From contig NZ_LNDC01000135.1 of the NCBI RefSeq assembly GCF_001870905.1, positions 1-64,000 on the forward strand: a DNA stretch of 64,000 bases. Reading direction: 5' to 3'. The first letter of the stretch is position 1. Each line of letters starts with the position of its first letter. The notes beneath the pieces were generated by a model that was not told the DNA's origin, did no database searches, and saw only the letters and a list, made by a program, of their open reading frames with translations. This DNA comes from Geitlerinema sp. PCC 9228. Lineage in GTDB: Bacteria > Cyanobacteriota > Cyanobacteriia > Cyanobacteriales > PCC-9228. Of this stretch, positions 1 through 64,000 are shown in pieces. The position numbers and the translations under genes were made by a program.

Positions 1-101
1 TCACATCCAGCCAATCTTTAAGAAAGATGGCTACGACTATCAAGTCAATAAAAGTCAATTATTGTCCAGTAAATAACCTATTAGTAAGTAGCAGAACAAA
101 T

Positions 102-740
102 ATGGTTAACTGCGCTGTCAAAAACTGGGAAGGAGAAGAAGTCTCCCAAATCAACTTCGAGTGGCGGGTCGCCAAACCGGAAAACGCCTCTCACATCGTG
201 CATCGCGCCCTCGTGCGTCAGATGACCAATTCCCGCCAAGGGACAGCCTCTGCCAAAACTCGTTCCGAAGTTCGCGGTGGCGGACGCAAACCGTGGCGGC
301 AAAAAGGAACCGGTCGCGCCCGGGCAGGGTCCATTCGCTCGCCCTTGTGGCGCGGTGGTGGCGTAATTTTCGGTCCCAAACCCCGCGACTTTGAAATCAA
401 AATGAACCGCAAAGAAAGACGGCTAGCCTTGCGCACCGCCTTTCAAGACTGCTTGCAAGACGCCGTGGTGGTGGAAGACTTCAACGACCGGCTGCCACGT
501 CCGAAAACCAAAGAAGTCTATGCCGCCTTGCAGCGATGGGGCATCGATCCCGATCGTTGTCGGGTTTTGGCGATCGCGCCGAAACCGGATCCCAACGTAA
601 CCCTCTCCATGCGCAACCTACCAGGCGTCAAGCTCATCTACGTCAACAACCTAAATGTTTACGACCTATTGACCGCCGACCGCCTGGTGGTAACCTCAAC
701 CGCCTTGAACCAAATCCAGGAGGTGTATGGTGACGACTAA
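102..740 (+). CDS. rplD: 50S ribosomal protein L4
   Basis: Large-subunit protein that binds 23S rRNA early in assembly; its extended loop lines the peptide exit tunnel. The protein has the L4 loop signature ([18 protein letters not shown]) around residues 55-75, followed by the conserved [18 protein letters not shown] segment. The frame is open from 27, but similarity to L4 begins at the ATG at 102 ([11 protein letters not shown]), giving 212 residues, the normal cyanobacterial length. The first 100 bases of the window show no recognisable gene end; rplC would be expected just upstream, outside the window. The 3' end overlaps rplW by 14 bases, so the two are probably translationally coupled. 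Confidence 0.96.
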
Positions 741-1041
741 CCAACCAGAAGACCTGCGGACCCTAGCCGATATCATCCGCCGCCCCATCGTAACCGAAAA
801 AGCCACCATCCTCATGGAAGAAAACAAATACACCTTTGAGGTGGCACCGCAGGCAACCAAACCACAAATTCGAGCCGCCATCGAGCAGCTGTTCGACGTC
901 AAAGTGGACAAAGTCCGCACCGTCAATCCCCCACGCAAATATCGCCGCGTCGGTCGCTTCTTCGGGCACAAACCCCGCTATAAAAAAGCGATCGTTACCC
1001 TAGCCGGCGACGACAGCATCACCTTGTTCCCAGAAGTATAA
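727..1041 (+). CDS. rplW: 50S ribosomal protein L23
   Basis: Large-subunit protein at the exit of the peptide tunnel and docking site for SRP and trigger factor. The 104-residue protein shows the L23 features [10 protein letters not shown] near the N terminus and [26 protein letters not shown] in the central and C-terminal part. A strong ribosome-binding site (AGGAGGT, 718-724) lies very close to the ATG at 727; a GTG at 730 has better spacing and is an alternative start. The gene overlaps the end of rplD, and rplB follows after a 46-base gap, as in the S10 operon. Confidence 0.96.
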
Positions 1042-1087
1042 ACCTGGACTCTGTCGCCCCCGATTGTCGCTCACACCAGCAATTGTT

Positions 1088-1918
1088 ATGGCTATTCGTA
1101 CCCTCAGACCTTACACACCGGGAACGCGGGATTACAGCCTATCCGACTTTTCGGAAATCACCCGCGCACAACCAGAAAAAGCCCTCACCAAAGGCAAGCA
1201 TCGTGCCAAAGGCAGAAACAACCGCGGTACCATCACCTGCCGCCATCGCGGTGGGGGCAACAAGCGTCGCTATCGGTATGTAGACTTCCGCCGGGACAAA
1301 CACAACATTCCCGCCAAAGTCGCAGCCATCGAATACGACCCCAACCGCAACGCGCGTATTGCCCTGCTGTACTATCAAGACGGGGAAAAACGGTACATCC
1401 TGTATCCCACCGGCTTGCAAGTAGGTAGCTTTATCACCGCCGGTCCCGACGTTCCCATCGAACTGGGCAATGCCCTGCCCTTAAGCCGGATTCCCCTGGG
1501 AACCGCCATCCACAACGTGGAACTGGTTCCCGGCCGTGGCGGGCAAATCGTTCGCGCCGCCGGCAGCATGGCCCAAGTAGCCGCCAAAGAAGGTAACTAC
1601 GTTACCATCAAACTGCCCTCCGGAGAAGCCCGCATGGTCCGCAAAGAGTGCTATGCCACCATCGGACAAGTGGGCAACTCCGAACAGCGCAATATTAACC
1701 AGGGCAAAGCTGGTAGAAAACGCTGGAAAGGACGCCGTCCCCACGTACGCGGCAGCGTGATGAACCCCGTGGACCACCCCCACGGCGGCGGCGAAGGTCG
1801 GGCCCCCATTGGCAAACCCAGTCCGGTAACCCCCTGGGGCAAACCCACCTTGGGCTACAAGACCCGCAAACGTAAGAAAAACAGCGATAAATTTATTGTT
1901 CGCCGTCGGAACAAATAA
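1088..1918 (+). CDS. rplB: 50S ribosomal protein L2
   Basis: Core large-subunit protein needed for subunit association and peptidyl-transferase function. The ATG at 1088 ([14 protein letters not shown]) gives 276 residues, the standard length; a TTG at 1064 only extends the frame. The C-terminal signature [15 protein letters not shown] is present, including the conserved His of that loop, followed by the basic tail GYKTRKRKK. It lies between rplW and rpsS in S10 operon order. Confidence 0.97.
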
Positions 1919-1962
1919 TTCAATTGCTGCATTGATTGGTTGAACCAAATGGAGGGATCGCA

Positions 1963-2238
1963 ATGGGTCGTTCTCTGAAAAAAGGCCCTTTCGTAGCAGA
2001 TAGTTTGCTCAAAAAAATTGAAAAGCTGAACGAAAAGGGTGATAAACAGGTGATTAAAACCTGGTCCCGTGCTTCCACAGTTCTCCCCGATATGGTGGGG
2101 CATACCATCGCCGTTCACAACGGCAGGCAGCACGTTCCCGTTTACATCACCGAACAAATGGTGGGGCACAAGTTAGGCGAGTTTGCCCCCACCCGGACCT
2201 ACCGGGGACACGCCAAAGACAAAAAGGCCGGTCGCTAG
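1963..2238 (+). CDS. rpsS: 30S ribosomal protein S19
   Basis: Small-subunit head protein that contacts S13 and 16S rRNA. The ATG at 1963 ([18 protein letters not shown]) is preceded by GGAGGG at 1951-1956 and gives 91 residues, the usual size. The conserved segments [22 protein letters not shown] and [11 protein letters not shown] are seen. The frame runs open upstream to 1936 but that stretch has no S19 similarity. Confidence 0.97.
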
Positions 2239-2301
2239 GACTCCCCTCGGTCTGCAAGCAGATTTTCGCCACTTGCTAGGAGCAACAATTAGGAGAAAGA
2301 T

Positions 2302-2670
2302 ATGGCTGTTGCTGTTGACGATACCCAAGAAGTGAAGGCGATCGCCCGTCACATACGCATGTCCCCCACCAAAGTGCGTCGCGTCCTCGACCAGATCCGC
2401 GGCCGTACCTATCAAGATGCTTTGATTGTACTTCGCTTTATGCCCTACCGCGCCTGCGAACCGATTCTGAAAGTCTTGCGTTCCGCCGCCGCCAACGCCG
2501 AACACAACGAAGGTTTGGACCGTGCCAGCTTGGTGGTCAGCAAAGCTTTCGCCGACCAAGGCATTTACCTGCGGCGCTATCGACCCCGGGCACAAGGACG
2601 GGTTTATCAAGTGCGCAAACCCACCTGCCACATTACCATCGCCGTCGCGCCTCAGCTAGAAGAGGAGTAG
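2302..2670 (+). CDS. rplV: 50S ribosomal protein L22
   Basis: Large-subunit protein whose beta-hairpin reaches into the exit tunnel. The 122-residue product has the L22 core ([18 protein letters not shown] near residues 19-36; [11 protein letters not shown] near 61-71) and ends with the hairpin and strand [15 protein letters not shown] ribosome-binding site (AGGAG, 2291-2295) precedes the ATG. It sits between rpsS and rpsC in S10 operon order. Confidence 0.96.
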
Positions 2671-2707
2671 ACAACCTCACTGGTGGATTCATTGTAAGGA
2701 GAGATTC

Positions 2708-3421
2708 GTGGGACAGAAAATACATCCAACGGGTTTCCGCCTTGGCATCAATCAAGAACACCGTTCCATTTGGTTTGCCAACAGCGGTCGCTACCCAGAA
2801 CTATTACAAGAAGACTTCCAAATCCGCGACTACGTTTACAAGCAGCTTAGCAACGCTGGGATTTCCGAAATCCGCATCGAGCGCAAAGCCGACCAAATCG
2901 ACTTAGAAGTACGCACCGCCCGTCCCGGAGTGGTCGTCGGTCGCGGCGGCAGCGGCATCGAAGCCTTGAGAACCGGCTTGCAGGATTTGCTGGGAGGCAA
3001 CCGCCAAATTCGCATCAACGTCGTGGAAGTGACCCGCGTGGATGCCGATGCCAACCTGCTCGCGGAATACATCACCCAGCAACTAGAACGTCGGGTTTCC
3101 TTCCGTCGGGTGGTCCGCCAAGCCATCCAAAGAGCCCAAAAAGCTGGTGTAGAAGGAATTAAAATTCAAGTCAGCGGGCGTTTGAACGGGGCAGAAATTG
3201 CCCGGACAGAATGGACCCGAGAAGGACGGGTTCCCCTGCACACCCTGCGGGCCGACCTAGACTATTCCTACCGCACCGCCCACACCCAGTACGGCATTTT
3301 GGGCGTTAAGGTCTGGATCTTTAAAGGAGAAATTATTCCCGGCGAGGAAGATACCTCGGCTGCCGCCGAATCCCAGCCCATTCGCCGGCAACAACGGCGT
3401 CGGGATGGCGTGGGGGCATAA
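2708..3421 (+). CDS. rpsC: 30S ribosomal protein S3
   Basis: Small-subunit protein at the mRNA entry channel, with a KH RNA-binding domain carrying the GXXG loop ([13 protein letters not shown], about residues 77-89) and a C-terminal S3 domain. A GTG start at 2708 follows AAGGAGAG at 2696-2703 and gives [13 protein letters not shown], the canonical S3 N terminus. Length is 237 residues, with an Arg/Gln-rich tail (RRQQRRRDG) typical of cyanobacterial S3. Confidence 0.97.
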
Positions 3422-3474
3422 ATACCCCGACCGGTTGTCAGTTGCGCCAGTTAGATGTTTAAAGGATAATTGTT

Positions 3475-3894
3475 ATGCTTTTTCCAAAACGGACCAAATA
3501 CCGCAAGCAGCAGCGCGGGCGCATGAGAGGTAAAGCCACCAGAGGGAACAATTTAAACTTTGGTGAGTATGGCTTAATTACTTTAGAACCTCATTGGATT
3601 ACCGCCCGCCAAATCGAGGCCAGCCGTCGCGCCATGACCCGCTACGTCCGCCGGGGTGGCAAAATTTGGATTCGTATCTTCCCAGACAAGCCCATTACCA
3701 TGCGCCCCGCCGAAACCCGGATGGGATCCGGGAAAGGAACCCCCGAATATTGGGTGGCTGTCGTCAAACCCGGTCGGGTCTTATTTGAAATGGGAGGCGT
3801 ATCTAAAGAGGTGGCCTTGGAAGCACTGCGCCTAGCTTCCCATAAGTTGCCTGTGAAGACGAAGATTATTACGCGCGAACAGGAGCAAACATAA
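3475..3894 (+). CDS. rplP: 50S ribosomal protein L16
   Basis: Large-subunit protein near the A site and central protuberance. The 139-residue protein starts [17 protein letters not shown] and contains the conserved [17 protein letters not shown] segment and the [18 protein letters not shown] end. It is followed by rpmC two bases downstream, so coupled translation is likely. Confidence 0.97.
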
Positions 3895-3896
3895 CT

Positions 3897-4148
3897 ATGG
3901 CGTTTCCTAAAATTTCTGAAGTTCGGCAGTTAAGCGACGAGGAAATCGCTCAAGAAATTGTGCGCCTCAAACAGCGATTGTTTGAATTGCGCTTGGAAAA
4001 AGCAACGGGTCGTTTGGAGAAACCCCACGAAATCAAGCACGCCAAACACCGTTTGGCCCAGTTGATGACCGTGGAACATGAAAGAAAACAACAAACCAGC
4101 ACCCAGAGCGAGGAAGCATCCGAACCATCACAAACCTCTGCCACCTAA
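3897..4148 (+). CDS. rpmC: 50S ribosomal protein L29
   Basis: Small helical large-subunit protein near the tunnel exit. It is 83 residues: a leading segment, the L29 two-helix core (EIVRLKQRLFELRLEKATGRLEKPHEIKHAKHR is spread over about residues 20-52), and a Ser/Thr/Gln/Glu-rich tail that is longer than in E. coli. The ATG at 3897 is two bases after the rplP stop. Confidence 0.95.
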   Translation: MAFPKISEVRQLSDEEIAQEIVRLKQRLFELRLEKATGRLEKPHEIKHAKHRLAQLMTVEHERKQQTSTQSEEASEPSQTSAT

Positions 4149-4169
4149 TGGGATGAAGGAGTTATTTCC

Positions 4170-4442
4170 ATGGCAACGAAAGAAAGAGTTGGTGTTGTAG
4201 TCAGCAACAAAATGCAAAAGACCGTGGTGGTGGCAGTGGAAAACCGCACCGCCCACCCGAAGTACGGCAAAATTGTGGTGCGTACGAAGAAATATAAGGT
4301 TCACGATGAGGAAGAACGCTGCCTCGAAGGCGATCGCGTACGCATCCAAGAAACGCGACCCCTCAGCCGTACCAAACGCTGGAAAGTTTTGGAAATCATA
4401 GAAAGTCCTTCTCGCTTGGAACAAGTAGGAGAGCAAACGTGA
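4170..4442 (+). CDS. rpsQ: 30S ribosomal protein S17
   Basis: Primary 16S rRNA-binding OB-fold protein. The 90-residue sequence has [19 protein letters not shown] and the [19 protein letters not shown] segment typical of S17. A GGATGAAGGAG stretch at 4151-4161 provides the ribosome-binding site. The stop overlaps the GTG start of rplN by four bases (GTGA), a translational coupling signature. Confidence 0.97.
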
Positions 4443-4807
4443 TCCAGAAAGAATCGTACCTCAAAGTAGCCGATAACAGCGGCGCGAAAAGCTTAATGTG
4501 CATCCGCGTCTTAGGCAGCGGTAACCGTCGCTATGCAGGCGTTGGCGATGTGGTGATTGCCGTGGTTAAAGACGCCATTCCCAACATGGCCGTGAAGAAA
4601 TCCGATATCGTGCGGGCTGTGATTGTTAGAACCCGCAAAGGACTGCGTCGCGAAAGCGGCATGAGCATCCGCTTTGACGATAACGCCGCCGTGGTCATCA
4701 ACCCCGACAACAACCCCCGCGGTACCCGGGTGTTTGGTCCGGTGGCAAGGGAATTGCGCGATCGCAACTTCACCAAAATCGTTTCTTTGGCACCGGAGGT
4801 TCTCTAA
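4439..4807 (+). CDS. rplN: 50S ribosomal protein L14
   Basis: Large-subunit protein forming inter-subunit bridges. The GTG start at 4439 gives [17 protein letters not shown], the canonical L14 N terminus, and 122 residues, exactly the family length. The conserved segments [11 protein letters not shown] and [19 protein letters not shown] are visible. The start overlaps rpsQ by four bases and the stop shares one base with the rplX start (TAATG). Confidence 0.97.
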
Positions 4808-5169
4808 TGGCATCCAAGAGAAAGCGCAAACAGCAAAAACCCGCCAAACCCTACAAAATGCACGTAAAAAAAGGAGATACCGTCCAGGCCATCTCTGGCA
4901 AAGACAAAGGCAAAATTGGGGAAGTTTTGCGCGCCCTCCCCAAAGAGAGCAAAGTCATCGTTAAGGGGATGAACGTCAAAACCAAACACGTGAAACCCCA
5001 ACAGGAAGGCGAATCCGGGCAAATCGTCACCCAAGAAGCCCCCATGCACAGCTCCAACGTCATGCTGTATTCCACCAAAAACGAAGTCGCCAGCCGGATT
5101 TGCTATACCTTCACCGAAGACGGACGCAAAGTCCGCAAACTTAAAAAAACCGGCGAAATCATCGACTAA
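4807..5169 (+). CDS. rplX: 50S ribosomal protein L24
   Basis: Assembly-initiating large-subunit protein. A KOW motif ([20 protein letters not shown], about residues 21-40) is preceded by a Lys/Arg-rich N terminus. At 120 residues it is slightly longer than E. coli L24. It overlaps the rplN stop by one base; rplE follows after 65 bases. Confidence 0.96.
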
Positions 5170-5234
5170 ATTCAACGCCACCCATCTGGCCATTACCCCC
5201 CTGACCAAGACCAGGGACAACGAGGATAGCAACC

Positions 5235-5780
5235 ATGACCCTAAAACTCAAAAAACAGTATCGGGAAAGCATTGTACCGAACCTGATGAAACAGTTTAAC
5301 TACAGCAACATCCATCAGGTTCCCCAACTGGTCAAAATTACCATCAATCGCGGCCTGGGAGAAGCCGCCCAGAACGCCAAAGCACTGGATTCCTCCATTC
5401 AGGAACTATCCGTAATTACCGGACAAAGACCGGTGGTTACCCGCGCCAAAAAAGCGATCGCTGGCTTCAAAATCCGCAAAGGCATGCCCATCGGCTTGAT
5501 GGTAACGCTACGGCGCGAACGCATGTATTCCTTTCTCGAACGCCTGATCGACCTAGCGCTGCCCCGCATTCGCGACTTTCGCGGCATCAGTCCCAAAAGC
5601 TTTGACGGTCGCGGCAACTATACCTTAGGCATTCGCGAACAACTTATTTTTCCAGAAGTCGATTACGACAGCATCGACCAAATCCGTGGCATGGACATCA
5701 CCATCGTCACCACAGCCAATACCGACGAGGAGGGTCGCGCCTTGCTCAGAGAATTAGGCATGCCCTTCCGTGACAATTAA
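5235..5780 (+). CDS. rplE: 50S ribosomal protein L5
   Basis: 5S rRNA-binding protein of the central protuberance. The 181-residue product shows [38 protein letters not shown] and the [17 protein letters not shown] segment diagnostic of L5. The gene runs directly into rpsH: no rpsN (S14) lies between them, as expected for cyanobacteria, where S14 is encoded elsewhere. Confidence 0.97.
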
Positions 5781-5802
5781 GGGAATAGAATCAGGAGGGA
5801 AG

Positions 5803-6204
5803 ATGGCGGCTAACGACACAATCTCAGATATGCTCACCCGGATTCGCAATGCCTGTTTGGTGAAGCACCCCACCACGGAAGTGCCTTCCACCAGAATGAC
5901 ACGTAGCATTGCCCAAGTCCTCAAAGAAGAAGGTTTCATCGCCGACTACGAAGAACACAGCGAAGGAGTCAAGAAAAATATCACCATTTCCTTGAAATAC
6001 AAAGGGAAAAACCGCCAACCCACCATCCATACGCTCAAGCGAGTTAGCAAACCGGGATTGCGCGTGTACTCCAACCGCAAAGAACTACCCCGCGTATTGG
6101 GCGGTATCGGCGTAGCCGTAATTTCCACATCCAAAGGCATCATGACCGACCGCGAAGCCAGACGCCAAGGCATTGGCGGAGAAGTCCTCTGCTACATTTG
6201 GTAG
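5803..6204 (+). CDS. rpsH: 30S ribosomal protein S8
   Basis: Primary 16S rRNA-binding protein. The ATG at 5803 ([17 protein letters not shown]), preceded by AGGAGG at 5791-5796, gives 133 residues, the expected length. The frame is open from 5770, inside the end of rplE, but that part has no S8 similarity. The C-terminal signature [26 protein letters not shown] is split over about residues 107-133. Confidence 0.97.
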
Positions 6205-6265
6205 CGCCACCGCTCTTTCCGCCCCAGCCCAACGCAGCGAACACTCGCCCTGAGGAAACCAAACT

Positions 6266-6805
6266 ATGTCTCGAATTGGCAAGCGTCCTGTTGAAATCCC
6301 CGACAAAGTCAACCTCACCCTAGACGGACAACAAGTTAGCGTCAAAGGACCGAAAGGAGAACTCTCCCGGGTTCTGCCCGATCGCGTCATCATCGAACAC
6401 GAAAACAACACCGTCACCGTCCGACCCCGGGATGACTCCCCACAAGCCAAACGGCTGCACGGATTGTGCCGCACCCTCATCGCCAACATGGTCGAAGGCG
6501 TATCCAAAGGATTTGAAATTCGCCTGGAAATCCAAGGGGTCGGCTACCGCGCCCAGCTGCAGGGCAACACGCTAACGCTCAACCTGGGCTTCAGCAAACC
6601 CGTGCAAATGGCAGCTCCAGAAGGCATCGAGTTTGCCGTAGAAAACAACACCAACATCTTCATCCGCGGCATCAACAAAGAAAAAGTCGGCGATACCGCC
6701 GCCAAAATTCGCGACCTGCGCCCCCCCGAACCCTACAAAGGCAAGGGGATTCGCTACCAAGGAGAACAAGTACGGCGCAAAGCCGGCAAAGCCGGGAAAA
6801 AATAA
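6266..6805 (+). CDS. rplF: 50S ribosomal protein L6
   Basis: Large-subunit protein near the factor-binding site, built of two related domains. The 179-residue protein starts MSRIGKRPVEIPDKV and ends with RPPEPYKGKGIRYQGEQVRRKAGKAGKK, the canonical L6 C terminus in shortened quotation. It lies between rpsH and rplR in spc-operon order. Confidence 0.97.
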   Translation: MSRIGKRPVEIPDKVNLTLDGQQVSVKGPKGELSRVLPDRVIIEHENNTVTVRPRDDSPQAKRLHGLCRTLIANMVEGVSKGFEIRLEIQGVGYRAQLQGNTLTLNLGFSKPVQMAAPEGIEFAVENNTNIFIRGINKEKVGDTAAKIRDLRPPEPYKGKGIRYQGEQVRRKAGKAGKK

Positions 6806-6892
6806 TGTGTGGGTTTGCCCCTTGGTTGCTGGCAGTCCCAGATCCTTCTTTGTCTGTTCCCTAGCCATCCAGTCATTTAAGCAGAAGCGATT

Positions 6893-7255
6893 ATGAAGCG
6901 AACTCGTAAAGAACAAATTAAAAGACGCCACGATCGGGTGCGCAAGCGTGTCTTTGGTACCCCCGAACGTCCCCGCTTGTGCGTCTTTCGATCCAACCAA
7001 CACATTTACGTGCAAGCCATCGACGATACCCAGCACCATACCATCGTAGCCGCCTCTACCCTGGACAAAGACCTGCGATCGCAGCTTTCCTCCACCGCCA
7101 CCTGCGAAGCCGCCGCTTCTGTAGGTAAACTAGTGGCCCAGCGAGCTCTAGAAAAGGGCGTGCAAAAAGTCGTCTTCGACCGCGGTGGCAACGTCTACCA
7201 CGGCCGCGTCGCTGCCCTCGCCGAAGGCGCTCGAGAAGGGGGATTGAACTTCTAA
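6893..7255 (+). CDS. rplR: 50S ribosomal protein L18
   Basis: 5S rRNA-binding protein. The 120-residue sequence begins [20 protein letters not shown] and contains [18 protein letters not shown] and [20 protein letters not shown], both typical of L18. It is separated from rplF by 87 bases and from rpsE by 108 bases, wider gaps than in enterobacteria. Confidence 0.97.
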
Positions 7256-7363
7256 CCACCCCCCTCGCAGCTGCCACCGCCGGCCGCCAGCAGCTCCCCC
7301 AATCCCCCACCACAGGCATACACGCAAACCAACCAGAGCATCCCAACGAACAAGGACATATCT

Positions 7364-7888
7364 ATGGCAGAGCGTCGTCAAAAAAACAATCGCACCCGCG
7401 AAAAAGACTCCAACTGGCAAGAACGGGTTGTCCAAATCCGCCGGGTTAGCAAAGTCGTCAAAGGCGGGAAAAAACTGAACTTCCGCGCCGTCGTGATTGT
7501 GGGCAACCAAAAAGGTCAAGTGGGCGTAGGCGTCGGCAAAGCCGGCGATGTCATTAGCGCCGTGAAAAAAGGGGTTGCCGATGGCAAAAAACACCTGGTG
7601 GACGTTCCCCTGACCAAATCTAACTCCATTCCCCATATCTCCTACGGTCAAGCAACCGCCGCCGAAGTCCTCCTGCGACCCGCCGCCCCCGGAACCGGTG
7701 TAATTGCCGGTGGTGCCGTGCGTACAGTACTCGAACTGGCGGGCGTACGCAACGTCCTGGCCAAGCAGCTGGGGTCCAACAACCCCCTCAATAACGCCAG
7801 GGCCACCGTCCATGCCCTCTCGGAACTGCGTACCTTCTTGGAAGCTGCCCAAGAGCGCGATGTGCCCCTAGAGCAAATCTACTCCTAA
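7364..7888 (+). CDS. rpsE: 30S ribosomal protein S5
   Basis: Small-subunit protein important for decoding accuracy. The 174-residue product has the S5 double-stranded-RNA-binding-like domain ([18 protein letters not shown]) and the Gly/Val-rich stretch [21 protein letters not shown], followed by the C-terminal domain. No rpmD (L30) separates it from rplO, which is normal for cyanobacteria. Confidence 0.97.
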
Positions 7889-7934
7889 ACCAATGATGAA
7901 GTGAGCGATCTGTAAGATGCCAACAGCGATAGCT

Positions 7935-8387
7935 ATGAAAATTCACCAAGTGAAGGCAAAACCCAGTTCTTACCAAAAACGGCGACGCTTGGGACGCGGT
8001 ATTTCTGCCGGACAAGGCGCTAGCTGCGGCAAAGGCATGCGCGGACAAAAAGCTCGTTCCGGTGCCGGTCCCCGCCCTGGCTTTGAAGGCGGTCAACAAC
8101 CCCTTTACCGTCGTTTGCCCAAGTTGAAATACTTCCCCAAGGTAAACTCGAAAGAATATATGGCAGTGAATGTGGGGCATTTAGCTACCTTTGAAAGCCA
8201 TGCCGAAGTGACCCCACAAACCCTGCAAGAAGCAGGCATTATCCATCAGATCAAGGCACCGGTAAAAATTTTGGGCGATGGCGAGCTGAACGTTCCCCTG
8301 ACCGTAAAAGCCGCCGCCTTTAGCCGCAGCGCTCGCGCCAAAATTGAAGCCGCTGGTGGCCGCTGCGAAATTGAAGGGCAGTCCTAG
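7935..8387 (+). CDS. rplO: 50S ribosomal protein L15
   Basis: Late-assembly large-subunit protein. The ATG at 7935 (MKIHQVKAKPSSYQKRRR) gives 150 residues; an ATG at 7917 would add six residues without L15 similarity. The N-terminal Gly/Arg-rich segment (GRGISAGQGASCGKGMRGQK, about residues 22-41) and the GGQQPLYRRLPK motif are diagnostic. secY follows after 187 bases. Confidence 0.95.
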   Translation: MKIHQVKAKPSSYQKRRRLGRGISAGQGASCGKGMRGQKARSGAGPRPGFEGGQQPLYRRLPKLKYFPKVNSKEYMAVNVGHLATFESHAEVTPQTLQEAGIIHQIKAPVKILGDGELNVPLTVKAAAFSRSARAKIEAAGGRCEIEGQS

Positions 8388-8574
8388 AGTCACCAGCCCC
8401 AATCTAGCCGCCTTGGTAAGTCGTCCGCTAACCGGACCGGGAAACGCAAAACAGCGATCGCCTTGGCCTCCCCGATTCTTCTTAAAAAGCAGCAAGCGGC
8501 CGGGTATGTGCCCTCTGGTGGCAATGGGTTAAGCTAAACGTTAGGCTCTGTACTCTTACCTGAGGTATTCCTTT

Positions 8575-9909
8575 ATGGTTACTCCTCGCGATTCCACAAC
8601 ACCAAGCGCCCAGGAAACCTTCATGCAGATGGCGAAAGAGGCCGGACTGCGCGGTAGGTTGCTGGTAACCATTGGCTTGATTTTTTTGGTCCGCTTGGGG
8701 ATTTATTTACCAGTTCCTGGTATCGACCGGGAACGATTTGCTGCCGATATCCAAAATGCCCCTTTTATTGGTTTTTTAAATATTTTCTCCGGGGGTGGAT
8801 TTGCCACCTTGGGGATTTTTGTGCTCGGGATTTTACCGTTCATTAACGCATCAATTATTATGCAGTTGATGACGGCGGCCCTCCCGCAACTGGAAGATTT
8901 GCAAAAAAATGAAGGGGAAGCGGGCAGGCGCAAAATTTCCCAATATACCCGTTACGTAGCCTTGGGCTGGGCCATTATTCAAAGTACCGCCTTTTCTTTT
9001 TGGCTGCGCAACTATGCGGAAAACCCCGATGCTCCCATTCTCTTTGTCCTGCAAACGGTGCTGACCCTAACGGCCGGGTCCATGTTTGTGATGTGGGTTT
9101 CGGAGCTGATTACTGAAAAAGGTATTGGCAACGGGGCTTCCCTATTGATTTTTGTCAACATTGTGGCTACCTTGCCCACGTCATTGGGACAAACCATCGA
9201 ACAGGCACAGGTCAGCGCCCAACAAGGCAACCGCGAGTTTTTGGCTGGGGTGCTGGTGCTGACGTTGGTGTTTTTGGTGATGATTGTCGGTATTGTCTTC
9301 GTTCAAGAAGCCAACCGCCGGATTCCCATTGTTTCGGCACGCCGACAAGTGGGTCGCCGCTTGTACCGCGAACGGACGAGCTACCTGCCGCTGCGCCTCA
9401 ACCAAGGTGGTGTTCTGCCGATTATTTTTGCTTCTGCCGTGTTGTTTTTGCCCCTGTCTTTAGCACAGCTAACGGGCAATGCTTGGTTGAGCGAAATAGC
9501 TGCCTACCTCAATCCGGCCGGGCAGGCCCCTTGGTTGTATGCCTTGGTTTATTTGGTGTTGATCGTTTTCTTTAGCTATTTCTATACATCTTTGATTATG
9601 AATCCCGTGGATATTTCCCAAAATTTGAAAAAAATGGGTTCTAGTATTCCGGGAATTCGTCCGGGCAAGGCAACCAGCGATTACCTGCAGCGGGTTTTAA
9701 ATCGCTTGACTTTATTGGGGGCGATTTTCCTCGGTTGCGTAGCTATTGTGCCGACAGCAGTGGAAAGCGCTACCCAGGTACGCACTTTCCAAGGTTTTGG
9801 GGCTACTTCCTTGCTGATTTTGGTGGGAGTGGCTATTGAAACCGCGAAGCAAGTGCAAACGGCGGTTATTTCCCAACGCTACGAACGAATGGCGAATACG
9901 AAATTGTAG
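8575..9909 (+). CDS. secY: SecY, protein translocase channel subunit
   Basis: Forms the protein-conducting channel of the Sec translocon in the cytoplasmic and thylakoid membranes. The 444-residue protein has about ten hydrophobic segments. Visible SecY signatures are the plug/TM2 region (FSGGGFATLGIFVLGILPFINASIIMQLM in overlapping parts), the cytoplasmic loop EANRRIPIVSARR, and NPVDISQNLKKMGSSIPGIRPGK before the last helices. It lies at the end of the spc block, followed by adk as in many bacteria. Confidence 0.97.
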   Translation: MVTPRDSTTPSAQETFMQMAKEAGLRGRLLVTIGLIFLVRLGIYLPVPGIDRERFAADIQNAPFIGFLNIFSGGGFATLGIFVLGILPFINASIIMQLMTAALPQLEDLQKNEGEAGRRKISQYTRYVALGWAIIQSTAFSFWLRNYAENPDAPILFVLQTVLTLTAGSMFVMWVSELITEKGIGNGASLLIFVNIVATLPTSLGQTIEQAQVSAQQGNREFLAGVLVLTLVFLVMIVGIVFVQEANRRIPIVSARRQVGRRLYRERTSYLPLRLNQGGVLPIIFASAVLFLPLSLAQLTGNAWLSEIAAYLNPAGQAPWLYALVYLVLIVFFSYFYTSLIMNPVDISQNLKKMGSSIPGIRPGKATSDYLQRVLNRLTLLGAIFLGCVAIVPTAVESATQVRTFQGFGATSLLILVGVAIETAKQVQTAVISQRYERMANTKL

Positions 9910-9947
9910 AACGTCTCGAAGTTTAGAAACCATAGCGATAAATAACC

Positions 9948-10523
9948 ATGCGAGTAATTTTATTAGGACCTCCAGGGGCAGGCAAGGGAACTCAAGCTGC
10001 TACCCTAGCGGAAAAAGAAAATATTCCCCATATTTCTACGGGGGATATTTTGCGCCAGCATGTTGCCGAAGCTACGTCTTTGGGACAGCAGGCAAAATCC
10101 TATATGGAGGCGGGGGATTTGGTCCCTGATGATTTGATTTTGGCGATGATTCGCGATCGCTTGACCCAGGAAGATACCAAACAGCGTGGGTGGATCCTGG
10201 ATGGGTTTCCTCGAAATGTGGATCAAGCTTCCTTTTTGGAACAGTTGCTCTGGGAAATCGAGCAGCCTTTCGACTATGCGGTGAATTTAGAGGTTCCTGA
10301 CGAAACGTTGGTGACCCGCCTGTTGCAACGCGGGCGCGACGACGATACGGAAACAACCATTCGCCGCCGCTTGCAAGTTTATCGGGAACAAACGGCACCG
10401 GTGATTGATTTTTACCGACAGCGCGATCGCTTGCAATCGGTCAATGGCGATCGCTCTATGGCAGAAGTAACCGCAGCTTTGCAAGGCACCCTACAAGAAA
10501 ACCCCAGTACAGCTGGTAAATAA
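9948..10523 (+). CDS. adk: Adenylate kinase
   Basis: Cytoplasmic nucleotide kinase converting AMP and ATP to two ADP. The P-loop GPPGAGKGTQ is near residues 7-16, the AMP-binding segment STGDILR near 30-36, and GFPRN near 86-90. The lid is the short form (LLQRGRDDDTETTIRRRL) without the long zinc-type insertion, giving 191 residues. A 38-base gap follows secY. The internal sequence contains several GCGATCGC octamers. Confidence 0.97.
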   Translation: MRVILLGPPGAGKGTQAATLAEKENIPHISTGDILRQHVAEATSLGQQAKSYMEAGDLVPDDLILAMIRDRLTQEDTKQRGWILDGFPRNVDQASFLEQLLWEIEQPFDYAVNLEVPDETLVTRLLQRGRDDDTETTIRRRLQVYREQTAPVIDFYRQRDRLQSVNGDRSMAEVTAALQGTLQENPSTAGK

Positions 10524-10665
10524 CCGCTGCCAGGCCAACTGCCCTCACCCGGCTAGTTGGACCTGGGTAGGATATCGATGAGTGGCTGGGACCAAAAGCC
10601 TCTTTTCTAAAATAGATTTGGGCAAGCTTCGTCTTAGTCACTCACTGTTATGGAGGAAACCTACC

Positions 10666-10890
10666 TTGGCTAAACAGGATTTAATCGAATTAGAAGGCAC
10701 AGTAACCGAATCACTCCCCAATGCTATGTTTCGCGTCGATCTGGACAATGGCTACAACGTCCTAGCCCATATTTCGGGCAAAATTCGCCGGAACTATATC
10801 AAAATTCTCCCCGGCGATCGCGTGAAAGTGGAACTGACCCCCTACGACCTGAGCAAAGGCCGCATTACCTACCGTTTGCGGAAAAAGTAA
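10666..10890 (+). CDS. infA: Translation initiation factor IF-1
   Basis: S1/OB-fold factor that binds the 30S A site during initiation. The family N terminus ([14 protein letters not shown]) begins at a TTG at 10666, preceded by GGAGG at 10652-10656, giving 74 residues, close to the usual 72-74. The frame is open upstream to 10582 but that part is unrelated to IF-1. The conserved [18 protein letters not shown] and RITYRLRKK end are present. Confidence 0.95.
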
Positions 10891-10933
10891 CCCAGCATAG
10901 CGTCCTTTCCTGTTGTTTTCCCCCACCAAATCT

Positions 10934-10961
10934 TTGCAATTAAACCGGAAATTGGTATAAT
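10934..10961 (+). promoter_or_regulatory. Predicted sigma70-type promoter before rpmJ
   Basis: TTGCAA (10934-10939) and a perfect TATAAT (10956-10961) are separated by 16 bases, which fits a sigma70 promoter with a start near 10968. It would give the rpmJ-rpsM-rpsK-rpoA part of the cluster its own transcription start, with an unusually long leader of about 360 bases before rpmJ. This is a sequence prediction only. Confidence 0.6.
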
Positions 10962-10969
10962 ATTAAGTT

Positions 10970-11300
10970 TGTAGTGTTGCCTTTATCGGCATCGTCCCCA
11001 GGGAAAGCCCGGGGCTTGTGACTTCCCCGCCACCAGCCGAGGAACCTCCGCCCTTTCTCCGGACAGCGCGGCCGGCAAACGGATCGAAAATACCCAGCGG
11101 AGATGTCCGAGCAGGGGGATAACCGTGCCCTAGCCCAAGCAGCGACGGCCGCGGTGGCGAGCTCGTCACCAACTGCCCTACAGCCGGGGACCTAGACCGT
11201 TCCGCCCAACTGGGATTCCATTTCCCCCGACTCCCTGCTTGGGGAATTGACGGTAGCACCAGCCGCCCGAGCCATTTTCCCTCCACCAAATCCAGCAGTG
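10970..11300 (-). other. GC-rich structured spacer, possible IS605-type right end
   Basis: The 435-base gap between infA and rpmJ is far longer than usual and carries no convincing gene. It is GC-rich with many inverted repeats. Read on the - strand it ends in a hairpin (arms CCCC 10996-10999 and GGGG 11011-11014, with further pairing inside) directly after GGGGAAGTCACAAG, a context I associate with right ends of IS200/IS605-type elements. At the other side TTCCCC (11222-11227) and GGGGAA (11241-11246) could form a second end hairpin. The alternative is a structured 5' leader of rpmJ made from the promoter at 10934-10961. Neither reading is proven. Confidence 0.35.
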
Positions 11301-11325
11301 GTTTCCAAACGCCCAAATTATAGTT

Positions 11326-11439
11326 ATGAAAGTAAGAGCATCCGTCAAAAAAATTTGCGATCGATGCCGCGTCATTCGCCGTCGCGGCCGCGTGATGGTT
11401 ATATGTTCTAACCCGAAACACAAGCAACGTCAAGGTTAG
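11326..11439 (+). CDS. rpmJ: 50S ribosomal protein L36
   Basis: Small zinc-binding large-subunit protein of 37 residues, beginning [20 protein letters not shown]. The zinc ligands Cys11, Cys14, Cys27 and His32 of the C+ type of L36 are all present. It lies between infA and rpsM, its normal place, but behind an unusually long spacer. Confidence 0.95.
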
Positions 11440-11529
11440 CCCCACCATCGCGCTCTTAGAGCCTGCCAATCGGCTGGCCATATGTGTTGTTTGTAGTTAT
11501 TGCAGCTAGAAAAAGCAAGGGAGACAATC

Positions 11530-11913
11530 GTGGCACGGATTGCTAGTGTCGATTTACCGCGCGACAAGCGCATTGAAATCGCCCTTACCTACATTTACGG
11601 CATTGGGTATACCCGGGCTCGGGAAATCTTAGCCCAGACCAGAATTAGTCCCGACACCAGGGTCAAAGACCTGCAAGATTCTGAAGTCGCTACTTTGCGG
11701 GACACCATCGAAAACAACTACCAAGTTGAAGGGGACCTGCGACGTTGGGAAACCATGAACGTCAAGCGTCTCATGGACATTGGTTGCTATCGGGGGCGTC
11801 GCCACCGCATGGGATTGCCCGTACGCGGTCAAAGAACCCGCACCAACGCCCGCAGCCGGCGCGGCGGTCGCAAAACCATTGCCAACAAGCGGAAAGCCCC
11901 TTCCCCCAAATAA
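11530..11913 (+). CDS. rpsM: 30S ribosomal protein S13
   Basis: Small-subunit head protein contacting L5 and the P-site tRNA. The GTG at 11530 gives [21 protein letters not shown], the canonical S13 start, and 127 residues; the frame is open from 11500 but that part is not S13-like. GTG is preceded by GGGAG at 11519-11523. The conserved [14 protein letters not shown] segment is near the C terminus. Confidence 0.96.
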
Positions 11914-12183
11914 CCGTCAGACAGAGGGCCTTCTCAATCGAGGCCTTGCCCCGACCAACCTACCCACTCCCCACGCAGCACCCGCAGCCACTTGGTCTGA
12001 GGGACAACTCTCTGGGCGAGGGGGTATCTGTTTCGTGGTTCCACCGCAGGAAACGTACTTCTGAAGCCTCAGTTGCTTTGGGAGCCTACTAGCGGTCCTG
12101 AAAACCCGCTTGGCAAATCGCCAATGTCATTGTTCCTATCCATCGTTCGCAGCAAATTTCAAAGTTCTCAAAGTTAAAGTCCT
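11914..12183 (+). other. Long structured spacer between rpsM and rpsK
   Basis: This 270-base gap is long for the alpha operon and has no convincing gene. Its middle contains GC-rich inverted repeats, and 12045-12085 reads GGAAACGTACTTCTGAAGCC followed by a weak hairpin. This resembles the guide-RNA/right-end part of some cyanobacterial IS200/IS605-type elements, but the resemblance rests on my memory of such sequences. A structured intergenic leader for rpsK is the alternative. Confidence 0.25.
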
Positions 12184-12573
12184 ATGGCAAAACCAAAAAA
12201 AGGCGGAGCTCGCAAACAAAAGAAAAATGTCCCGAATGGGGTAGCGTACATCCAGTCTACATTTAACAACACCATCGTAACCATTAGCGACACCAATGGA
12301 GAAGTAGTTTCCTGGTCATCAGCCGGTGCCACTGGATTTAAAGGTGCCAAAAAAGGAACTCCCTTCGCCGCCCAAACCGCAGCAGAAAACGCCGCGCGCA
12401 AAGCCAGCGACCAGGGCATGCGCCAAATTGAAGTCATGGTCAGCGGTCCTGGTGCCGGTCGGGAAACTGCCATCCGCGCTTTGCAAGCCGCCGGGCTGGA
12501 AATCACCCTCATTCGCGATGTAACGCCCATTCCCCACAACGGCTGTCGTCCCCCCAAACGCCGTCGCGTCTAA
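12184..12573 (+). CDS. rpsK: 30S ribosomal protein S11
   Basis: Platform protein of the small subunit near the Shine-Dalgarno helix. The 129-residue product has [18 protein letters not shown], the [18 protein letters not shown] stretch and the C-terminal signature [20 protein letters not shown]. It lies between rpsM and rpoA as in other bacteria. Confidence 0.97.
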
Positions 12574-12713
12574 GGGATGGCTACTGCTTCGGGAGATTTT
12601 TTAGGATTGAGATCGCTCAGCTCAATACCGAACAGCACTCCGCAGCCTCGCAGCAAATACCGATTCGGAAGGCAAAGAGCTTTCCGTTGATACAGGAGAA
12701 GGGAGGTTACTCC

Positions 12714-13664
12714 GTGGCGCAGTTTCAAATAGAATGTGTGGAAACCCACACAATTGAATCCGATCGCAGTCAATACGGCAAATTCGTCATCGAACCGCTA
12801 GAAAGAGGGCAAGGAACCACCGTCGGCAACGCTCTGCGGCGGGTGCTGCTGTCCAACCTAGAAGGAACCGCAGTCACGGCGGTGCGGATTGCCGGCGTCA
12901 ATCACGAATTTGCCACCATTCCAGGCGTGCGGGAGGATGTGCTCGAAATTCTGCTCAACATGAAAGAGATCGTCCTCAGAAGCCATTCCTCCCAGCCACA
13001 AATCGGTCGGTTGTTGGTTCAGGGACCTGCCGAAGCTCGAGCGGAACACTTTGACGTTCCCTCGGAAGTGGAAACCATCAATCCCAACCAGCATATTGCT
13101 ACCCTTTCGGAGGGGGCAACCCTGGAAATGGAGTTTCGCATCGAGCGAGGAGTGGGCTACCGACCAGTAGAAAAAAGTCAAGAAGACGGATCGGCTTTGG
13201 ACTTTCTGCAAATCGATGCCGTCTTTATGCCCGTGCGGAAGGTAAACTATATTGTCGAAGATGCCCGGGTAGGCGGTTCTTTGGAAAAAGAGCGGCTGAT
13301 TTGGGAAATTTGGACCAACGGTAGCTTGCCCCCCCAAGAAGCCCTCAGCGAAGCAGCCAAAGTGCTGGTGGATTTGTTTTCGCCGCTCAAGGATATTACT
13401 TTGGAGTCCATGGACAAAGAAGAATCTCCCGTGGAAGACCCCACCAGCCAGATTCCCATCGAAGAACTGCAGCTATCCGTACGTGCTTACAATTGCCTCA
13501 AACGCGCCCAAATCAATTCAGTAGCCGACTTACTGGATTATACCCAGGAAGAACTTCTAGAAATTAAAAACTTCGGGCAGAAATCTGCCGACGAGGTAAT
13601 CGAAGCCCTGCAAAAACGTTTGGGGATTACCCTTCCCCAAGAAAAACCAGCCAGAACGCCGTAG
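12714..13664 (+). CDS. rpoA: DNA-directed RNA polymerase subunit alpha
   Basis: Assembly and regulatory subunit of RNA polymerase. The GTG at 12714, preceded by GGGAGG at 12701-12706, starts MAQFQIECVE and gives 316 residues. The N-terminal domain shows ERGQGTTVGNALRRVLLSN; the C-terminal DNA-binding domain follows a short acidic linker near residue 235 and carries LSVRAYNCLKRAQINSVADLL and KNFGQKSADEVIEALQ. The frame is open from 12687 but that part is not conserved. Confidence 0.97.
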   Translation: MAQFQIECVETHTIESDRSQYGKFVIEPLERGQGTTVGNALRRVLLSNLEGTAVTAVRIAGVNHEFATIPGVREDVLEILLNMKEIVLRSHSSQPQIGRLLVQGPAEARAEHFDVPSEVETINPNQHIATLSEGATLEMEFRIERGVGYRPVEKSQEDGSALDFLQIDAVFMPVRKVNYIVEDARVGGSLEKERLIWEIWTNGSLPPQEALSEAAKVLVDLFSPLKDITLESMDKEESPVEDPTSQIPIEELQLSVRAYNCLKRAQINSVADLLDYTQEELLEIKNFGQKSADEVIEALQKRLGITLPQEKPARTP

Positions 13665-13683
13665 ACATTGAAGCGCTGCCTCT

Positions 13684-13701
13684 CCCCTGCCATGCCAGGG
13701 G
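13684..13701. terminator. Hairpin between rpoA and rplQ
   Basis: A perfect 6-bp stem (CCCCTG / CAGGGG) with a six-base loop lies 19 bases after the rpoA stop. No T-run follows, so it may be a processing or partial termination site within the operon rather than a full terminator. Confidence 0.35.
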
Positions 13702-13782
13702 CTGGCTGGTCGGGAACGCCCTTAGTTATGGCGTATCCGTCTTTCTCATCCACTTGTCGTTTGAAGATATTTCCGTACAACC

Positions 13783-14133
13783 ATGCGTCACCGTCGTCGT
13801 GTTCCCCATCTAAGCAAGCCAGCCGACCAAAGGCGGGCGCTGTTGCGATCGCTAACCACCGAACTCATCCGCCACGGTCGCGTCACCACCACCAAAGCCC
13901 GGGCCAAAGCCGTCCGCTCCGAAGCCGAACGGATTGTCAACCTAGCCAAAAAAGGAACCCTGGAAGACCGGCGGCGGGCCTTGGGCTACCTTTACGATAA
14001 AAACCTCGTGCATGCCCTGTTCAGCCAAGTCCACGAACGCTACGGCGATCGCCAAGGGGGTTATACCCGCATCATCCGCACCGTCAGCCGCCGCGGCGAC
14101 AACGCGGATATGGCGATTGTGGAGCTGGTCTAG
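13783..14133 (+). CDS. rplQ: 50S ribosomal protein L17
   Basis: Large-subunit protein near the tunnel exit. The 116-residue protein starts [20 protein letters not shown] and has [23 protein letters not shown], the L17 signature. It follows rpoA, and truA begins 16 bases downstream. Confidence 0.96.
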
Positions 14134-14148
14134 CAGGCCGGGCCATTC

Positions 14149-15021
14149 ATGAGTGCGTCCAAGCAGCGAATTGCCCTGGTTCTCCAGTACGTGGGGACCC
14201 ATTTTCACGGATGGCAGCGGCAACCCCAGCAACGCACCGTCCAAGAAGAAGTGGAAAACGCGATCGCTTCCATTGCCCAACAACAGGTTCCCCTCATTGC
14301 CGCCGGCAGAACCGATACGGGCGTTCACGCCGCTGCCCAAGTAGCCCACTTTGAAGCCAACAGCTCCATTCCGGCCACCAAATGGAAAGCGGTCTTAAAC
14401 GCCCAACTACCCGCAGATATCACCATTTTAGACTCGCAATCGGTTCCCGCCAACTGGCATGCACGCTTTTCCGCGATCTGGCGTCGCTATCGCTATACCA
14501 TCTATACCGACGCCATCCCCAACCTATTCATCCGGCCCTTTGCTTGGCACTACTACCACGCCGCGCTCGATGAACTAGCCATCCAACAAGCACTGATTCC
14601 CTTACTCGGGCAGCACCACCTGTCCGCTTTTCAGCGCAGCGGTTCCCAACGCACCCATGCTTGGGTCAACGTCCACCGCGCCACCTGCCGGCGTCTGGGG
14701 TCTTTCCTGTACATCGACATGCAAGCCAATGCCTTTCTCTACGGCATGATGCGTTTGCTGGTAGGCATGCTAGTGTTGGTAGGGAGAAAACAGCTCTCCG
14801 TAGCTGACTTTCAAGATATTTGGCAGCAAGAACGGCGCGAACTGGTGAAATACGCTGCCCCCGCCCACGGATTGTGTTTGCTGGGTGTAGGCTATCCCCA
14901 TTCCCCCTTTTCTCCGCGCATTTGGCAGGCTACCATGCCCCACTTTCTGGTTCGTCCCCTGACGGCCGATGCTCCCCCACCTGCCTCCACCTGCCATGGG
15001 CCAACCCAGGAGTCACTATAA
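14149..15021 (+). CDS. truA: tRNA pseudouridine(38-40) synthase
   Basis: Converts uridines 38-40 of the tRNA anticodon arm to pseudouridine. The catalytic Asp lies in [14 protein letters not shown] near residues 47-60. Other TruA features are the FHGWQRQP segment, RYRYTIY, and [14 protein letters not shown] near the C terminus. At 290 residues it is slightly longer than E. coli TruA, with a Pro-rich tail. Placement between rplQ and rplM is the common cyanobacterial order. Confidence 0.95.
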
Positions 15022-15032
15022 GGATCGAAACA

Positions 15033-15497
15033 ATGAACAAAACCTACACACCCACCCCCAAAGACGTAGAACGTCCCTGGTACGTCGTTGATGCCTCTGG
15101 GCAGCGTCTGGGACGTTTGGCCAGCGAACTGGCCAACCTCTTAAAAGGCAAAACCAACCCCCAATACGCGCCCCACATGGATACGGGAGCTTTCGTCGTC
15201 GTGGTCAACGCCGATAAAGTGGCCGTGACCGGTAAAAAACGCTATCAAAAGCTCTACCGCCGCCACTCCGGAAGACCCGGCGGCATGAAGGTAGAGACCT
15301 TCGAGCAGCTGAAAAACCGCATTCCCGAGCGCATCATCCAAGAAGCTGTCAAAGGCATGCTCCCCAAAAACACCTTGGGGCGGCAAATGCTGAAAAAACT
15401 CAAAATCTATGCCGGTCCGGAACATCCCCACACCGCGCAAAAACCACAAAAAATTGACTTGCAAACCATTCCGAAAGGAGGAGAATCATGGCAGTAA
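15033..15497 (+). CDS. rplM: 50S ribosomal protein L13
   Basis: Early-assembly large-subunit protein. The ATG at 15033 ([21 protein letters not shown]) gives 154 residues; the frame is open far upstream inside truA but without L13 similarity. Conserved features include [18 protein letters not shown] and the [20 protein letters not shown] segment. A purine-rich stretch (AAAGGAGGAG, 15475-15484) near its end is the ribosome-binding site of rpsI, which overlaps it by ten bases. Confidence 0.96.
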
Positions 15498-15898
15498 ACG
15501 AAACCGACCGGGTTGTCTATCGAGGAACCGGTCGCCGCAAAACCTCTGTAGCTAGAGTGCGTTTGGTTCCCGGAGATGGTCAAGTCACCATTAACAAAAA
15601 GAGTGCCGACGACTACTTTCAAGAAAATCCCAGTCATCTGGCCAAACTAAAATCTCCCATGGAGACCCTGGGACTGGAAAACGACTACGATGTCTTGGTC
15701 AACGTCCACGGCGGCGGCTTGACCGGACAGTCAGAAGCCATTCGTTTGGGGGTGGCGCGGGCGATTTGCCAGCTCGACCCGGAAAACCGCCATCCCCTCA
15801 AGAGCGAAGGCTATTTGACCCGTGACCCCAGGGCAAAAGAACGGCGCAAGTACGGGCTGCGTAAAGCTCGCAAGTCCCCGCAATACTCGAAACGCTAG
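15488..15898 (+). CDS. rpsI: 30S ribosomal protein S9
   Basis: Small-subunit protein whose C-terminal Arg reaches the P-site tRNA. The 136-residue protein has [17 protein letters not shown] and ends with [11 protein letters not shown], the conserved tail. It overlaps rplM by ten bases, so translation is probably coupled. Confidence 0.97.
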
Positions 15899-16039
15899 AT
15901 CGCAGGGACTGGCAAAAAACGTTAAAATAACAATAACAGCGGTAGATTGGGCGCTGCAATCTGCCGTCCCCAATCATTCCAGCGAGAATCTTTCTTTCTA
16001 CTGTTTCATCGTATCATTGGCTATTTTTCGGAGTTGGTT

Positions 16040-16267
16040 ATGCCCAAACCAGACATTCACCCTCAATGGTATCCCGAAGCGAAAGTTTACTGTAACGGCG
16101 AGTGGGTAACCACCGTCGGTTCTACCCAACCGGAACTTCACGTAGACGTTTGGTCGGGGAACCATCCTTTCTACACGGGAACCCAACGAATTATTGACAC
16201 GGAAGGACGTGTCGAGCGGTTCTTGAGAAAATATGGTATGAAAGGAAAAAACAACCAGACAAAATAA
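16040..16267 (+). CDS. rpmE: 50S ribosomal protein L31
   Basis: Large-subunit protein bridging the subunits. The ATG at 16040 gives MPKPDIHPQWYPEAKVYCNG and 75 residues. The family segments TTVGSTQPELHVDVWSGNHPFYTG and RVERFLRKYGMK are clear. Only one Cys (in YCNG) is present, so this is not the zinc-binding CXXC form. The frame is open upstream to 15947 without similarity. Confidence 0.95.
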   Translation: MPKPDIHPQWYPEAKVYCNGEWVTTVGSTQPELHVDVWSGNHPFYTGTQRIIDTEGRVERFLRKYGMKGKNNQTK

Positions 16268-16320
16268 ATAATCAGGTGTCCTACGAGGGGCATTTTGATG
16301 CTGGTTGGGTCCTTGTTCTT

Positions 16321-16348
16321 TTCTAGCAGCGCCAAGGGGCTGCTAGAA
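16321..16348. terminator. Strong hairpin between rpmE and prfA
   Basis: A perfect 10-bp stem (TTCTAGCAGC / GCTGCTAGAA) with an eight-base loop lies 53 bases after the rpmE stop and 34 bases before prfA. There is no T-run downstream. It may terminate part of the ribosomal transcript or stabilise its 3' end. Confidence 0.5.
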
Positions 16349-16382
16349 TTCTCTGCTATCTCGACATGGCGATCGCGGCATT

Positions 16383-17501
16383 ATGGCTGAAGCTTATTTA
16401 CTCAACAAACTACAATCCGTCGAACAAACCTATCAAGAGCTAACGCGCCGTCTGGCCGATCCGGATGTAAGCAGCGATCCGAGCGAGCTGCAACGGATTG
16501 CCAAAGAGCGTTCGATGCTTGATGACATCATCAGTACCTACAACACCTGGAAAGAGGTGAACGAGGAACTAGACGGAGCCAAACAAATTCTTAAAGATGC
16601 GGGTGGCGACCAGGAAATGCGCGAAATGGCGCAGCTGGAAGTCCAACAGTTACAAGAAAAACTAGAAAATATTGAAAATCGCTTAAAAATCTTGCTTTTG
16701 CCGCGCGATCCCAACGATGAGAAAAGCATTATGTTGGAAGTGCGCGCTGGTACCGGAGGCGATGAAGCCTGCATTTGGGCGGGGGATTTGGTGCGCATGT
16801 ACACCCGCTACGCTCAAAGCCAAAACTGGCAGGTGAAGTTGTTAAGCGAATCCCCTTCAGAGGCTGGCGGGTTTAAAGAAGCCATTCTGGAAATTCGCGG
16901 CGATTGGGTATACAGCAAGCTAAAATACGAAGCCGGCGTACACCGGGTGCAACGGGTACCAGCCACCGAAGCGGGGGGTCGCGTGCATACGTCTACAGCT
17001 ACGGTGGCCGTGATGCCGGAAGTGGACGATGTGGATGTGCAAATCGATCCCAAAGATGTGGAAATTAAAACCGCACGTGCCAGCGGTGCCGGTGGGCAAA
17101 ATGTGAACAAGGTGGAAACCGCTGTCGATTTGTACCACAAACCAACGGGATGGCGTATTTTCTGTCAAGAAGAGCGATCGCAGCTGCAAAACCGCGAACG
17201 TGCCATGCAAATTTTGCGCGCCAAACTGTACGAATGGGAGCTGCAAAAACAGCATAGCGAAGTTACGGACATGCGGCGATCGCAAATTGGCGGCGGCGAA
17301 CGTTCCGAAAAAATCCGCACTTACAACTACAAAGACAACCGCGTCACCGACCACCGTCTCAACCAAAATTTCAACCTCGATACGGTTTTGGAAGGAGATA
17401 CCCTTGCCGGCAACCACAACCTGGAATCCATTATCCAAGCCTGTATTGCCAAAGACCAACAGGAAAAGCTCAGCAAATTGGCAGAAACAGCCTCCGCTTA
17501 A
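16383..17501 (+). CDS. prfA: Peptide chain release factor 1
   Basis: Recognises UAA and UAG stop codons and triggers release of the finished peptide. The stop-recognition tripeptide Pro-Ala-Thr is in [16 protein letters not shown], which marks RF1 rather than RF2. The catalytic GGQ is in [16 protein letters not shown]. The protein is 372 residues with an N-terminal coiled-coil domain, close to the usual 360. It follows the L31 gene, as is common in cyanobacteria. Confidence 0.97.
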
Positions 17502-17683
17502 AAAAACCAGGCAGTTTTCGGAAAAAGGTAGGCAAAAGTTGGGCAAGCTCGGAGAAAATATAGCCGCGATCGACCCATTTTTTGGTAGCGTACTACTCGG
17601 GGGCGATCGCGTTCCCCATACCTACCTAGTTTTTAAGTAATTTTCACTAGTTCTTTATCGTACTGTCTTGGGAGAAAAGGAAC

Positions 17684-17872
17684 ATGTCTATTTTGTTTCA
17701 AGTAGCTTTAACGGCGCTGGTTTTACTTTCTTTCGTGATGGTGGTGGCTGTGCCAGTTGCCTATGCTTCTCCTGCCAACTGGGATCAATCCAAAAGATTG
17801 ATTTTCGTTGGTTCTGGATTGTGGATTCTTTTGGTGATCGCCGTTGGCGTTCTCAACTACCTGGTGGTATAA
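17684..17872 (+). CDS. psbZ: Photosystem II protein PsbZ (Ycf9)
   Basis: Small two-helix subunit of the photosystem II core that stabilises antenna contacts. It is 62 residues: a first membrane helix ([24 protein letters not shown]), a short polar loop ([10 protein letters not shown]) and a second helix ending NYLVV. Length and loop sequence match the PsbZ family. GGAG-type ribosome-binding bases lie at 17670-17674 and 17679-17682. A strong hairpin follows at 17921-17963, and ribH lies downstream, a pairing often seen in cyanobacteria. Confidence 0.95.
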
Positions 17873-17920
17873 CCTCTAGCAGCTTCCAAGCCTATAGCCA
17901 AAAAATTTTGCTAGGTATGC

Positions 17921-17963
17921 GGGAAAAAGTGGGCGGGGTTGACCCTGCCCGATGCCTTTTTCC
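17921..17963. terminator. Terminator hairpin after psbZ
   Basis: A long interrupted stem: outer arms GGGAAAAAG (17921-17929) and CTTTTTCCC (17955-17963), inner arms GGGCGGGG and CCCTGCCC. It follows the psbZ stop by 48 bases. The T-rich 3' arm and downstream TCTATTTTTG suit intrinsic termination. Confidence 0.7.
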
Positions 17964-18035
17964 CCTCTATTTTTGATATTCATTTTCAACCGTTCAAAAT
18001 CTCTATAAATCTCTATTTCATCAACCACAGCCAAC

Positions 18036-18656
18036 ATGACTGTTTTTGAAGGAACTTTTACCGACGCGCAATCCTTGCAATTCGCGATCGCTATTGGTCG
18101 TTTTAACGACATGATTACCAACAAGCTCCTGCAGGGATGCCAGGATTGCCTCCAGCGTCACGGTGTCGATACCAACCCCCATGGTAGCCAAGTTGATTAT
18201 ATCTGGGTGCCCGGTAGCTTCGAGCTGCCCATGGTAGCCCGCCAGTTAGCCCTTGCTAGCAACTACGATGCTATTATTTGTCTGGGAGCGGTCATTCGCG
18301 GTCAAACGCCCCACTTTGACTACGTAGCCGCCGAAGCCTCCAAAGGCATTGCCAACGCCAGCTTCCAAACCGGCGTTCCCGTGGTTTTTGGGGTAATTAC
18401 CGCCGATACCATGCAGCAAGCCTTAGAACGGGCTGGCATCAAAAGCAATTTGGGGTGGAGTTATGCCATGAATGCTCTGGAGATGGGCAGCCTCATGCGT
18501 AATTTACGGCAAAATGCGATCGCGGGCAAACTCGGTCACTCCCCCGGCATGCTAGCTGGTTCGGCAGAAGGGGAAAACACCACCACCAAACCCGCCGAAT
18601 CCAGTGTTTGGTTTTCCCCATCCGAAACGCCGGAAGATTTTGGCGAGCAAATTTAA
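18036..18656 (+). CDS. ribH: 6,7-dimethyl-8-ribityllumazine synthase
   Basis: Penultimate enzyme of riboflavin synthesis, condensing the ribityl-aminouracil with dihydroxybutanone phosphate. Family signatures: [10 protein letters not shown] near residues 18-27, WVPGSFELP near 55-63, [17 protein letters not shown] (catalytic His included) near 83-99, and [21 protein letters not shown]. The core ends near residue 156 ([14 protein letters not shown]). About 50 extra residues follow, rich in Ser, Thr, Glu and Pro, beyond the usual length. Confidence 0.95.
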
Positions 18657-18663
18657 AAATCCC

Positions 18664-18692
18664 TTGACACTCCCGGAAACTTTTGCCATAAT
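18664..18692 (+). promoter_or_regulatory. Near-consensus sigma70 promoter for tRNA-Gly
   Basis: A perfect TTGACA (18664-18669) and CATAAT (18687-18692) are separated by 17 bases, the ideal spacing. Transcription would start near 18699, about 36 bases before the tRNA. It begins just eight bases after the ribH stop. Confidence 0.75.
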
Positions 18693-18734
18693 AATAAAAG
18701 GCTTTCACGGAAAGCACCCGATCGACCAAAGCAA

Positions 18735-18806
18735 GCGGGTATAGCTCAGTGGTAGAGCGCCACCTTGCCAAGGTGGATGTCGCGCGTTCGAATCGCGTTA
18801 CCCGCT
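18735..18806 (+). tRNA. tRNA-Gly (GCC)
   Basis: A full cloverleaf: acceptor GCGGGTA / TACCCGC, D-arm GCTC...GAGC, anticodon stem CCACC / GGTGG with loop TTGCCAA (anticodon GCC), and T-arm GCGCG-TTCGAAT-CGCGT. The discriminator base is T; CCA is not encoded. Confidence 0.97.
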
Positions 18807-18827
18807 CTTTTTCATTTTTCAGCAACA

Positions 18828-18870
18828 AACCTAGGGAAAAGGTCGTTGGCACCTACCCCTAGGTTTTTTT
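18828..18870 (+). terminator. Intrinsic terminator after tRNA-Gly
   Basis: A 9-bp stem (AACCTAGGG / CCCTAGGTT) with a 20-base loop runs directly into a T-tract (18864-18870). It lies 21 bases after the tRNA end. Confidence 0.8.
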
Positions 18871-18954
18871 GTGGACAGACGAACAAGGGTGGCACAAAAG
18901 TCCACCCTCCTAAGAAATATATTGATATAGCGATCGCCCTCTAGCTGGGAGAAA

Positions 18955-19389
18955 TTAAGAAGATTTTTTCGACTGTCCGCTGCCCAGGATTTGTTCCTTG
19001 TAATTGGAAAACCCTTGAGCGAGTTCCTGGCGGGTAGATACATTTAGTAAATAGCGCCAGATAAACCAGGCCGAGTATCCCATGCCAATGACTTCAAATA
19101 AAGGCGCTAGTAGAGGAATTTCGTTAATCGCCGATAGGATAGCCAGCAGTACCTTCAACGTAATGATGGTACCAACAATCAGCAGTACCGTAACCAAAGG
19201 TTTTTGGTACTCCCCAAGGAAATTCCCAATTTGTTCCGGCAACTCAGACAGCAGTTGTAGAATTTTTTGTCTGGTTTGCTCCCATTGAGAATTGGATTCT
19301 TCCTCGGAAGCAACTGGAACCAAGTCACCGCGTTCCTCCGCGTTGACAGAAACGTTGGATTGCTCTTCTTTTTGAGTTTCGGAGTTCAT
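18955..19389 (-). CDS. CAAD-domain (CURT1-type) membrane protein
   Basis: 144 residues: an acidic, disordered N terminus (about 1-40), an amphipathic helix (WEQTRQKILQLLSELPEQIGNFL is spread over about 36-58), and two membrane helices (VTVLLIVGTIITLKVLLAILSAI and LLAPLFEVIGMGYSAWFIWRYLL). This architecture matches the CAAD/CURT1 family, which bends thylakoid membranes at grana margins and, in cyanobacteria, shapes thylakoid convergence zones. It is convergent with the tRNA-Gly unit. Family assignment is by pattern; I do not assign a symbol because cyanobacteria often have several CAAD proteins. Confidence 0.85.
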   Translation of the reverse strand: MNSETQKEEQSNVSVNAEERGDLVPVASEEESNSQWEQTRQKILQLLSELPEQIGNFLGEYQKPLVTVLLIVGTIITLKVLLAILSAINEIPLLAPLFEVIGMGYSAWFIWRYLLNVSTRQELAQGFSNYKEQILGSGQSKKSS

Positions 19390-19948
19390 AAGAATTCAGA
19401 GATTGAAGTACGATAACAGGTACAGCTTCAGATGCATGTGCGCGGCACTTCTTGCAGCTGGTTGGCACTAGGAACGCCAACCAATATCTCAGAAGTACCC
19501 AACTCCCATCAAAAAATGGGATTTGCTTCTAGCCTATTGAATATACACGCTAAACCTGGCCGCCAGCAAGACGGCAACCGGCTAAAATTTCCCCTTAGCT
19601 CAAAATAGGGTAGTATCTTTTAACCGTTTCCCATCTGGGAAAATCATACCGGTTTTTGTTAAAAAAGGTCAAACTCCTAGCGGTAGCCAAGATAGCTGCT
19701 GTTATTGCTAGCAGATAGATTGAAAGCAATTTGTTTCCCAGATATTTGTAAATAAAATTTAAAATAATTTAGGAATTGTTAGTAAAATCGCCTCTCCCCT
19801 TGTCCACCCCAACAGGATTCAGTACCCCGATGGCAGCAATGACGATCCGGGAAACGCTCAATTTTTATTGACCCAGTGCCGTCTAACTAGGATAAAAACC
19901 AGCTAGAATTATTCTTAGTTCCTTCTGATATTGGCGATCGCAATAACC
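19390..19948. other. Non-coding stretch before the hybrid kinase
   Basis: About 560 bases between the divergent CAAD protein and hybrid kinase genes. It is AT-rich in its second half (19730-19790) and must hold both promoters. I see no conserved gene, tRNA or clear repeat. A GCGATCGC octamer lies at 19934-19941, just before the kinase ATG. Confidence 0.6.
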
Positions 19949-22900
19949 ATGATTGAAATTTCTTCTCATTTTCTATTCACAAGTGGCTATATGCCTCATG
20001 GAAGTTGCTATCTTTGGCAAACACAACTTGTTTGGTTGCACGCACTGTCCGATTTTACCATCGCTATATCTTATTACATTATAACTTTATTGTTAATTTA
20101 CTTTATTTGGAAACGAAATGACATCCCCTTTAAAGGGATTTTTATTTTCTTTAGTCTTTTTATTCTTGGCTGCGGTACCACACATCTGTTAGAAGCGTGG
20201 ACTCTCTGGCATCCTACATATTGGTTTTCTGGTAGTATCAAAGCCATAACCAGTCTCATTTCCTGCTATACAGCCTTGTGGCTGGTTCCTGTCCTGCCAA
20301 AAATTATTGCTCTTCCCAGTCCCAAACCGCTAGAACAAGCCAACCAAGAATTAGCCAAACAAGTTTCCGAACGACAGCAAGCAGAAGAAAAAATCAAAAC
20401 CCTGAACAACGAACTAGAAACCAAAGTACAAGAACGCACCCAAGCCTTAGAAAAAGCCAACTCAAAACTGCAAAAAACCAGCGCCGAATTTCGTGCCATC
20501 TTCCGTTCGCTACCCGATGCCATCATCTTTGCCGACGAAAAACGGCAAATTGTGATGGTCAACCCAGCCTTTACAGACATATTTGGTTACCAATCCCAGG
20601 AAGTCTTGGGAAGAACGACCCAGTTTTTGTACGCCAACTCAGCAGACTTTTACCATCAAGGGGAACAACGGTTTAATGTCACTGCGTCCGAAGATCCTTC
20701 TCGCAAGGAAATCGCATATCAAACCCGCAACGGCAAAACCTTTTGGGGAGAAACCGTTGGTGTTCCCGTTCGAGACTCCCAAGACAACGTACTGGGATTT
20801 GTAGGTATTGTACGGGATGTCAGCGATCGCCGCCAGCGCCAGCAACAGCTACAACTGCTAGAACGAGCCATATCTGCCAGTTCCAATGGAATTTTAATTA
20901 GCGATGCCGCACAACCAGGCAATCCCATTATTTACGCAAATAAAGGCTTCGAACGTATAACTGGATATCAACAACATGAAATTCTAGGAAATAGCTGTAG
21001 CTTTCTGCAAGGAAACGAACGCTCGCAAGCCACAATCGATGAAATTCGCCAAGCCTTGCAAGAACAAAGAGGCTGCCACGTCACCTTAAGAAACTACCGC
21101 AAAGATGGTTCCCTATTTTGGAACGAACTATCCATTTCGCCAGTATGGGATAGCAACGGTCATTTAACCCATTATATCGGCGTTCAAACCGATATAACCG
21201 AGCGCAAATTAGCAGAAGCGCGTTTGCAGGAAAGCGAAGAGAAATTTCGGCAACTCGCAGAAAACATCAATCAAGTTTTCTGGATGAGTACCTTTGATTT
21301 TCGTCAAGTTTTGTACGTTAGTCCCGCTTATGAAAAAATCTGGGGAAGAGATCGGTCTTTCGTTTACCAAAACCCGCTTGCCTGGACAGATCCCATTCAT
21401 CCAGAAGACCGCGATCGCGTTATTTCTAAAATTGACAAGCAAGCATCGGGAGAATTTGACTTAGAATATCGTATTGTCCGTCCCGACGGCGAAATTCGTT
21501 GGATTCGCGACCGCGCTTTTGGCGTTTACAACGAGCAAGGGGAACTTTATCGTATAGCTGGTATCGCCGAAGACATTACCAACCGCAAACTTGCCGAACA
21601 AAAATCCCAAGCCGAAGAAGAAGCATTGCGCGACCTTTATCAAATTGCTTCTTCCCAAAAACTGACCTTCCATCGACGCTTGCAAGCTTTACTCACCATG
21701 GGAAGACAAAAATTTGGCATGGAAATGGGTATAATCTCCCACATCCAAGGCGATCGCTACCAAATCCAAGCCATACAGACCCCATCCAAATCTTCCCTAA
21801 ATATCCAAACTGGGGATATTTTCAACCTACAAGATACCTTTTGCCAGCAAGTATTGGCCTCCGAAGAACCCATCGCTTTTCGGAATGCCGGAAATAACGA
21901 CACCTGGCGCATTCATCCAGCCTATCAAACCACCCAAATCGAAGCTTTTCTGGGAACGCGGATTGTAGTTGGTAGTTTTCCTTACGGTACCCTGAGTTTT
22001 TTCAGCCTTCACCCGCGCCGGCAAGACTTTCAAGAAAGCGATCGCCAACTCATTCGACTGATGGCACAGTGGATCGGAAACGAACTCAATCGCCAACAAC
22101 TGGTTTGCTCTTTAGAACGACAAGTACAGCGGAGTCAACTAACCGAACAAATTACAAACCAAATTCGCCAAAGTTGGTATCCCCAAGACATTTTCGACAC
22201 CGCCGCCAGTCAAATCGGTCGTGCCTTCAACGCCTCTCGCTGCCTGATTCACAGCTATAGCAACGATTCCATGCCAAAAATTCCGCTAGTTTCCCAATAC
22301 GTCAAACCCGAAGTACCCCATCTGAGCTACCAAGTACCAGTTCATAACAATCCTCACGTCTGGAAAATTTTAGAAAAAGACCAAGCCGTGGTCTCTCCCA
22401 ACGTTTATACCGACCCTTTACTAACTCCCGCAACTGACTTGTGTCGCCAGATTGGTCTCAAATCCATGCTTGCCATTCGGACTTCCTACCGCGACGAACC
22501 CAATGGCATCATTGCACTGCACCAAGTAGATACATACCGAGAATGGACCTCAGCCGAAATCGAACTGTTAGAAACCGTTGCCGCACAACTGGGAATTGCT
22601 CTGGCACAAGCCAATTTATTGCAAGCCGAAACCAATCGCCGTACCGAACTCAGTACCGCCAACCAACAATTGCAACGTGCCAAACAAGAAGCCGAAGCCG
22701 CCAACCGTGCCAAAAGCGAATTTCTAGCCATGATGAGCCACGAAATTCGTACGCCGATGAACGCCATTGTTGGCATGGCAGAACTCCTGCAGCAAACCCA
22801 CCTCAGCGAACAACAACGGGAGTGTACCGAAACCATCGCCGACAGCAGCCAGGTTTTGTTAGCACTCATTAACGATATTCTTGATTTTTCTAAAATTGAG

Positions 22901-24733
22901 TCCAATCGACTGGAACTGGAAACGCAACCTTTCTCCATTTACCGCTGCGTCGAAAGCTCCTTAGATTTGGTTTCTCCCAAAGCCAATGACAAACAGTTGG
23001 ATTTGGCTTACTGGATCTCGCCAGAGGTTCCGGAAATTCTGACTGGAGACGAAAACCGATTGCAACAAATTTTGCTCAATCTTTTGAGCAATGCCGTTAA
23101 ATTTACCGAAACGGGAGAAGTGCTGCTGGCGGTATCTGCCAAATCTCAGTCGCCATCTACTTACCAACTCACTTTTGCAGTACGGGATACGGGAGTTGGT
23201 ATTACTGCCAAATCAATGGAGCAATTATTTCATGCGTTCGTACAAGCTGATAGTTCCATTTCCCGTCGCTACGGCGGTACGGGATTGGGGTTGGCAATTA
23301 GCCAGCGTTTGGTAGAAGTGATGGAGGGTACCATTTGGGTAGAAAGTCAAGGAAATATCGGTGGTTCTCCTCCTGGTGAATGGGAATCGCCAATTCCAGC
23401 TTTTATATCAACAGTGGATTTTGGTTCTATTTTTTATTTTCGTGTGGTGCTGGCTGTGGCGGCAGAAGCCGACGAACCCTCTATTTTTTCCCAAACCCAA
23501 CCCATAGCTGAATGGCAACAAAAGCGTTTGCTGTTGGTGGATGGCAATCTTACCCAGCGAGAAGTTTATACGCGGCGTATGGAATCGTGGGGAATGCAGG
23601 TGTTGGCGGTAGCTTCTGCTTCCGAGGCACTGGCTTGCTTGCAGCGGGGAGAGTTCTTTGATGCTGCCATGACGAACAGCCATCTGCCAGATATGGATGG
23701 TGTGGTGTTGGCAGAACAAATCCAAAATTTGGATATCTCGCCAAAAAATATGCCGTTGGTTTTATTAAGTTCTGTGAATATTTCTCGTTGGCAAGCGACA
23801 GTACGCGATCGCTTTGACAAAATTGTCGAGCAACCAGTGAAATTGACCCAACTGTATCAAATTTTAGCGTCCATCCTAGCCGTACCATCCCAACCATTCG
23901 CTGCTACCGAAACCACACAACCAACTGCCAAACATTCTACTGGTACGGATGCTTCCCCTTCATCGGTGCGCATTTTATTGGTAGAAGATATACCAGCCAA
24001 CCAAAAAGTAGCACAGCAAATGTTGCAAACCTTGGGATACCACGCCGATACTGTAGAAAACGGTTTGCAAGCCGTGGCTGCCTGCCAGCAAATCCCCTAC
24101 GATATTGTGCTGATGGACGTGCAAATGCCGGAGATGGATGGTTTGACGGCAACCCGTCACCTGCGTCAAGAAAATTTACAGCGCCGTCCTTATATTATTG
24201 GGATTACCGCACATGCTAGTTTGAGCGATCGCGAACAGTGCCTGCAAGCTGGTATGGATGACTATATTAGCAAACCCATTCGCCTGTCCAAACTAACATC
24301 GGCGTTGCAGGTTTGGTGGGACGGGAACCAATCGAGTACGCCATCGCCAGTATCTCCAGAAAATACAGAAGACACAACCACATCGGCTATTAACTGGGAA
24401 ATTTTGCGAGAATTACAAAAAGCAGGTGGTGGCGATCGCGAATTCGTGCAAGAAGTGATAAATAGTTACTTAGAAGATGCTCCCCAGCGGCTAGAAGCCA
24501 TCGAACAAGCTATTGCGAAAAACCAATCCCAACAACTCACATCATCAGCTCATGCCTTGAAATCTCTCAGTGCTACCGTAGGAGCTAGCTATCTAGCCAA
24601 TTTATGCGAACAACTCCAGGAACTAGGCAAACAAAATCGTGTGGAAGAGTCTTCCGAGATAGCAACCCAATTGCCTGATGCCTTTTCTCAAGTTCGCCAA
24701 GCTTTGCAAGAACAACTGCAAGAACAACTGTAA
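19949..24733 (+). CDS. Hybrid histidine kinase with ethylene-receptor domain
   Basis: 1594 residues from the ATG at 19949 (a TTG at 19931 adds six residues). Domains in order: three membrane helices of ethylene-receptor (ETR1) type, about 24-120; coiled coil 126-178; three PAS domains, about 180-294, 303-420 and 430-547; two GAF domains, about 560-718 and 731-894; HisKA with phospho-His931 in [11 protein letters not shown]; HATPase with [26 protein letters not shown] and [10 protein letters not shown]; a receiver with Asn1243 where Asp is expected; a normal receiver with Asp1390; and an Hpt domain with His1535. The ETR1 copper/ethylene residues are kept as Asp35, Tyr42, Ile72, Cys75 and His79. 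Predicted to sense a ligand at the membrane and relay phosphate internally. The GGDEF regulator begins 25 bases downstream. Confidence 0.9.
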
Positions 24734-24758
24734 CTATCTCAAGAGCGTTAGGTTTCCC

Positions 24759-25805
24759 ATGTCTGAAAGCAACCATCCCGAGCAACCATCCCGCATTCTC
24801 ATCGTAGACGACGAAAAAACCCTGCGATTGGTGTTGCGTCGTACTCTAGAAAAACAAGGCTATTCTATCCTAGAAGCTGCTAATGGCAAAGACGCTTTGC
24901 AAATTTGTGCCGAACAATCCGTTGATATGGTTTTACTGGATGCCATGATGCCAGGGATGGATGGCTTTACTTGTTGTACCAAATTGCATGAAATGCAGCT
25001 GCAAGATGTGCCGCCAGTGTTGATGGTGACTGTTTTAGAAGATTCCAAATCTGTGGATTTGGCGTTTGAGGTGGGTGCCACTGACTACGTGACCAAACCC
25101 ATTCACTGGCCAGTTTTGCGCCAGCGGGTACGTCGGCTGTTGCAACAACGGTGGATGATGCAAGAAATTCACCGCAAAATGGAAACCGAACAGGCGTTAA
25201 TCGCTCAGTTGGAAGCAGCCAACCGCGAGTTGCAACGGTTAGCCACGGTCGATGGTTTAACCGAAATTGCCAATCGCCGTCGTTTTAACGATTATTTAAA
25301 CTGGGCGTGGCAACATTTAGCTAGAGAAGGCTCGTTTTTATCGATTGTGCTGTGCGATGTAGATTTTTTTAAGCAGTACAACGATACTTACGGCCATCAA
25401 ACTGGCGATGCCTGTTTGCATCAAGTAGCGGAGGTTTTGACGCAAGTAGCCAAACGTTCTACAGATTTGGTGGCACGCTACGGCGGCGAGGAATTTGCTC
25501 TAATTTTGCTCAATACCAACCTGGAAGGAGCTATTTATTTAGCAGAACAAGTTCGAGACCAAGTCAAAAAACTGGCTATTCCCCACGCCAAGTCCAAGAT
25601 TGCCCCGGTAGTGACCCTCAGTTGTGGGGTGGCTTCTGTCATTCCCCAACCTGACTTCAGCGAAGACCTGTTGCTTTCTGTAGCAGATGATAGCCTCTAC
25701 GAAGCGAAAATGCAAGGACGCGATCGCGTGGTTTCCAACACTCGAACTCTGGCAGATATCTTGGAGGAAAAACAAATTCGCGGGACAATAGAAGGCGATA
25801 GGTGA
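24759..25805 (+). CDS. REC-GGDEF response regulator (diguanylate cyclase)
   Basis: 348 residues from the ATG at 24759. The N-terminal receiver (ILIVDDEKTLRLVLRR; phospho-Asp in MVLLDAMMPGMDG; conserved Lys in DYVTKPI) is followed by a coiled linker and a GGDEF domain with the active motif ARYGGEEFALIL. An RSTD motif five residues before GGEEF is an intact c-di-GMP product-inhibition I-site. Predicted to make c-di-GMP when phosphorylated. The 25-base gap to the hybrid kinase, same strand, makes it the likely output partner. The frame is open upstream inside the kinase gene, but conserved sequence begins at MSESNH. Confidence 0.93.
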   Translation: MSESNHPEQPSRILIVDDEKTLRLVLRRTLEKQGYSILEAANGKDALQICAEQSVDMVLLDAMMPGMDGFTCCTKLHEMQLQDVPPVLMVTVLEDSKSVDLAFEVGATDYVTKPIHWPVLRQRVRRLLQQRWMMQEIHRKMETEQALIAQLEAANRELQRLATVDGLTEIANRRRFNDYLNWAWQHLAREGSFLSIVLCDVDFFKQYNDTYGHQTGDACLHQVAEVLTQVAKRSTDLVARYGGEEFALILLNTNLEGAIYLAEQVRDQVKKLAIPHAKSKIAPVVTLSCGVASVIPQPDFSEDLLLSVADDSLYEAKMQGRDRVVSNTRTLADILEEKQIRGTIEGDR

Positions 25806-25825
25806 CTCATTTTGAGCTTGTAAGC

Positions 25826-26506
25826 ATGTCTATGATTTACCTTCCCGTTTCTTTAATTTTGTTCCTGTTGTTGTTGCTGCTATTTCCTTTTATCTGGTTT
25901 GCCATTACGCTGGATGCTTTGGAAATTGCAGCAGCCAAACTCGGTTTTTCTCCGGATGTGGCGTTGCTGTTGCTGGCTGCTAGTATTCTCGGCAGTACCA
26001 TTAACATTCCCATCTACGAAGTTGAGTCGGAAGTACCTGTCGCTTCCAGCATTACGGAAATGTGGTTGCGCCAGTTTTGGGGAATTCCGCTACGCAAAAT
26101 CGAACAAAAAACCGTGGTTGCTCTCAATGTTGGCGGTGGTTTGATTCCAATTGTTTTGGCTTTGTACCAACTCAGACAAGCGAGTTTTGTCAAAATTGCG
26201 GTGGTGACTGCCATTGTGACGCTGGTTTGCTATTTTGCTTCTAACGTGGTTCCCGGCATTGGGATTAGTATGAATCCTTTGCTGCCACCGGTTACGGCTT
26301 CTTTGTGTGCCATTTTGCTTACGGAAGCCTCAGCAGAAGCCCCACCCATTGCGTTTGCTGGTGGGGTATTGGGTACGTTAATTGGTGCCGATTTGCTGAA
26401 TTTACGCGCCATTCAACGCATGAGTCCTGGGGTTTTGAGCATTGGTGGTGCCGGCGTTTTTGATGGCATTGCTTTGTGCGGCTTTTTTGCTTTGTTGCTT
26501 AGTTGA
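25826..26506 (+). CDS. DUF1614 family membrane protein
   Basis: About 226 residues with six or seven hydrophobic segments. Two segments, GSTINIPIYEV near the N-terminal third and SPGVLSIGGAGVFDGI near the C terminus, match what I know of DUF1614 proteins, whose function is unknown. An ATG at 25826 is chosen; a GTG at 25802 that overlaps the previous stop and an ATG at 25832 are alternatives. It follows the GGDEF gene closely and probably shares its transcript. No catalytic motif is visible. Confidence 0.75.
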   Translation: MSMIYLPVSLILFLLLLLLFPFIWFAITLDALEIAAAKLGFSPDVALLLLAASILGSTINIPIYEVESEVPVASSITEMWLRQFWGIPLRKIEQKTVVALNVGGGLIPIVLALYQLRQASFVKIAVVTAIVTLVCYFASNVVPGIGISMNPLLPPVTASLCAILLTEASAEAPPIAFAGGVLGTLIGADLLNLRAIQRMSPGVLSIGGAGVFDGIALCGFFALLLS

Positions 26507-26520
26507 TGTTGTAATAGTCA

Positions 26521-26553
26521 AGCGATCGCGCCATTGCAGTTGGGGCGATCGCT
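26521..26553. terminator. Bidirectional terminator built from two HIP1 octamers
   Basis: A perfect 9-bp inverted repeat (AGCGATCGC / GCGATCGCT), extendable by GCC / GGG-type pairs, lies between the convergent DUF1614 and dehydrogenase genes. A-rich and T-rich bases flank it. Each arm contains a GCGATCGC octamer. Confidence 0.65.
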
Positions 26554-26575
26554 ATGATAAAAAACAATTTTTAGG

Positions 26576-27589
26576 CTATTTTTTGGTTTGTATCCGTTCT
26601 ACTGATACTTCATTGGGGCACTCCTCTCCCTTTTCTACCTGAGAAATATTGCTTAATGTGGTTTCAGCAATTTTGGTGAGGGCTTCTCGGGTAAAGAATG
26701 CCTGGTGTCCGGTAATCAAAACATTGGGAAAAGTGAGCAATCGTTCAAAGGTATCGTCTTGAATGACAATTTCCGATAAATCTTCAAAAAACAGGTCTTC
26801 TTCCTGTTCGTACACATCCAATCCCAAGGAACCGATTTTACCGGATTTTAACCCATCAATAACCGCCTGGGTATCGATCAAACCGCCGCGGCTAGTGTTG
26901 ATCAGCATAACACCGTCTTGCATGCGGCTGACTGTTTCTGGGTTAATCAGATGGTAGGTATCTGGCGTTAGTGGACAGTGCAAGCTAATCACATGGGAAC
27001 GGGAGAAAATTTCCTCCAGGGAAACGTATTCTACCCCCATTTCCTTGCACTCAGGATTGGGGTAGAGGTCGTAAGCAAGCAGCTTGCAGCCAAATCCTTG
27101 AAAAATCCGCGCCACAATAGCACCAATCTTGCCAGTACCGACAATGCCTACAGTACGCTGGTGGAAGTCAAACCCAAGCAAACCGTTGAGGGAAAAGTTA
27201 CTCTCGCGGACCCGGTTGTAGGCACGGTGAATTTTGCGATTGAGGGCAATGGCTAATCCTACCGTATATTCTGCCACAGCATGGGGAGAATAGGCAGGAA
27301 CGCGGACCACCGTTTGTCCCATTTCTTTCGCCGTCTGCAGGTCCACATTGTTAAATCCCGCACATCGCAGGGCAATGACTTGGGTTCCCCCTTCGGCGAG
27401 TTTCCGCAAAGCTTCGGCGTTTACATTATCGTGAACGAACGCACAAACAGCAGGATAGCCATACGCTAGAGGAACCGTTTCTGGATTTAAACTCGGTTCC
27501 AGGAAAGTAATTTCGTGGTGGTAATTTTGGTTAGCAGCTTCTAGGAAAGCGCGGTCGTAGCTTTTGGTGCTAAAAACAGCCAGTTTCAT
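26576..27589 (-). CDS. D-lactate dehydrogenase-like 2-hydroxyacid dehydrogenase
   Basis: 337 residues of the D-isomer-specific 2-hydroxyacid dehydrogenase family, using NAD(H) to interconvert a 2-oxo acid and its D-hydroxy acid. The Rossmann motif GIVGTGKIGAIVARIF is near residues 149-164. Catalytic-region segments are ALRCAGFNNVDL (Arg), HCPLTPDTYHLIN, TSRGGLID and the His in ITGHQAFFTREAL. The N terminus (KLAVFSTKSYDRAFL) is that of LdhA-type fermentative D-lactate dehydrogenases, so pyruvate is the likely substrate. It lies downstream of the second GGDEF gene, on the same strand. Confidence 0.9.
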   Translation of the reverse strand: MKLAVFSTKSYDRAFLEAANQNYHHEITFLEPSLNPETVPLAYGYPAVCAFVHDNVNAEALRKLAEGGTQVIALRCAGFNNVDLQTAKEMGQTVVRVPAYSPHAVAEYTVGLAIALNRKIHRAYNRVRESNFSLNGLLGFDFHQRTVGIVGTGKIGAIVARIFQGFGCKLLAYDLYPNPECKEMGVEYVSLEEIFSRSHVISLHCPLTPDTYHLINPETVSRMQDGVMLINTSRGGLIDTQAVIDGLKSGKIGSLGLDVYEQEEDLFFEDLSEIVIQDDTFERLLTFPNVLITGHQAFFTREALTKIAETTLSNISQVEKGEECPNEVSVERIQTKK

Positions 27590-27677
27590 GATTTTTCCCT
27601 TATGCCCATGCTGTTATGGGAATTGCAACAGCCAGCTTTAGGATAACGTCTATTTTCAGTTCTTTTCCGTACCACAT

Positions 27678-28808
27678 TCATGTAGTATTTTCTGTGTATA
27701 ATTTAAAGCGATCGCGACCAGCTTGTTTGGCTTGATACAAAGCGCGATCGGCACATTCGATGAGCGTTTCGCTAGTCATCTGACTCGTAGGCACCAAACT
27801 GGCAATTCCCAAACTTAAGGTAACGTAACTACTAACCGGGGAGGCAGCATGGGGCAAACACAAGCTTCGCACGGCCCCCTGGATATTTTTCGCCACCTCA
27901 ATGGCCCCCGCAGCCGGCGTTTGCGGTAAAATAACAGCAAATTCTTCTCCCCCGTAGCGAGCCACCAAATCCGCCGGTCGTCTAGCTGCACGCCTGATGG
28001 CTTCCGCAACGCTGCGCAAACATCTGTCGCCTTCTTGGTGACCGTGGGTATCGTTAAATCGTTTGAAAAAATCTACATCGCAAATAATTAGAGAAAGGTA
28101 AAGTTTGGCTTCCAATAGCTGCTTCCACTGTTGCTGTAAATATTCTTCAAATCGCCGGCGATTGGTTACTTGGGTTAGCGGATCGATATAAGCCAGATCT
28201 TTTAATTCTTTGTTAGCGACAGATAGCTCTTCGCAAAGGCTGTGTAGCAATTCTGTTGCTAGGGTATGAATTTGCGATTGCGCTAGTAAAAGTTGGTGGA
28301 TATCTAGAATTTTATAAGTAGGAAGATGGGAATAGACACCAACTGTAGAATTTTGATGGGAGGGCTGGCGAACCACCACTGGCTCGTACAGCAAATGCGG
28401 CGGTCGGGATAAAACCAGCTGGGCGGCTTTAGAAATCAAAGTTTGTTGGGGAATCACCATTAAATGAACCGTCACAAACCGATATAAATTCCCCACCGGC
28501 CTTCTTAAAAAAAGTTCCCGACCGTAAGGACGGCTGAGTTGTTCGAAAAAATGCCGTCGAGAGATCATTCCTACCAACTCTCCTCCATACATCAGGATAA
28601 TCCCTGGTAGGAAAGGGTTGCTTTCAAAAGCTTGACAAGCTTGGTAAGAGTAGCTATAAATATCTAATTGAGCTTCGTATAGCTGCAATTCTGCCAGTGT
28701 AGACTCTAAGGAAAAATGGCTCTTGTATTTGCTCGGCGGACGCAGGTACTGCTCTAGCTCTGGTATATCCATAAGAAGTTCGGCAATAACGCTTGGCACC
28801 AAACGCAC
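27678..28808 (-). CDS. GGDEF diguanylate cyclase with CBS-like N terminus
   Basis: 376 residues from a GTG at 28808 (an ATG at 28772, MDIPELEQYL, is an alternative). About residues 60-170 resemble a degenerate CBS-pair module (ILMYGGELVGMISRRHFFEQL). A coiled linker leads to the GGDEF domain (about 210-376), with ARYGGEEFAVIL and an RPAD I-site five residues upstream, so it should be an active, product-inhibited c-di-GMP synthase. It has no receiver or membrane helix. It may sense a nucleotide through the CBS-like part; that is inference. Confidence 0.88.
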   Translation of the reverse strand: MRLVPSVIAELLMDIPELEQYLRPPSKYKSHFSLESTLAELQLYEAQLDIYSYSYQACQAFESNPFLPGIILMYGGELVGMISRRHFFEQLSRPYGRELFLRRPVGNLYRFVTVHLMVIPQQTLISKAAQLVLSRPPHLLYEPVVVRQPSHQNSTVGVYSHLPTYKILDIHQLLLAQSQIHTLATELLHSLCEELSVANKELKDLAYIDPLTQVTNRRRFEEYLQQQWKQLLEAKLYLSLIICDVDFFKRFNDTHGHQEGDRCLRSVAEAIRRAARRPADLVARYGGEEFAVILPQTPAAGAIEVAKNIQGAVRSLCLPHAASPVSSYVTLSLGIASLVPTSQMTSETLIECADRALYQAKQAGRDRFKLYTENTT

Positions 28809-29222
28809 GAGTAGATTTTTCTCCCAGAAAAAGAAAATGAATTTTTCTCGCTATGTCTATTAACTATTGTATGGCACAAAATTCTCAGGCGTTGAATTTT
28901 TGGAATTTCTTTATTGGGGAGAATCTAGCGATCGCTGGTTGATGGTTTCATTACATGTACCGCTCGAAGCGCTCCGAGAATATTCTGAAAATAAATACAA
29001 CCCCGTTTCAGGAAAGCCCATCAATTCTCCGTACATCTATCCTTGACAAAATCGAATCCCTTTTTTCTGCCCAAGCAGTTGCTGGTGAAAGTATCTAGGA
29101 CCCCCAGGAGAAACAAACATAAAAGATAACATTTTTTCATCAGATATCTATCTATTTTGCCGCGATCGCCTCGTACAATAAGAAGCAGGTATTGCAAGCG
29201 AAACGGAGGAAAGCAACCATCC
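28809..29222. other. Non-coding stretch upstream of ccmK3
   Basis: About 410 bases between the divergent GGDEF gene and ccmK3. It must hold both promoters. A TACAAT at 29174-29179 could be the -10 of the ccmK promoter, but I see no matching -35. The ccmK3 ribosome-binding bases GGAGGAAAG lie at 29204-29212. No gene or repeat recognised. Confidence 0.5.
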
Positions 29223-29528
29223 ATGCCTGTTGCCGTTGGAGTAATTGAAACCATGGGGTTTCCTGGGACGCTGGCCGCCGCAGATGCTATGGTGAAAACG
29301 GCTCGCGTCACTGTTGTACAGTATTCTCGGGCAGAAAGCGGCCACTTTTTTGTAGCTATCCGGGGACCGGTTTCTGAGGTAAAGCGGGCTATGGAAGCTG
29401 GCATCGAAGCTGCCGAAAAGCCTTATGGTTCCGAAGTGCTGACCTACTACATGATTCCCAATCCCCCAGAAAACGTAGCCACGGTTCTGCCTGTGGACTA
29501 TACAGAAGCCGCAGAACCTTTTCGCTAG
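29223..29528 (+). CDS. ccmK3: Carboxysome shell protein CcmK3
   Basis: Hexamer-forming BMC-domain shell protein of the beta-carboxysome. 101 residues starting MPVAVGVIETMGFPGTLAAA; an ATG further upstream in frame has no family similarity. The pore-region and C-terminal sequences (AESGHFFVAIRGPVSEVKRA; IPNPPENVATVLPVDYTEA) are those of CcmK3, not CcmK1/K2, whose equivalents read GSGR and ARPHENL. It lies 109 bases before ccmK4, the usual satellite pair away from the main ccm operon. CcmK3 is thought to work in mixed hexamers with CcmK4. Confidence 0.92.
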   Translation: MPVAVGVIETMGFPGTLAAADAMVKTARVTVVQYSRAESGHFFVAIRGPVSEVKRAMEAGIEAAEKPYGSEVLTYYMIPNPPENVATVLPVDYTEAAEPFR

Positions 29529-29637
29529 GATTTGAAAACCTCAGACACACCTCCCAAGCGATCGCCCACCCTTTTCATAGGGCAAAATCGACCTCAATAG
29601 GGATATTTCTGAAGAAAACTGGAACTGGAGCAAATTT

Positions 29638-30003
29638 ATGACACAAGAAGCAGTTGGATCGCTAGAAACCAAAGGATTTCCCGGCGTTTTAGCCGCCGCC
29701 GACGCCATGTTAAAAGCTGGTAGAGTGACCCTAGTCGGCTACATCCGTGCCGGTAGCGCGCGTTTTACCATTAACATCCGCGGCGACATTTCCGAAGTGA
29801 AAACCGCCATGGACGCTGGTGTGGCAGCTGTTGAGAATGCTTATGGCGGTGTTTTGGAATCTTGGGTGATTATTCCCCGTCCCCACGAAAACGTCGTTGC
29901 CGTCATGCCTATTGACTATTCCGAAGCCGTACAGGAATTCCGCGAACAGGCTCAAGGTCTGAGACTGCCCGGGCGACGCGGCAATGGGTCCGCTGCTCAA
30001 TAG
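29638..30003 (+). CDS. ccmK4: Carboxysome shell protein CcmK4
   Basis: BMC-domain shell protein of 121 residues. The core runs from about residue 4 (EAVGSLETKGFPGVLAAADAM, quoted in part) and includes GYIRAGSARFTINIRGD with the CcmK4-type pore segment, then IIPRPHENVVAVMPIDYSEAV. The C-terminal extension of about 15 residues (QAQGLRLPGRRGNGSAAQ) is basic and Gly-rich. It follows ccmK3 and probably shares its transcript. It is thought to tune shell permeability together with CcmK3. Confidence 0.93.
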   Translation: MTQEAVGSLETKGFPGVLAAADAMLKAGRVTLVGYIRAGSARFTINIRGDISEVKTAMDAGVAAVENAYGGVLESWVIIPRPHENVVAVMPIDYSEAVQEFREQAQGLRLPGRRGNGSAAQ

Positions 30004-30023
30004 CTGTATAAAGCCAAAAAAAA

Positions 30024-30097
30024 TCGGGATGACTGGATTCGAACCAGCGGCCCCTTCGTCCCGAACGAAGTGCGCTACCAAACTGCGCTACATCCCG
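30024..30097 (-). tRNA. tRNA-Pro (CGG)
   Basis: Read on the - strand: acceptor CGGGATG / CATCCCG-type pairing, D-arm GCGC...GCGC, anticodon stem CTTCG / CGAAG with loop TTCGGGA (anticodon CGG), and T-arm CTGG-TTCGAAT-CCAG. The discriminator is A; CCA is not encoded. It is convergent with ccmK4. Confidence 0.96.
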
Positions 30098-30193
30098 ATA
30101 CCTTTCTATCTACGTATTAGGATAGCACAAAATCTTGTATGTAGATAGGATGAAGGAGAGAAATTCGTCGAACGATTTGGAAACAGAGAAAGC

Positions 30194-31087
30194 GTGAGTA
30201 CAAACAAACCCAGCTGGCTGCGAGTGAAAGCCCCCCAACCCGAACGTATTGGCGAAGTTCGGGGAATTCTCCGGGAATTGGGACTCAATACGGTGTGCGA
30301 AGAAGCCTCCTGTCCCAACATTGGCGAGTGCTTCCACAAAGGAACGGCAACGTTTTTAATTATGGGACCTGCGTGTACCCGGGCTTGTCCTTACTGCGAT
30401 ATTGATTTTGAAAAGTCCCCCAAAGCCCTCGATCCCACCGAACCCATCCGGCTGGCTACAGCGGTACAGCAAATGGGATTGAACCACGTGGTGATCACCT
30501 CGGTCAACCGCGACGATTTGGACGACGGGGGGGCTTCTCAATTTGTGCGTTGTATTGAGGAAGTGCGATCGCGCTCCCCCCATACCAGCATTGAACTGTT
30601 GGTTCCCGACTTTTGTGGCAACTGGGAGGCTTTGAAAACAGTTTTGGATGCCGGACCGGAAGTTCTCAACCACAACACCGAAACCGTCCCTCGCTTGTAT
30701 CGCCGCGCTCGTCCTGGGGGCAACTACCAGCGCAGCTTGGAATTGTTGCGGCAAACCCGCGCCTATGCTCGTTGGGTTTATACCAAATCTGGCATCATGG
30801 TTGGTATGGGAGAAACCGATGCGGAAGTCCGTCAGGTAATGCGGGATTTACGGGAGGTGGATTGCGACATTTTGACCATCGGTCAGTACCTGCAACCCAG
30901 CAGCAAGCATATGAAGTTGGATGATTTTATTCCGCCGGAACAATTTGAAGTTTGGCGGGCGTATGGAGAATCCCTTGGGTTTTTGCAGGTGGTTGCTTCT
31001 CCCCTAACGCGCAGTTCCTATCATGCGGAACAAGTAAGAGACCTGATGGATAAGTATCCCAGAACCCAAAGCGAACGGTCTGCGTAG
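30194..31087 (+). CDS. lipA: Lipoyl synthase
   Basis: Radical-SAM enzyme that inserts two sulfurs into protein-bound octanoyl groups. 297 residues from the GTG at 30194. It has the auxiliary-cluster motif [12 protein letters not shown] near residues 36-47, the radical-SAM motif CTRACPYC near 62-69, and the C-terminal RSSYHAEQV with the Ser that ligates the auxiliary cluster. Length matches LipA. It is divergent from tRNA-Pro and stands alone; lipB is not in the window. Confidence 0.96.
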
Positions 31088-32117
31088 ATTGACATTTTGG
31101 ACTGGGCTCGGTCAATAGCCCGGAGGCTATTGACCGAACTGCAAGAAATTGAGATGCAGTTTGACTGGGAGCTTGGTTGGTTATCGCCTCCCATTTCTGC
31201 TAGGATCGAGTTCTTGAAACTCTGCAAGAAATAATTGGGGTATTTTATAGGGATGCCTTGCAAAAAAACCTTGCCAAGAAAACATAGAAGTTTTAAGAAA
31301 TCATTATTTTTTAGAAATGGCATAAGTTTTGCAAGAGATTGTCGGTGGGGTAGGGGAACTTTGCGCCGTATCCCTACGGGAAGGCTGGAAAAATCCCCTA
31401 TAACCGTATTTGCAAGCGTATAACTATATTTTTATCCGAATATTTTTGATTTCGATCGCAAGTCGGTAGCGATCCGGAAAGGCAAGAGCAGGTGACGAAA
31501 ATCCAAGATGGCTCTTGACATATGTCACGAGGCCAACCGTGAATTCCCCATATACTGACAGCAATGGATGAAGAAACACCAACGGGTTCCCTCTGAGGAA
31601 AACACGCAAAATTATGCCCTTTTTCCTCAATTGAAATTCGGTTTTTGACCAAATTTGAGTGTTGGGGAATTAAAGTTTTTATAAACTGTGGCGTTGGTGG
31701 GATAGAAATCCGCAAAAATACCGTAATCTAGAATTTGGGGTGTGTCGCTGGTTCGTTTTCTCCTGCAAGCTAAAGATTGTTCCAAAAAAAATCAGTAAGG
31801 ATCGTAGAGTGCGTTTCCTTTTCTGGTTGAGCTCACGGAGAAACCTTTTTCCGCCAATTGCATAACGAAATTCCCAAATTCAAGCGTCAATTGTAACCAT
31901 ATTGGTGAAGTTAGGGGATGCTGCCTACCACAGAAGCACCCAGGTCATGCTTGTATCTCAGACGACAATTTAACCGTCCAGTACCTAGCATGGCTGCTTC
32001 GAGATAGTTTTTGTAAACTTTAACAAACTTGAGAAAAGTTTTCGTTGGTTTTTGGGAATTATCTGTGTAGGCACCCCCTAACTGCGCCTCCTGCGTGGAG
32101 TGATGGAGAGGAAAATT
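31088..32117. other. Long non-coding stretch before the sigma factor gene
   Basis: About 1 kb without a convincing gene. It starts with a strong hairpin (31108-31137), probably the end of the lipA transcript. The rest is AT-rich. Short open frames here lack ribosome-binding sites and family signatures. The last 80 bases contain CGCCTCCTGCGTGGAG, a small inverted repeat in the sigma-factor leader. A small RNA or a long regulated leader is possible, but nothing specific is visible. Confidence 0.5.
31108..31137. terminator. 13-bp perfect hairpin after lipA
   Basis: Arms TCGGTCAATAGCC and GGCTATTGACCGA around a four-base loop, 21 bases after the lipA stop. No T-run follows, so termination would depend on the stem alone. 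Confidence 0.55.
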
Positions 32118-33371
32118 ATGCCCATACCCTCTTTGCCCGTGAATGCTGAATACGACGAGCAACCTGCTGTTTCTGAGTTGGAACTAAATCATTTTGAACC
32201 AGAAGCAGAAGATTTAAACGAAGCTGAGATAGCGGTTGAGGACTCAGAAGAAACCAAAAACGAGCAAGCCAGCGCAAGCCGCAGCCATCGCACTACCGAT
32301 CTGGTGCGCTTGTATCTCCAGGAAATCGGTCGCGTCTCCCTTTTAGGAAGGGATGAGGAGGTTGCCCAAGCTCAGAAAGTTCAGCGCTACATAAAACTGC
32401 TAGAACTGCGTCGCGAAGCTGCCCTTGCCGAGTTGGGAAATTTAGCCCGCTACGAACACCTGATGCAAGTACGGGAGTATTTATCTTCCCAACTCGGTCA
32501 CAGCCCTTCTCGAAAACAATGGGCGAGTGCCGCTCAGGTTTCCCCTAGCGAATTCAAAACCATTTTAAGTCAAGGTAAACGCCGTTGGGCGGAGCTGGCC
32601 AATTTAGCTTTAGATGAATTAGAACGCGCCCAATCGGAGGGTTTGCGTGCCAAAGAACGCATGATTAAAGCCAACTTGCGTTTGGTGGTTTCCGTTGCCA
32701 AGAAATACCAGAACCGGGGCTTGGAACTGCTCGATCTCATTCAAGAAGGCACGTTAGGTCTCGAACGGGCTGTGGATAAATTCGACCCCACGAAAGGATA
32801 TCGATTTAGTACGTATGCTTATTGGTGGATTCGCCAGGGAATTACCCGCGCGATCGCTACCCAAAGCCGTACCATTCGCATCCCCGTTCATATCACCGAA
32901 AAGCTAAACAAAATCAAAAAAGCCCAGCGCAAGCTCGCTCAAGATAAAGGGTATACCCCCAACGTAGAAGATATCGCCGGCGAGTTGGAAATGACACCGG
33001 GGCAAGTGCGGGAAGTGCTCATGCGAGTGCCGCGGTCGATCTCTTTGGAGTTAAAGGTCGGCAAAGACAAAGAAACCCAACTCGGAGAACTGCTCGAAAC
33101 CGAAGATTTGTCTCCCGAAGAACTCATGATGCGAGAAGCCTTGCATCGGGAGTTGCAGCAGTTGCTTTCAGACTTAAGCAGCCGCGAACGAGATGTCATT
33201 CGCATGCGTTTTGGTTTGGGAGACGGCCATCCTTACTCTTTGGCAGAAATTGGTCGTGCTTTGGACCTCTCTCGGGAAAGGGTACGGCAAATTGAAGCCA
33301 AGGCACTGCAAAAATTGCGCCAGCCCAAACGCCGCAACCGCGTCCGCGACTATTTAGATGCTTTAAGCTAA
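32118..33371 (+). CDS. Group 2 sigma factor, SigC-like
   Basis: RNA polymerase sigma-70 family factor of 417 residues from the ATG at 32118, preceded by GAGAGGAAA. An acidic N terminus (about 1-55) leads to region 1.2 (TTDLVRLYLQEIGRVSLLGRDEEV), region 2 (KANLRLVVSVAKKYQNRG; DLIQEGTLGLERAVDKFDP; YRFSTYAYWWIRQGITRAI), region 3 and region 4 (HPYSLAEIGRALDLSRERVRQIE). It lacks the long N-terminal insertion of the primary SigA. The EIGRVSLLGRDEEV start resembles SigC of other cyanobacteria, a carbon- and stationary-phase-related sigma; this is a family guess. Confidence 0.9.
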   Translation: MPIPSLPVNAEYDEQPAVSELELNHFEPEAEDLNEAEIAVEDSEETKNEQASASRSHRTTDLVRLYLQEIGRVSLLGRDEEVAQAQKVQRYIKLLELRREAALAELGNLARYEHLMQVREYLSSQLGHSPSRKQWASAAQVSPSEFKTILSQGKRRWAELANLALDELERAQSEGLRAKERMIKANLRLVVSVAKKYQNRGLELLDLIQEGTLGLERAVDKFDPTKGYRFSTYAYWWIRQGITRAIATQSRTIRIPVHITEKLNKIKKAQRKLAQDKGYTPNVEDIAGELEMTPGQVREVLMRVPRSISLELKVGKDKETQLGELLETEDLSPEELMMREALHRELQQLLSDLSSRERDVIRMRFGLGDGHPYSLAEIGRALDLSRERVRQIEAKALQKLRQPKRRNRVRDYLDALS

Positions 33372-33847
33372 GTTGGAATCGCACCTACTCGTTAGGCTGC
33401 TAGAACTCAAGAGCGGGTTTTTCGCTTGCCATTCGCAAAATTGCCTCGGTGGCAGAGATAGGCAACCGACATGGGAAAACTACAATTTTTTGTAGGATTT
33501 TTTGTAGGAGCAACCCCCGCTGGGGGTCCCTTTTGTAGGGATAGGCACGGGGGCGCTCCCCCTATGCTTCGGCAGGCTCAGCACAAGCATTTTTGTGGGT
33601 TTATCTACATCGGATTGGGGATGGCATCAAATCCACCTCAAACAGACTCGCTTTTTTATCCATGGAAATTCCCTGGTGTCGGGTCGATTCGCGAATCAAC
33701 CCGACAAAATTTTTGCGGTTTGTACGCATCGAATTTGGTATCACCCACTCTAGATTGGAATTTTTCTCAATAATCACCAGCTTCTTGACAATTGCCTAAC
33801 AACTGGTTATCTTTGTCAATAAGCAACAATATTTGAGAAGATTCCAT
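33372..33847. other. Non-coding stretch with REP-like repeats, before fur
   Basis: 475 bases. 33485-33545 carries three copies of a TTTTGTAGG-type unit around a perfect hairpin (ACCCCC 33513-33518 / GGGGGT 33522-33527), followed by CTTCGGCAGGCTCAGCACAAG, a type of repeat common in cyanobacterial spacers. The last 60 bases are AT-rich and should hold the fur promoter; an autoregulatory Fur site is plausible but I cannot define one. Confidence 0.55.
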
Positions 33848-34306
33848 ATGACTTCTTATACAACCAGCTCCTTCAAAGCCGAACTAAACGAGCGCGGCTG
33901 GCGCTTGACACCGCAACGGGAGACCATTCTCAAAATTTTTCAAGACCTGCCCAAAGGAGAACACCTGAGTGCAGAAGAGCTCTATCTACGCTTGCAAGAG
34001 GAAAGCAATATTAGCATCAGCCTATCGACAATTTACCGGACCCTAAAACTCATGTCCCGCTTGGGGATTCTGAGAGAGCTAGAGTTTGGTGAAGGTCACA
34101 AGCATTACGAACTCAACCAACCCCAACCTTACCACCACCACCATTTAATTTGTGTCAAATGTAACAAAACAATCGAATTTAAAAACGATTCTATCCTCAA
34201 AATTGGTGCCAAAACTGCTAAAAAAGAAGGATATCACTTGCTCGATTGTCAGCTAACCATTCATGCGATTTGCCCGTCCTGCCAGCGGGCGCTGCTTCCC
34301 GTATAG
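33848..34306 (+). CDS. fur: Ferric uptake regulator, FurA-like
   Basis: Iron- and redox-responsive repressor of 152 residues from the ATG at 33848. The winged-helix domain has ELNERGWRLTPQRETIL and SLSTIYRTLKLMSRLGILREL. The metal site HHHHLICVKCNKTIEF and the second CPSC near the C terminus give two CXXC pairs. The N terminus (MTSYTTSSFKAELNERGW) and the C-terminal half match FurA, the main cyanobacterial Fur, more closely than Zur or PerR paralogues. It is convergent with the next gene, with only 15 bases between. Confidence 0.9.
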   Translation: MTSYTTSSFKAELNERGWRLTPQRETILKIFQDLPKGEHLSAEELYLRLQEESNISISLSTIYRTLKLMSRLGILRELEFGEGHKHYELNQPQPYHHHHLICVKCNKTIEFKNDSILKIGAKTAKKEGYHLLDCQLTIHAICPSCQRALLPV

Positions 34307-34321
34307 TAGCTTTTAAACCTG

Positions 34322-35296
34322 TTAGTTTTCTGGAACGGGTACCAGTTGAAAATTGTCGGAGTTGGCCGGCGTTTCTTCTGCATCCGGAAACTCATCAGCT
34401 GCCGCCGGCGGTAGCAATCCCATAGCATTGCGCGTTGCCGTATCGACAATGCCATTGCCAATAAAGCCCCGGTCTTGTTGAAATTTAATCACTGCCGCCT
34501 CAGTTTTGGGTCCGAAGTGACCGCTGAGGCGTCCATCGTAGTATCCCAACTCCTGCAATCGTTTTTGTACCTGCAAAACGGCATCAGAACTATCACCCCG
34601 TTCAAGAATGGTGGTTGGTTGGCTGCTGGGTTGACCGCTGGGAGTCAAAAATTGGGCTTCCTGCTGCCGGCGATTGAGGGCAATTTGGGTTTCGCGGTTG
34701 ACTTGCCCCGTATCGTCTAGGTTGTTATCTTCCTGGAACGCTTCCACTGCTTCTTCCAGGCGTTTGTCAAAAATGCCGTTAATTAAACCGTCGTAGTATC
34801 CCGCTGCTTGCAATTGTTGTTGCAATTGAACGATGCGATCGCCGATATCCCCCCGTTGGATGGGGAAATTCTCGGAAGCCGTTCCTTGGGGAAAACGCTG
34901 GTTGTTGCGGGAAAGATCCGGGTCGGGGACTGGTGTGGTTTGTGGTTGGGCATTGGGAACTGGCGGTAGGGGAACTGTGGAGGGAGACTCCCCTGATAAA
35001 CCCCTTAGCTGCAACGCTTGCTCCGTTTGCGGACCGACGATACCATCAACCGCCAAGCCGTTGGCACTTTGAAACGCTTCTACAGCATCGGCGGTTAGTT
35101 CTCCGTAGTATCCGGTAATCGGACCGTTAAAATAGCCCAACTCTTGCAAGCGACGCTGCAAAATTTCCACTTGCCTGTTTGAATCCCCGACCTGTAGCAA
35201 CGCCAAGGCACTATGGGCAAAGAGCAAAATTGTGACAAATGCTCCTACCGGCAAGACGCGAGCAACGAACTTCCAAACGCGAACCCAAGCCTTCAT
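34322..35296 (-). CDS. Secreted triple peptidoglycan-binding-domain protein
   Basis: 324 residues. An N-terminal signal or anchor helix (VGAFVTILLFAHSALA, about 17-32) precedes three PG_binding_1 repeats, at about 38-99 (LQRRLQELGYFNGPITGYYG), 148-208 (LQQQLQAAGYYDGLINGIFD) and 237-290 (VQKRLQELGYYDGRLSGHFG). The linkers are Pro/Gln/Ser-rich. No catalytic domain is present, so it likely binds the cell wall and acts as a structural or targeting protein. Confidence 0.9.
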   Translation of the reverse strand: MKAWVRVWKFVARVLPVGAFVTILLFAHSALALLQVGDSNRQVEILQRRLQELGYFNGPITGYYGELTADAVEAFQSANGLAVDGIVGPQTEQALQLRGLSGESPSTVPLPPVPNAQPQTTPVPDPDLSRNNQRFPQGTASENFPIQRGDIGDRIVQLQQQLQAAGYYDGLINGIFDKRLEEAVEAFQEDNNLDDTGQVNRETQIALNRRQQEAQFLTPSGQPSSQPTTILERGDSSDAVLQVQKRLQELGYYDGRLSGHFGPKTEAAVIKFQQDRGFIGNGIVDTATRNAMGLLPPAAADEFPDAEETPANSDNFQLVPVPEN

Positions 35297-35427
35297 AAAT
35301 TTTGTCGAACCATAGCAGTATGCTCGCTCCGATTGTACTAAAAAATGCCAAAAAAAGAACCCGGAAGTTTAGGGAGAAAATGCCCTGTTTTTCCGGGAAA
35401 AGCCAATTAGACGGATTTTGAAAACTG

Positions 35428-35604
35428 CTAAATAATTCCCAAGCGATCGCAAACCACAGCCGTTACTCCGGCAAAAGCCGTAATTCCCAGTGCTAGGAGG
35501 GGATGCTGGCCTTGAGCTACGGCAAAAGAAGTAACAATGCCAGCTCCAAGAGATGCGGTAACCACGTTTGTTAATAAATCTTTACCAGAATTTGGTTCGT
35601 ACAT
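35428..35604 (-). CDS. Small hydrophobic protein, 58 residues
   Basis: Begins MYEPNSGKDLLTNVVTASLG and ends AVVCDRLGII. Two hydrophobic stretches (about 12-30 and 35-52) could form membrane helices. Codon use and the clean start (ATG at 35604) suggest a real gene. I do not recognise the family and assign no function. It lies alone between two envelope-type genes on the same strand. Confidence 0.6.
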   Translation of the reverse strand: MYEPNSGKDLLTNVVTASLGAGIVTSFAVAQGQHPLLALGITAFAGVTAVVCDRLGII

Positions 35605-35811
35605 GAGCTTTTAGGGTGTTTGAACTTTACTTTATCGAATTCGGTTTTTTCAAACATATCACCCTGGATTCTGGCATGGGTGGGATCGGGAAAATATTGT
35701 CATTAAGATTTAGATTTGGAGAAATTTCTTAACTATTGTTTGGAGGGTTTTTTCTCAGAAAAAATCGCCACCCTCCTGGTGAAGTGGGTAGGGATGGCCG
35801 CGGAGGCGATG

Positions 35812-36285
35812 CTACTGGGAAGTTTCGCGGGTATTGCCAGCTTTTACCCATCCCCTTTGGTTGTCTTCGGGAACCCAGACTTTTTCCCAGACCCCATCGG
35901 CACTTTTTTTGATGATATAAACTTTGCCTTCGTAGGGAATGCCACCAATACGATCGGCTTCGTAACTGGGTGCCCCGCGAAGAATCAAGCCCTGGGGCCA
36001 AGTAACCAGCGCCGGTTGGGAATTCGGGGGTGGCGAAGGCGCGGGAGAAGGGGAGGGGGAAGGAGAGGGAGCGGGAGCGGGAGAAGACGTAGCAGGCGTT
36101 TTGGGGGAGGGAGAGGTTTGGGCAACTTTAGTTTTGGCTGCTTGGTCGTTGGCAAAGGTGGGTTTGGGCGGACGCCCACTCAGGCGCGCGGCAAAGTAAA
36201 GTGCTGCCAGCACGCTGCCACCGGCTAAAATGGCGATCGCTAAAAGAAAACCGAGGATAAATTTAAAGCATCCAGAAACATTCAT
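35812..36285 (-). CDS. Membrane-anchored SH3-like domain protein
   Basis: 157 residues: an N-terminal membrane helix (FILGFLLAIAILAGGSVLAALYF, about 9-31), a low-complexity Ser/Pro/Ala linker (about 55-90), and a C-terminal bacterial SH3 (SH3b) domain (GLILRGAPSYEADRIGGIPYEGKV, ending RGWVKAGNT). Such proteins usually sit in the periplasm and contact peptidoglycan. The linker gives a striking purine-only stretch on the + strand around 36040-36080. It lies 27 bases after the AAA gene on the same strand, so the two may be cotranscribed. Confidence 0.85.
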   Translation of the reverse strand: MNVSGCFKFILGFLLAIAILAGGSVLAALYFAARLSGRPPKPTFANDQAAKTKVAQTSPSPKTPATSSPAPAPSPSPSPSPAPSPPPNSQPALVTWPQGLILRGAPSYEADRIGGIPYEGKVYIIKKSADGVWEKVWVPEDNQRGWVKAGNTRETSQ

Positions 36286-36312
36286 GAGCGGAACCCAGCA
36301 ACGAATACGGCT

Positions 36313-37836
36313 TTAATCAGGCGAGCGCAGTTGTCCAGACATGCGCGAACCCAGCGTACTGGAACGGGATGCCATACGTGCTTTTCCGGAAGCCGCCCAC
36401 GCTTGCAAGTACTCGATTTGCTCTTTTGCCGTCCTTGCCAGGGGCACCACCTGACTGGCAGCTTCTAAAATATCTTCGGTGGTGAAATCGCGCCCTTGAC
36501 TAAAGCCGATATGCATAGCTTCAATAACAGCTTGTTCGATTTCCGCACCGGAAAAATCCGGGGTTTCGTAGGCCAAACGATCCAAATCGTAATCTTTGAG
36601 ATGGGCTGGGCGTACGTGGGAGAGATGGACTTCAAAGATTGCCCGCCGTTCTTCTTGGTTGGGCAAACCGACAAAGAAGATATCGTCAAACCGCCCTTTG
36701 CGCAACAGTTCTGGCGGTAAGTTTTGAATATTGTTGGCAGTGGCAACCACAAACACTGGCGAAGTTTTCTCTGCCATCCAGGTTACGAAGGTGCCAAATA
36801 CGCGGCTGGAAGTACCGGAGTCGCCGCGCCCTTCCGAACCGGCGAAGGCTTTGTCGATTTCGTCGATCCACAACACGCAGGGGGCAACGGCTTCGGCAAT
36901 TTGAATGGCTTGGCGAGTTCTCGCTTCTGACTCCCCCACCAAACCAGAAAACAAACGTCCCACATCCAAACGCATGAGGGGCAGGTGCCAGTGATGGGCG
37001 ATCGCTTTGGCAGTGAGGGATTTGCCGGTGCCTTGAATGCCTACCAAAAGCAAACCTTTAGGATGGGGCAACCCGTACTGGCGGGCGCGTTCGGAAAAAG
37101 CCCCACCCCGACGCAGCAACCATTCTTTGAGGTTGTCCAAGCCACCGATATCGGCGATTTGCTCTTTAGCGGGATAGAAGTCCAGAATTTGGGTTTGGCG
37201 AATGGTTTGCCGTTTTTCTTCCAGAATCAGGTCCACATCTTCCGGTCGCACTTCCCCGTGGCTGGCGATCGCTCTGGCAAGAACCCGACGTACCCGTTCC
37301 ACAGACAGCCCCTGCGCGGAACGCACCATCTCATCCATGACTCGTGGTTGCAAGGAATTGCCAGTACCTGCCAGCAAGCGATCGATTTCCGCGCGAATTT
37401 CTGGTGGAGTAGGCAGGGGAAATTCCATCACCGTGATGCTTTCGCTCAGGTCTTCAGGAATTTCAATGCGTGGTGTCAGCAACACCAAATTTTTCGGTTG
37501 CGATTTGAGGTTTCTGGCTAGGTTGCGCAGCTTGCGGGAAATGGACAAATCTTCCAAAAAACGGTGAAAATCCCGCAGAATAAAAACACCTGGGGCTGAG
37601 GCAGGTAGGCCTTCCACAAATTCCAATGCTTGCAGGGGATTGCGGCGGGCGTACCCTTCATCGTTGGGATTGCCGCGGTAACCATCCACAAAATCCCAGG
37701 TATAGATGGCGCGGTTGCCCTGTTCTTCGCTGCAACGCGCGATCGCTTCTTCAGCCCGTTCTTCTTCTAGAGTCGGTACGTAAATAATCGGATACCGGGC
37801 GCGCAGCAGTAGTTGAAACTCCTCGGTAAAGCTCAT
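36313..37836 (-). CDS. ycf46: Ycf46-like AAA+ ATPase
   Basis: 507 residues. An N-terminal domain ([20 protein letters not shown]; about 1-200) is followed by one AAA+ module with Walker A GIQGTGKS, Walker [12 protein letters not shown], and the second region of homology ending [10 protein letters not shown]. This matches Ycf46, found in cyanobacteria and red-lineage plastids; the family has been linked to inorganic-carbon response, but its exact role is unclear. It starts 14 bases after the yceD stop, on the same strand. Confidence 0.9.
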
Positions 37837-37850
37837 GCTTCAACGCTCCT

Positions 37851-38351
37851 TCATCCAGACAATTGTTCTTTCAAAGCCGCCAAAGGAGCCCAACGGCTAT
37901 CAATAAGTTCTTCCTCAGACTCTTCGAGAGCAATTCCCTCACATTCCGAATCGCATAATTGCCGGCTGGGCATTGCCAGACACAACTGTTCGTAGATCCA
38001 CTGAGCGGGATCGAAATATCCCCAAGGAGAAAGCTGTTCCACCAACTCTTCCAGGGGCGTTTCTTTTTCTAAAGGGAGATTTTCTTCCGCTTCAGCCGCG
38101 GCATCCAACCAAAGAAATTCCGAAGTTTCCACTTGGATGCGATGGTTGTATTGCTGCAAGCATCGGTGGCAGGTGAGGGTAACAATGGTCTCCGCCGCCA
38201 CGGAAACTTCAATATAATTGCCTTGATGGATAACTTTTAAATGCCCTTGTACGGGAGTGAGGGTTTCTAGGTCGCTAAAGTATTCTTTAAATGCGAGTTC
38301 TTCGGTTGCATCTGGCGCTTGGGCGAGTTGGGGGAGATAGATGGTTTCCAT
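37851..38351 (-). CDS. YceD (DUF177) family protein
   Basis: 166 residues from the ATG at 38351 (METIYLPQLAQAP); the frame is open 70 codons further upstream without similarity. The CXXC pair in TLTCHRCLQQY and the later CDSEC are the YceD features. In bacteria and plants the family acts in 23S rRNA accumulation and often neighbours rpmF; here it sits between jag and ycf46. Acidic residues dominate the C-terminal half. Confidence 0.85.
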   Translation of the reverse strand: METIYLPQLAQAPDATEELAFKEYFSDLETLTPVQGHLKVIHQGNYIEVSVAAETIVTLTCHRCLQQYNHRIQVETSEFLWLDAAAEAEENLPLEKETPLEELVEQLSPWGYFDPAQWIYEQLCLAMPSRQLCDSECEGIALEESEEELIDSRWAPLAALKEQLSG

Positions 38352-38587
38352 CAGAAAACCTCCAAAGGCGACTGCGAGGGGGAGAAGCGAAGCGTTGGTG
38401 GGGAAAGAAAAAGTTATTTTGATTGAAAAATTTTGTCGAAGGTTCTCTATAGCATATATTTGTCTTAACGTCAATAACTTTTTATGAATCGCCGTGCCGC
38501 GGGCAGGGCAGTCAGTAGGAAGGGGAAAGATCCCAACGACCTCCTGACCGTCGCGGGGCAAGCTGCCCTTGCCGTGATTGGAGACTT

Positions 38588-39085
38588 TTAGCTGCGCATG
38601 CGAATCACCAAGGAACGGTGGGGTTCTTGACCGCGGCTGTAGGTTTCCAAATCCGTATCTTCTGATAAGAGATTGTGAACCTGTCGCCGTTCCGCCGCCG
38701 ATAGTTCCTTCAGTTCCTGTTCTTCGCCTGTCTGGCGAACAGTTTCCACAGCTTCGGAAGCGATGCGCTTGAGTTCTTCCAAGCGGCGCAGTCGATAGCC
38801 GTCCAACTCTACAGTATAGGCAGCTTGCTCTTCAGGGGCGCATCCTAAATTAAGAATGGTATTGGCCATGTATTGAATGGCATCGAGGGCTTCGCCACGC
38901 GCCCCGGTTAAGGCTTTCACCTGTTTGGGCGTCAAATACGCGGCATCAATGGTCAGCCAATAACTCGCTCCAAATTCGCTTTCTTGGAAGGTTGACTTCA
39001 CGGGAACCGACAAGCCAACCAGTTGGAGGAGTTCTTCTAGCCACTCTTGCCCTTGCTCCTGTTTTTTGCTGCTTGGTTCCACCAT
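38588..39085 (-). CDS. Jag/KhpB-type RNA-binding protein
   Basis: 165 residues with a KH-like segment (LTPKQVKALTGARGEALDAIQYMANTIL, about 51-78) and an R3H domain (ELSAAERRQVHNLLSEDTDLETYS... HRSLVIR) at the C terminus. The N-terminal Jag_N domain of some homologues is absent. The start shares one base with the yidC stop (TAATG), so the two are translationally coupled, the standard yidC-jag arrangement. Confidence 0.92.
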   Translation of the reverse strand: MVEPSSKKQEQGQEWLEELLQLVGLSVPVKSTFQESEFGASYWLTIDAAYLTPKQVKALTGARGEALDAIQYMANTILNLGCAPEEQAAYTVELDGYRLRRLEELKRIASEAVETVRQTGEEQELKELSAAERRQVHNLLSEDTDLETYSRGQEPHRSLVIRMRS

Positions 39086-40251
39086 TAGGCTTTCTTCTTA
39101 GAACGCCCGGATTCAAAAGGCAGCTCCCCATCTTTGGATTTGCCGTCTTTCTTCTGAGATTTTTCCGCTTCTTTTTCTTGCTGTTCGACCAATTTCTGCA
39201 AGTTTTCCGGAAGCGGTTCCCGGGAGAGAATAAAGGTTTGTGCAGTTTGGAAAATATTGGCTACCACCATGTACATCAAAACCCCAGCCGGCAGCGGAAA
39301 GAATAGAAACATTCCCGAAAACAGCACTGGGGTAATTTTGTTGATGGTATCCTGTTGCGGGTTGCTGCTGCTTTGTCCTGGTCCTTGACCTGATAGGATT
39401 TGGTTGAGGTACAAGCTGGCACCGAAAAACAGCACCATACCCACGATATCCCAATGGATGGTGCCATCTTCATCTACAGCACCTACACTGCCCAAGGCTT
39501 CGATAAATAGAAATCCTTCTTCGGCAGCAATCCCAGGAATGGTGGCTTGAATGGTCGCCGATCCTGGTTGCAACGCTTCGATGGTACCATCCGGACGTAC
39601 GTTCACCCGTTCGGCACCTTGGGTAACTTCCCAATTGGGCGAGAGGTTTTCTCGATCGTATTTTTGGATAAAATTCTGCAAGGGAGTCCCTTCGGGGGTT
39701 TGGAATTCTATCTTGGTGGTTTCCCCGACCGCCAGTTGATTGCCACTGGGCAAAATGGCGTTCATGGGGACGTGGTTGTTTTCCGCCAGATAGACATTCT
39801 GCGAGTCGGTGCTATAAGGCTGCGGTTGAATGCGCTCGACTTGTTCTTTGGCGAAGATGTCTACATCAACGGTATAGGTAACGTCGGCAAACGGCGAGCC
39901 CCGCAATGTGGCAAAGAGAGCAAAGAGAATCGGCATTTGCAGCAAAATAGGAAAGCATCCCGACAGGGGATTGCCGAATTCCTTGTATACCTTGCTCATT
40001 TCCTCCTGCTGCTTGGCAGGATCGTCTTTGTAGCGTGCTTGTATGTCTTTAATCCGCTGCTGCATCGCTGGTTGCGCTACGCGCATGCGACGCATGCTAC
40101 GGATCGATTTGGCACTCAACGGATAGAGTGCAAAGCGAATGACTAGTGTCAAGGCGACAATAGCCAAACCGTAGCTAGGCACGATCCCGTAGAAAAAGTC
40201 CAGGATCGGCAGCATGATATTGTTGGAGAGAAACCCAATCCCAAAGTCCAT
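39085..40251 (-). CDS. yidC: Membrane protein insertase YidC/Oxa1/Alb3
   Basis: Inserts proteins into the cytoplasmic and thylakoid membranes. 388 residues. The first helix ([25 protein letters not shown]) is followed by the conserved basic loop ([19 protein letters not shown]) with the functional Arg, and [24 protein letters not shown]. An unusually long insert (about 120-260) separates the membrane helices, as in other cyanobacterial members. The C terminus is Lys/Arg-rich, suiting ribosome contact. Confidence 0.95.
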
Positions 40252-40455
40252 TCGTTTTTTGTCTACCTACGCCCTTGCAATTCTATTAGATTTGAATCGA
40301 ATTCGTCAGTACAACCGCCCCGATTCGCCTCGGTGGTGCAGCGTTGCTCCGCGAATACGATTTTGGTATTTTGGTTTTTCTGATGACCTGGCTCTGCGGG
40401 AGCTAGAAACAGCGGGAGAACCAAGAAAAACCTAGGGGTTGTTGGTGGGTTGGTT

Positions 40456-40872
40456 CTAAGAGCTTTGCTTTGATTTGCCTCGCTCTCCGATAGCACCGCT
40501 TTTTTGGCGGGCTTTGGCGGAAATTTTATCTTCTATGTAGTTGTAAATTTCCCGAAATCTGGGCAACGCTCTCAGTTCCAAACGGTTTCCATCTTTGAGG
40601 GTGACGACCATGTCTCCCCAACCACCCCAACCGCGGGGAACGGTGACCACTTTGGCTATTTCTGAGTAGACAATATCGGAGCGATCGCGCCCCATCCAAC
40701 CACCGGTTACGGTAATCCGACGATTGGTGATGCGATAGCGCAACCACAGGGCACGCACGATCGCCCCAATGGTCAGGGGCAGGAAAATAATGGTGACGCC
40801 TAGAAGCAAACCAACGAGCAAATCCCCAACGTGGGGACCTCCCGAATAATATACTTCTTCTTTAATACCCAT
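40456..40872 (-). CDS. PH-domain (bPH2/YdbS-like) membrane protein
   Basis: 138 residues: two hydrophobic segments (DLLVGLLLGVTIIFLPLTIGAIVRALW, about 17-43) and a bacterial PH-like domain (YRITNRRITVTGGWMGRDRSDIVYSEIAKVV). The basic C terminus is Lys/Ser-rich. It overlaps the rnpA stop by 11 bases and precedes yidC, a cluster order seen in many cyanobacteria. Its role is unknown. Confidence 0.85.
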   Translation of the reverse strand: MGIKEEVYYSGGPHVGDLLVGLLLGVTIIFLPLTIGAIVRALWLRYRITNRRITVTGGWMGRDRSDIVYSEIAKVVTVPRGWGGWGDMVVTLKDGNRLELRALPRFREIYNYIEDKISAKARQKSGAIGERGKSKQSS

Positions 40873-41266
40873 GCAGAACCTCAGCTTCGGTCAGTAACTG
40901 TTTTAATTCTCGCAAAATTTGTTCGTAATTGCACTCCGGCGATCGCTGGCGCACGCCAACCACCACCATCCACCCGGGTTCCATCTGTGGTAGCAACTCC
41001 CGCAAAGCAGCACGGATGCGCCTTTTGAATCGATTGCGCACCACCGCTCGTTTGTCTACTTTTTGACTGACGGAAATGCCGATGCGTGTAGGAGAGTGAC
41101 GAGGACTTTTTTCAGTGGCCTCGCCCTCTCCCGAACCAACAGATGGGGAGACATCGGCATATTTCCAAACTCGCAAACGCAAATGTTTGGATTGCCGCCG
41201 CTTGCCTTTTTGATAGACCAGCAAAAAGTCGCGACGATGTTTGAGTCGGTTTTCTTGCGGTAACAC
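40862..41266 (-). CDS. rnpA: Ribonuclease P protein component
   Basis: Protein subunit that helps RNase P RNA mature tRNA 5' ends. 134 residues from a GTG at 41266. It begins MLPQENRLKHRRDFLLVYQKGKR and carries the RNR motif region KRAVVRNRFKRRIRAALRE. An insertion of about 20 residues (PSVGSGEGEATEKSPRHS) in the middle makes it longer than E. coli RnpA. It lies 28 bases behind rpmH. Confidence 0.94.
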   Translation of the reverse strand: MLPQENRLKHRRDFLLVYQKGKRRQSKHLRLRVWKYADVSPSVGSGEGEATEKSPRHSPTRIGISVSQKVDKRAVVRNRFKRRIRAALRELLPQMEPGWMVVVGVRQRSPECNYEQILRELKQLLTEAEVLHGY

Positions 41267-41294
41267 GTCCGAATTGACGAACTGTTAGTAGCGA

Positions 41295-41432
41295 TTAAAG
41301 TGCAATGCGATGGCGACCTTTGCGGCGGCGAGCGTTGATGGTTTTTCTCCCGTTTCTGGTGCGCATGCGTACCCGAAAGCCTGAGGTTCTTCTTCTGCGA
41401 CGGTTGGTACCGCGTAATGTCCGCTGCGGCAT
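41295..41432 (-). CDS. rpmH: 50S ribosomal protein L34
   Basis: 45-residue, Arg-rich large-subunit protein: [20 protein letters not shown], then [20 protein letters not shown]. The sequence and length match L34. It heads the rpmH-rnpA-PH-yidC-jag string. dnaA is not in sight, as usual in cyanobacteria. Confidence 0.96.
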
Positions 41433-41522
41433 ACGTACTTCCCTCCTTGCTAGCTAGCTCCACTGGACTGGAAAAAACCACAGCATTCTATCATAACACG
41501 GTTTGGGGGGATTTGGAGGCAA

Positions 41523-42062
41523 TTAGTCGATGGTGAGCACCCAAGTACCTATGTAGCGTAGCAGAGGAACGTCTCCGGGAGATTCAATGCGAGCGTTGAA
41601 ATAGTACATGCCGCCAAAATCGGGATTGTCCACATCGGAAAATTTCAGCTCCACTTTTTTGCCAGCGGGAACTGGTTCGAGGGGATAAATTTCAATGACG
41701 TGGTTTTCTGGGTCCCAAATGACTTCATCGAGTTCTACAGATTTGCGATTGTCGCCCTCACCTACCAAAACTTCGACTCGATCGACGTTGAATTCGCCGT
41801 CGTAGTAATCGGGGTAATCGATGACAAAGCGGGCGGCTGCCAATTCCATTTTATCGGCGGGGATGCGCAGGTGGTAGCGATCGCTATCATCTTCTGATTC
41901 TCCCGATTCCAGGAAAAAGTTCAGTTGATTTTTTTGTTCGGGACCGCCAAAAATGGTAAAACCTGGCAGCTGTTGCCCCGAAGCTACGGTGGGGATACTC
42001 ACCCCCACAGAACCAGCCAAAATGGCGGCTACAACCAAACGTGCTTTTTTTCCAGCGAACAT
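41523..42062 (-). CDS. DUF2808 secreted protein
   Basis: 179 residues from the ATG at 42062, preceded by GAGG; a TTG at 42074 is too close to that ribosome-binding site. A signal peptide (MFAGKKARLVVAAILAGSVG... SIPTVASGQ) is followed by the DUF2808 core (YHLRIPADKMELAAARFVI; EVIWDPENHVIEIYPLEPVPAGKKVEL). The family is mostly cyanobacterial, secreted and of unknown function. Acidic overall. Confidence 0.85.
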   Translation of the reverse strand: MFAGKKARLVVAAILAGSVGVSIPTVASGQQLPGFTIFGGPEQKNQLNFFLESGESEDDSDRYHLRIPADKMELAAARFVIDYPDYYDGEFNVDRVEVLVGEGDNRKSVELDEVIWDPENHVIEIYPLEPVPAGKKVELKFSDVDNPDFGGMYYFNARIESPGDVPLLRYIGTWVLTID

Positions 42063-42895
42063 AGGCTTATCCAATCCTCAAGGAATATAACGCTGCGGGA
42101 AGCTCTCCGTCGCTTTCCATCAGAAGGCAAGGAACTGCCAGCGCACGGCGTGCAGGTCGCGACCCAGCATAGAAGCGAAAGGAGATCCAACTTTCTATGA
42201 TACAGGGAAATTGCTTCAAAACTCCCTACCCCAAAGACACTGGTACCAGCTCAATTAGTTCCAGCTCGGCTACCGATACGGCTACGGTGGTTGCTTGCCC
42301 CTTCATTTCCCAACAGAAATGAAACCCGTTTTCTGCTCGCTCAACCATTGGAAAATAGCCACAAATACAGGAGGTTTCGCCAGGATTTTGCTTTAGTAAC
42401 TACCTTGTTATCAAAAATCTACCGGAGATGCGATCGCTTCCTGACAGAGATTTCTCTAGCAAAAATTCCTCCCCAAACCCCTTTCCCAGCAAGGAATTGC
42501 CCCGCCAGATTTTCGGTACCATCCATTCTTTTTGCGCCTTGTTTGTCCAGGAAAATTCTGTTAAGACAAGCTAAAAATATCTTTCCATCTTTGGGGATCG
42601 GTTTACCATGCAATAGATTGGACCAACCCAATAGGTAGAAAGAAAAAAGCGCCAACAGAACTATCCCCAACTCCCCATATGCCTGCCCAACAGCCGAGTT
42701 AAGTCATCCGGCGTGCGTTGGGAAAATCTCGACCCACATCCCACCCGTCTGTGCTGGGGAACCATGCACCCAAACACGCGCAACACTGACCAGCAGCCAT
42801 TGCTAGACCCTTAGCCGGTTCCCCAACAACGAGCAACAACCACGCGATCGCGGTGGCGAGGGAAATGGGATGGAAAAATCGTTAGGAGGTTCTCT
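42063..42895. other. Non-coding stretch before pntAA
   Basis: About 830 bases between the divergent DUF2808 gene and pntAA. Short frames (for example 42197-42322 and 42419-42670) lack ribosome-binding sites and recognisable families. A GCGATCGC octamer lies near 42430 and a second near 42845. The pntAA ribosome-binding site AGGAGG is at 42884-42889. Confidence 0.5.
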
Positions 42896-44038
42896 ATGAA
42901 AATTGCTATTGCCAAAGAAAATGAATTAGGAGAGCGCCGCGTTGCTTGCGTTCCCGACGTAATCCGCCGGCTGGCAAGCGAGCAAACCGAAATTTGGGTA
43001 GCCTCCGGTGCCGGAGAAGCTGCCTTTTTTTCCGACGCCGACTACCAACAAGCCGGTGCCAGCATCGAGTCCGATCCGGCGAAGCTCTGGTCTCAAGCCG
43101 ATGTGGTCGTGAAAGTGGCCCCGCCCAAACCAGAAGAAATCGAAGCTTTGCAACCGGGAACCCTGCTGGTGGGTATGCTCAACCCCTGGCAAAATTTGGA
43201 ACTCATACAGCAACTAGCCCAAAAACAAGTAACGGCTTTGGCGATGGAAGCCATCCCCCGCACCAGTAAAGCCCAAAGCATGGATGCCCTCTCTTCCCAA
43301 GCTTCTATTGCCGGATACAAAGCCACCTTGCTGGCGGCTACTGCCCTGCCCAAATATTTCCCCATGCTAACCACAGCCGCCGGCACGGTTCGCCCTGCGA
43401 AGGTATTCGTTATCGGTGCTGGGGTAGCGGGTTTGCAAGCGATCGCGACTGCCCGCCGTTTGGGGGCCATCGTACAAGCCTACGATATTCGTTCCGAGGT
43501 AAAAGAACAAATCGAAAGCTTGGGTGCCACCTTCGTAGAAGTAGAACTCGAAGAAGAAACCAGCAGCGAAGGCGGCTATGCCAAAGAAGTCTCGGCGGAT
43601 ACCCAACAACGCATTCAAGAAAAAGTAGCCGATACCATTGCGGACTCCGATGTCGTCCTGACCACTGCCCAAGTTCCCGGCAAGAAAGCACCGCAGTTGG
43701 TCAGCGACGCCACCATTGCTAGAATGCGCCCCGGTTCCGTGATTGTAGACGTAGCTGCCGAACAGGGCGGCAACTGCGAAGGGACCGAAGCCGGCAAAGA
43801 TGTGGTGCGCCACGGCGTTACCATTATTGGTCCTGTCAACCTTCCTTCCTCGGTTCCCGTTCACGCCAGCCAGCTATACGCCAAAAATATTGCTTCCCTA
43901 CTCAAATACATCATCTCCGATGGCCATTTGAATCTCAATTGGGATGACGAAATCATCAGTCAAAGCTGTATAACCCATCAAGGCGAAATTGTCAACCCCA
44001 AAGTGCGAGAACTCGTGGAACAATTAGCCATTAAATAG
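42896..44038 (+). CDS. pntAA: NAD(P) transhydrogenase subunit alpha part 1
   Basis: NAD(H)-binding domain I of the proton-pumping transhydrogenase, which couples NADH/NADP+ exchange to the membrane proton gradient. 380 residues starting MKIAIAKENELGERRVACVP. It has the alanine-dehydrogenase/PNT fold with FVIGAGVAGLQAIATARRLGA as the NAD Rossmann motif and the RSEVKEQIESLGATFVEVE segment. The alpha chain is split in two, as in other cyanobacteria: this part has no membrane helices. Confidence 0.95.
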   Translation: MKIAIAKENELGERRVACVPDVIRRLASEQTEIWVASGAGEAAFFSDADYQQAGASIESDPAKLWSQADVVVKVAPPKPEEIEALQPGTLLVGMLNPWQNLELIQQLAQKQVTALAMEAIPRTSKAQSMDALSSQASIAGYKATLLAATALPKYFPMLTTAAGTVRPAKVFVIGAGVAGLQAIATARRLGAIVQAYDIRSEVKEQIESLGATFVEVELEEETSSEGGYAKEVSADTQQRIQEKVADTIADSDVVLTTAQVPGKKAPQLVSDATIARMRPGSVIVDVAAEQGGNCEGTEAGKDVVRHGVTIIGPVNLPSSVPVHASQLYAKNIASLLKYIISDGHLNLNWDDEIISQSCITHQGEIVNPKVRELVEQLAIK

Positions 44039-44106
44039 CTTGCTGGAAGGGTCTCAAATCAAACTTAGCCTTTAGTATTGTTCGTTTTGTTTGTGGAGGT
44101 TTTTTG

Positions 44107-44400
44107 ATGCTGGAAAGTTTAATACCAGCCTTATTCGTTTTCGTTTTAGCGGCATTTGTGGGTTTTGAAGTGATTAATAAGGTGCCACCCACCTTGCATA
44201 CGCCCTTAATGTCTGGTGCCAATGCCATTTCTGGGATTACTGCCATTGGTGCTTTGTTAGTGGTTGGTGCCCGCGAGTGGGATATCACAGAAGCTTTGGG
44301 CTTTGCTGCTTTGATTTTCGCCACCATCAACGTGGTAGGCGGTTTTATCGTCACCGACCGCATGTTGCAAATGTTCAAGAAGAAGGAGGAGGCCAAATAG
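44107..44400 (+). CDS. pntAB: NAD(P) transhydrogenase subunit alpha part 2
   Basis: Membrane part of the split alpha chain: 97 residues with three to four hydrophobic helices. The conserved segment EVINKVPPTLHTPLMSGANAISGI is near residues 21-44. The ATG at 44107 follows TGGAGG at 44094-44099. It lies between pntAA and pntB, three bases before pntB. Confidence 0.94.
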   Translation: MLESLIPALFVFVLAAFVGFEVINKVPPTLHTPLMSGANAISGITAIGALLVVGAREWDITEALGFAALIFATINVVGGFIVTDRMLQMFKKKEEAK

Positions 44401-44403
44401 TCT

Positions 44404-45810
44404 ATGAATGAGTACGTAGACTCTGGAATTCAGCTAGCCTACTTAGGGGCAGCTTCCCTATTTATTTTGGGACTCAAACAGTTGGGTAGTCCGGCAACCG
44501 CCCGTCGCGGCAACTTGCTGGCGGCTTTGGGGATGTTTGTGGCCGTGGTAGCCACCCTGCTGTATCAAGAAGTGCTCAACTACCAAACTATCCTCATCGG
44601 CATCGCCATTGGTGCCGGTATTGGCGCGATCGCTGCCCAAAAAGTGGAAATGACCGCCATGCCGCAAATGGTGGGTCTGTTCAACGGTTTGGGGGGGGCC
44701 GCTTCCGCGTTGGTTGCCAGCGGTGAGTTTTGGCAGCTAGCCAACAGCAGCGAATTGATTTCCCCAGATACCAACTTCACCATTTTGCTGAGTATTTTTA
44801 TTGGTGGGGTCACTTTTTCCGGTAGTTTGATTGCTTTTTCTAAATTGCAACGCCTCTTGCCCGGTGCCCCGCTCACATTTCCCCTGCAGCAACCTTTTAA
44901 CCTAACGTTGTTAGGGGTTTTTCTAGCAAGCAGCGCCTACTTACTCTTCTTTGAACCTGGCAATCTCACCGCCTTTGCTGCGATCGCTGCTGTTTCCCTG
45001 GTTTTGGGCATCATGTTCGTGTTGCCCATTGGCGGCGGCGATATGCCGGTGGTAATCTCCCTTTTGAACTCCTTCTCGGGGTTGGCAGCCAGTGCCGCTG
45101 GTTTTGTCATTAAAAACAACATGCTGATTATCGCTGGTGCCTTGGTAGGGGCATCGGGCATTATTTTGACGGTCATCATGTGCAAAGCCATGAACCGTTC
45201 CCTCACCAGCGTTCTCTTTGGGGCTTTTGGTGCCAGCGAAGGCACAGCTGCCGCCACTTCCAGTACGCAAAAAGAGAAAACCGTACGCTCTCTAGATGCG
45301 GAAGAAGCTGCTATGATGTTAGGCTATGCCCGTTCCGTGGTCATCGTTCCCGGATATGGTATGGCAGTCGCCCAGGCACAACACTCCGTACAAGAGTTGG
45401 TGGATTTGCTAGAGAAAAAGGGCGTGGAAGTAAAATACGCCATCCATCCAGTTGCCGGTCGCATGCCAGGGCATATGAACGTTTTGCTGGCGGAAGCCAA
45501 CGTTCCCTACCCGCAACTGTACGATATGGAGGATATCAATCCCCAGTTTGGACAAACAGACGTGGCTTTGGTGATTGGTGCCAACGATGTGGTCAATCCC
45601 GCAGCGAGGGAACAACAAGATAGCCCCATTTACGGCATGCCAATTTTGAACGTAGATACCGCCAAAAACACCATTGTCATCAAGCGTAGCTTGAGTACGG
45701 GATTTGCCGGCATCGATAACGACTTGTTTTACAGGAATAAAACGTTTATGATGTTTGGCAGCGCGAAAGATATGGTGACGCAGCTGGTAAATGAGGTAAA
45801 ACAGTTGTAA
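44404..45810 (+). CDS. pntB: NAD(P) transhydrogenase subunit beta
   Basis: Membrane channel (domain II) and NADP(H)-binding domain III. 468 residues: eight or nine hydrophobic helices in the first 280, then the soluble domain with VVIVPGYGMAVAQAQHSVQEL as the NADP Rossmann motif, HPVAGRMPGHMNVLLAEA and DVALVIGANDVVNPAA. It completes the operon started by pntAA. In cyanobacteria the enzyme sits in the thylakoid membrane and makes NADPH under mixotrophic conditions. Confidence 0.95.
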   Translation: MNEYVDSGIQLAYLGAASLFILGLKQLGSPATARRGNLLAALGMFVAVVATLLYQEVLNYQTILIGIAIGAGIGAIAAQKVEMTAMPQMVGLFNGLGGAASALVASGEFWQLANSSELISPDTNFTILLSIFIGGVTFSGSLIAFSKLQRLLPGAPLTFPLQQPFNLTLLGVFLASSAYLLFFEPGNLTAFAAIAAVSLVLGIMFVLPIGGGDMPVVISLLNSFSGLAASAAGFVIKNNMLIIAGALVGASGIILTVIMCKAMNRSLTSVLFGAFGASEGTAAATSSTQKEKTVRSLDAEEAAMMLGYARSVVIVPGYGMAVAQAQHSVQELVDLLEKKGVEVKYAIHPVAGRMPGHMNVLLAEANVPYPQLYDMEDINPQFGQTDVALVIGANDVVNPAAREQQDSPIYGMPILNVDTAKNTIVIKRSLSTGFAGIDNDLFYRNKTFMMFGSAKDMVTQLVNEVKQL

Positions 45811-45822
45811 GTAATCTCGTCG

Positions 45823-45842
45823 GGGCGAACGGTAGTTCGCCC
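45823..45842. terminator. Hairpin after pntB
   Basis: A perfect 8-bp stem (GGGCGAAC / GTTCGCCC) around GGTA, 12 bases after the pntB stop and followed by TTATC. It looks like the short GGGGCGAA-type repeats frequent in cyanobacterial spacers and may end the pnt transcript. Confidence 0.5.
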
Positions 45843-45879
45843 TTATCTAAAGGACGTAGGTAGGTAAAATTTGAACGTT

Positions 45880-46212
45880 ATGAACAAGAGCAAACAAAAT
45901 CTCCCCTTTAAAGGATTTGGTAGAAACAATCGCAAGCGACTGACAGTCACGGCTTATGGGGAAAGTGAAGATCGGGTTCATCACGTAGCCGCTGTTTTAC
46001 ATTTTGCTGACTCGGGAGATATTATCAAAACGCAATTATACGATAGTGGCGAAAGTATAGAAGTAGCTACTGAAGAAATTGTCAAATTTGCTGAAAAAGA
46101 AGATGCAGAAATTTATATGGTCAACCAGGTACTGCCGGCAGAAAGCTGTCCCCATTGCGGTGGCAAGGAATATCGCGTGGTGCGAGACGCCGATTTGGAA
46201 AGGATGCAGTAG
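45880..46212 (+). CDS. Small protein with CPHC zinc-ribbon-like end
   Basis: 110 residues from the ATG at 45880 (a TTG at 45871 is an alternative). A basic N terminus (NKSKQNLPFKGFGRNNRKR) is followed by an acidic middle part and a C-terminal CPHCGGKEYRVV, half of a zinc ribbon. I do not recognise the family. It is separated from pntB by a hairpin and is convergent with the J-domain gene. The single CXXC could bind metal only as a dimer or with other ligands. Confidence 0.65.
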   Translation: MNKSKQNLPFKGFGRNNRKRLTVTAYGESEDRVHHVAAVLHFADSGDIIKTQLYDSGESIEVATEEIVKFAEKEDAEIYMVNQVLPAESCPHCGGKEYRVVRDADLERMQ

Positions 46213-46228
46213 CTTTTTGCGGCGTCGA

Positions 46229-46780
46229 TTATTTTCCAGTGGGAGAGGTTTGCAAATATTCTTGTAATTTATCGTAGGCTTCCCGTACTTGGAGAAAAGC
46301 CTGTTTGCTGCCGCCGGGAACGTCAGGATGGGTTTGTCTGGCTTTGCGGCGATAGGCTTTGGTGAGGTCTTTTCTGGTAAAAGGCCAGGTTAAATCGAGC
46401 AGTTTTATGTAAAAATCGATTTGTCGGTTTTTTTGAGCCTCCTCGTTTTCGGAAGATTCAAAGGGATATTTGCGATCGCCGTTGGCATAGCGAGCATCTC
46501 GACCATATAAATAAGCATCGTCTGCAGTATTAAATTCCTCCCAGATTTCTTGAATGGTTTTTACCAGCAAAATCAAAAAAACAACGAACAGGGAAATAAA
46601 AATAGGAATCACCGAATACGGGTGAAGCTGGGTCAGGCAAAATACAAAAACTGGCAAAGTCTTGAGCAAAAAGAGTAAAGAATTATACTTAACCATAAAA
46701 AAATATAGTGCCAGAGCTTTAGAAAAATCTTCTAGCCATTCTTTTTCCCGGAGGACAAGCAACGCTACCAACTTTACCAA
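46229..46780 (-). CDS. Membrane protein with C-terminal J domain
   Basis: 183 residues. Two membrane helices in the first 75 residues (about 36-52 and 56-75, FLKT... and [17 protein letters not shown]) precede a charged linker and a C-terminal J-domain with the HPD motif ([20 protein letters not shown], then [10 protein letters not shown]). The HPD loop should stimulate a DnaK partner at the membrane surface. It has no Gly/Phe or zinc domain, so it is not a classical DnaJ. Confidence 0.87.
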
Positions 46781-46975
46781 GAATGCCTGCAGGCACGGAC
46801 AAAAATTGATATAATCAAAGGTCTACCATTGGCCAGATTGGGCTCTCCAAAAAGCGATCGCCATCGACGATCGATTGGGGAACGATTGTCTTTCTGTCAA
46901 AATAGAAATAGCAACAAAAAAAATCGATCGATTGCCCTCCTCCATCGACGACTGTACGCAAAAGCACCTTTATCT

Positions 46976-48337
46976 ATGACAATGAAAACCCCGCGCAACT
47001 ATCACATCACCACCTTCGGCTGCCAAATGAACAAAGCCGATTCCGAACGGATGGCTGGAATTTTAGACGATATGGGGTTCACCTTCGTCGAAGACCCCGA
47101 CGACGCCGATATCATTGTTTACAATACTTGTACCATTCGCGATAACGCCGAACAAAAAGTTTATTCCTATCTAGGTAAACAGGCGAAACGCAAACACCAA
47201 ACGCCAGAACTCACCCTCGTGGTTGCCGGTTGCGTGGCCCAGCAAGAAGGGGAAGCCTTAATGCGTCGCGTACCGGAGTTGGATCTGGTTTTGGGGCCGC
47301 AACATGCCAACCGCCTGCAGGATTTGCTAGAGCAAGTATTTGATGGCAATCAGGTAGTCGCTACCGAACCCATCCACATCATGGAAGACATCACCAAGCC
47401 ACGGCGGGATAGCGATATTTCCGCTTGGGTGAATGTCATTTACGGCTGTAACGAGCGTTGTACCTACTGCGTCGTTCCCAACGTCCGCGGAACCGAACAA
47501 TCCCGCATGCCAGAAGCCATTCGCGCGGAAATGGAAGAGTTGGGACGTGCGGGATACAAAGAAGTAACCCTGTTGGGTCAAAATATCGACGCTTACGGCC
47601 GTGATTTGCCGGGAGTGACCCCAGAAGGTAGGAACAAATACAACTTTACCGATTTGCTGTATTACGTTCACGACGTTCCCGGCATCGAACGCATTCGTTT
47701 TGCCACCAGCCATCCCCGCTATTTTACCGAACGTTTGATTGCGGCCTGTGCAGAACTGCCTAAGGTATGCGAACATTTTCACATTCCCTTTCAATCCGGG
47801 GATAATGACATTCTCAAAGCCATGGCGCGGGGATATACCCAGGAAAAATATCGCCGTATCGTCGATAAAATTCGCCATTACCTTCCCGACGCAGCCATCA
47901 GTGCCGATGCTATTGTCGGATTTCCCGGGGAAACGGAAGCACAATTTGAAAACACGTTAAAATTAGTGGACGATATTGGTTTCGACCAGTTAAATACAGC
48001 TGCTTATTCCCCACGTCCGGGAACAGCAGCGGCTAAAATGGAAAATGAAATCTCCGAAGAAGTGAAAAAAGACCGCCTGCAGCGTTTGAATCATTTGGTG
48101 GCCACCAAAGCCGCCGAGCGATCGCAACGGTATTACAATCGCATCGAAGAAGTACTGGTGGAAGGTGTCAATCCCAAAGACGCTTCCCAGGTCATGGGGA
48201 GAACCCGCGGCAACCGCCTAACTTTCTTCAAGGGAGATTTAGATACCCTACGAGGAAAAATCGTTCCGGTTCAAATTACCGAAGTTCGTGCTTTCAGTTT
48301 GACAGGCGAAGCTTTGGTGCCAGCTGCTGTTGGGTAG
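46976..48337 (+). CDS. miaB: tRNA-2-methylthio-N6-adenosine methylthiotransferase
   Basis: Radical-SAM enzyme adding a methylthio group to i6A37 of tRNA. 453 residues from the ATG at 46976; an ATG at 46982 is equally possible, and the frame is open to 46829 without similarity. Domains: UPF0004 with [18 protein letters not shown] and its three cluster Cys (10-, 40s- and 80s-region: CQ, NTCTIRD, VAGCVAQ), radical-SAM motif [11 protein letters not shown], and a C-terminal TRAM domain ([13 protein letters not shown]... GEALV). MiaB rather than MtaB/RimO is supported by the FGCQMN start. Confidence 0.94.
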
Positions 48338-48397
48338 GGAGACAGCATGGGATCGTCGACGCATGGTAGAAAGCCAACATCTAGCAACTGAAATTAA

Positions 48398-48422
48398 GGG
48401 GCAACCACACCGGGATTGCCCC
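48398..48422. repeat. REP-like hairpin between convergent genes
   Basis: A 7-bp stem (GGGGCAA / TTGCCCC) followed by TACAAG, lying between the convergent miaB and GH57 genes. The unit GGGGCAACC...GGTTGCCCC-TAC is a common dispersed cyanobacterial repeat, related to the one at 33495-33540. It may act as a shared terminator. Confidence 0.55.
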
Positions 48423-48493
48423 TACAAGAAATTGGGATTTTTGCATATGGGATTGGGGATGATGGTTGCATTTTCCCATCTCCCACGCTCCCT

Positions 48494-50725
48494 TTAGGGA
48501 CTATCAATAGTAATCAAATGGTCTTCCGGCAGATGGGAACGAAAATGACCAGCGTTGGAAAAGACCAAAAGTAGCTCTAAAGACCAACCCGGTTCCGTAG
48601 GTAGGTCATCCCAGGGAATGGCAATTTCCAAACAGCGGTCGAGTCCCACTTGCGCGCGGGTTCTGTGCGCGTACCAGCAATTGTATTCCCCCGCTTCATA
48701 AAACCAAATGGATTGAGTGAGCAGATCGATGCCTAGATGGTGGTGAAATAAATAATTTAACGGTTCCCGATCGGGGAGTTCTTCTAAAGGTAAGGTACTG
48801 TTGTGCATTGTACGGTGCGGGTAGTACCAAAATAAATTGAATTCCGCAGGAAAATCCTTGCCTGGTTTTTTCCCAGTTTGAAAATCCAAACGCAGGTAGA
48901 AATTTAAGTGATCGCGTCCGTACCAAATGCGCTGTACCGGACTGCTGCGGTGCATAGTACCGCGCGCCGCACCCACTTCAATGCGACCGGCATGGTTCCA
49001 ATCTTGTTCGTCTCCAGCACCATCGATGGTGGGATGAATGAAAGTTTGCGGACGTTGTTCGCCTTTGCGTTCGTGTTCTTCCAAGGGAGATTGTAAAGCG
49101 TCGGGAACCGGTTCTCCCAAAGCTTCGTAAATGTCAGCTAGGTGTTCGCGGAATAACTGGTCAAAGATGGCATCTTGGTTGGAACTGTGACCTTCGCCAA
49201 ACCACCAGAACCAGTCGGATCCTTCGGCAGCATATAAAGCTTCCCAGACGGCGGGGTTGGTTTCTTCGGTGGCTTCGGGATGGTTTTCTAGGGTTTTCCG
49301 CGCATCGTAGAGCAAATCCCAGGCGCGGTTTTTGATGGGATCGCCAATCCACGTGGCAAAGTTGCCGTCTACCCAGGAACCGCTGTGGAGTTGGTGGCTA
49401 GGAAGGGAGTCCTGTGGGGGAAATTTATCCAAAAATTCGGAAACGGTGACCAACTGCAGTTGTTGGGTATCGCTGCACAGTTGGTATAAATGCTCTAGGA
49501 AGGGTTTGCCGTCTTCTTGGTAAAATTCCCAGCAGTTTTCCCCGTCGAGGGCAATGGTAACCAGCCAGGGTTGGTCTAAGGTGGTGCTGTTGCTGCTTTG
49601 TTGCTGGCGTAGCTGGCGCGCGATCGCTTCTAGATACCCTACCAAATCGGAAGCAGCTTTTTTGGGGTCTATGGAACTGTAGGTGAACCCAATTAAATCC
49701 GACAAGCGATGGTCGCGAAAGACAATGCTGAGATCGCCGTGGGGGGTTTGCAGGCGATAGGGACGGTATAAAAGTTCTGCTTCTTGTAAATTCCCCGCCG
49801 CATCGCGATTGAAAAAGCGGCTTAAGGTCCATCCCAAAACCGCTTCGTCGGAACACAGCCACTGAAATCCAGCTTGTGCCACATCGTCCAAAATGTCCGG
49901 ACTCACCGACTGTTCCGAGGGCCATAAGCCTTTGGGATCGACCCCAAATCGCTGGCGATACATGTCAATAGCGCGCTGCAAGTGTCGGGGAATGTCGCTG
50001 GGGTATTGAAACCGCTTGTTCGGTAGCGGGACTTCTGGCATGGCTACTTTGGCAGCGTCGGTATCTGCCAGCAGCGGTAAGATGGGGTGAGTGTAGGGAG
50101 ATGTGGTGACTTCTAACTGTCCGTTATCTTGCAGTTCTTTATGTTTGGCAACGATACGCGCCAGAATTTGCCGTTGTTGCTGCCAAATTTCTTGGCGATC
50201 GTAAAATGTAAAGTTCCGTCCTTTTTGAAAAAACTTGGCAATTGCCGGTTGGTCCCAGAAAATGGGATCGATCCAGGCTAAATTGTGCCAAGCCATCAAA
50301 TCCCCATAATCGCGCAGCGACCAGTTTTCCCAACACCAGTGAATCCCTTTTTCTTGTTTTTGTTCGTACAGTTCGGCGTAGCGGGGATGGGGATCCACCA
50401 TGGTGCGGTGGTTGGCATCAAAAAAATGTTCTAGAACAAACTTTTTTTGTCCTTGGGTGAGCTTTTCTACAGGAGTGAGGGTTGCTTCTAAATAGGGGTC
50501 TCTGGCGCGGTCGTTGATATAATCTTCCAGTTGCAAAATTAGAGAGGGAACCAAGTTGACGGTTTGGCGCAACTGGGGATATTTTTCTAGCAGTAAGATT
50601 AAGTCTAAATAGTCTTTGGTACCGTGCAGGCGTACCCAAGGCAGCCGATATTCGCCGCTGCGATAACTTTTGTATAGAGGCTGGTGCTGGTGCCAAATAA
50701 AAGCAACGTATAGTGGATGACTCAT
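48494..50725 (-). CDS. Glycoside hydrolase family 57 protein
   Basis: 743 residues. The GH57 N-terminal barrel starts with FIWHQHQPLY (conserved region 1, metal/substrate His). The catalytic nucleophile region WPSEQSVS is near residue 272 and the acid/base region FRDHRLSDLIGF near 350. Substrates of GH57 enzymes are alpha-glucans (glycogen, amylose), so a role in glycogen branching or breakdown is likely; I cannot tell amylase from branching enzyme. A C-terminal beta-rich domain follows (about 560-743). Confidence 0.9.
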   Translation of the reverse strand: MSHPLYVAFIWHQHQPLYKSYRSGEYRLPWVRLHGTKDYLDLILLLEKYPQLRQTVNLVPSLILQLEDYINDRARDPYLEATLTPVEKLTQGQKKFVLEHFFDANHRTMVDPHPRYAELYEQKQEKGIHWCWENWSLRDYGDLMAWHNLAWIDPIFWDQPAIAKFFQKGRNFTFYDRQEIWQQQRQILARIVAKHKELQDNGQLEVTTSPYTHPILPLLADTDAAKVAMPEVPLPNKRFQYPSDIPRHLQRAIDMYRQRFGVDPKGLWPSEQSVSPDILDDVAQAGFQWLCSDEAVLGWTLSRFFNRDAAGNLQEAELLYRPYRLQTPHGDLSIVFRDHRLSDLIGFTYSSIDPKKAASDLVGYLEAIARQLRQQQSSNSTTLDQPWLVTIALDGENCWEFYQEDGKPFLEHLYQLCSDTQQLQLVTVSEFLDKFPPQDSLPSHQLHSGSWVDGNFATWIGDPIKNRAWDLLYDARKTLENHPEATEETNPAVWEALYAAEGSDWFWWFGEGHSSNQDAIFDQLFREHLADIYEALGEPVPDALQSPLEEHERKGEQRPQTFIHPTIDGAGDEQDWNHAGRIEVGAARGTMHRSSPVQRIWYGRDHLNFYLRLDFQTGKKPGKDFPAEFNLFWYYPHRTMHNSTLPLEELPDREPLNYLFHHHLGIDLLTQSIWFYEAGEYNCWYAHRTRAQVGLDRCLEIAIPWDDLPTEPGWSLELLLVFSNAGHFRSHLPEDHLITIDSP

Positions 50726-50846
50726 AATTCTCTAAGCGATCGCCCCAGGGGAGAAACTGCTGGCACTGGCATTAGCCCAAGCAAGAGAAAAGATACTGGC
50801 TATTGGGGTACCTTTTCTCCTACTTTTGGCGCTATAGCGCTTGGCC

Positions 50847-51089
50847 TTACATGATGGCTTCTACTTCCGCAATTTCGGGGATTTCTTGGCGCAGTTTGCG
50901 CTCGATCCCCATTTTCAGGGTCATGGTGGAGCTGGGGCAAGAACCGCAGGCTCCTTGCAGGCGTAGTTTGACGATGGGACCGTCAATTTCTACCAATTCT
51001 ACGTTGCCGCCATCTGCCATCAAGTAGGGACGCAGTTGGTCGAGAACCTGTTCGACGTTTTCTGGGGTTAAAGCGAGTGCTTGGGTCAT
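50847..51089 (-). CDS. NifU-like iron-sulfur scaffold (Nfu)
   Basis: 80 residues from the ATG at 51089 ([21 protein letters not shown]); the frame is open 15 codons upstream. It is the NifU C-terminal domain alone, with the cluster-binding CXXC in [18 protein letters not shown]. In cyanobacteria such a small Nfu is the main scaffold that delivers clusters to photosystem I and other proteins. A stand-alone gene with GGAGG at 51096-51100 before the start. Confidence 0.95.
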
Positions 51090-51229
51090 TGGAACCTCCT
51101 TTCGGTTTTTTTGGTTTGCTCGAACCGTTCCCAAGGTTGAAGCAACTAAAAAAATAAGTGAATTCTGTTTGTCATTCTACATATTTTGAGCGCTGGTGGG
51201 GACGGTTGCGAGTAGGGGGAAGCGAACAA

Positions 51230-51469
51230 TCAATCGTTCCATTCGCCTCTGGGGGGAACTGGAGGATTGCGTCGCAGGGTTCTGGTTAAATCGTCGTCGC
51301 GGCTGCTTTTTCCCCGCAGCCACTGGCGAATGGCAGCTTCAAAAACTTTGCTGGGTTCGTTGGTGAGGTGTTTGACTTGCTCTAGGAGCTCTGCATCCAG
51401 TTCGATGCAAACTTCTACCTTGTCACGCGGTCTTTTTTCGGGTTGGGAAGAATCATTCATAAGCGTCAA
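51230..51469 (-). CDS. Ribbon-helix-helix-like small protein
   Basis: 79 residues (an inner ATG at 51460 is an alternative start). The middle, KVEVCIELDAELLEQVKHL followed by AAIRQWLRGK, has the strand-helix-helix pattern of CcdA/ParD-type ribbon-helix-helix proteins, which bind DNA as dimers. The C-terminal tail (NPPVPPRGEWND) is disordered and could be a toxin-binding tail, but no toxin gene is next to it. Assignment is by pattern only. Confidence 0.6.
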   Translation of the reverse strand: MTLMNDSSQPEKRPRDKVEVCIELDAELLEQVKHLTNEPSKVFEAAIRQWLRGKSSRDDDLTRTLRRNPPVPPRGEWND

Positions 51470-51533
51470 TAGAGTTACTATAAAAGAATTTATAATTTCT
51501 CGATTCTATTGGTATTTTACGAGAAAAGATGGG

Positions 51534-51605
51534 AGATTGAAAGCCTTGCCTCTTTCCCAGCCGGGAGGAAAAGCTCCCCGTGTGGCTTTAGTCGCCGTTA
51601 CCATC
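51534..51605 (+). mobile_element. Putative left end of an IS200/IS605-type element
   Basis: Two hairpin-like parts joined by GGGAGGAAAAG lie about 60 bases before the tnpB pseudogene. The block 51541-51573 aligns without gaps to 62780-62812, with about 25 of 33 bases equal and a run of 13 identical bases (GCCGGGAGGAAAA, 51560-51572 and 62798-62810). Sub-terminal hairpins are typical of the ends of this transposon family. Confidence 0.55.
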
Positions 51606-51666
51606 AAGTCCAGGTACTAGAATCTAGAAAAGCAGGCGAAATTTCTTAAACCTATTTTTGTTCATT

Positions 51667-52294
51667 ATGTTGACTCTCAGCTACGAATTCTCCCCTCCAA
51701 CCGACATGCCGCCAGGCTCAAACGATGGAGTTGTGATGGGAAATCTGTCGGCAAGTTGGGAATGATGGGCTGAGAGAACGCCAAGATGGGGTCAAATCCC
51801 AAAAATCGCCTGTCAACGCCTGTCGTCTGGGAGGCGAGTACATCATTCCTGCCGATCTCCCTCGCCCTACCTCTGCCAGTCAGTGCAAGGCATTAACACC
51901 AAGCTAAGAAAGACCATCCCCAACTGAAAATCCCCCGATCGCAAGTCTGGTAGCAAATGCTTTGGCGTAGCTCAGCACAAGCGCTCAAATGTTTGGAGAC
52001 CGTATGGGTGGCTATGTATTGACGGGGATTTGGTTTTCCTCGTTTTAAGAAAAAAAAGGGCGGTTTCGCTCCTTTGTTTTTCCTAAAGTCAAGGAAACCT
52101 GTATCGAAGGGAATTAAATTGACTTTTCGAAAATTGGGAAACTACGGTTTTTTAAGTCTCGCTCTCTTCGGTGAGGGCTTTAGCGAGCAGGTACTATATC
52201 ATTTTATCCGATGCAAGTGGATGTCGAAGTTCCCCAATCACCTATGAGCGGTCATGCCATAGGGATTGGTTCTGCTGAAGTTGCGATCGCATGA
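51667..52294 (+). pseudogene. tnpB: Decayed, truncated tnpB (IS200/IS605 OrfB)
   Basis: Readable only across frameshifts and stops. The ATG at 51667 opens MLTLSYEF, the usual TnpB start. In another frame near 51755-51905 comes LRERQDGVKSQKSPVNAC, then EYIIPADLPRPTSASQCKAL. After a further shift at about 51905 comes AKKDHPQLK, then RGFGFPRFKKKGRFRSFVFP (about 52030-52090), with in-frame stops. It ends with VEVPQSPMSGHAIGIG, just where the first RuvC Asp (GID) should be. The catalytic half and the right end are missing. This guide-RNA-directed nuclease is therefore dead here. Confidence 0.88.
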
Positions 52295-52340
52295 CTTGAG
52301 GGGACAGAAATTGAATTTTAACCTCACAGAGCAACTGACA

Positions 52341-53798
52341 TCAACCCCGCCGCCAGGTAAAAAAGGTTTCCCGCAGGCGTTGGCGTAGGGGGTGGCGCTG
52401 GCGCTTTTGTTCTTGCCAGCTGTCGTACAGTCGTTGGAACAGTTCGCTGTAGCTGGGCATCATGGGAACGATGGTGGCGATCGCTTCGATGCTTTTTTTT
52501 TGGCGGATGAGAGCAGCCAGGGGTACGATGAGTTCTCGGGCGTGGGGAAGTAACAAATGAGCCCCAAGCAATTTTCCATTGCTCTTTTGCAAAACGAGTT
52601 TGGCCAATCCCACTGGCATCCCATCCACTTGCATGGCTCGCAGGTCGGTCAGCGAGTGGCGCAGCACCACAATGCGATCGCCGTAGCGTCTTTGGGCTTG
52701 AGCTTCGGTCAATCCCACCCGTGCCATTTCCGGTTGCGTACCAATTCCCCAAGGAATGCCTTGGTAGTTGGGAGAAAACCAAGGGGCAAACAGGGCATTT
52801 TTGACAGCAATTTCCGCTTCGTAGCAGCCGATGTGGGGGAAAGGGTACCCCCCCAAAAGACTCCCGCAAGCATAAATCTGCGGGTTGGTGGTTTGTAGTT
52901 TGGCATTGACCTGCAGCCGCTTTTTCCCAGTACGGGTTAAATGCCATTTGACGCCCACCGTTTCTAAATTCCAGCCTTCCAAATCCGGTTGATAGCCAGT
53001 GGCAAAGACAATTTCATCGCTTTCAATGGCACGATTGCCGGCAAGAACCCATTTTTTCTGTTGAATTTCTTGAACTTGGGTTACAGTAGCTTGGGTCATT
53101 ACGCGCACGCCACTGGCTTCCAAGCTAGCTTGCAGCAGGTATGCAATTTCTGGGTCTTCTTTCGGCAAAATGTGAGAGCTTCCCACCAATAAAGTCACGT
53201 TGCTACCAAATTGCTGCCAAATTTGGGCGAGGTGAACGCTGGCTGGGGAAGCCCCCACAATGGCCATTTGCGATGGCAAATTTTCGCGTTTGGCGAGTTC
53301 GCCAATGGTTTCGCTGTCTAAATAGCTGGTGGTTACCAAACCGGCAATTTGTGGAATGTGGGGTTGGACCCCCGTCGCTAGCAGGTAGGCTCGCGATCGC
53401 AGGGAACGCCGTTCGATGGCAAAGGCGAGTTTGGGGAATTTGACAAACCGACCGGTTTCGCAGACGAGGTCAATACCCAGGCTTTCTAAAACAGATGGCG
53501 ATTGAGCGGCCATCAAATGGCGAACTACCTCAGCGCCCCATATACGAGCGCGTTTGACCGGGTGATTTTCTCCTCCCCGAATTTGGGTAGCCGCAAAAAC
53601 ATCATCCCGCAGGCTTCCTCTGGTGGATACGGTACGTTCCCAAATATCTCTTAGTTCCAAACCGCTACTTTCCCATGCTTGGGTCGCCGATGGCGGCCAA
53701 ACCAGGGCTACGCGGGCACCCCACTGACGAGCAGCGATCGCTGCCCGCACGCCGGCGGGGCGATTTCCGATTACAACCAGATCGTACTCTGCCGCCAT
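52341..53798 (-). CDS. Pyridine nucleotide-disulfide-type flavoprotein without redox cysteines
   Basis: 485 residues from the ATG at 53798. FAD motif YDLVVIGNRPAGVRAA at the start, LLATGVQPHIP near 140-150, the NAD(P) motif MAIVGASPASVHLAQIWQQFG near 190-210, FATGYQP and YACGSLLGGYPFPHIG, then the C-terminal dimerisation domain. The GGTC-x4-C active-site pair of glutathione/mercuric reductases is absent, and the C-terminal HPT-x-E motif reads MPSYSE. So it is a flavoprotein of this fold that cannot perform dithiol chemistry; its electron acceptor is unknown. Confidence 0.85.
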   Translation of the reverse strand: MAAEYDLVVIGNRPAGVRAAIAARQWGARVALVWPPSATQAWESSGLELRDIWERTVSTRGSLRDDVFAATQIRGGENHPVKRARIWGAEVVRHLMAAQSPSVLESLGIDLVCETGRFVKFPKLAFAIERRSLRSRAYLLATGVQPHIPQIAGLVTTSYLDSETIGELAKRENLPSQMAIVGASPASVHLAQIWQQFGSNVTLLVGSSHILPKEDPEIAYLLQASLEASGVRVMTQATVTQVQEIQQKKWVLAGNRAIESDEIVFATGYQPDLEGWNLETVGVKWHLTRTGKKRLQVNAKLQTTNPQIYACGSLLGGYPFPHIGCYEAEIAVKNALFAPWFSPNYQGIPWGIGTQPEMARVGLTEAQAQRRYGDRIVVLRHSLTDLRAMQVDGMPVGLAKLVLQKSNGKLLGAHLLLPHARELIVPLAALIRQKKSIEAIATIVPMMPSYSELFQRLYDSWQEQKRQRHPLRQRLRETFFTWRRG

Positions 53799-54066
53799 AA
53801 ACCAAATGCGCAATTGAGGAGAATGAAAACCTAGCCGGGCAAGGCAAAACTGAGGTAGTCAAGCTATCAGGAAAATGCGATCGCTGCACTGGGAATTCCC
53901 CGGGGCAGCCAACCAGATGGTTGGGTAGATATTTGGAAGTCCAAGACGGGATGGTTCAACCAGCGAGGAAAACCACAGCCAGCGATCGCACGGAGCGGGT
54001 ACTCGTTGTATTGGGCAATAACCACAACAACGTAGGTACCTGAAAGCCTGCTGTCAGCGCCAAGCT

Positions 54067-54375
54067 TCAGTTGTTGTCGCTGTCAGGAGCTACTTTGTCT
54101 TTAAACAGCTTGCCAGCGGAAAAGGCCGGTACTTTGGTAGCGGGAATTTCCATTCTGTCACCAGTTTTGGGGTTGCGACCTTCACGAGCTTTGCGTTCTC
54201 TGGACTCAAAAGAACCAAATCCTACCAAAGTGACTTTATCGCCGGCAGACACAGCTTCCATAATGGTTTCAAAAACAGCACTAACGACGGCGTCTGCCTG
54301 TTTTTTCGTTACGCTACTGCCTAAGCTTTCGGTGGCTTTTTCGGCCACGCGATCGACCAATTCTCCTTTATTCAT
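54067..54375 (-). CDS. hup: HU DNA-binding protein
   Basis: Nucleoid protein that bends DNA as a dimer. 102 residues starting [15 protein letters not shown]; the DNA-binding arm sequence [22 protein letters not shown] is near residues 50-71 and [15 protein letters not shown] near the end. The last nine residues (APDSDNN) are an acidic tail. A single gene, oriented against nothing nearby; AAGGAG-type bases precede the start. Confidence 0.96.
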
Positions 54376-54772
54376 AGGAACACTCCTTACATCAATTTAC
54401 ACTTGCTAGCTCCGAGAATGGCAGGGGGTTCGGTGAGAAGCGCCTGAAATGACTGCATCCTCAAAGTTTCACTGCATTATTCTAAAGGGTGCAAGCCCGC
54501 TGTGGATCGGTGAAACCTTTAATTTATGTGGATTTCGGGAATTTTTTTTCCAAATTTCATCCCGGTTTGGCGAACAAAATTGGACGGTCAAGCGCCAAAA
54601 TCCCCTGATAAAGAGAGTTTCAGCTACAAATACTGCCAAAGCCGGCTTTCACGGCATATTAAGTAATGTAAATTCCTTCTGGAATAAAAATAGAGCCCAT
54701 CAAGCGATCGCGAAAGAAAAAGACGTCCTGTAAAGAACGTCCTGGCAAAATTGGCTGGTTTGACAAAAGCAA
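54376..54772. other. Non-coding stretch between hup and pilQ
   Basis: About 400 bases that hold the hup promoter on one side and the end of the pilQ transcript on the other. A GCGATCGC lies near 54705. I see no gene; an open frame at 54449-54733 has no recognisable features. Confidence 0.5.
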
Positions 54773-57268
54773 CTAACGTTGCCCGGGTACTTGAAATCCT
54801 CGTTGTTGCAACATTTGTCTGGCTTCTTGCCCTGGAGTATAACCGTACCCGTAGGTCGATTGCTCGCTATCGTTGAGAATCCGTGGTGTCACCAGCACAA
54901 TTACCTCGCTACGTTCGTTTTCGCGGTCGGTACTTCTAAACAACGAGCCAACGATCGGCAAATCCCCCAAAATTGGCCATTTGGTAACATCCACACGATC
55001 GGTGTCCTGAATGATGCCGGTTAGAATTAAGGTTTGTCCGTCTCGAATCCGGATCTGACCGGAACTAACGCTCCTTGTATTCACGGTTGTGGCAAAAGCA
55101 TCATTATCTCCTAGATTAATACGTTGTCCAGGAGAACTGACCGTGGGACTAATTGTAAGCGTAACAAAACCATTGTCATCAATTCGTTGCACATCAACAG
55201 CGAGCGTCAACCCAACCTCTTCAAAATTGACTTCACGCTCGGTCCGGCTAACCCCTTCTGTATCGACGAAATTAATATTTACATTTTTGACAATATCTTC
55301 TGTCAGCTGAACATTTGCTTGTTGTCCTTCTTGAACTACCAAAGTTGGATCCGTCAAAATTTTAGCGTTACCGCTAACTACTTGTGCTCGCAAACGTGCC
55401 AAAAACTTGGTGGGGAACTGGAAGAGGCTGGGTAAAGCCGTGGTAATTTCACCGACATCTCCCAAACTGATATCGGCATTACCATCTTCATCAAACGTAA
55501 TTTCCGTATCTTCAGGTAGCTCAATATCTGAAATGCCTGGTTGAAACGGATCTTCCGTTACTGGTGCTGTGGGTTCAAAGAACGTACCCGAACCGCCTTC
55601 CCTACGAATAATCTCGCCGTCGGGCAGCTGGATAATCTGGTCTGGTGCCGTGTTGGGAACCCGAATTTGACTGTTGGGGTCTACAAACGGTTCGCCAGTG
55701 ACGGGATTGTCAACTACCGGCGGACTGATTGTGCGTTGGGCTTGGGTGGCGTTGGGCGGTCCGGTTTCGCCGAAGTTGACAATCGCCGTACCGCTGTCGC
55801 TGACAAAGAAACTGTCGTTAATACCAAAAGAAAAACTCGTGTTCACCTCTTCTTGGTTATTTAGATTTATATCAATGATTTTTACATTGACAGCTACTTG
55901 TCTTCTCCTAGCGTCAAGTTGACTTAGAAAAGAACTTGCTAGTTGAATTTTGCGTGGTTCCCCAATTAAAGTAATGGCGTTTAGCCGTTCATCGGTGATA
56001 ATCGAAAGTCCGCGTAGCAAAAGAGGCCCCCTACTCTCCTCACTAGGCGCTGACAAAGGATCGATCCGGACAGTAGTTTCTTCCGTTCTGTTGGTAATTG
56101 TCGATTGCTGCTCTCCTTCACCGACTTGCTGGGTTTGTACTTGCGTTTGTGTGGTTTCCACAACCCGTTGTGATTCAGCACCTTGAGCGCTTAAAAAAGC
56201 TGCAGCCTGGGCAGCGCGCACTTGATTGAGACGAAATGTACGGATGATAACATTTTTAGCGGAATTGGGCAGTTGTTCTCCTACGAAAATAGTGTTGTCC
56301 ACGCGGTTGGCCTGTAAATTAGCCAGGCGCAAAACATGGTTGAACACCGCTTGTACCCGTTCGTTTTGAATATCCAAGCTAATGGTAGTTTGAGGCGCGC
56401 CACCATTGCCTTCCCCATCTCCTTGGTTGTCGCCAGTAAAAATTAAGTTGAGGTTGGCAGCCCGGGCAAGCAGGGAAAGCACTTCCCGTACGGGGGCATC
56501 TCGCAAAACCAAGCGTGGTACCACTTCTTGGGTGTTCAGTTCGATGGTGTCGGAACCGGGGCTTAAATTAGAAACAGCAATATCGCCCACGGGTGGGGCG
56601 ACAGCTCGGGGTTGAAAGGGTGGGGTGGGTCTGGCTTGTCTACCATTGGGGGCAGGCTGACCGTCAATGGTAATTTCTGGATTGGGCACCAGCACATCTG
56701 GCGATTGGGAAGGAGAAGGCTGTTGTGCTTGTTGTTGGGATGGTTGTTGTTGGGATGGTTGTTGTTGGGAATTCATCCCTGGCGGCATTTGGATTCTAGA
56801 AGGTTGCTGTTGCTGCTGGTTCTGGCGGGCAGCGCTAGGAGGCGTGGTGGCAACGGCGGGATTGGGATTGAGACCTAGGATAATTCCTTGGCGGTTGTTT
56901 TGTAAGATTTGGGCACTAGGGGCTGTGTTTGCCCCCGTTACCACCATCCGTACGCTATTGCCATCGAGGGGGGTAAGCACCACCGAAGCAATCCCAGAGG
57001 TGGGGTTGCTGCGGCGAAAGGTATCTCCCTGGGGCAGGTTGAGCTGCGTATCGATGAGGTCGGCTACCAAGCGATTGCCGCTGCGGGTGGTAAAAATTTG
57101 CGGGCGATCGCCGCCTTGGGTTTGTAGAATAATTTCTACGCTGCCATTGCTTTCACGCAACTGTACGGAAGTAATTTGAGCCGGTTCCGCCCAGGCTGGT
57201 TGGGCGGCTACCACGACCACGGCTGTACTGGCGAAGAACTCGCGAAAACCAAAATGCACGTTCACCAC
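54773..57268 (-). CDS. pilQ: Type IV pilus secretin PilQ
   Basis: Outer-membrane ring through which type IV pili emerge. 831 residues from a GTG at 57268 with GGAG before it. Signal peptide to about residue 28 (VVVVAAQPAWA), AMIN domain (about 30-130), a Gln/Pro-rich low-complexity linker (about 145-220), STN/secretin N domains (LVLRDAPVREVLSLLARAANLNLIF), and the secretin core with VQEGQQANVQL and LTLTISPTVSSPG-type segments, ending GYTPGQEARQMLQQRG. It is the last gene of pilM-N-O-Q; no pilP is present, as usual in cyanobacteria. Confidence 0.94.
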   Translation of the reverse strand: MVNVHFGFREFFASTAVVVVAAQPAWAEPAQITSVQLRESNGSVEIILQTQGGDRPQIFTTRSGNRLVADLIDTQLNLPQGDTFRRSNPTSGIASVVLTPLDGNSVRMVVTGANTAPSAQILQNNRQGIILGLNPNPAVATTPPSAARQNQQQQQPSRIQMPPGMNSQQQPSQQQPSQQQAQQPSPSQSPDVLVPNPEITIDGQPAPNGRQARPTPPFQPRAVAPPVGDIAVSNLSPGSDTIELNTQEVVPRLVLRDAPVREVLSLLARAANLNLIFTGDNQGDGEGNGGAPQTTISLDIQNERVQAVFNHVLRLANLQANRVDNTIFVGEQLPNSAKNVIIRTFRLNQVRAAQAAAFLSAQGAESQRVVETTQTQVQTQQVGEGEQQSTITNRTEETTVRIDPLSAPSEESRGPLLLRGLSIITDERLNAITLIGEPRKIQLASSFLSQLDARRRQVAVNVKIIDINLNNQEEVNTSFSFGINDSFFVSDSGTAIVNFGETGPPNATQAQRTISPPVVDNPVTGEPFVDPNSQIRVPNTAPDQIIQLPDGEIIRREGGSGTFFEPTAPVTEDPFQPGISDIELPEDTEITFDEDGNADISLGDVGEITTALPSLFQFPTKFLARLRAQVVSGNAKILTDPTLVVQEGQQANVQLTEDIVKNVNINFVDTEGVSRTEREVNFEEVGLTLAVDVQRIDDNGFVTLTISPTVSSPGQRINLGDNDAFATTVNTRSVSSGQIRIRDGQTLILTGIIQDTDRVDVTKWPILGDLPIVGSLFRSTDRENERSEVIVLVTPRILNDSEQSTYGYGYTPGQEARQMLQQRGFQVPGQR

Positions 57269-57437
57269 CGTTCACTCCTTCACGAACAACAAAACTTTAC
57301 TATGTCCTTGTAGCCATCCTAATGTATGTGCCAAACAACCAGGAAAAAAGAAATAGAAAAAATATTTAAACCATTGCGATCGCGATCGCGGATAGCTCCT
57401 ACTATACAAAAATGAACGACCCCATCGGCAGCTCCAT

Positions 57438-58259
57438 TTAGTTGGAATTCTGCTGGTCTTTTTCCTTTTCTTCTTGGGATTGTTTTTCCACGGCTTGCTG
57501 GATAATTTCTTTTTGTGTGCGCGGCACGATTGCTTCTAATTGAAACGAAGTTCTCAGTCTTGGGGTGGATCGTTCGGCAATGGTAATTTCTCCATTTTGC
57601 CAGGCCAAGCCCACTTCCAAGGTGTCCTGTTGTACTTCTACTGCGGGACTTTTGATTAACAGCAACGATTCCAGACGTTCTAGATTGCGAACAAAAGATT
57701 GTAGCTGCTCGAAAGTTCCTTCCATAGTCACGGAATACACTTTCCGTTTCAGCTTGCCTGGTGCCCAACTTCCCAAGGACATATCATTGGCAGGAATCCC
57801 CTGCAAGCCACTTTCGGGGGTAAACTCAACCAGCTGCAATTGTTCGGCTTCGCTATCGATGGTTGCATTTTGCTGGGCAATGATATTGTTGATATCGAAC
57901 AATAAAGTAGATAGGGTTTCTCGTCTGGTAAACAGGGAAGCTACGATAGCTTGCTGGCGCAGAGCTTGTTCCTTTTGCTCTTCCAATTCTTGCATGTTTT
58001 TCAGCAGTTCCCTTTGACGTTCGATGCTATTTTCTGCCTTTTGAATTTGCCCTTTAAGCTGCCTTTTTTCTTCCAGGGCAGGTTGTAACATGGACAGGAA
58101 CACCCATACGCCTATCCCCAAACCAAGGACGCCACCTAAAAGGCCCAGGGCACCGATGGGAACGGCAAATCCTAAAATGTTAACTTTGCCGGCAGCGTCT
58201 TCTTCCTCTTCTTCAAACTCTTCTTCCTCGACGGGAATGTACTCATCACTAGCTGTCAT
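57438..58259 (-). CDS. pilO: Type IV pilus assembly protein PilO
   Basis: Inner-membrane alignment-complex protein. 273 residues: an acidic N terminus with a run of Glu (about 8-20), one membrane helix (VPIGALGLLGGVLGLGIGVWVFLS, about 34-56), a coiled coil (about 60-110) and a ferredoxin-like periplasmic domain. It overlaps pilN by 11 bases. The assignment rests on architecture and position between pilN and pilQ. Confidence 0.88.
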   Translation of the reverse strand: MTASDEYIPVEEEEFEEEEEDAAGKVNILGFAVPIGALGLLGGVLGLGIGVWVFLSMLQPALEEKRQLKGQIQKAENSIERQRELLKNMQELEEQKEQALRQQAIVASLFTRRETLSTLLFDINNIIAQQNATIDSEAEQLQLVEFTPESGLQGIPANDMSLGSWAPGKLKRKVYSVTMEGTFEQLQSFVRNLERLESLLLIKSPAVEVQQDTLEVGLAWQNGEITIAERSTPRLRTSFQLEAIVPRTQKEIIQQAVEKQSQEEKEKDQQNSN

Positions 58260-59076
58260 CGCTAAATAACCCCTCTTGTTTCAGCGTTTCAATGCGCGCC
58301 ACGATGCCATCGGCACCATTTTCGCGAATTTCCGGTAGTAATTCATGCACCCGAGTATCGGTCAACCTGGTTTCTATTGTATATTCCACCACATCGGGCA
58401 GTTCGGTATCGTTAGGAATCGACTCATCCAAAAACTCTACATTGCTGGGATTGTCCGTTTTCTGAGCTTCCGTGAGGGAAGTTTGCTCTTTTTGAAAAAA
58501 TGGCGAGTCTTTCAACACCAACAGGAAGTCGTTTAACGTATCGTAGTTGGTTGCCGTTCCAGAAATTTCCAAATTCACAATTGGTTTGGGCTTAGCTTGT
58601 GGTTGCTCTTCTCCTTCTTTCTCTTTTTGGCTGTTGTTTGCGGGGGCTTCAGGTTGGATTTCGGTTTGTTCCACCATTTGAATGGTCACCCCAGCCATCG
58701 TGGCGCGATCGCGGAGTTCTTCCATCAGGGCGGACCAGGGTTTCACGTGGTCGAACACCGCTGCCATGGCTTCTGCCTCGTTCTGTAAAGCTTCGATTTG
58801 GGCTTGGGCGTTTTTCACCTCTTGCACCTTGCTTTCCAAAGCTGCCAAATCCCCTTGGATTTTTTCCAATTCTGTTTGCAGTCCGCTTTTCTGGTGGTTG
58901 ACCACTAACAAAGCCCCCAACATCAAAGCAGGAACAGCCAAACCAACGCTTGCCCCCCCAATGAGGAAGAGTTGATTGTTAGCAGATAGTTGAACGCCGC
59001 CACCAGATCGAGCTTTCACCAAATCGGGTCGGTAGTCGGGGCGGTCGTTCAGAAAATTAATATCAATACTATACAT
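58249..59076 (-). CDS. pilN: Type IV pilus assembly protein PilN
   Basis: Inner-membrane partner of PilM and PilO. 275 residues. The cytoplasmic N terminus MYSIDINFLNDRPDYRPDL contains the conserved IN-x-LP-like PilM-binding motif (INFLNDR). One membrane helix (about 40-60, GASVGLAVPALMLGALLVV) is followed by a coiled coil and a ferredoxin-like domain. It starts seven bases after the pilM stop. Confidence 0.9.
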   Translation of the reverse strand: MYSIDINFLNDRPDYRPDLVKARSGGGVQLSANNQLFLIGGASVGLAVPALMLGALLVVNHQKSGLQTELEKIQGDLAALESKVQEVKNAQAQIEALQNEAEAMAAVFDHVKPWSALMEELRDRATMAGVTIQMVEQTEIQPEAPANNSQKEKEGEEQPQAKPKPIVNLEISGTATNYDTLNDFLLVLKDSPFFQKEQTSLTEAQKTDNPSNVEFLDESIPNDTELPDVVEYTIETRLTDTRVHELLPEIRENGADGIVARIETLKQEGLFSDDS

Positions 59077-59083
59077 ACTGGTT

Positions 59084-60202
59084 TTATACCTCCCGTAACC
59101 CTAAACCCAGTACCACACCCATACTGGGTCTTTGTATGAGGGGAATTGACTCTTCGTCTACGTCCAAAGACAGGGTTTCAATCGGATCGATACGACTAGT
59201 GGGTAGGCTCAGACGCTGCATCAAATATTCATCCAGCTGACCCACAACGCTACCCGGTCCGGCTAATAACAATTGTGCCACTTCCAAACCATCGGTTTGG
59301 TTGAGATAAAAATCAATCGAACGCCGCAGTTCGTCGCTCAATTCTTGCAATACTTTTAGCATAGCTGCTGTATCGGGACTGGTCCCCCCCATACTCATGC
59401 CCATTATATCGGTTGGATTGTCGGGTATGGTCATTTCCTGCAGCTTTTCCAAACTGCGAGTAGGGGGTAAATCGGCAGCTTCTAAGACAGCACTGTTGAT
59501 ATGGTAACCGCCAATGGGAATAGTGCGGGAAAATTGCGGCACGCCATCGACGGCAATGGTGATTTCCGTACTGTCAAAGGCAATATCAGTAACAATAACG
59601 GCTTCCTGGGGGGTAAATTGCTGCAGTTGTTCGCGAATGGTACGCAACAGGGAAAAACTACTAACCTCCAGCACATCAATTTTTAACCCCGCCTCTGTAA
59701 ACGTATCGATATAAGTTTGGGTAATATCCTTGCGGGTAGCCACCAGCAAAACTTGCACCTTTTCGGTGCCATCTTCATCGACCAAAGGCTGTCCGTCAAT
59801 GGGAATCAATTTCTGATAGTCCAAATCGGCTTCTTCCCGAGGAAAGGGGAGATATAAACCTGCTTCCTGATTCATAAAATCGCGTAACTCCCGCTCGTCG
59901 TCCAGTTCTGCGGGAACAAGGATGGAACGAATGGTAGCCCCTTGTACGGGAATGGCTGTGGCTACCTGGCGGTCTTTAATTTGATATTCCGCCAGTACTT
60001 CGTCAATGAGTTCTGCCATGGTAGGCGGGTCAGCAATTTGTCCGTCGGCAAAGGCGTCTTCTGGCACCTCTTCAGTGTATACCTGGGCTTTGAGACGGTT
60101 GCTCTGTCGTTGCAGTTTGGCGATATTCAGCCGGTCGGGGGCGAGTTCGATGCCAATGCCGGGCTTGCGTCTCGATAAAAGGCCTTTAAAAAAGTTCACC
60201 AT
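59084..60202 (-). CDS. pilM: Type IV pilus assembly protein PilM
   Basis: Actin-like cytoplasmic ATPase-fold protein of the pilus machine. 372 residues from the ATG at 60202 (MVNFFKGLLSRRKPGIGIELAP); the frame is open 60 codons upstream without similarity. Visible features: the first phosphate region GIGIELAPDRLNIAKL, EAVIVTDIAFDSTEITIAVDG for the second, and LLLAGPGSVVGQLDEYL. It heads the pilM-N-O-Q operon. Confidence 0.92.
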   Translation of the reverse strand: MVNFFKGLLSRRKPGIGIELAPDRLNIAKLQRQSNRLKAQVYTEEVPEDAFADGQIADPPTMAELIDEVLAEYQIKDRQVATAIPVQGATIRSILVPAELDDERELRDFMNQEAGLYLPFPREEADLDYQKLIPIDGQPLVDEDGTEKVQVLLVATRKDITQTYIDTFTEAGLKIDVLEVSSFSLLRTIREQLQQFTPQEAVIVTDIAFDSTEITIAVDGVPQFSRTIPIGGYHINSAVLEAADLPPTRSLEKLQEMTIPDNPTDIMGMSMGGTSPDTAAMLKVLQELSDELRRSIDFYLNQTDGLEVAQLLLAGPGSVVGQLDEYLMQRLSLPTSRIDPIETLSLDVDEESIPLIQRPSMGVVLGLGLREV

Positions 60203-60565
60203 AGTTGTTTCAATATCCAGATTCTCAGAACAACGAGCGGAAAACATCTGGCCATCTATCTTGCCATCTGGCCACCAACGAAAGAGAAGATGGGCTTTTT
60301 TGAAGGGATGGCAGGGGGGATGGTTTGGTGGAACTACCTGGTTGACCCGAGTACCCTGGAGGCATTGCATCGGTGAATTCAAGCTGTGGTGGTTCCCTAT
60401 TGGTCGATTTTTTGTAGCGTCCAGGGTTCATCTAGATGCACCTACTTATAAAAAAGGGTACCCGAGGGGATGGGGCGATCGCTACTGGCAGCTGGTGGAT
60501 TTTCCCGCCGTCAACCCACACTGGCGATCGCCAGTTAAGGATCGGCCAGTCAGCCCCAGCAAACA
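60203..60565. other. Non-coding stretch between folC and pilM
   Basis: 360 bases that hold the pilM promoter and the end of the folC transcript region. Two GCGATCGC octamers lie near 60477 and 60523, with CTGGCGATCGCCAG near 60520-60533 as a 14-base palindrome. No gene recognised. Confidence 0.5.
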
Positions 60566-61846
60566 CTAAGATTTCGGCGGTGCCAGGTGGGAAAAGAAGT
60601 ACCCCAACAAGTATAGGGAACCGCACAAAACCACCAAATCTTCTTCGCTCTTTTCTTCGCTGGCTGTGGCGGCGGATAGAGCTGGGAACAAATCGGTTTC
60701 GCTACGTACCGATCGCAGTTGGGGTTGAATTTGTTGGGCGAGGGCAGCCAATTCCGATGGTGAGGCACTGCTGTGGGCGGGAACGGGGACCAAAAACAAG
60801 CGATCGCCCGGTCGCAGTAGGGTTTGAAAAATGCCTTCGTGGTCTTTAGTGGAGAGCATCCCCATGACCCAGCTAACCGAGGGCGGGGATTGTTGGTCGA
60901 TAAACCCCCGCAAGGCTGTTGCTGCTTCGCGATTGTGGGCACCGTCTACAAGCAAGCTCTGCTGCTGGTACGTTACCCATTGAATCCGCCCCAACAGCCT
61001 CGTTTTGGCCATGCCCTCGGCAATGGCGGTATCGGAGATGGTCCATCCTTGCTGGCGTAAAATTTGTAAAGTTGCGATCGCGAGGGCAGCGTTGGACCGC
61101 TGCATGTCTCCTAGCAGGGGCAGCCGATAGGAGATGCCATGGGAGCAAACCAAAGGTGGATGGTTGCCGTCGTTTTCATTGCTAACAGGAACCGCTGCTG
61201 GCGGAAACACCGCCGGACATTCCAGTTCGGCAATTTTTTGCTTAACTACAGCCATAGCGGATTCGGGTAGCTGCCCCACCACAACCGGACATTTGGGTTT
61301 GAGAATGCCAGCTTTTTCTGAGGCGATCGCGGCGAGGGTATTTCCCAATCGTTGCCAGTGTTCCCAACTAATGGAAGTAATCACTGTTGCGAGGGGATGG
61401 GCACAGACGTTGGTGGCATCCAGCCGACCTCCCAACCCCACTTCTATAACCGCCACATCTACCTTTTCGCTAGCAAAATACAACCAAGCTGCTGCCGTTA
61501 GCACTTCAAATTGGGTAGGAGATTCCCCATCGGCAGGAATTGCTGCTTCTACCCGAGAGAGCATTTGCTGTAATTGCGATTCGGAAATGGGTTGTTCGTT
61601 GAGGCAGATCCGTTCGGTCCAATCGAGCAAATGCGGGGAAATGTAGCGTCCGACTCGATAGCCAGCAGCGGTTAAAACCGCCGAGAGGTAGGCACAAACC
61701 GAGCCTTTGCCGTTGCTACCAGCCACGTGAATAATGGGAACCTGCTGCTGGGGGTTTCCCAGTGCCGCCAGCAAGTGTTGGATTCTTTCCAAGCCGAGAT
61801 GAATCCCAAAGCGTTCGAATTTTTGCAGGATAGCGTCAATCGTCAT
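60566..61846 (-). CDS. folC: Folylpolyglutamate / dihydrofolate synthase
   Basis: Adds glutamate to dihydropteroate and folates. 426 residues. The ATP P-loop is VAGSNGKGSVCAYLSAVL near residues 42-59. Other Mur-ligase-family features: IEVGLGGRLDATNV near 136-149, ISWEHWQRLGNTLAAIASEKAGI, and LVDGAHN near 296. It matches FolC in length. It stands alone on the - strand. Confidence 0.95.
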   Translation of the reverse strand: MTIDAILQKFERFGIHLGLERIQHLLAALGNPQQQVPIIHVAGSNGKGSVCAYLSAVLTAAGYRVGRYISPHLLDWTERICLNEQPISESQLQQMLSRVEAAIPADGESPTQFEVLTAAAWLYFASEKVDVAVIEVGLGGRLDATNVCAHPLATVITSISWEHWQRLGNTLAAIASEKAGILKPKCPVVVGQLPESAMAVVKQKIAELECPAVFPPAAVPVSNENDGNHPPLVCSHGISYRLPLLGDMQRSNAALAIATLQILRQQGWTISDTAIAEGMAKTRLLGRIQWVTYQQQSLLVDGAHNREAATALRGFIDQQSPPSVSWVMGMLSTKDHEGIFQTLLRPGDRLFLVPVPAHSSASPSELAALAQQIQPQLRSVRSETDLFPALSAATASEEKSEEDLVVLCGSLYLLGYFFSHLAPPKS

Positions 61847-62053
61847 GGAGGAGAAAAAACCATCGGTCGGTATCTATTGCCTAACCAATATACTCCATTG
61901 ACGCCCCTGTGGATGCTTCCAGTCTGAGTGCGGATGTGCGATCGCTTTTCGATAACCCAAAAAATTTAAATCCCACACCAAACGGGTATCGATTGGTATG
62001 GGACAAAGTGTTTCGGAATTGTTTATATAGTTAAAAATGGCATGAAACTAGCT

Positions 62054-62725
62054 TTAACAAGCTCCTTCTTTGGTCAAGACGACGCCAATCGTTTTCAAGA
62101 TTAACTTCAGATCGTAGGCGAGCGACCATTTTTTCTGATAGTTCAAATCCATTTTGACAATGTCGTTGAAGTTGGTTACTTGAGAGCGACCGTTGACTTG
62201 CCACTCGCCAGTAATTCCTGGTTTAACCTCCAAACGCTGCCAGTGAAAATGGCTGTATTTACTGACTTCATCTAAAGTTGGCGGCCGGGTACCCACCAGA
62301 CTCATGTCTCCTTTTAAAACATTCCAAAACTGAGGAAACTCATCGAGGCTGGTTTTGCGGAGAATTTTACCCGCCGGTGTTATGCGGGGGTCTTCGTTGT
62401 TTTTAAAGATGTGCCCGTTGGCTTGGTTTTGCACTTTATGTTTGAGCTGGTCGGCGTTGACCACCATGGAACGAAATTTCCAAATACGGAAGGGCTTGCC
62501 TCGCCAACCGCAGCGCATTTGCGAGTAGAAGATGGGACCCGGACTGTATATCTGGATGGCGATCGCAATGGGGATTAAGGCGATCGCAGTTAGCGTTAAG
62601 CCGACTAAAGCACCGACGATATCGATGGCACGTTTGGCAGGGCTAAGTACAGCTGGGTGGATCGACCGCTGGTGGGATGGTGCGGACAACCACTGTTGGC
62701 TGTTGAGGGATACATCATTGCCCAT
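62054..62725 (-). CDS. Undecaprenyl-phosphate sugar transferase
   Basis: Starts polysaccharide synthesis by transferring a sugar phosphate to a lipid carrier. About 223 residues from the ATG at 62725; GTG at 62755 and TTG at 62779 are longer alternatives, and the TTG would lie against the IS605-like left end. One membrane helix (IDIVGALVGLTLTAIALIPIAIAIQIYSPGPIFY, about 32-65) precedes the bac_transf domain with RIWKFRSM, KTSLDEFPQFWNVLKGDMSLVGTRPP and EVKPGITGEWQVNGRS. WbaP/CpsE-type. No glycan cluster is beside it. Confidence 0.9.
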   Translation of the reverse strand: MGNDVSLNSQQWLSAPSHQRSIHPAVLSPAKRAIDIVGALVGLTLTAIALIPIAIAIQIYSPGPIFYSQMRCGWRGKPFRIWKFRSMVVNADQLKHKVQNQANGHIFKNNEDPRITPAGKILRKTSLDEFPQFWNVLKGDMSLVGTRPPTLDEVSKYSHFHWQRLEVKPGITGEWQVNGRSQVTNFNDIVKMDLNYQKKWSLAYDLKLILKTIGVVLTKEGAC

Positions 62726-62777
62726 AGAAGCTGGAACTTTAGAGGTAGTAATCACGGAAAATCTCCGATACGTTTGC

Positions 62778-63130
62778 AAGCCCTGTCGCTTTTAGCGCCG
62801 GGAGGAAAAACGAACGGCGACTAAAGTTGCCTTCCCCACGCCCACTGAGAGCGAAAAGAGGTGCAGTTTCCGCTCTTTCGGTGTTAGAGCCGGAATCGCC
62901 TCCCCGGCACAGCGTTATGTTTTTCTTGCCCATGTTTTTAGGGCTGGTCGAGCTAACGGCATGGCCTTCCCCCTGGTAGGGCGGTTGAACCGTTAACGGC
63001 AGGGCAACAAACACCGAAAGTATTTGTAGGTGCCATGACCCTAAAAACGTAGCCCCCAAAGGGCGAAGGGCTGGTCAGCTCCCTGAAGCTGGAGGCATGA
63101 AGCCCCAGTACTTCAGCCGGGGGTGCTGAC
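62778..63130 (+). mobile_element. Non-autonomous IS200/IS605-like element
   Basis: Starts with the same left-end block found before the tnpB pseudogene (matching bases 62780-62812), then a palindromic hairpin GGCGACTAAAGTTGCC (62817-62832). It ends with two hairpins: CTCCC...GGAG (about 63080-63094) and CCCC...GGGG (63103-63122) followed by TGCTGAC. The interior (about 62940-63100) is GC-rich and structured, as expected of a TnpB guide-RNA scaffold. No tnpA or tnpB coding sequence lies inside; the 106-residue frame on the - strand is an incidental open frame. The boundaries are approximate. Confidence 0.5.
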
Positions 63131-63604
63131 GGCTTTCGGCAGGTTTTCCTTTCACGTACTGTCTTTTCCCTGTACTATACCCAATGGCTGCCCCTACTGT
63201 GGGGTCTCACCGGCAAGGTTTGCAAAAACTTTAAAAAAGATTGCGACTTCGTAAAATTCTCCTAATCCTTACAAGGGATTTGGTATATTTCCTTACTTTC
63301 ACCACCGGCCATCGCTATCCGGGGAAATACTTAAAATTGGGCACGAGATGTGGGATAGAAATTTCCCTTGGGACTAACAATTTCAGGGATTATACGTAGG
63401 AATGCCAAAATCCAAACAACCCACCTTGTCCCTAAATTCTGGAAGCAAGTTGCTAGAACTTTGCTAGCCACCAACCCCCCAAACGCGATCGCTATAACCT
63501 CTTAGAAAAAGCATTTACCTCAGTTGCACTCTTGTTTTCCCACCTTTTGAAGAATATTACTGTTTTGCGATTGACGAATAAAAGCCTCTTTGATTTCTAG
63601 ATAC
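63131..63604. other. Non-coding stretch between the mobile element and the last gene
   Basis: About 470 bases, AT-rich in the second half. A small hairpin CCCCTAC...GTGGGG lies near 63195-63208. No gene recognised. Confidence 0.5.
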
Positions 63605-64000
63605 CTATTTTTCCGATACTTCAGAATATATCTGAGCGGGCAAAGGCTCTTGTAGCTTTTGATAGCTATTTTTAATTGCTGAATGGAAATATTTTCTCCA
63701 CAGCGTTGCTACTTGTAAATTCAGGCGGTAGGTACCTTCCTCGCGATCGCGCTCAAACAGAGGCAAATCGCGCACCTGTAGCTGTTGCAGAGTTTCGCGG
63801 GAAGCCGGCGTCAACCAAAGCTCGTCCTCACCATCGGGAAACAAACCATCCGGCCAGCGATTTTCCAACAAACGTTCCAAGCGATCGCCCACCGCCACCA
63901 CAGGAATTCCCCGCTGTTGCAGCCACTGAAAAATTTGCGATTGGGTCAAGCAACTCTTTGGCACCCGATCGAGAGAAGCGCGAGTCAAAACATCCAGCAA
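63605..64000 (-). CDS. Unrecognised protein, 3' part of gene
   Basis: At least 131 residues; the frame stays open to the window edge, so the true start probably lies outside. The visible C-terminal part is soluble and charged, with RGIPVVAVGDRLERLLENRWPDG near its start and a final YSEVSEK. I recognise no family. It is divergent from the mobile element. Confidence 0.55.
   Translation of the reverse strand: MLDVLTRASLDRVPKSCLTQSQIFQWLQQRGIPVVAVGDRLERLLENRWPDGLFPDGEDELWLTPASRETLQQLQVRDLPLFERDREEGTYRLNLQVATLWRKYFHSAIKNSYQKLQEPLPAQIYSEVSEK

Follow-up and report, generated by a model that had tools for sequence, protein, structure and literature searches.

The window, a stretch of 64,000 nucleotides of Geitlerinema sp. 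PCC 9228 (contig NZ_LNDC01000135.1, positions 1 to 64,000), carries an orphan HEARO RNA and not a complete IscB locus, with iscB absent directly downstream. Sequence comparison makes it highly probable that this RNA belongs to a nonautonomous element of the IS200/IS605 superfamily which arose from an iscB-carrying ISC element; the loss of iscB would have left the two transposition ends and a complete omega-RNA gene in place. IscB is the ancestor of Cas9, and HEARO (RF02033) is the omega RNA of IscB.

Identity and parts of the element

The minus strand of positions 62914–63130 matches HEARO (Rfam RF02033) over the full model (1–211), at 110.1 bits and E 1.4e-23; the gathering score is 83. HEARO is the sole Rfam family above its gathering score in the region 62778–63130; U6atac lies far below its own. 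The parts of the element and its surroundings are the following:

62756–63130, minus strand: whole nonautonomous ISC-type mini-element, 375 bp, reading GTCAGC...GATTTTCC in omega-RNA orientation, with sharp ends in dispersed copies and unrelated flanks
62752–62755, minus strand: target tetranucleotide GTGA (TCAC on the plus strand), presumed part of the IscB target-adjacent motif of the empty site
62914–63130, minus strand: HEARO / IscB omega RNA, full length
63131–63146, minus strand: putative guide AAACCTGCCGAAAGCC, about 16 nt, the flank directly 5' of the omega RNA, different in each copy
62756–62832, no strand given: far (IS605 'left') end, which the iscB-carrying elements also have and to which the left end of the tnpB family is homologous
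62833–62913, no strand given: interior, occupying the place of iscB in the parent and holding most of the deletions among copies
62054–62755, minus strand: exopolysaccharide sugar transferase (TIGR03025 and others), ATG at 62725–62723
51516–52269, plus strand: fossil of the tnpB family, a related element outside the mini-element, 11 kb away, with a homologous left end

The guide length of about 16 nt is presumed from general knowledge of IscB systems.

The initial annotation had described a small transposase-less IS605-like element with a possible orphan guide RNA of the TnpB type, lying on the plus strand with its guide at the 3' end. The element stands as described, with sharp ends in its copies and no recognised tnpB or iscB coding sequence within it. 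A guide-RNA gene without a nuclease is likewise present, and the guide position had been placed properly, just beyond 63130, in the flank directly 5' of the omega RNA. The covariance-model search that had been advised does give a match above the gathering score; this match is to HEARO on the minus strand, however, and not to an RNA of the TnpB type, so that the guide lies at the 5' end and the partner protein elsewhere in the genome would be an IscB instead of the TnpB proposed. In the HEARO orientation, a transcript would start above 63130 and run leftward, co-directional with the sugar transferase, rather than end near 63125. The two hairpins seen on the right side exist, but form the 5' part of the minus-strand HEARO. 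The interior had been called structured, and both strands do fold better than shuffled sequences (z −2.3 on the plus and −2.7 on the minus strand). The right border at 63130 was retained; the left border, set at 62778, was 22 bases short of the true start at 62756, which follows TCAC.

Palindromes are seen at both ends of the mini-element (GTCAGC..GCTGAC; GGCGACTTAAGTCGCC), and their recognition by a Y1 transposase is predicted. A BLASTn search with the 81-base interior against the iscB loci of related genomes gave no match. Within the omega RNA, a hairpin followed by TTTTT (63051–63072, minus strand) resembles an intrinsic terminator and could shorten a transcript. No sigma-70-like promoter was found upstream on the minus strand.

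Copies in the genome and iscB-carrying parents

The genome (4.8 Mb on 223 contigs) holds 47 DNA matches to the element at E ≤ 1, about 17 of which are full-length or span the greater part of the query, at 69–91% identity. Genome-wide there are 43 HEARO matches, with 22 exceeding the gathering score, and at most about six of the 43 loci have a recognisable iscB coding sequence beside them. Read in RNA orientation, nearly all copies of the main family start with GTCAGC (a few differ by one base), and most terminate in ...CGTATCGAAGATTTTCC, followed by a variable tetranucleotide, which is mainly GTGA and in other copies GTGC, GCGA, GTAA or CTAA. The copy ends are constant and without target duplication, a 4-base target adjoins them, and the sequences on both sides are unrelated. 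Therefore, the element was delimited to 62756–63130 (375 bp), plus the tetranucleotide at 62752–62755; as the latter differs among copies, it is probably part of the flank.

Six dispersed elements of about 96 bp (L094 on contig C94, L099 on C155, L102 and L111 on C105, L110 on C129, L112 on C110) carry nothing of the omega RNA beyond base ~93 and stop exactly before GTGA, their ends lying precisely at GGTGA. In these elements, a formerly internal hairpin apparently serves as the new transposon end. Their dispersal implies that movement is possible without the full omega RNA or its core. Two more HEARO subfamilies occur in the genome (on C140, C59 and C69b, and on C37b and C112), one of which differs in its 5' end and lacks the GTCAGC terminus.

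Full-length relatives, which the initial annotation had advised to seek along with further copies, were found as well. The 1.6-kb element on contig C98 shares the omega RNA (query 1–230) and the far end, and carries an iscB ORF that matches NCBIfam guided_IscB (NF040563) with 431 bits against a cut-off of 175. Contig C89 holds a second iscB-carrying element with the same ends, which contains assembly gaps. A third such element, in Phormidium willei BDU 130791, agrees in omega RNA and far end; both its ends match, and the IscB between them is 87% identical over its whole length. In all three, the omega-RNA block sits directly upstream of iscB. Since the C98 element shares both ends and the omega RNA, the comparison indicates that the mini-element is an iscB (ISC-type) element whose protein gene was lost and whose guide-RNA gene was kept. 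Retained from the parent are the RNA side (bases 1–217 to 1–230) together with the 81 terminal bases of the far side, and between these lie about 80 bases without a traced source. Copies with partial iscB remnants on contigs C122 and C171 represent other degrees of core loss.

In our reading of its alignment to solved IscBs, the IscB of C98 keeps the RuvC-I Asp, the RuvC-II Glu and the HNH His. The RuvC-III His is Tyr in this protein, which is encoded by the single complete iscB ORF, and is His in 24 of 24 matched relatives; the IscB of C89 has this His. Contig C169 encodes an HNH-less protein with IsrB (8dmb) as its best solved relative. About 100 bp upstream of the start of this IsrB-like gene lies an orphan mini-element (L073, C169:8896–9884), which may have displaced, or may now replace, the gene's own omega RNA.

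Left end and transposase

The mini-element and the tnpB fossil have 13 identical bases in common (GCCGGGAGGAAAA), as the initial annotation had noticed, and this block reflects homology rather than chance. Alignment of the consensus left end of the tnpB family with that of the mini-element family gives a score of 32 (best of 5000 dinucleotide-based shuffles: 18), and alignment of the left ends of the two elements in the window themselves a score of 22 (best of 5000 shuffles: 19). Homology between the two extends across the entire left end. The stretch 51500–52345 belongs to a separate family of about 40 mostly incomplete copies, and the TnpB identity of the fossil is the reading of the initial annotation, taken over without a protein model. 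Several copies of this family consist of just ~85 bp of the left end.

Because the left ends of the iscB- and tnpB-type families are homologous, a common transposase is suggested, and movement of the mini-element in trans by a Y1 transposase is the most likely course. Y1 genes are present in the genome. By pairwise alignment, a similar left end is clear only at the Y1 gene on contig C20 and borderline at that on C46; the C20 copy looks broken and the C46 copy shortened, so that no intact cognate transposase emerges among the Y1 genes with similar ends. A BLASTn search for the ends of the mini-element at Y1 transposase genes gave no match.

Selection on the omega RNA

The stems of HEARO covary strongly across subfamilies, and recent orphan copies appear to decay almost neutrally. 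In 28 HEARO sequences from several subfamilies and relatives, both-sided change was found in 31 of 63 pairs, as counted on the Rfam structure (RNAalifold recovered just part of the HEARO structure from the alignment). These changes amount to 101 cells against 37.5 in shuffles (0/500), a control that is inflated by relatedness, with partners slid by 1 to 3 columns giving 9 to 43 cells. Among 17 recent orphan copies, compensatory changes were no more frequent than in shuffles (7 cells and 7.0, respectively), and one-sided stem changes preserved pairing in 15 of 69 cases, with 12.5 expected.

Substitutions in full-length orphans reach 5.2% in stems, 9.6% at unpaired sites and 8.0% outside the RNA. 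Variants shared by at least two copies number 16 at 108 stem sites, 36 at 109 unpaired sites and 41 at 162 sites outside (stem versus outside: Fisher p 0.048, or 0.15 without the first 60 bases, which form the terminal hairpin). Deletions affect 8.3% of cells in the interior against 2.3% in the RNA. The substitution signal is weak and stems from one of several tests; it may mean that the source elements kept a working RNA while single copies decay.

Insertion upstream of the sugar transferase

The insertion had been placed correctly, at the 5' end of the sugar-transferase gene: gene and mini-element share a strand, and 26 bases plus the tetranucleotide separate the element from the ATG downstream. 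Inside the target GTGA lies a GTG in frame with the gene (62755–62753), and the element contributes a GGAG a few bases upstream of this GTG, at ribosome-site distance. In 21 of 28 copies, the omega RNA points the same way as the longest ORF downstream of it (binomial p 0.013), a count that depends on crude ORF assignment and on the examination of two sides (upstream side: 18/28). In a search for the empty site among the nearest genomes, which are of the same order only, no genome aligned with the joined flanks across their junction; the coding part of the sugar transferase alone was found.

Possible role in trans and alternative explanations

From these data, we propose that the element would have spread by single-strand transposition, with a Y1 transposase acting in trans on the ends that are common to the iscB and tnpB families. 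With each insertion the omega RNA would acquire another flank on its 5' side, and each copy would thereby encode a guide for its own empty site. Excision of the Y1 type would join this flank (the guide) to the target tetranucleotide; at the promoter of the sugar transferase, the predicted empty site reads ...GCCGAAAGCC joined to GTGATTACTACC. The junction of guide and GTGA is what an IscB with that guide would cut, and it would be absent from the occupied site. An IscB made elsewhere could thus cut the empty site by means of the orphan guide, and the copy could be restored from the sister chromosome. One paper (PMC11870625) describes retention of a transposon through such cutting by TnpB. We regard present-day use of the orphan omega RNA in trans by IscB as possible and lean towards doubting it. 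Less probable still is a swarm in which about 20 nonautonomous elements or more, each an independent omega-RNA gene with a guide specific for its own site, parasitise one or two IscB proteins in trans.

About an even chance may be given to a role as inert passenger, which shares the origin preferred here and differs in the present role: the omega RNA would be kept because its 5' hairpins are the end recognised by TnpA, IscB would make no use of it, and the copies would be decaying fossils. The lack of a covariation excess in the orphan subfamily and the preservation of pairing after one-sided stem changes at about the expected frequency are consistent with this, as are the dispersal of 96-bp elements with the terminal hairpins alone and the altered RuvC-III residue of the C98 IscB. 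However, about 20 copies keep the full 217-nt RNA, far beyond the end, and the gathering of deletions outside the RNA, together with the weak deficit of stem substitutions, mainly in shared variants, argues for more than retention of an end.

Domestication of the insertion as a 5' leader of the sugar-transferase mRNA, comprising a structured leader and a ribosome site without any guide role, appears improbable. The common strand of element and gene, the GGAG followed by the in-frame GTG at the junction, and the co-directionality of copies with downstream ORFs would fit such a leader, yet that count depends on a crude ORF assignment, and the junction is the ordinary target motif GTGA. Least credible by far is a TnpB guide-RNA element on the plus strand with its guide at the 3' end. 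Homology of the left end with the tnpB family and a guide in the same flank would fit it, but HEARO on the minus strand covers the whole right side, iscB in C98, C89 and P. willei is directly preceded by the same block, and no RNA family of the TnpB type reaches threshold. The derivation from an iscB-carrying ISC element is the best explanation.

Relation to known systems

Like the IscB omega RNA, the RNA described here matches the full-length HEARO model, has its guide position at the 5' end and is found upstream of iscB in the parents; unlike it, no iscB is present here, and the iscB genes of C98 and C89 lie elsewhere in the genome. ISC elements were reportedly described by Kapitonov et al. 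in 2015 as IS200/IS605 superfamily transposons with IscB. The mini-element resembles them in both ends, in the 4-base target without duplication and in the parent layout seen in C98 and P. willei, but has no protein gene and measures 375 bp against about 1.6 kb. To TnpB reRNA / IS605-IS1341 elements, the mini-element is linked by its left end, which the tnpB family in this genome has in homologous form, and it differs from them in RNA type, in strand and in the position of the guide within the RNA. That some HEARO copies lack the ORF has reportedly been noted already in the founding literature.

Palindrome-associated transposable elements (PATE) of Haloquadratum are transposase-free, nonautonomous elements of the IS605 type that arose by core deletion (PMC3119063). 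They resemble the mini-element in the lack of a transposase, of terminal inverted repeats and of target duplication, in near-terminal palindromes common with the IS605 type, and in core deletion, whereas the mini-element is cyanobacterial, descends in all probability from an iscB element and still has the whole guide-RNA gene. One paper on cyanobacteria (PMC8400943) names HEARO RNAs along with group I and II introns and treats them as post-mobility intron remnants. A literature search, outside of which the founding papers on HEARO and omega RNA lay, found no paper describing iscB-less HEARO elements as mobile units.

The kind of element is thus already known, and the ratio of guide RNAs to nucleases is unusual, with about 40 guide-RNA loci to one or two nucleases. 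P. willei has 4 HEARO matches and about as many IscB, and 5 of 5 HEARO in G037, a complete genome from the same order, are paired with IscB. In two others of this order (G015, G039), most of the HEARO matches listed have no listed IscB beside them, and orphan HEARO are common there too.

The shared left end of iscB and tnpB elements within one genome would be expected if a single transposase serves both. The present finding makes it a testable question whether IscB guide RNAs act in trans for elements that have lost their nuclease, and whether such action helps nuclease-less elements to persist. If the many orphan copies did draw on one or two IscB proteins in this manner, one enzyme would defend dozens of insertion sites, and the copies would form a transposon-derived multi-guide array scattered across the genome.
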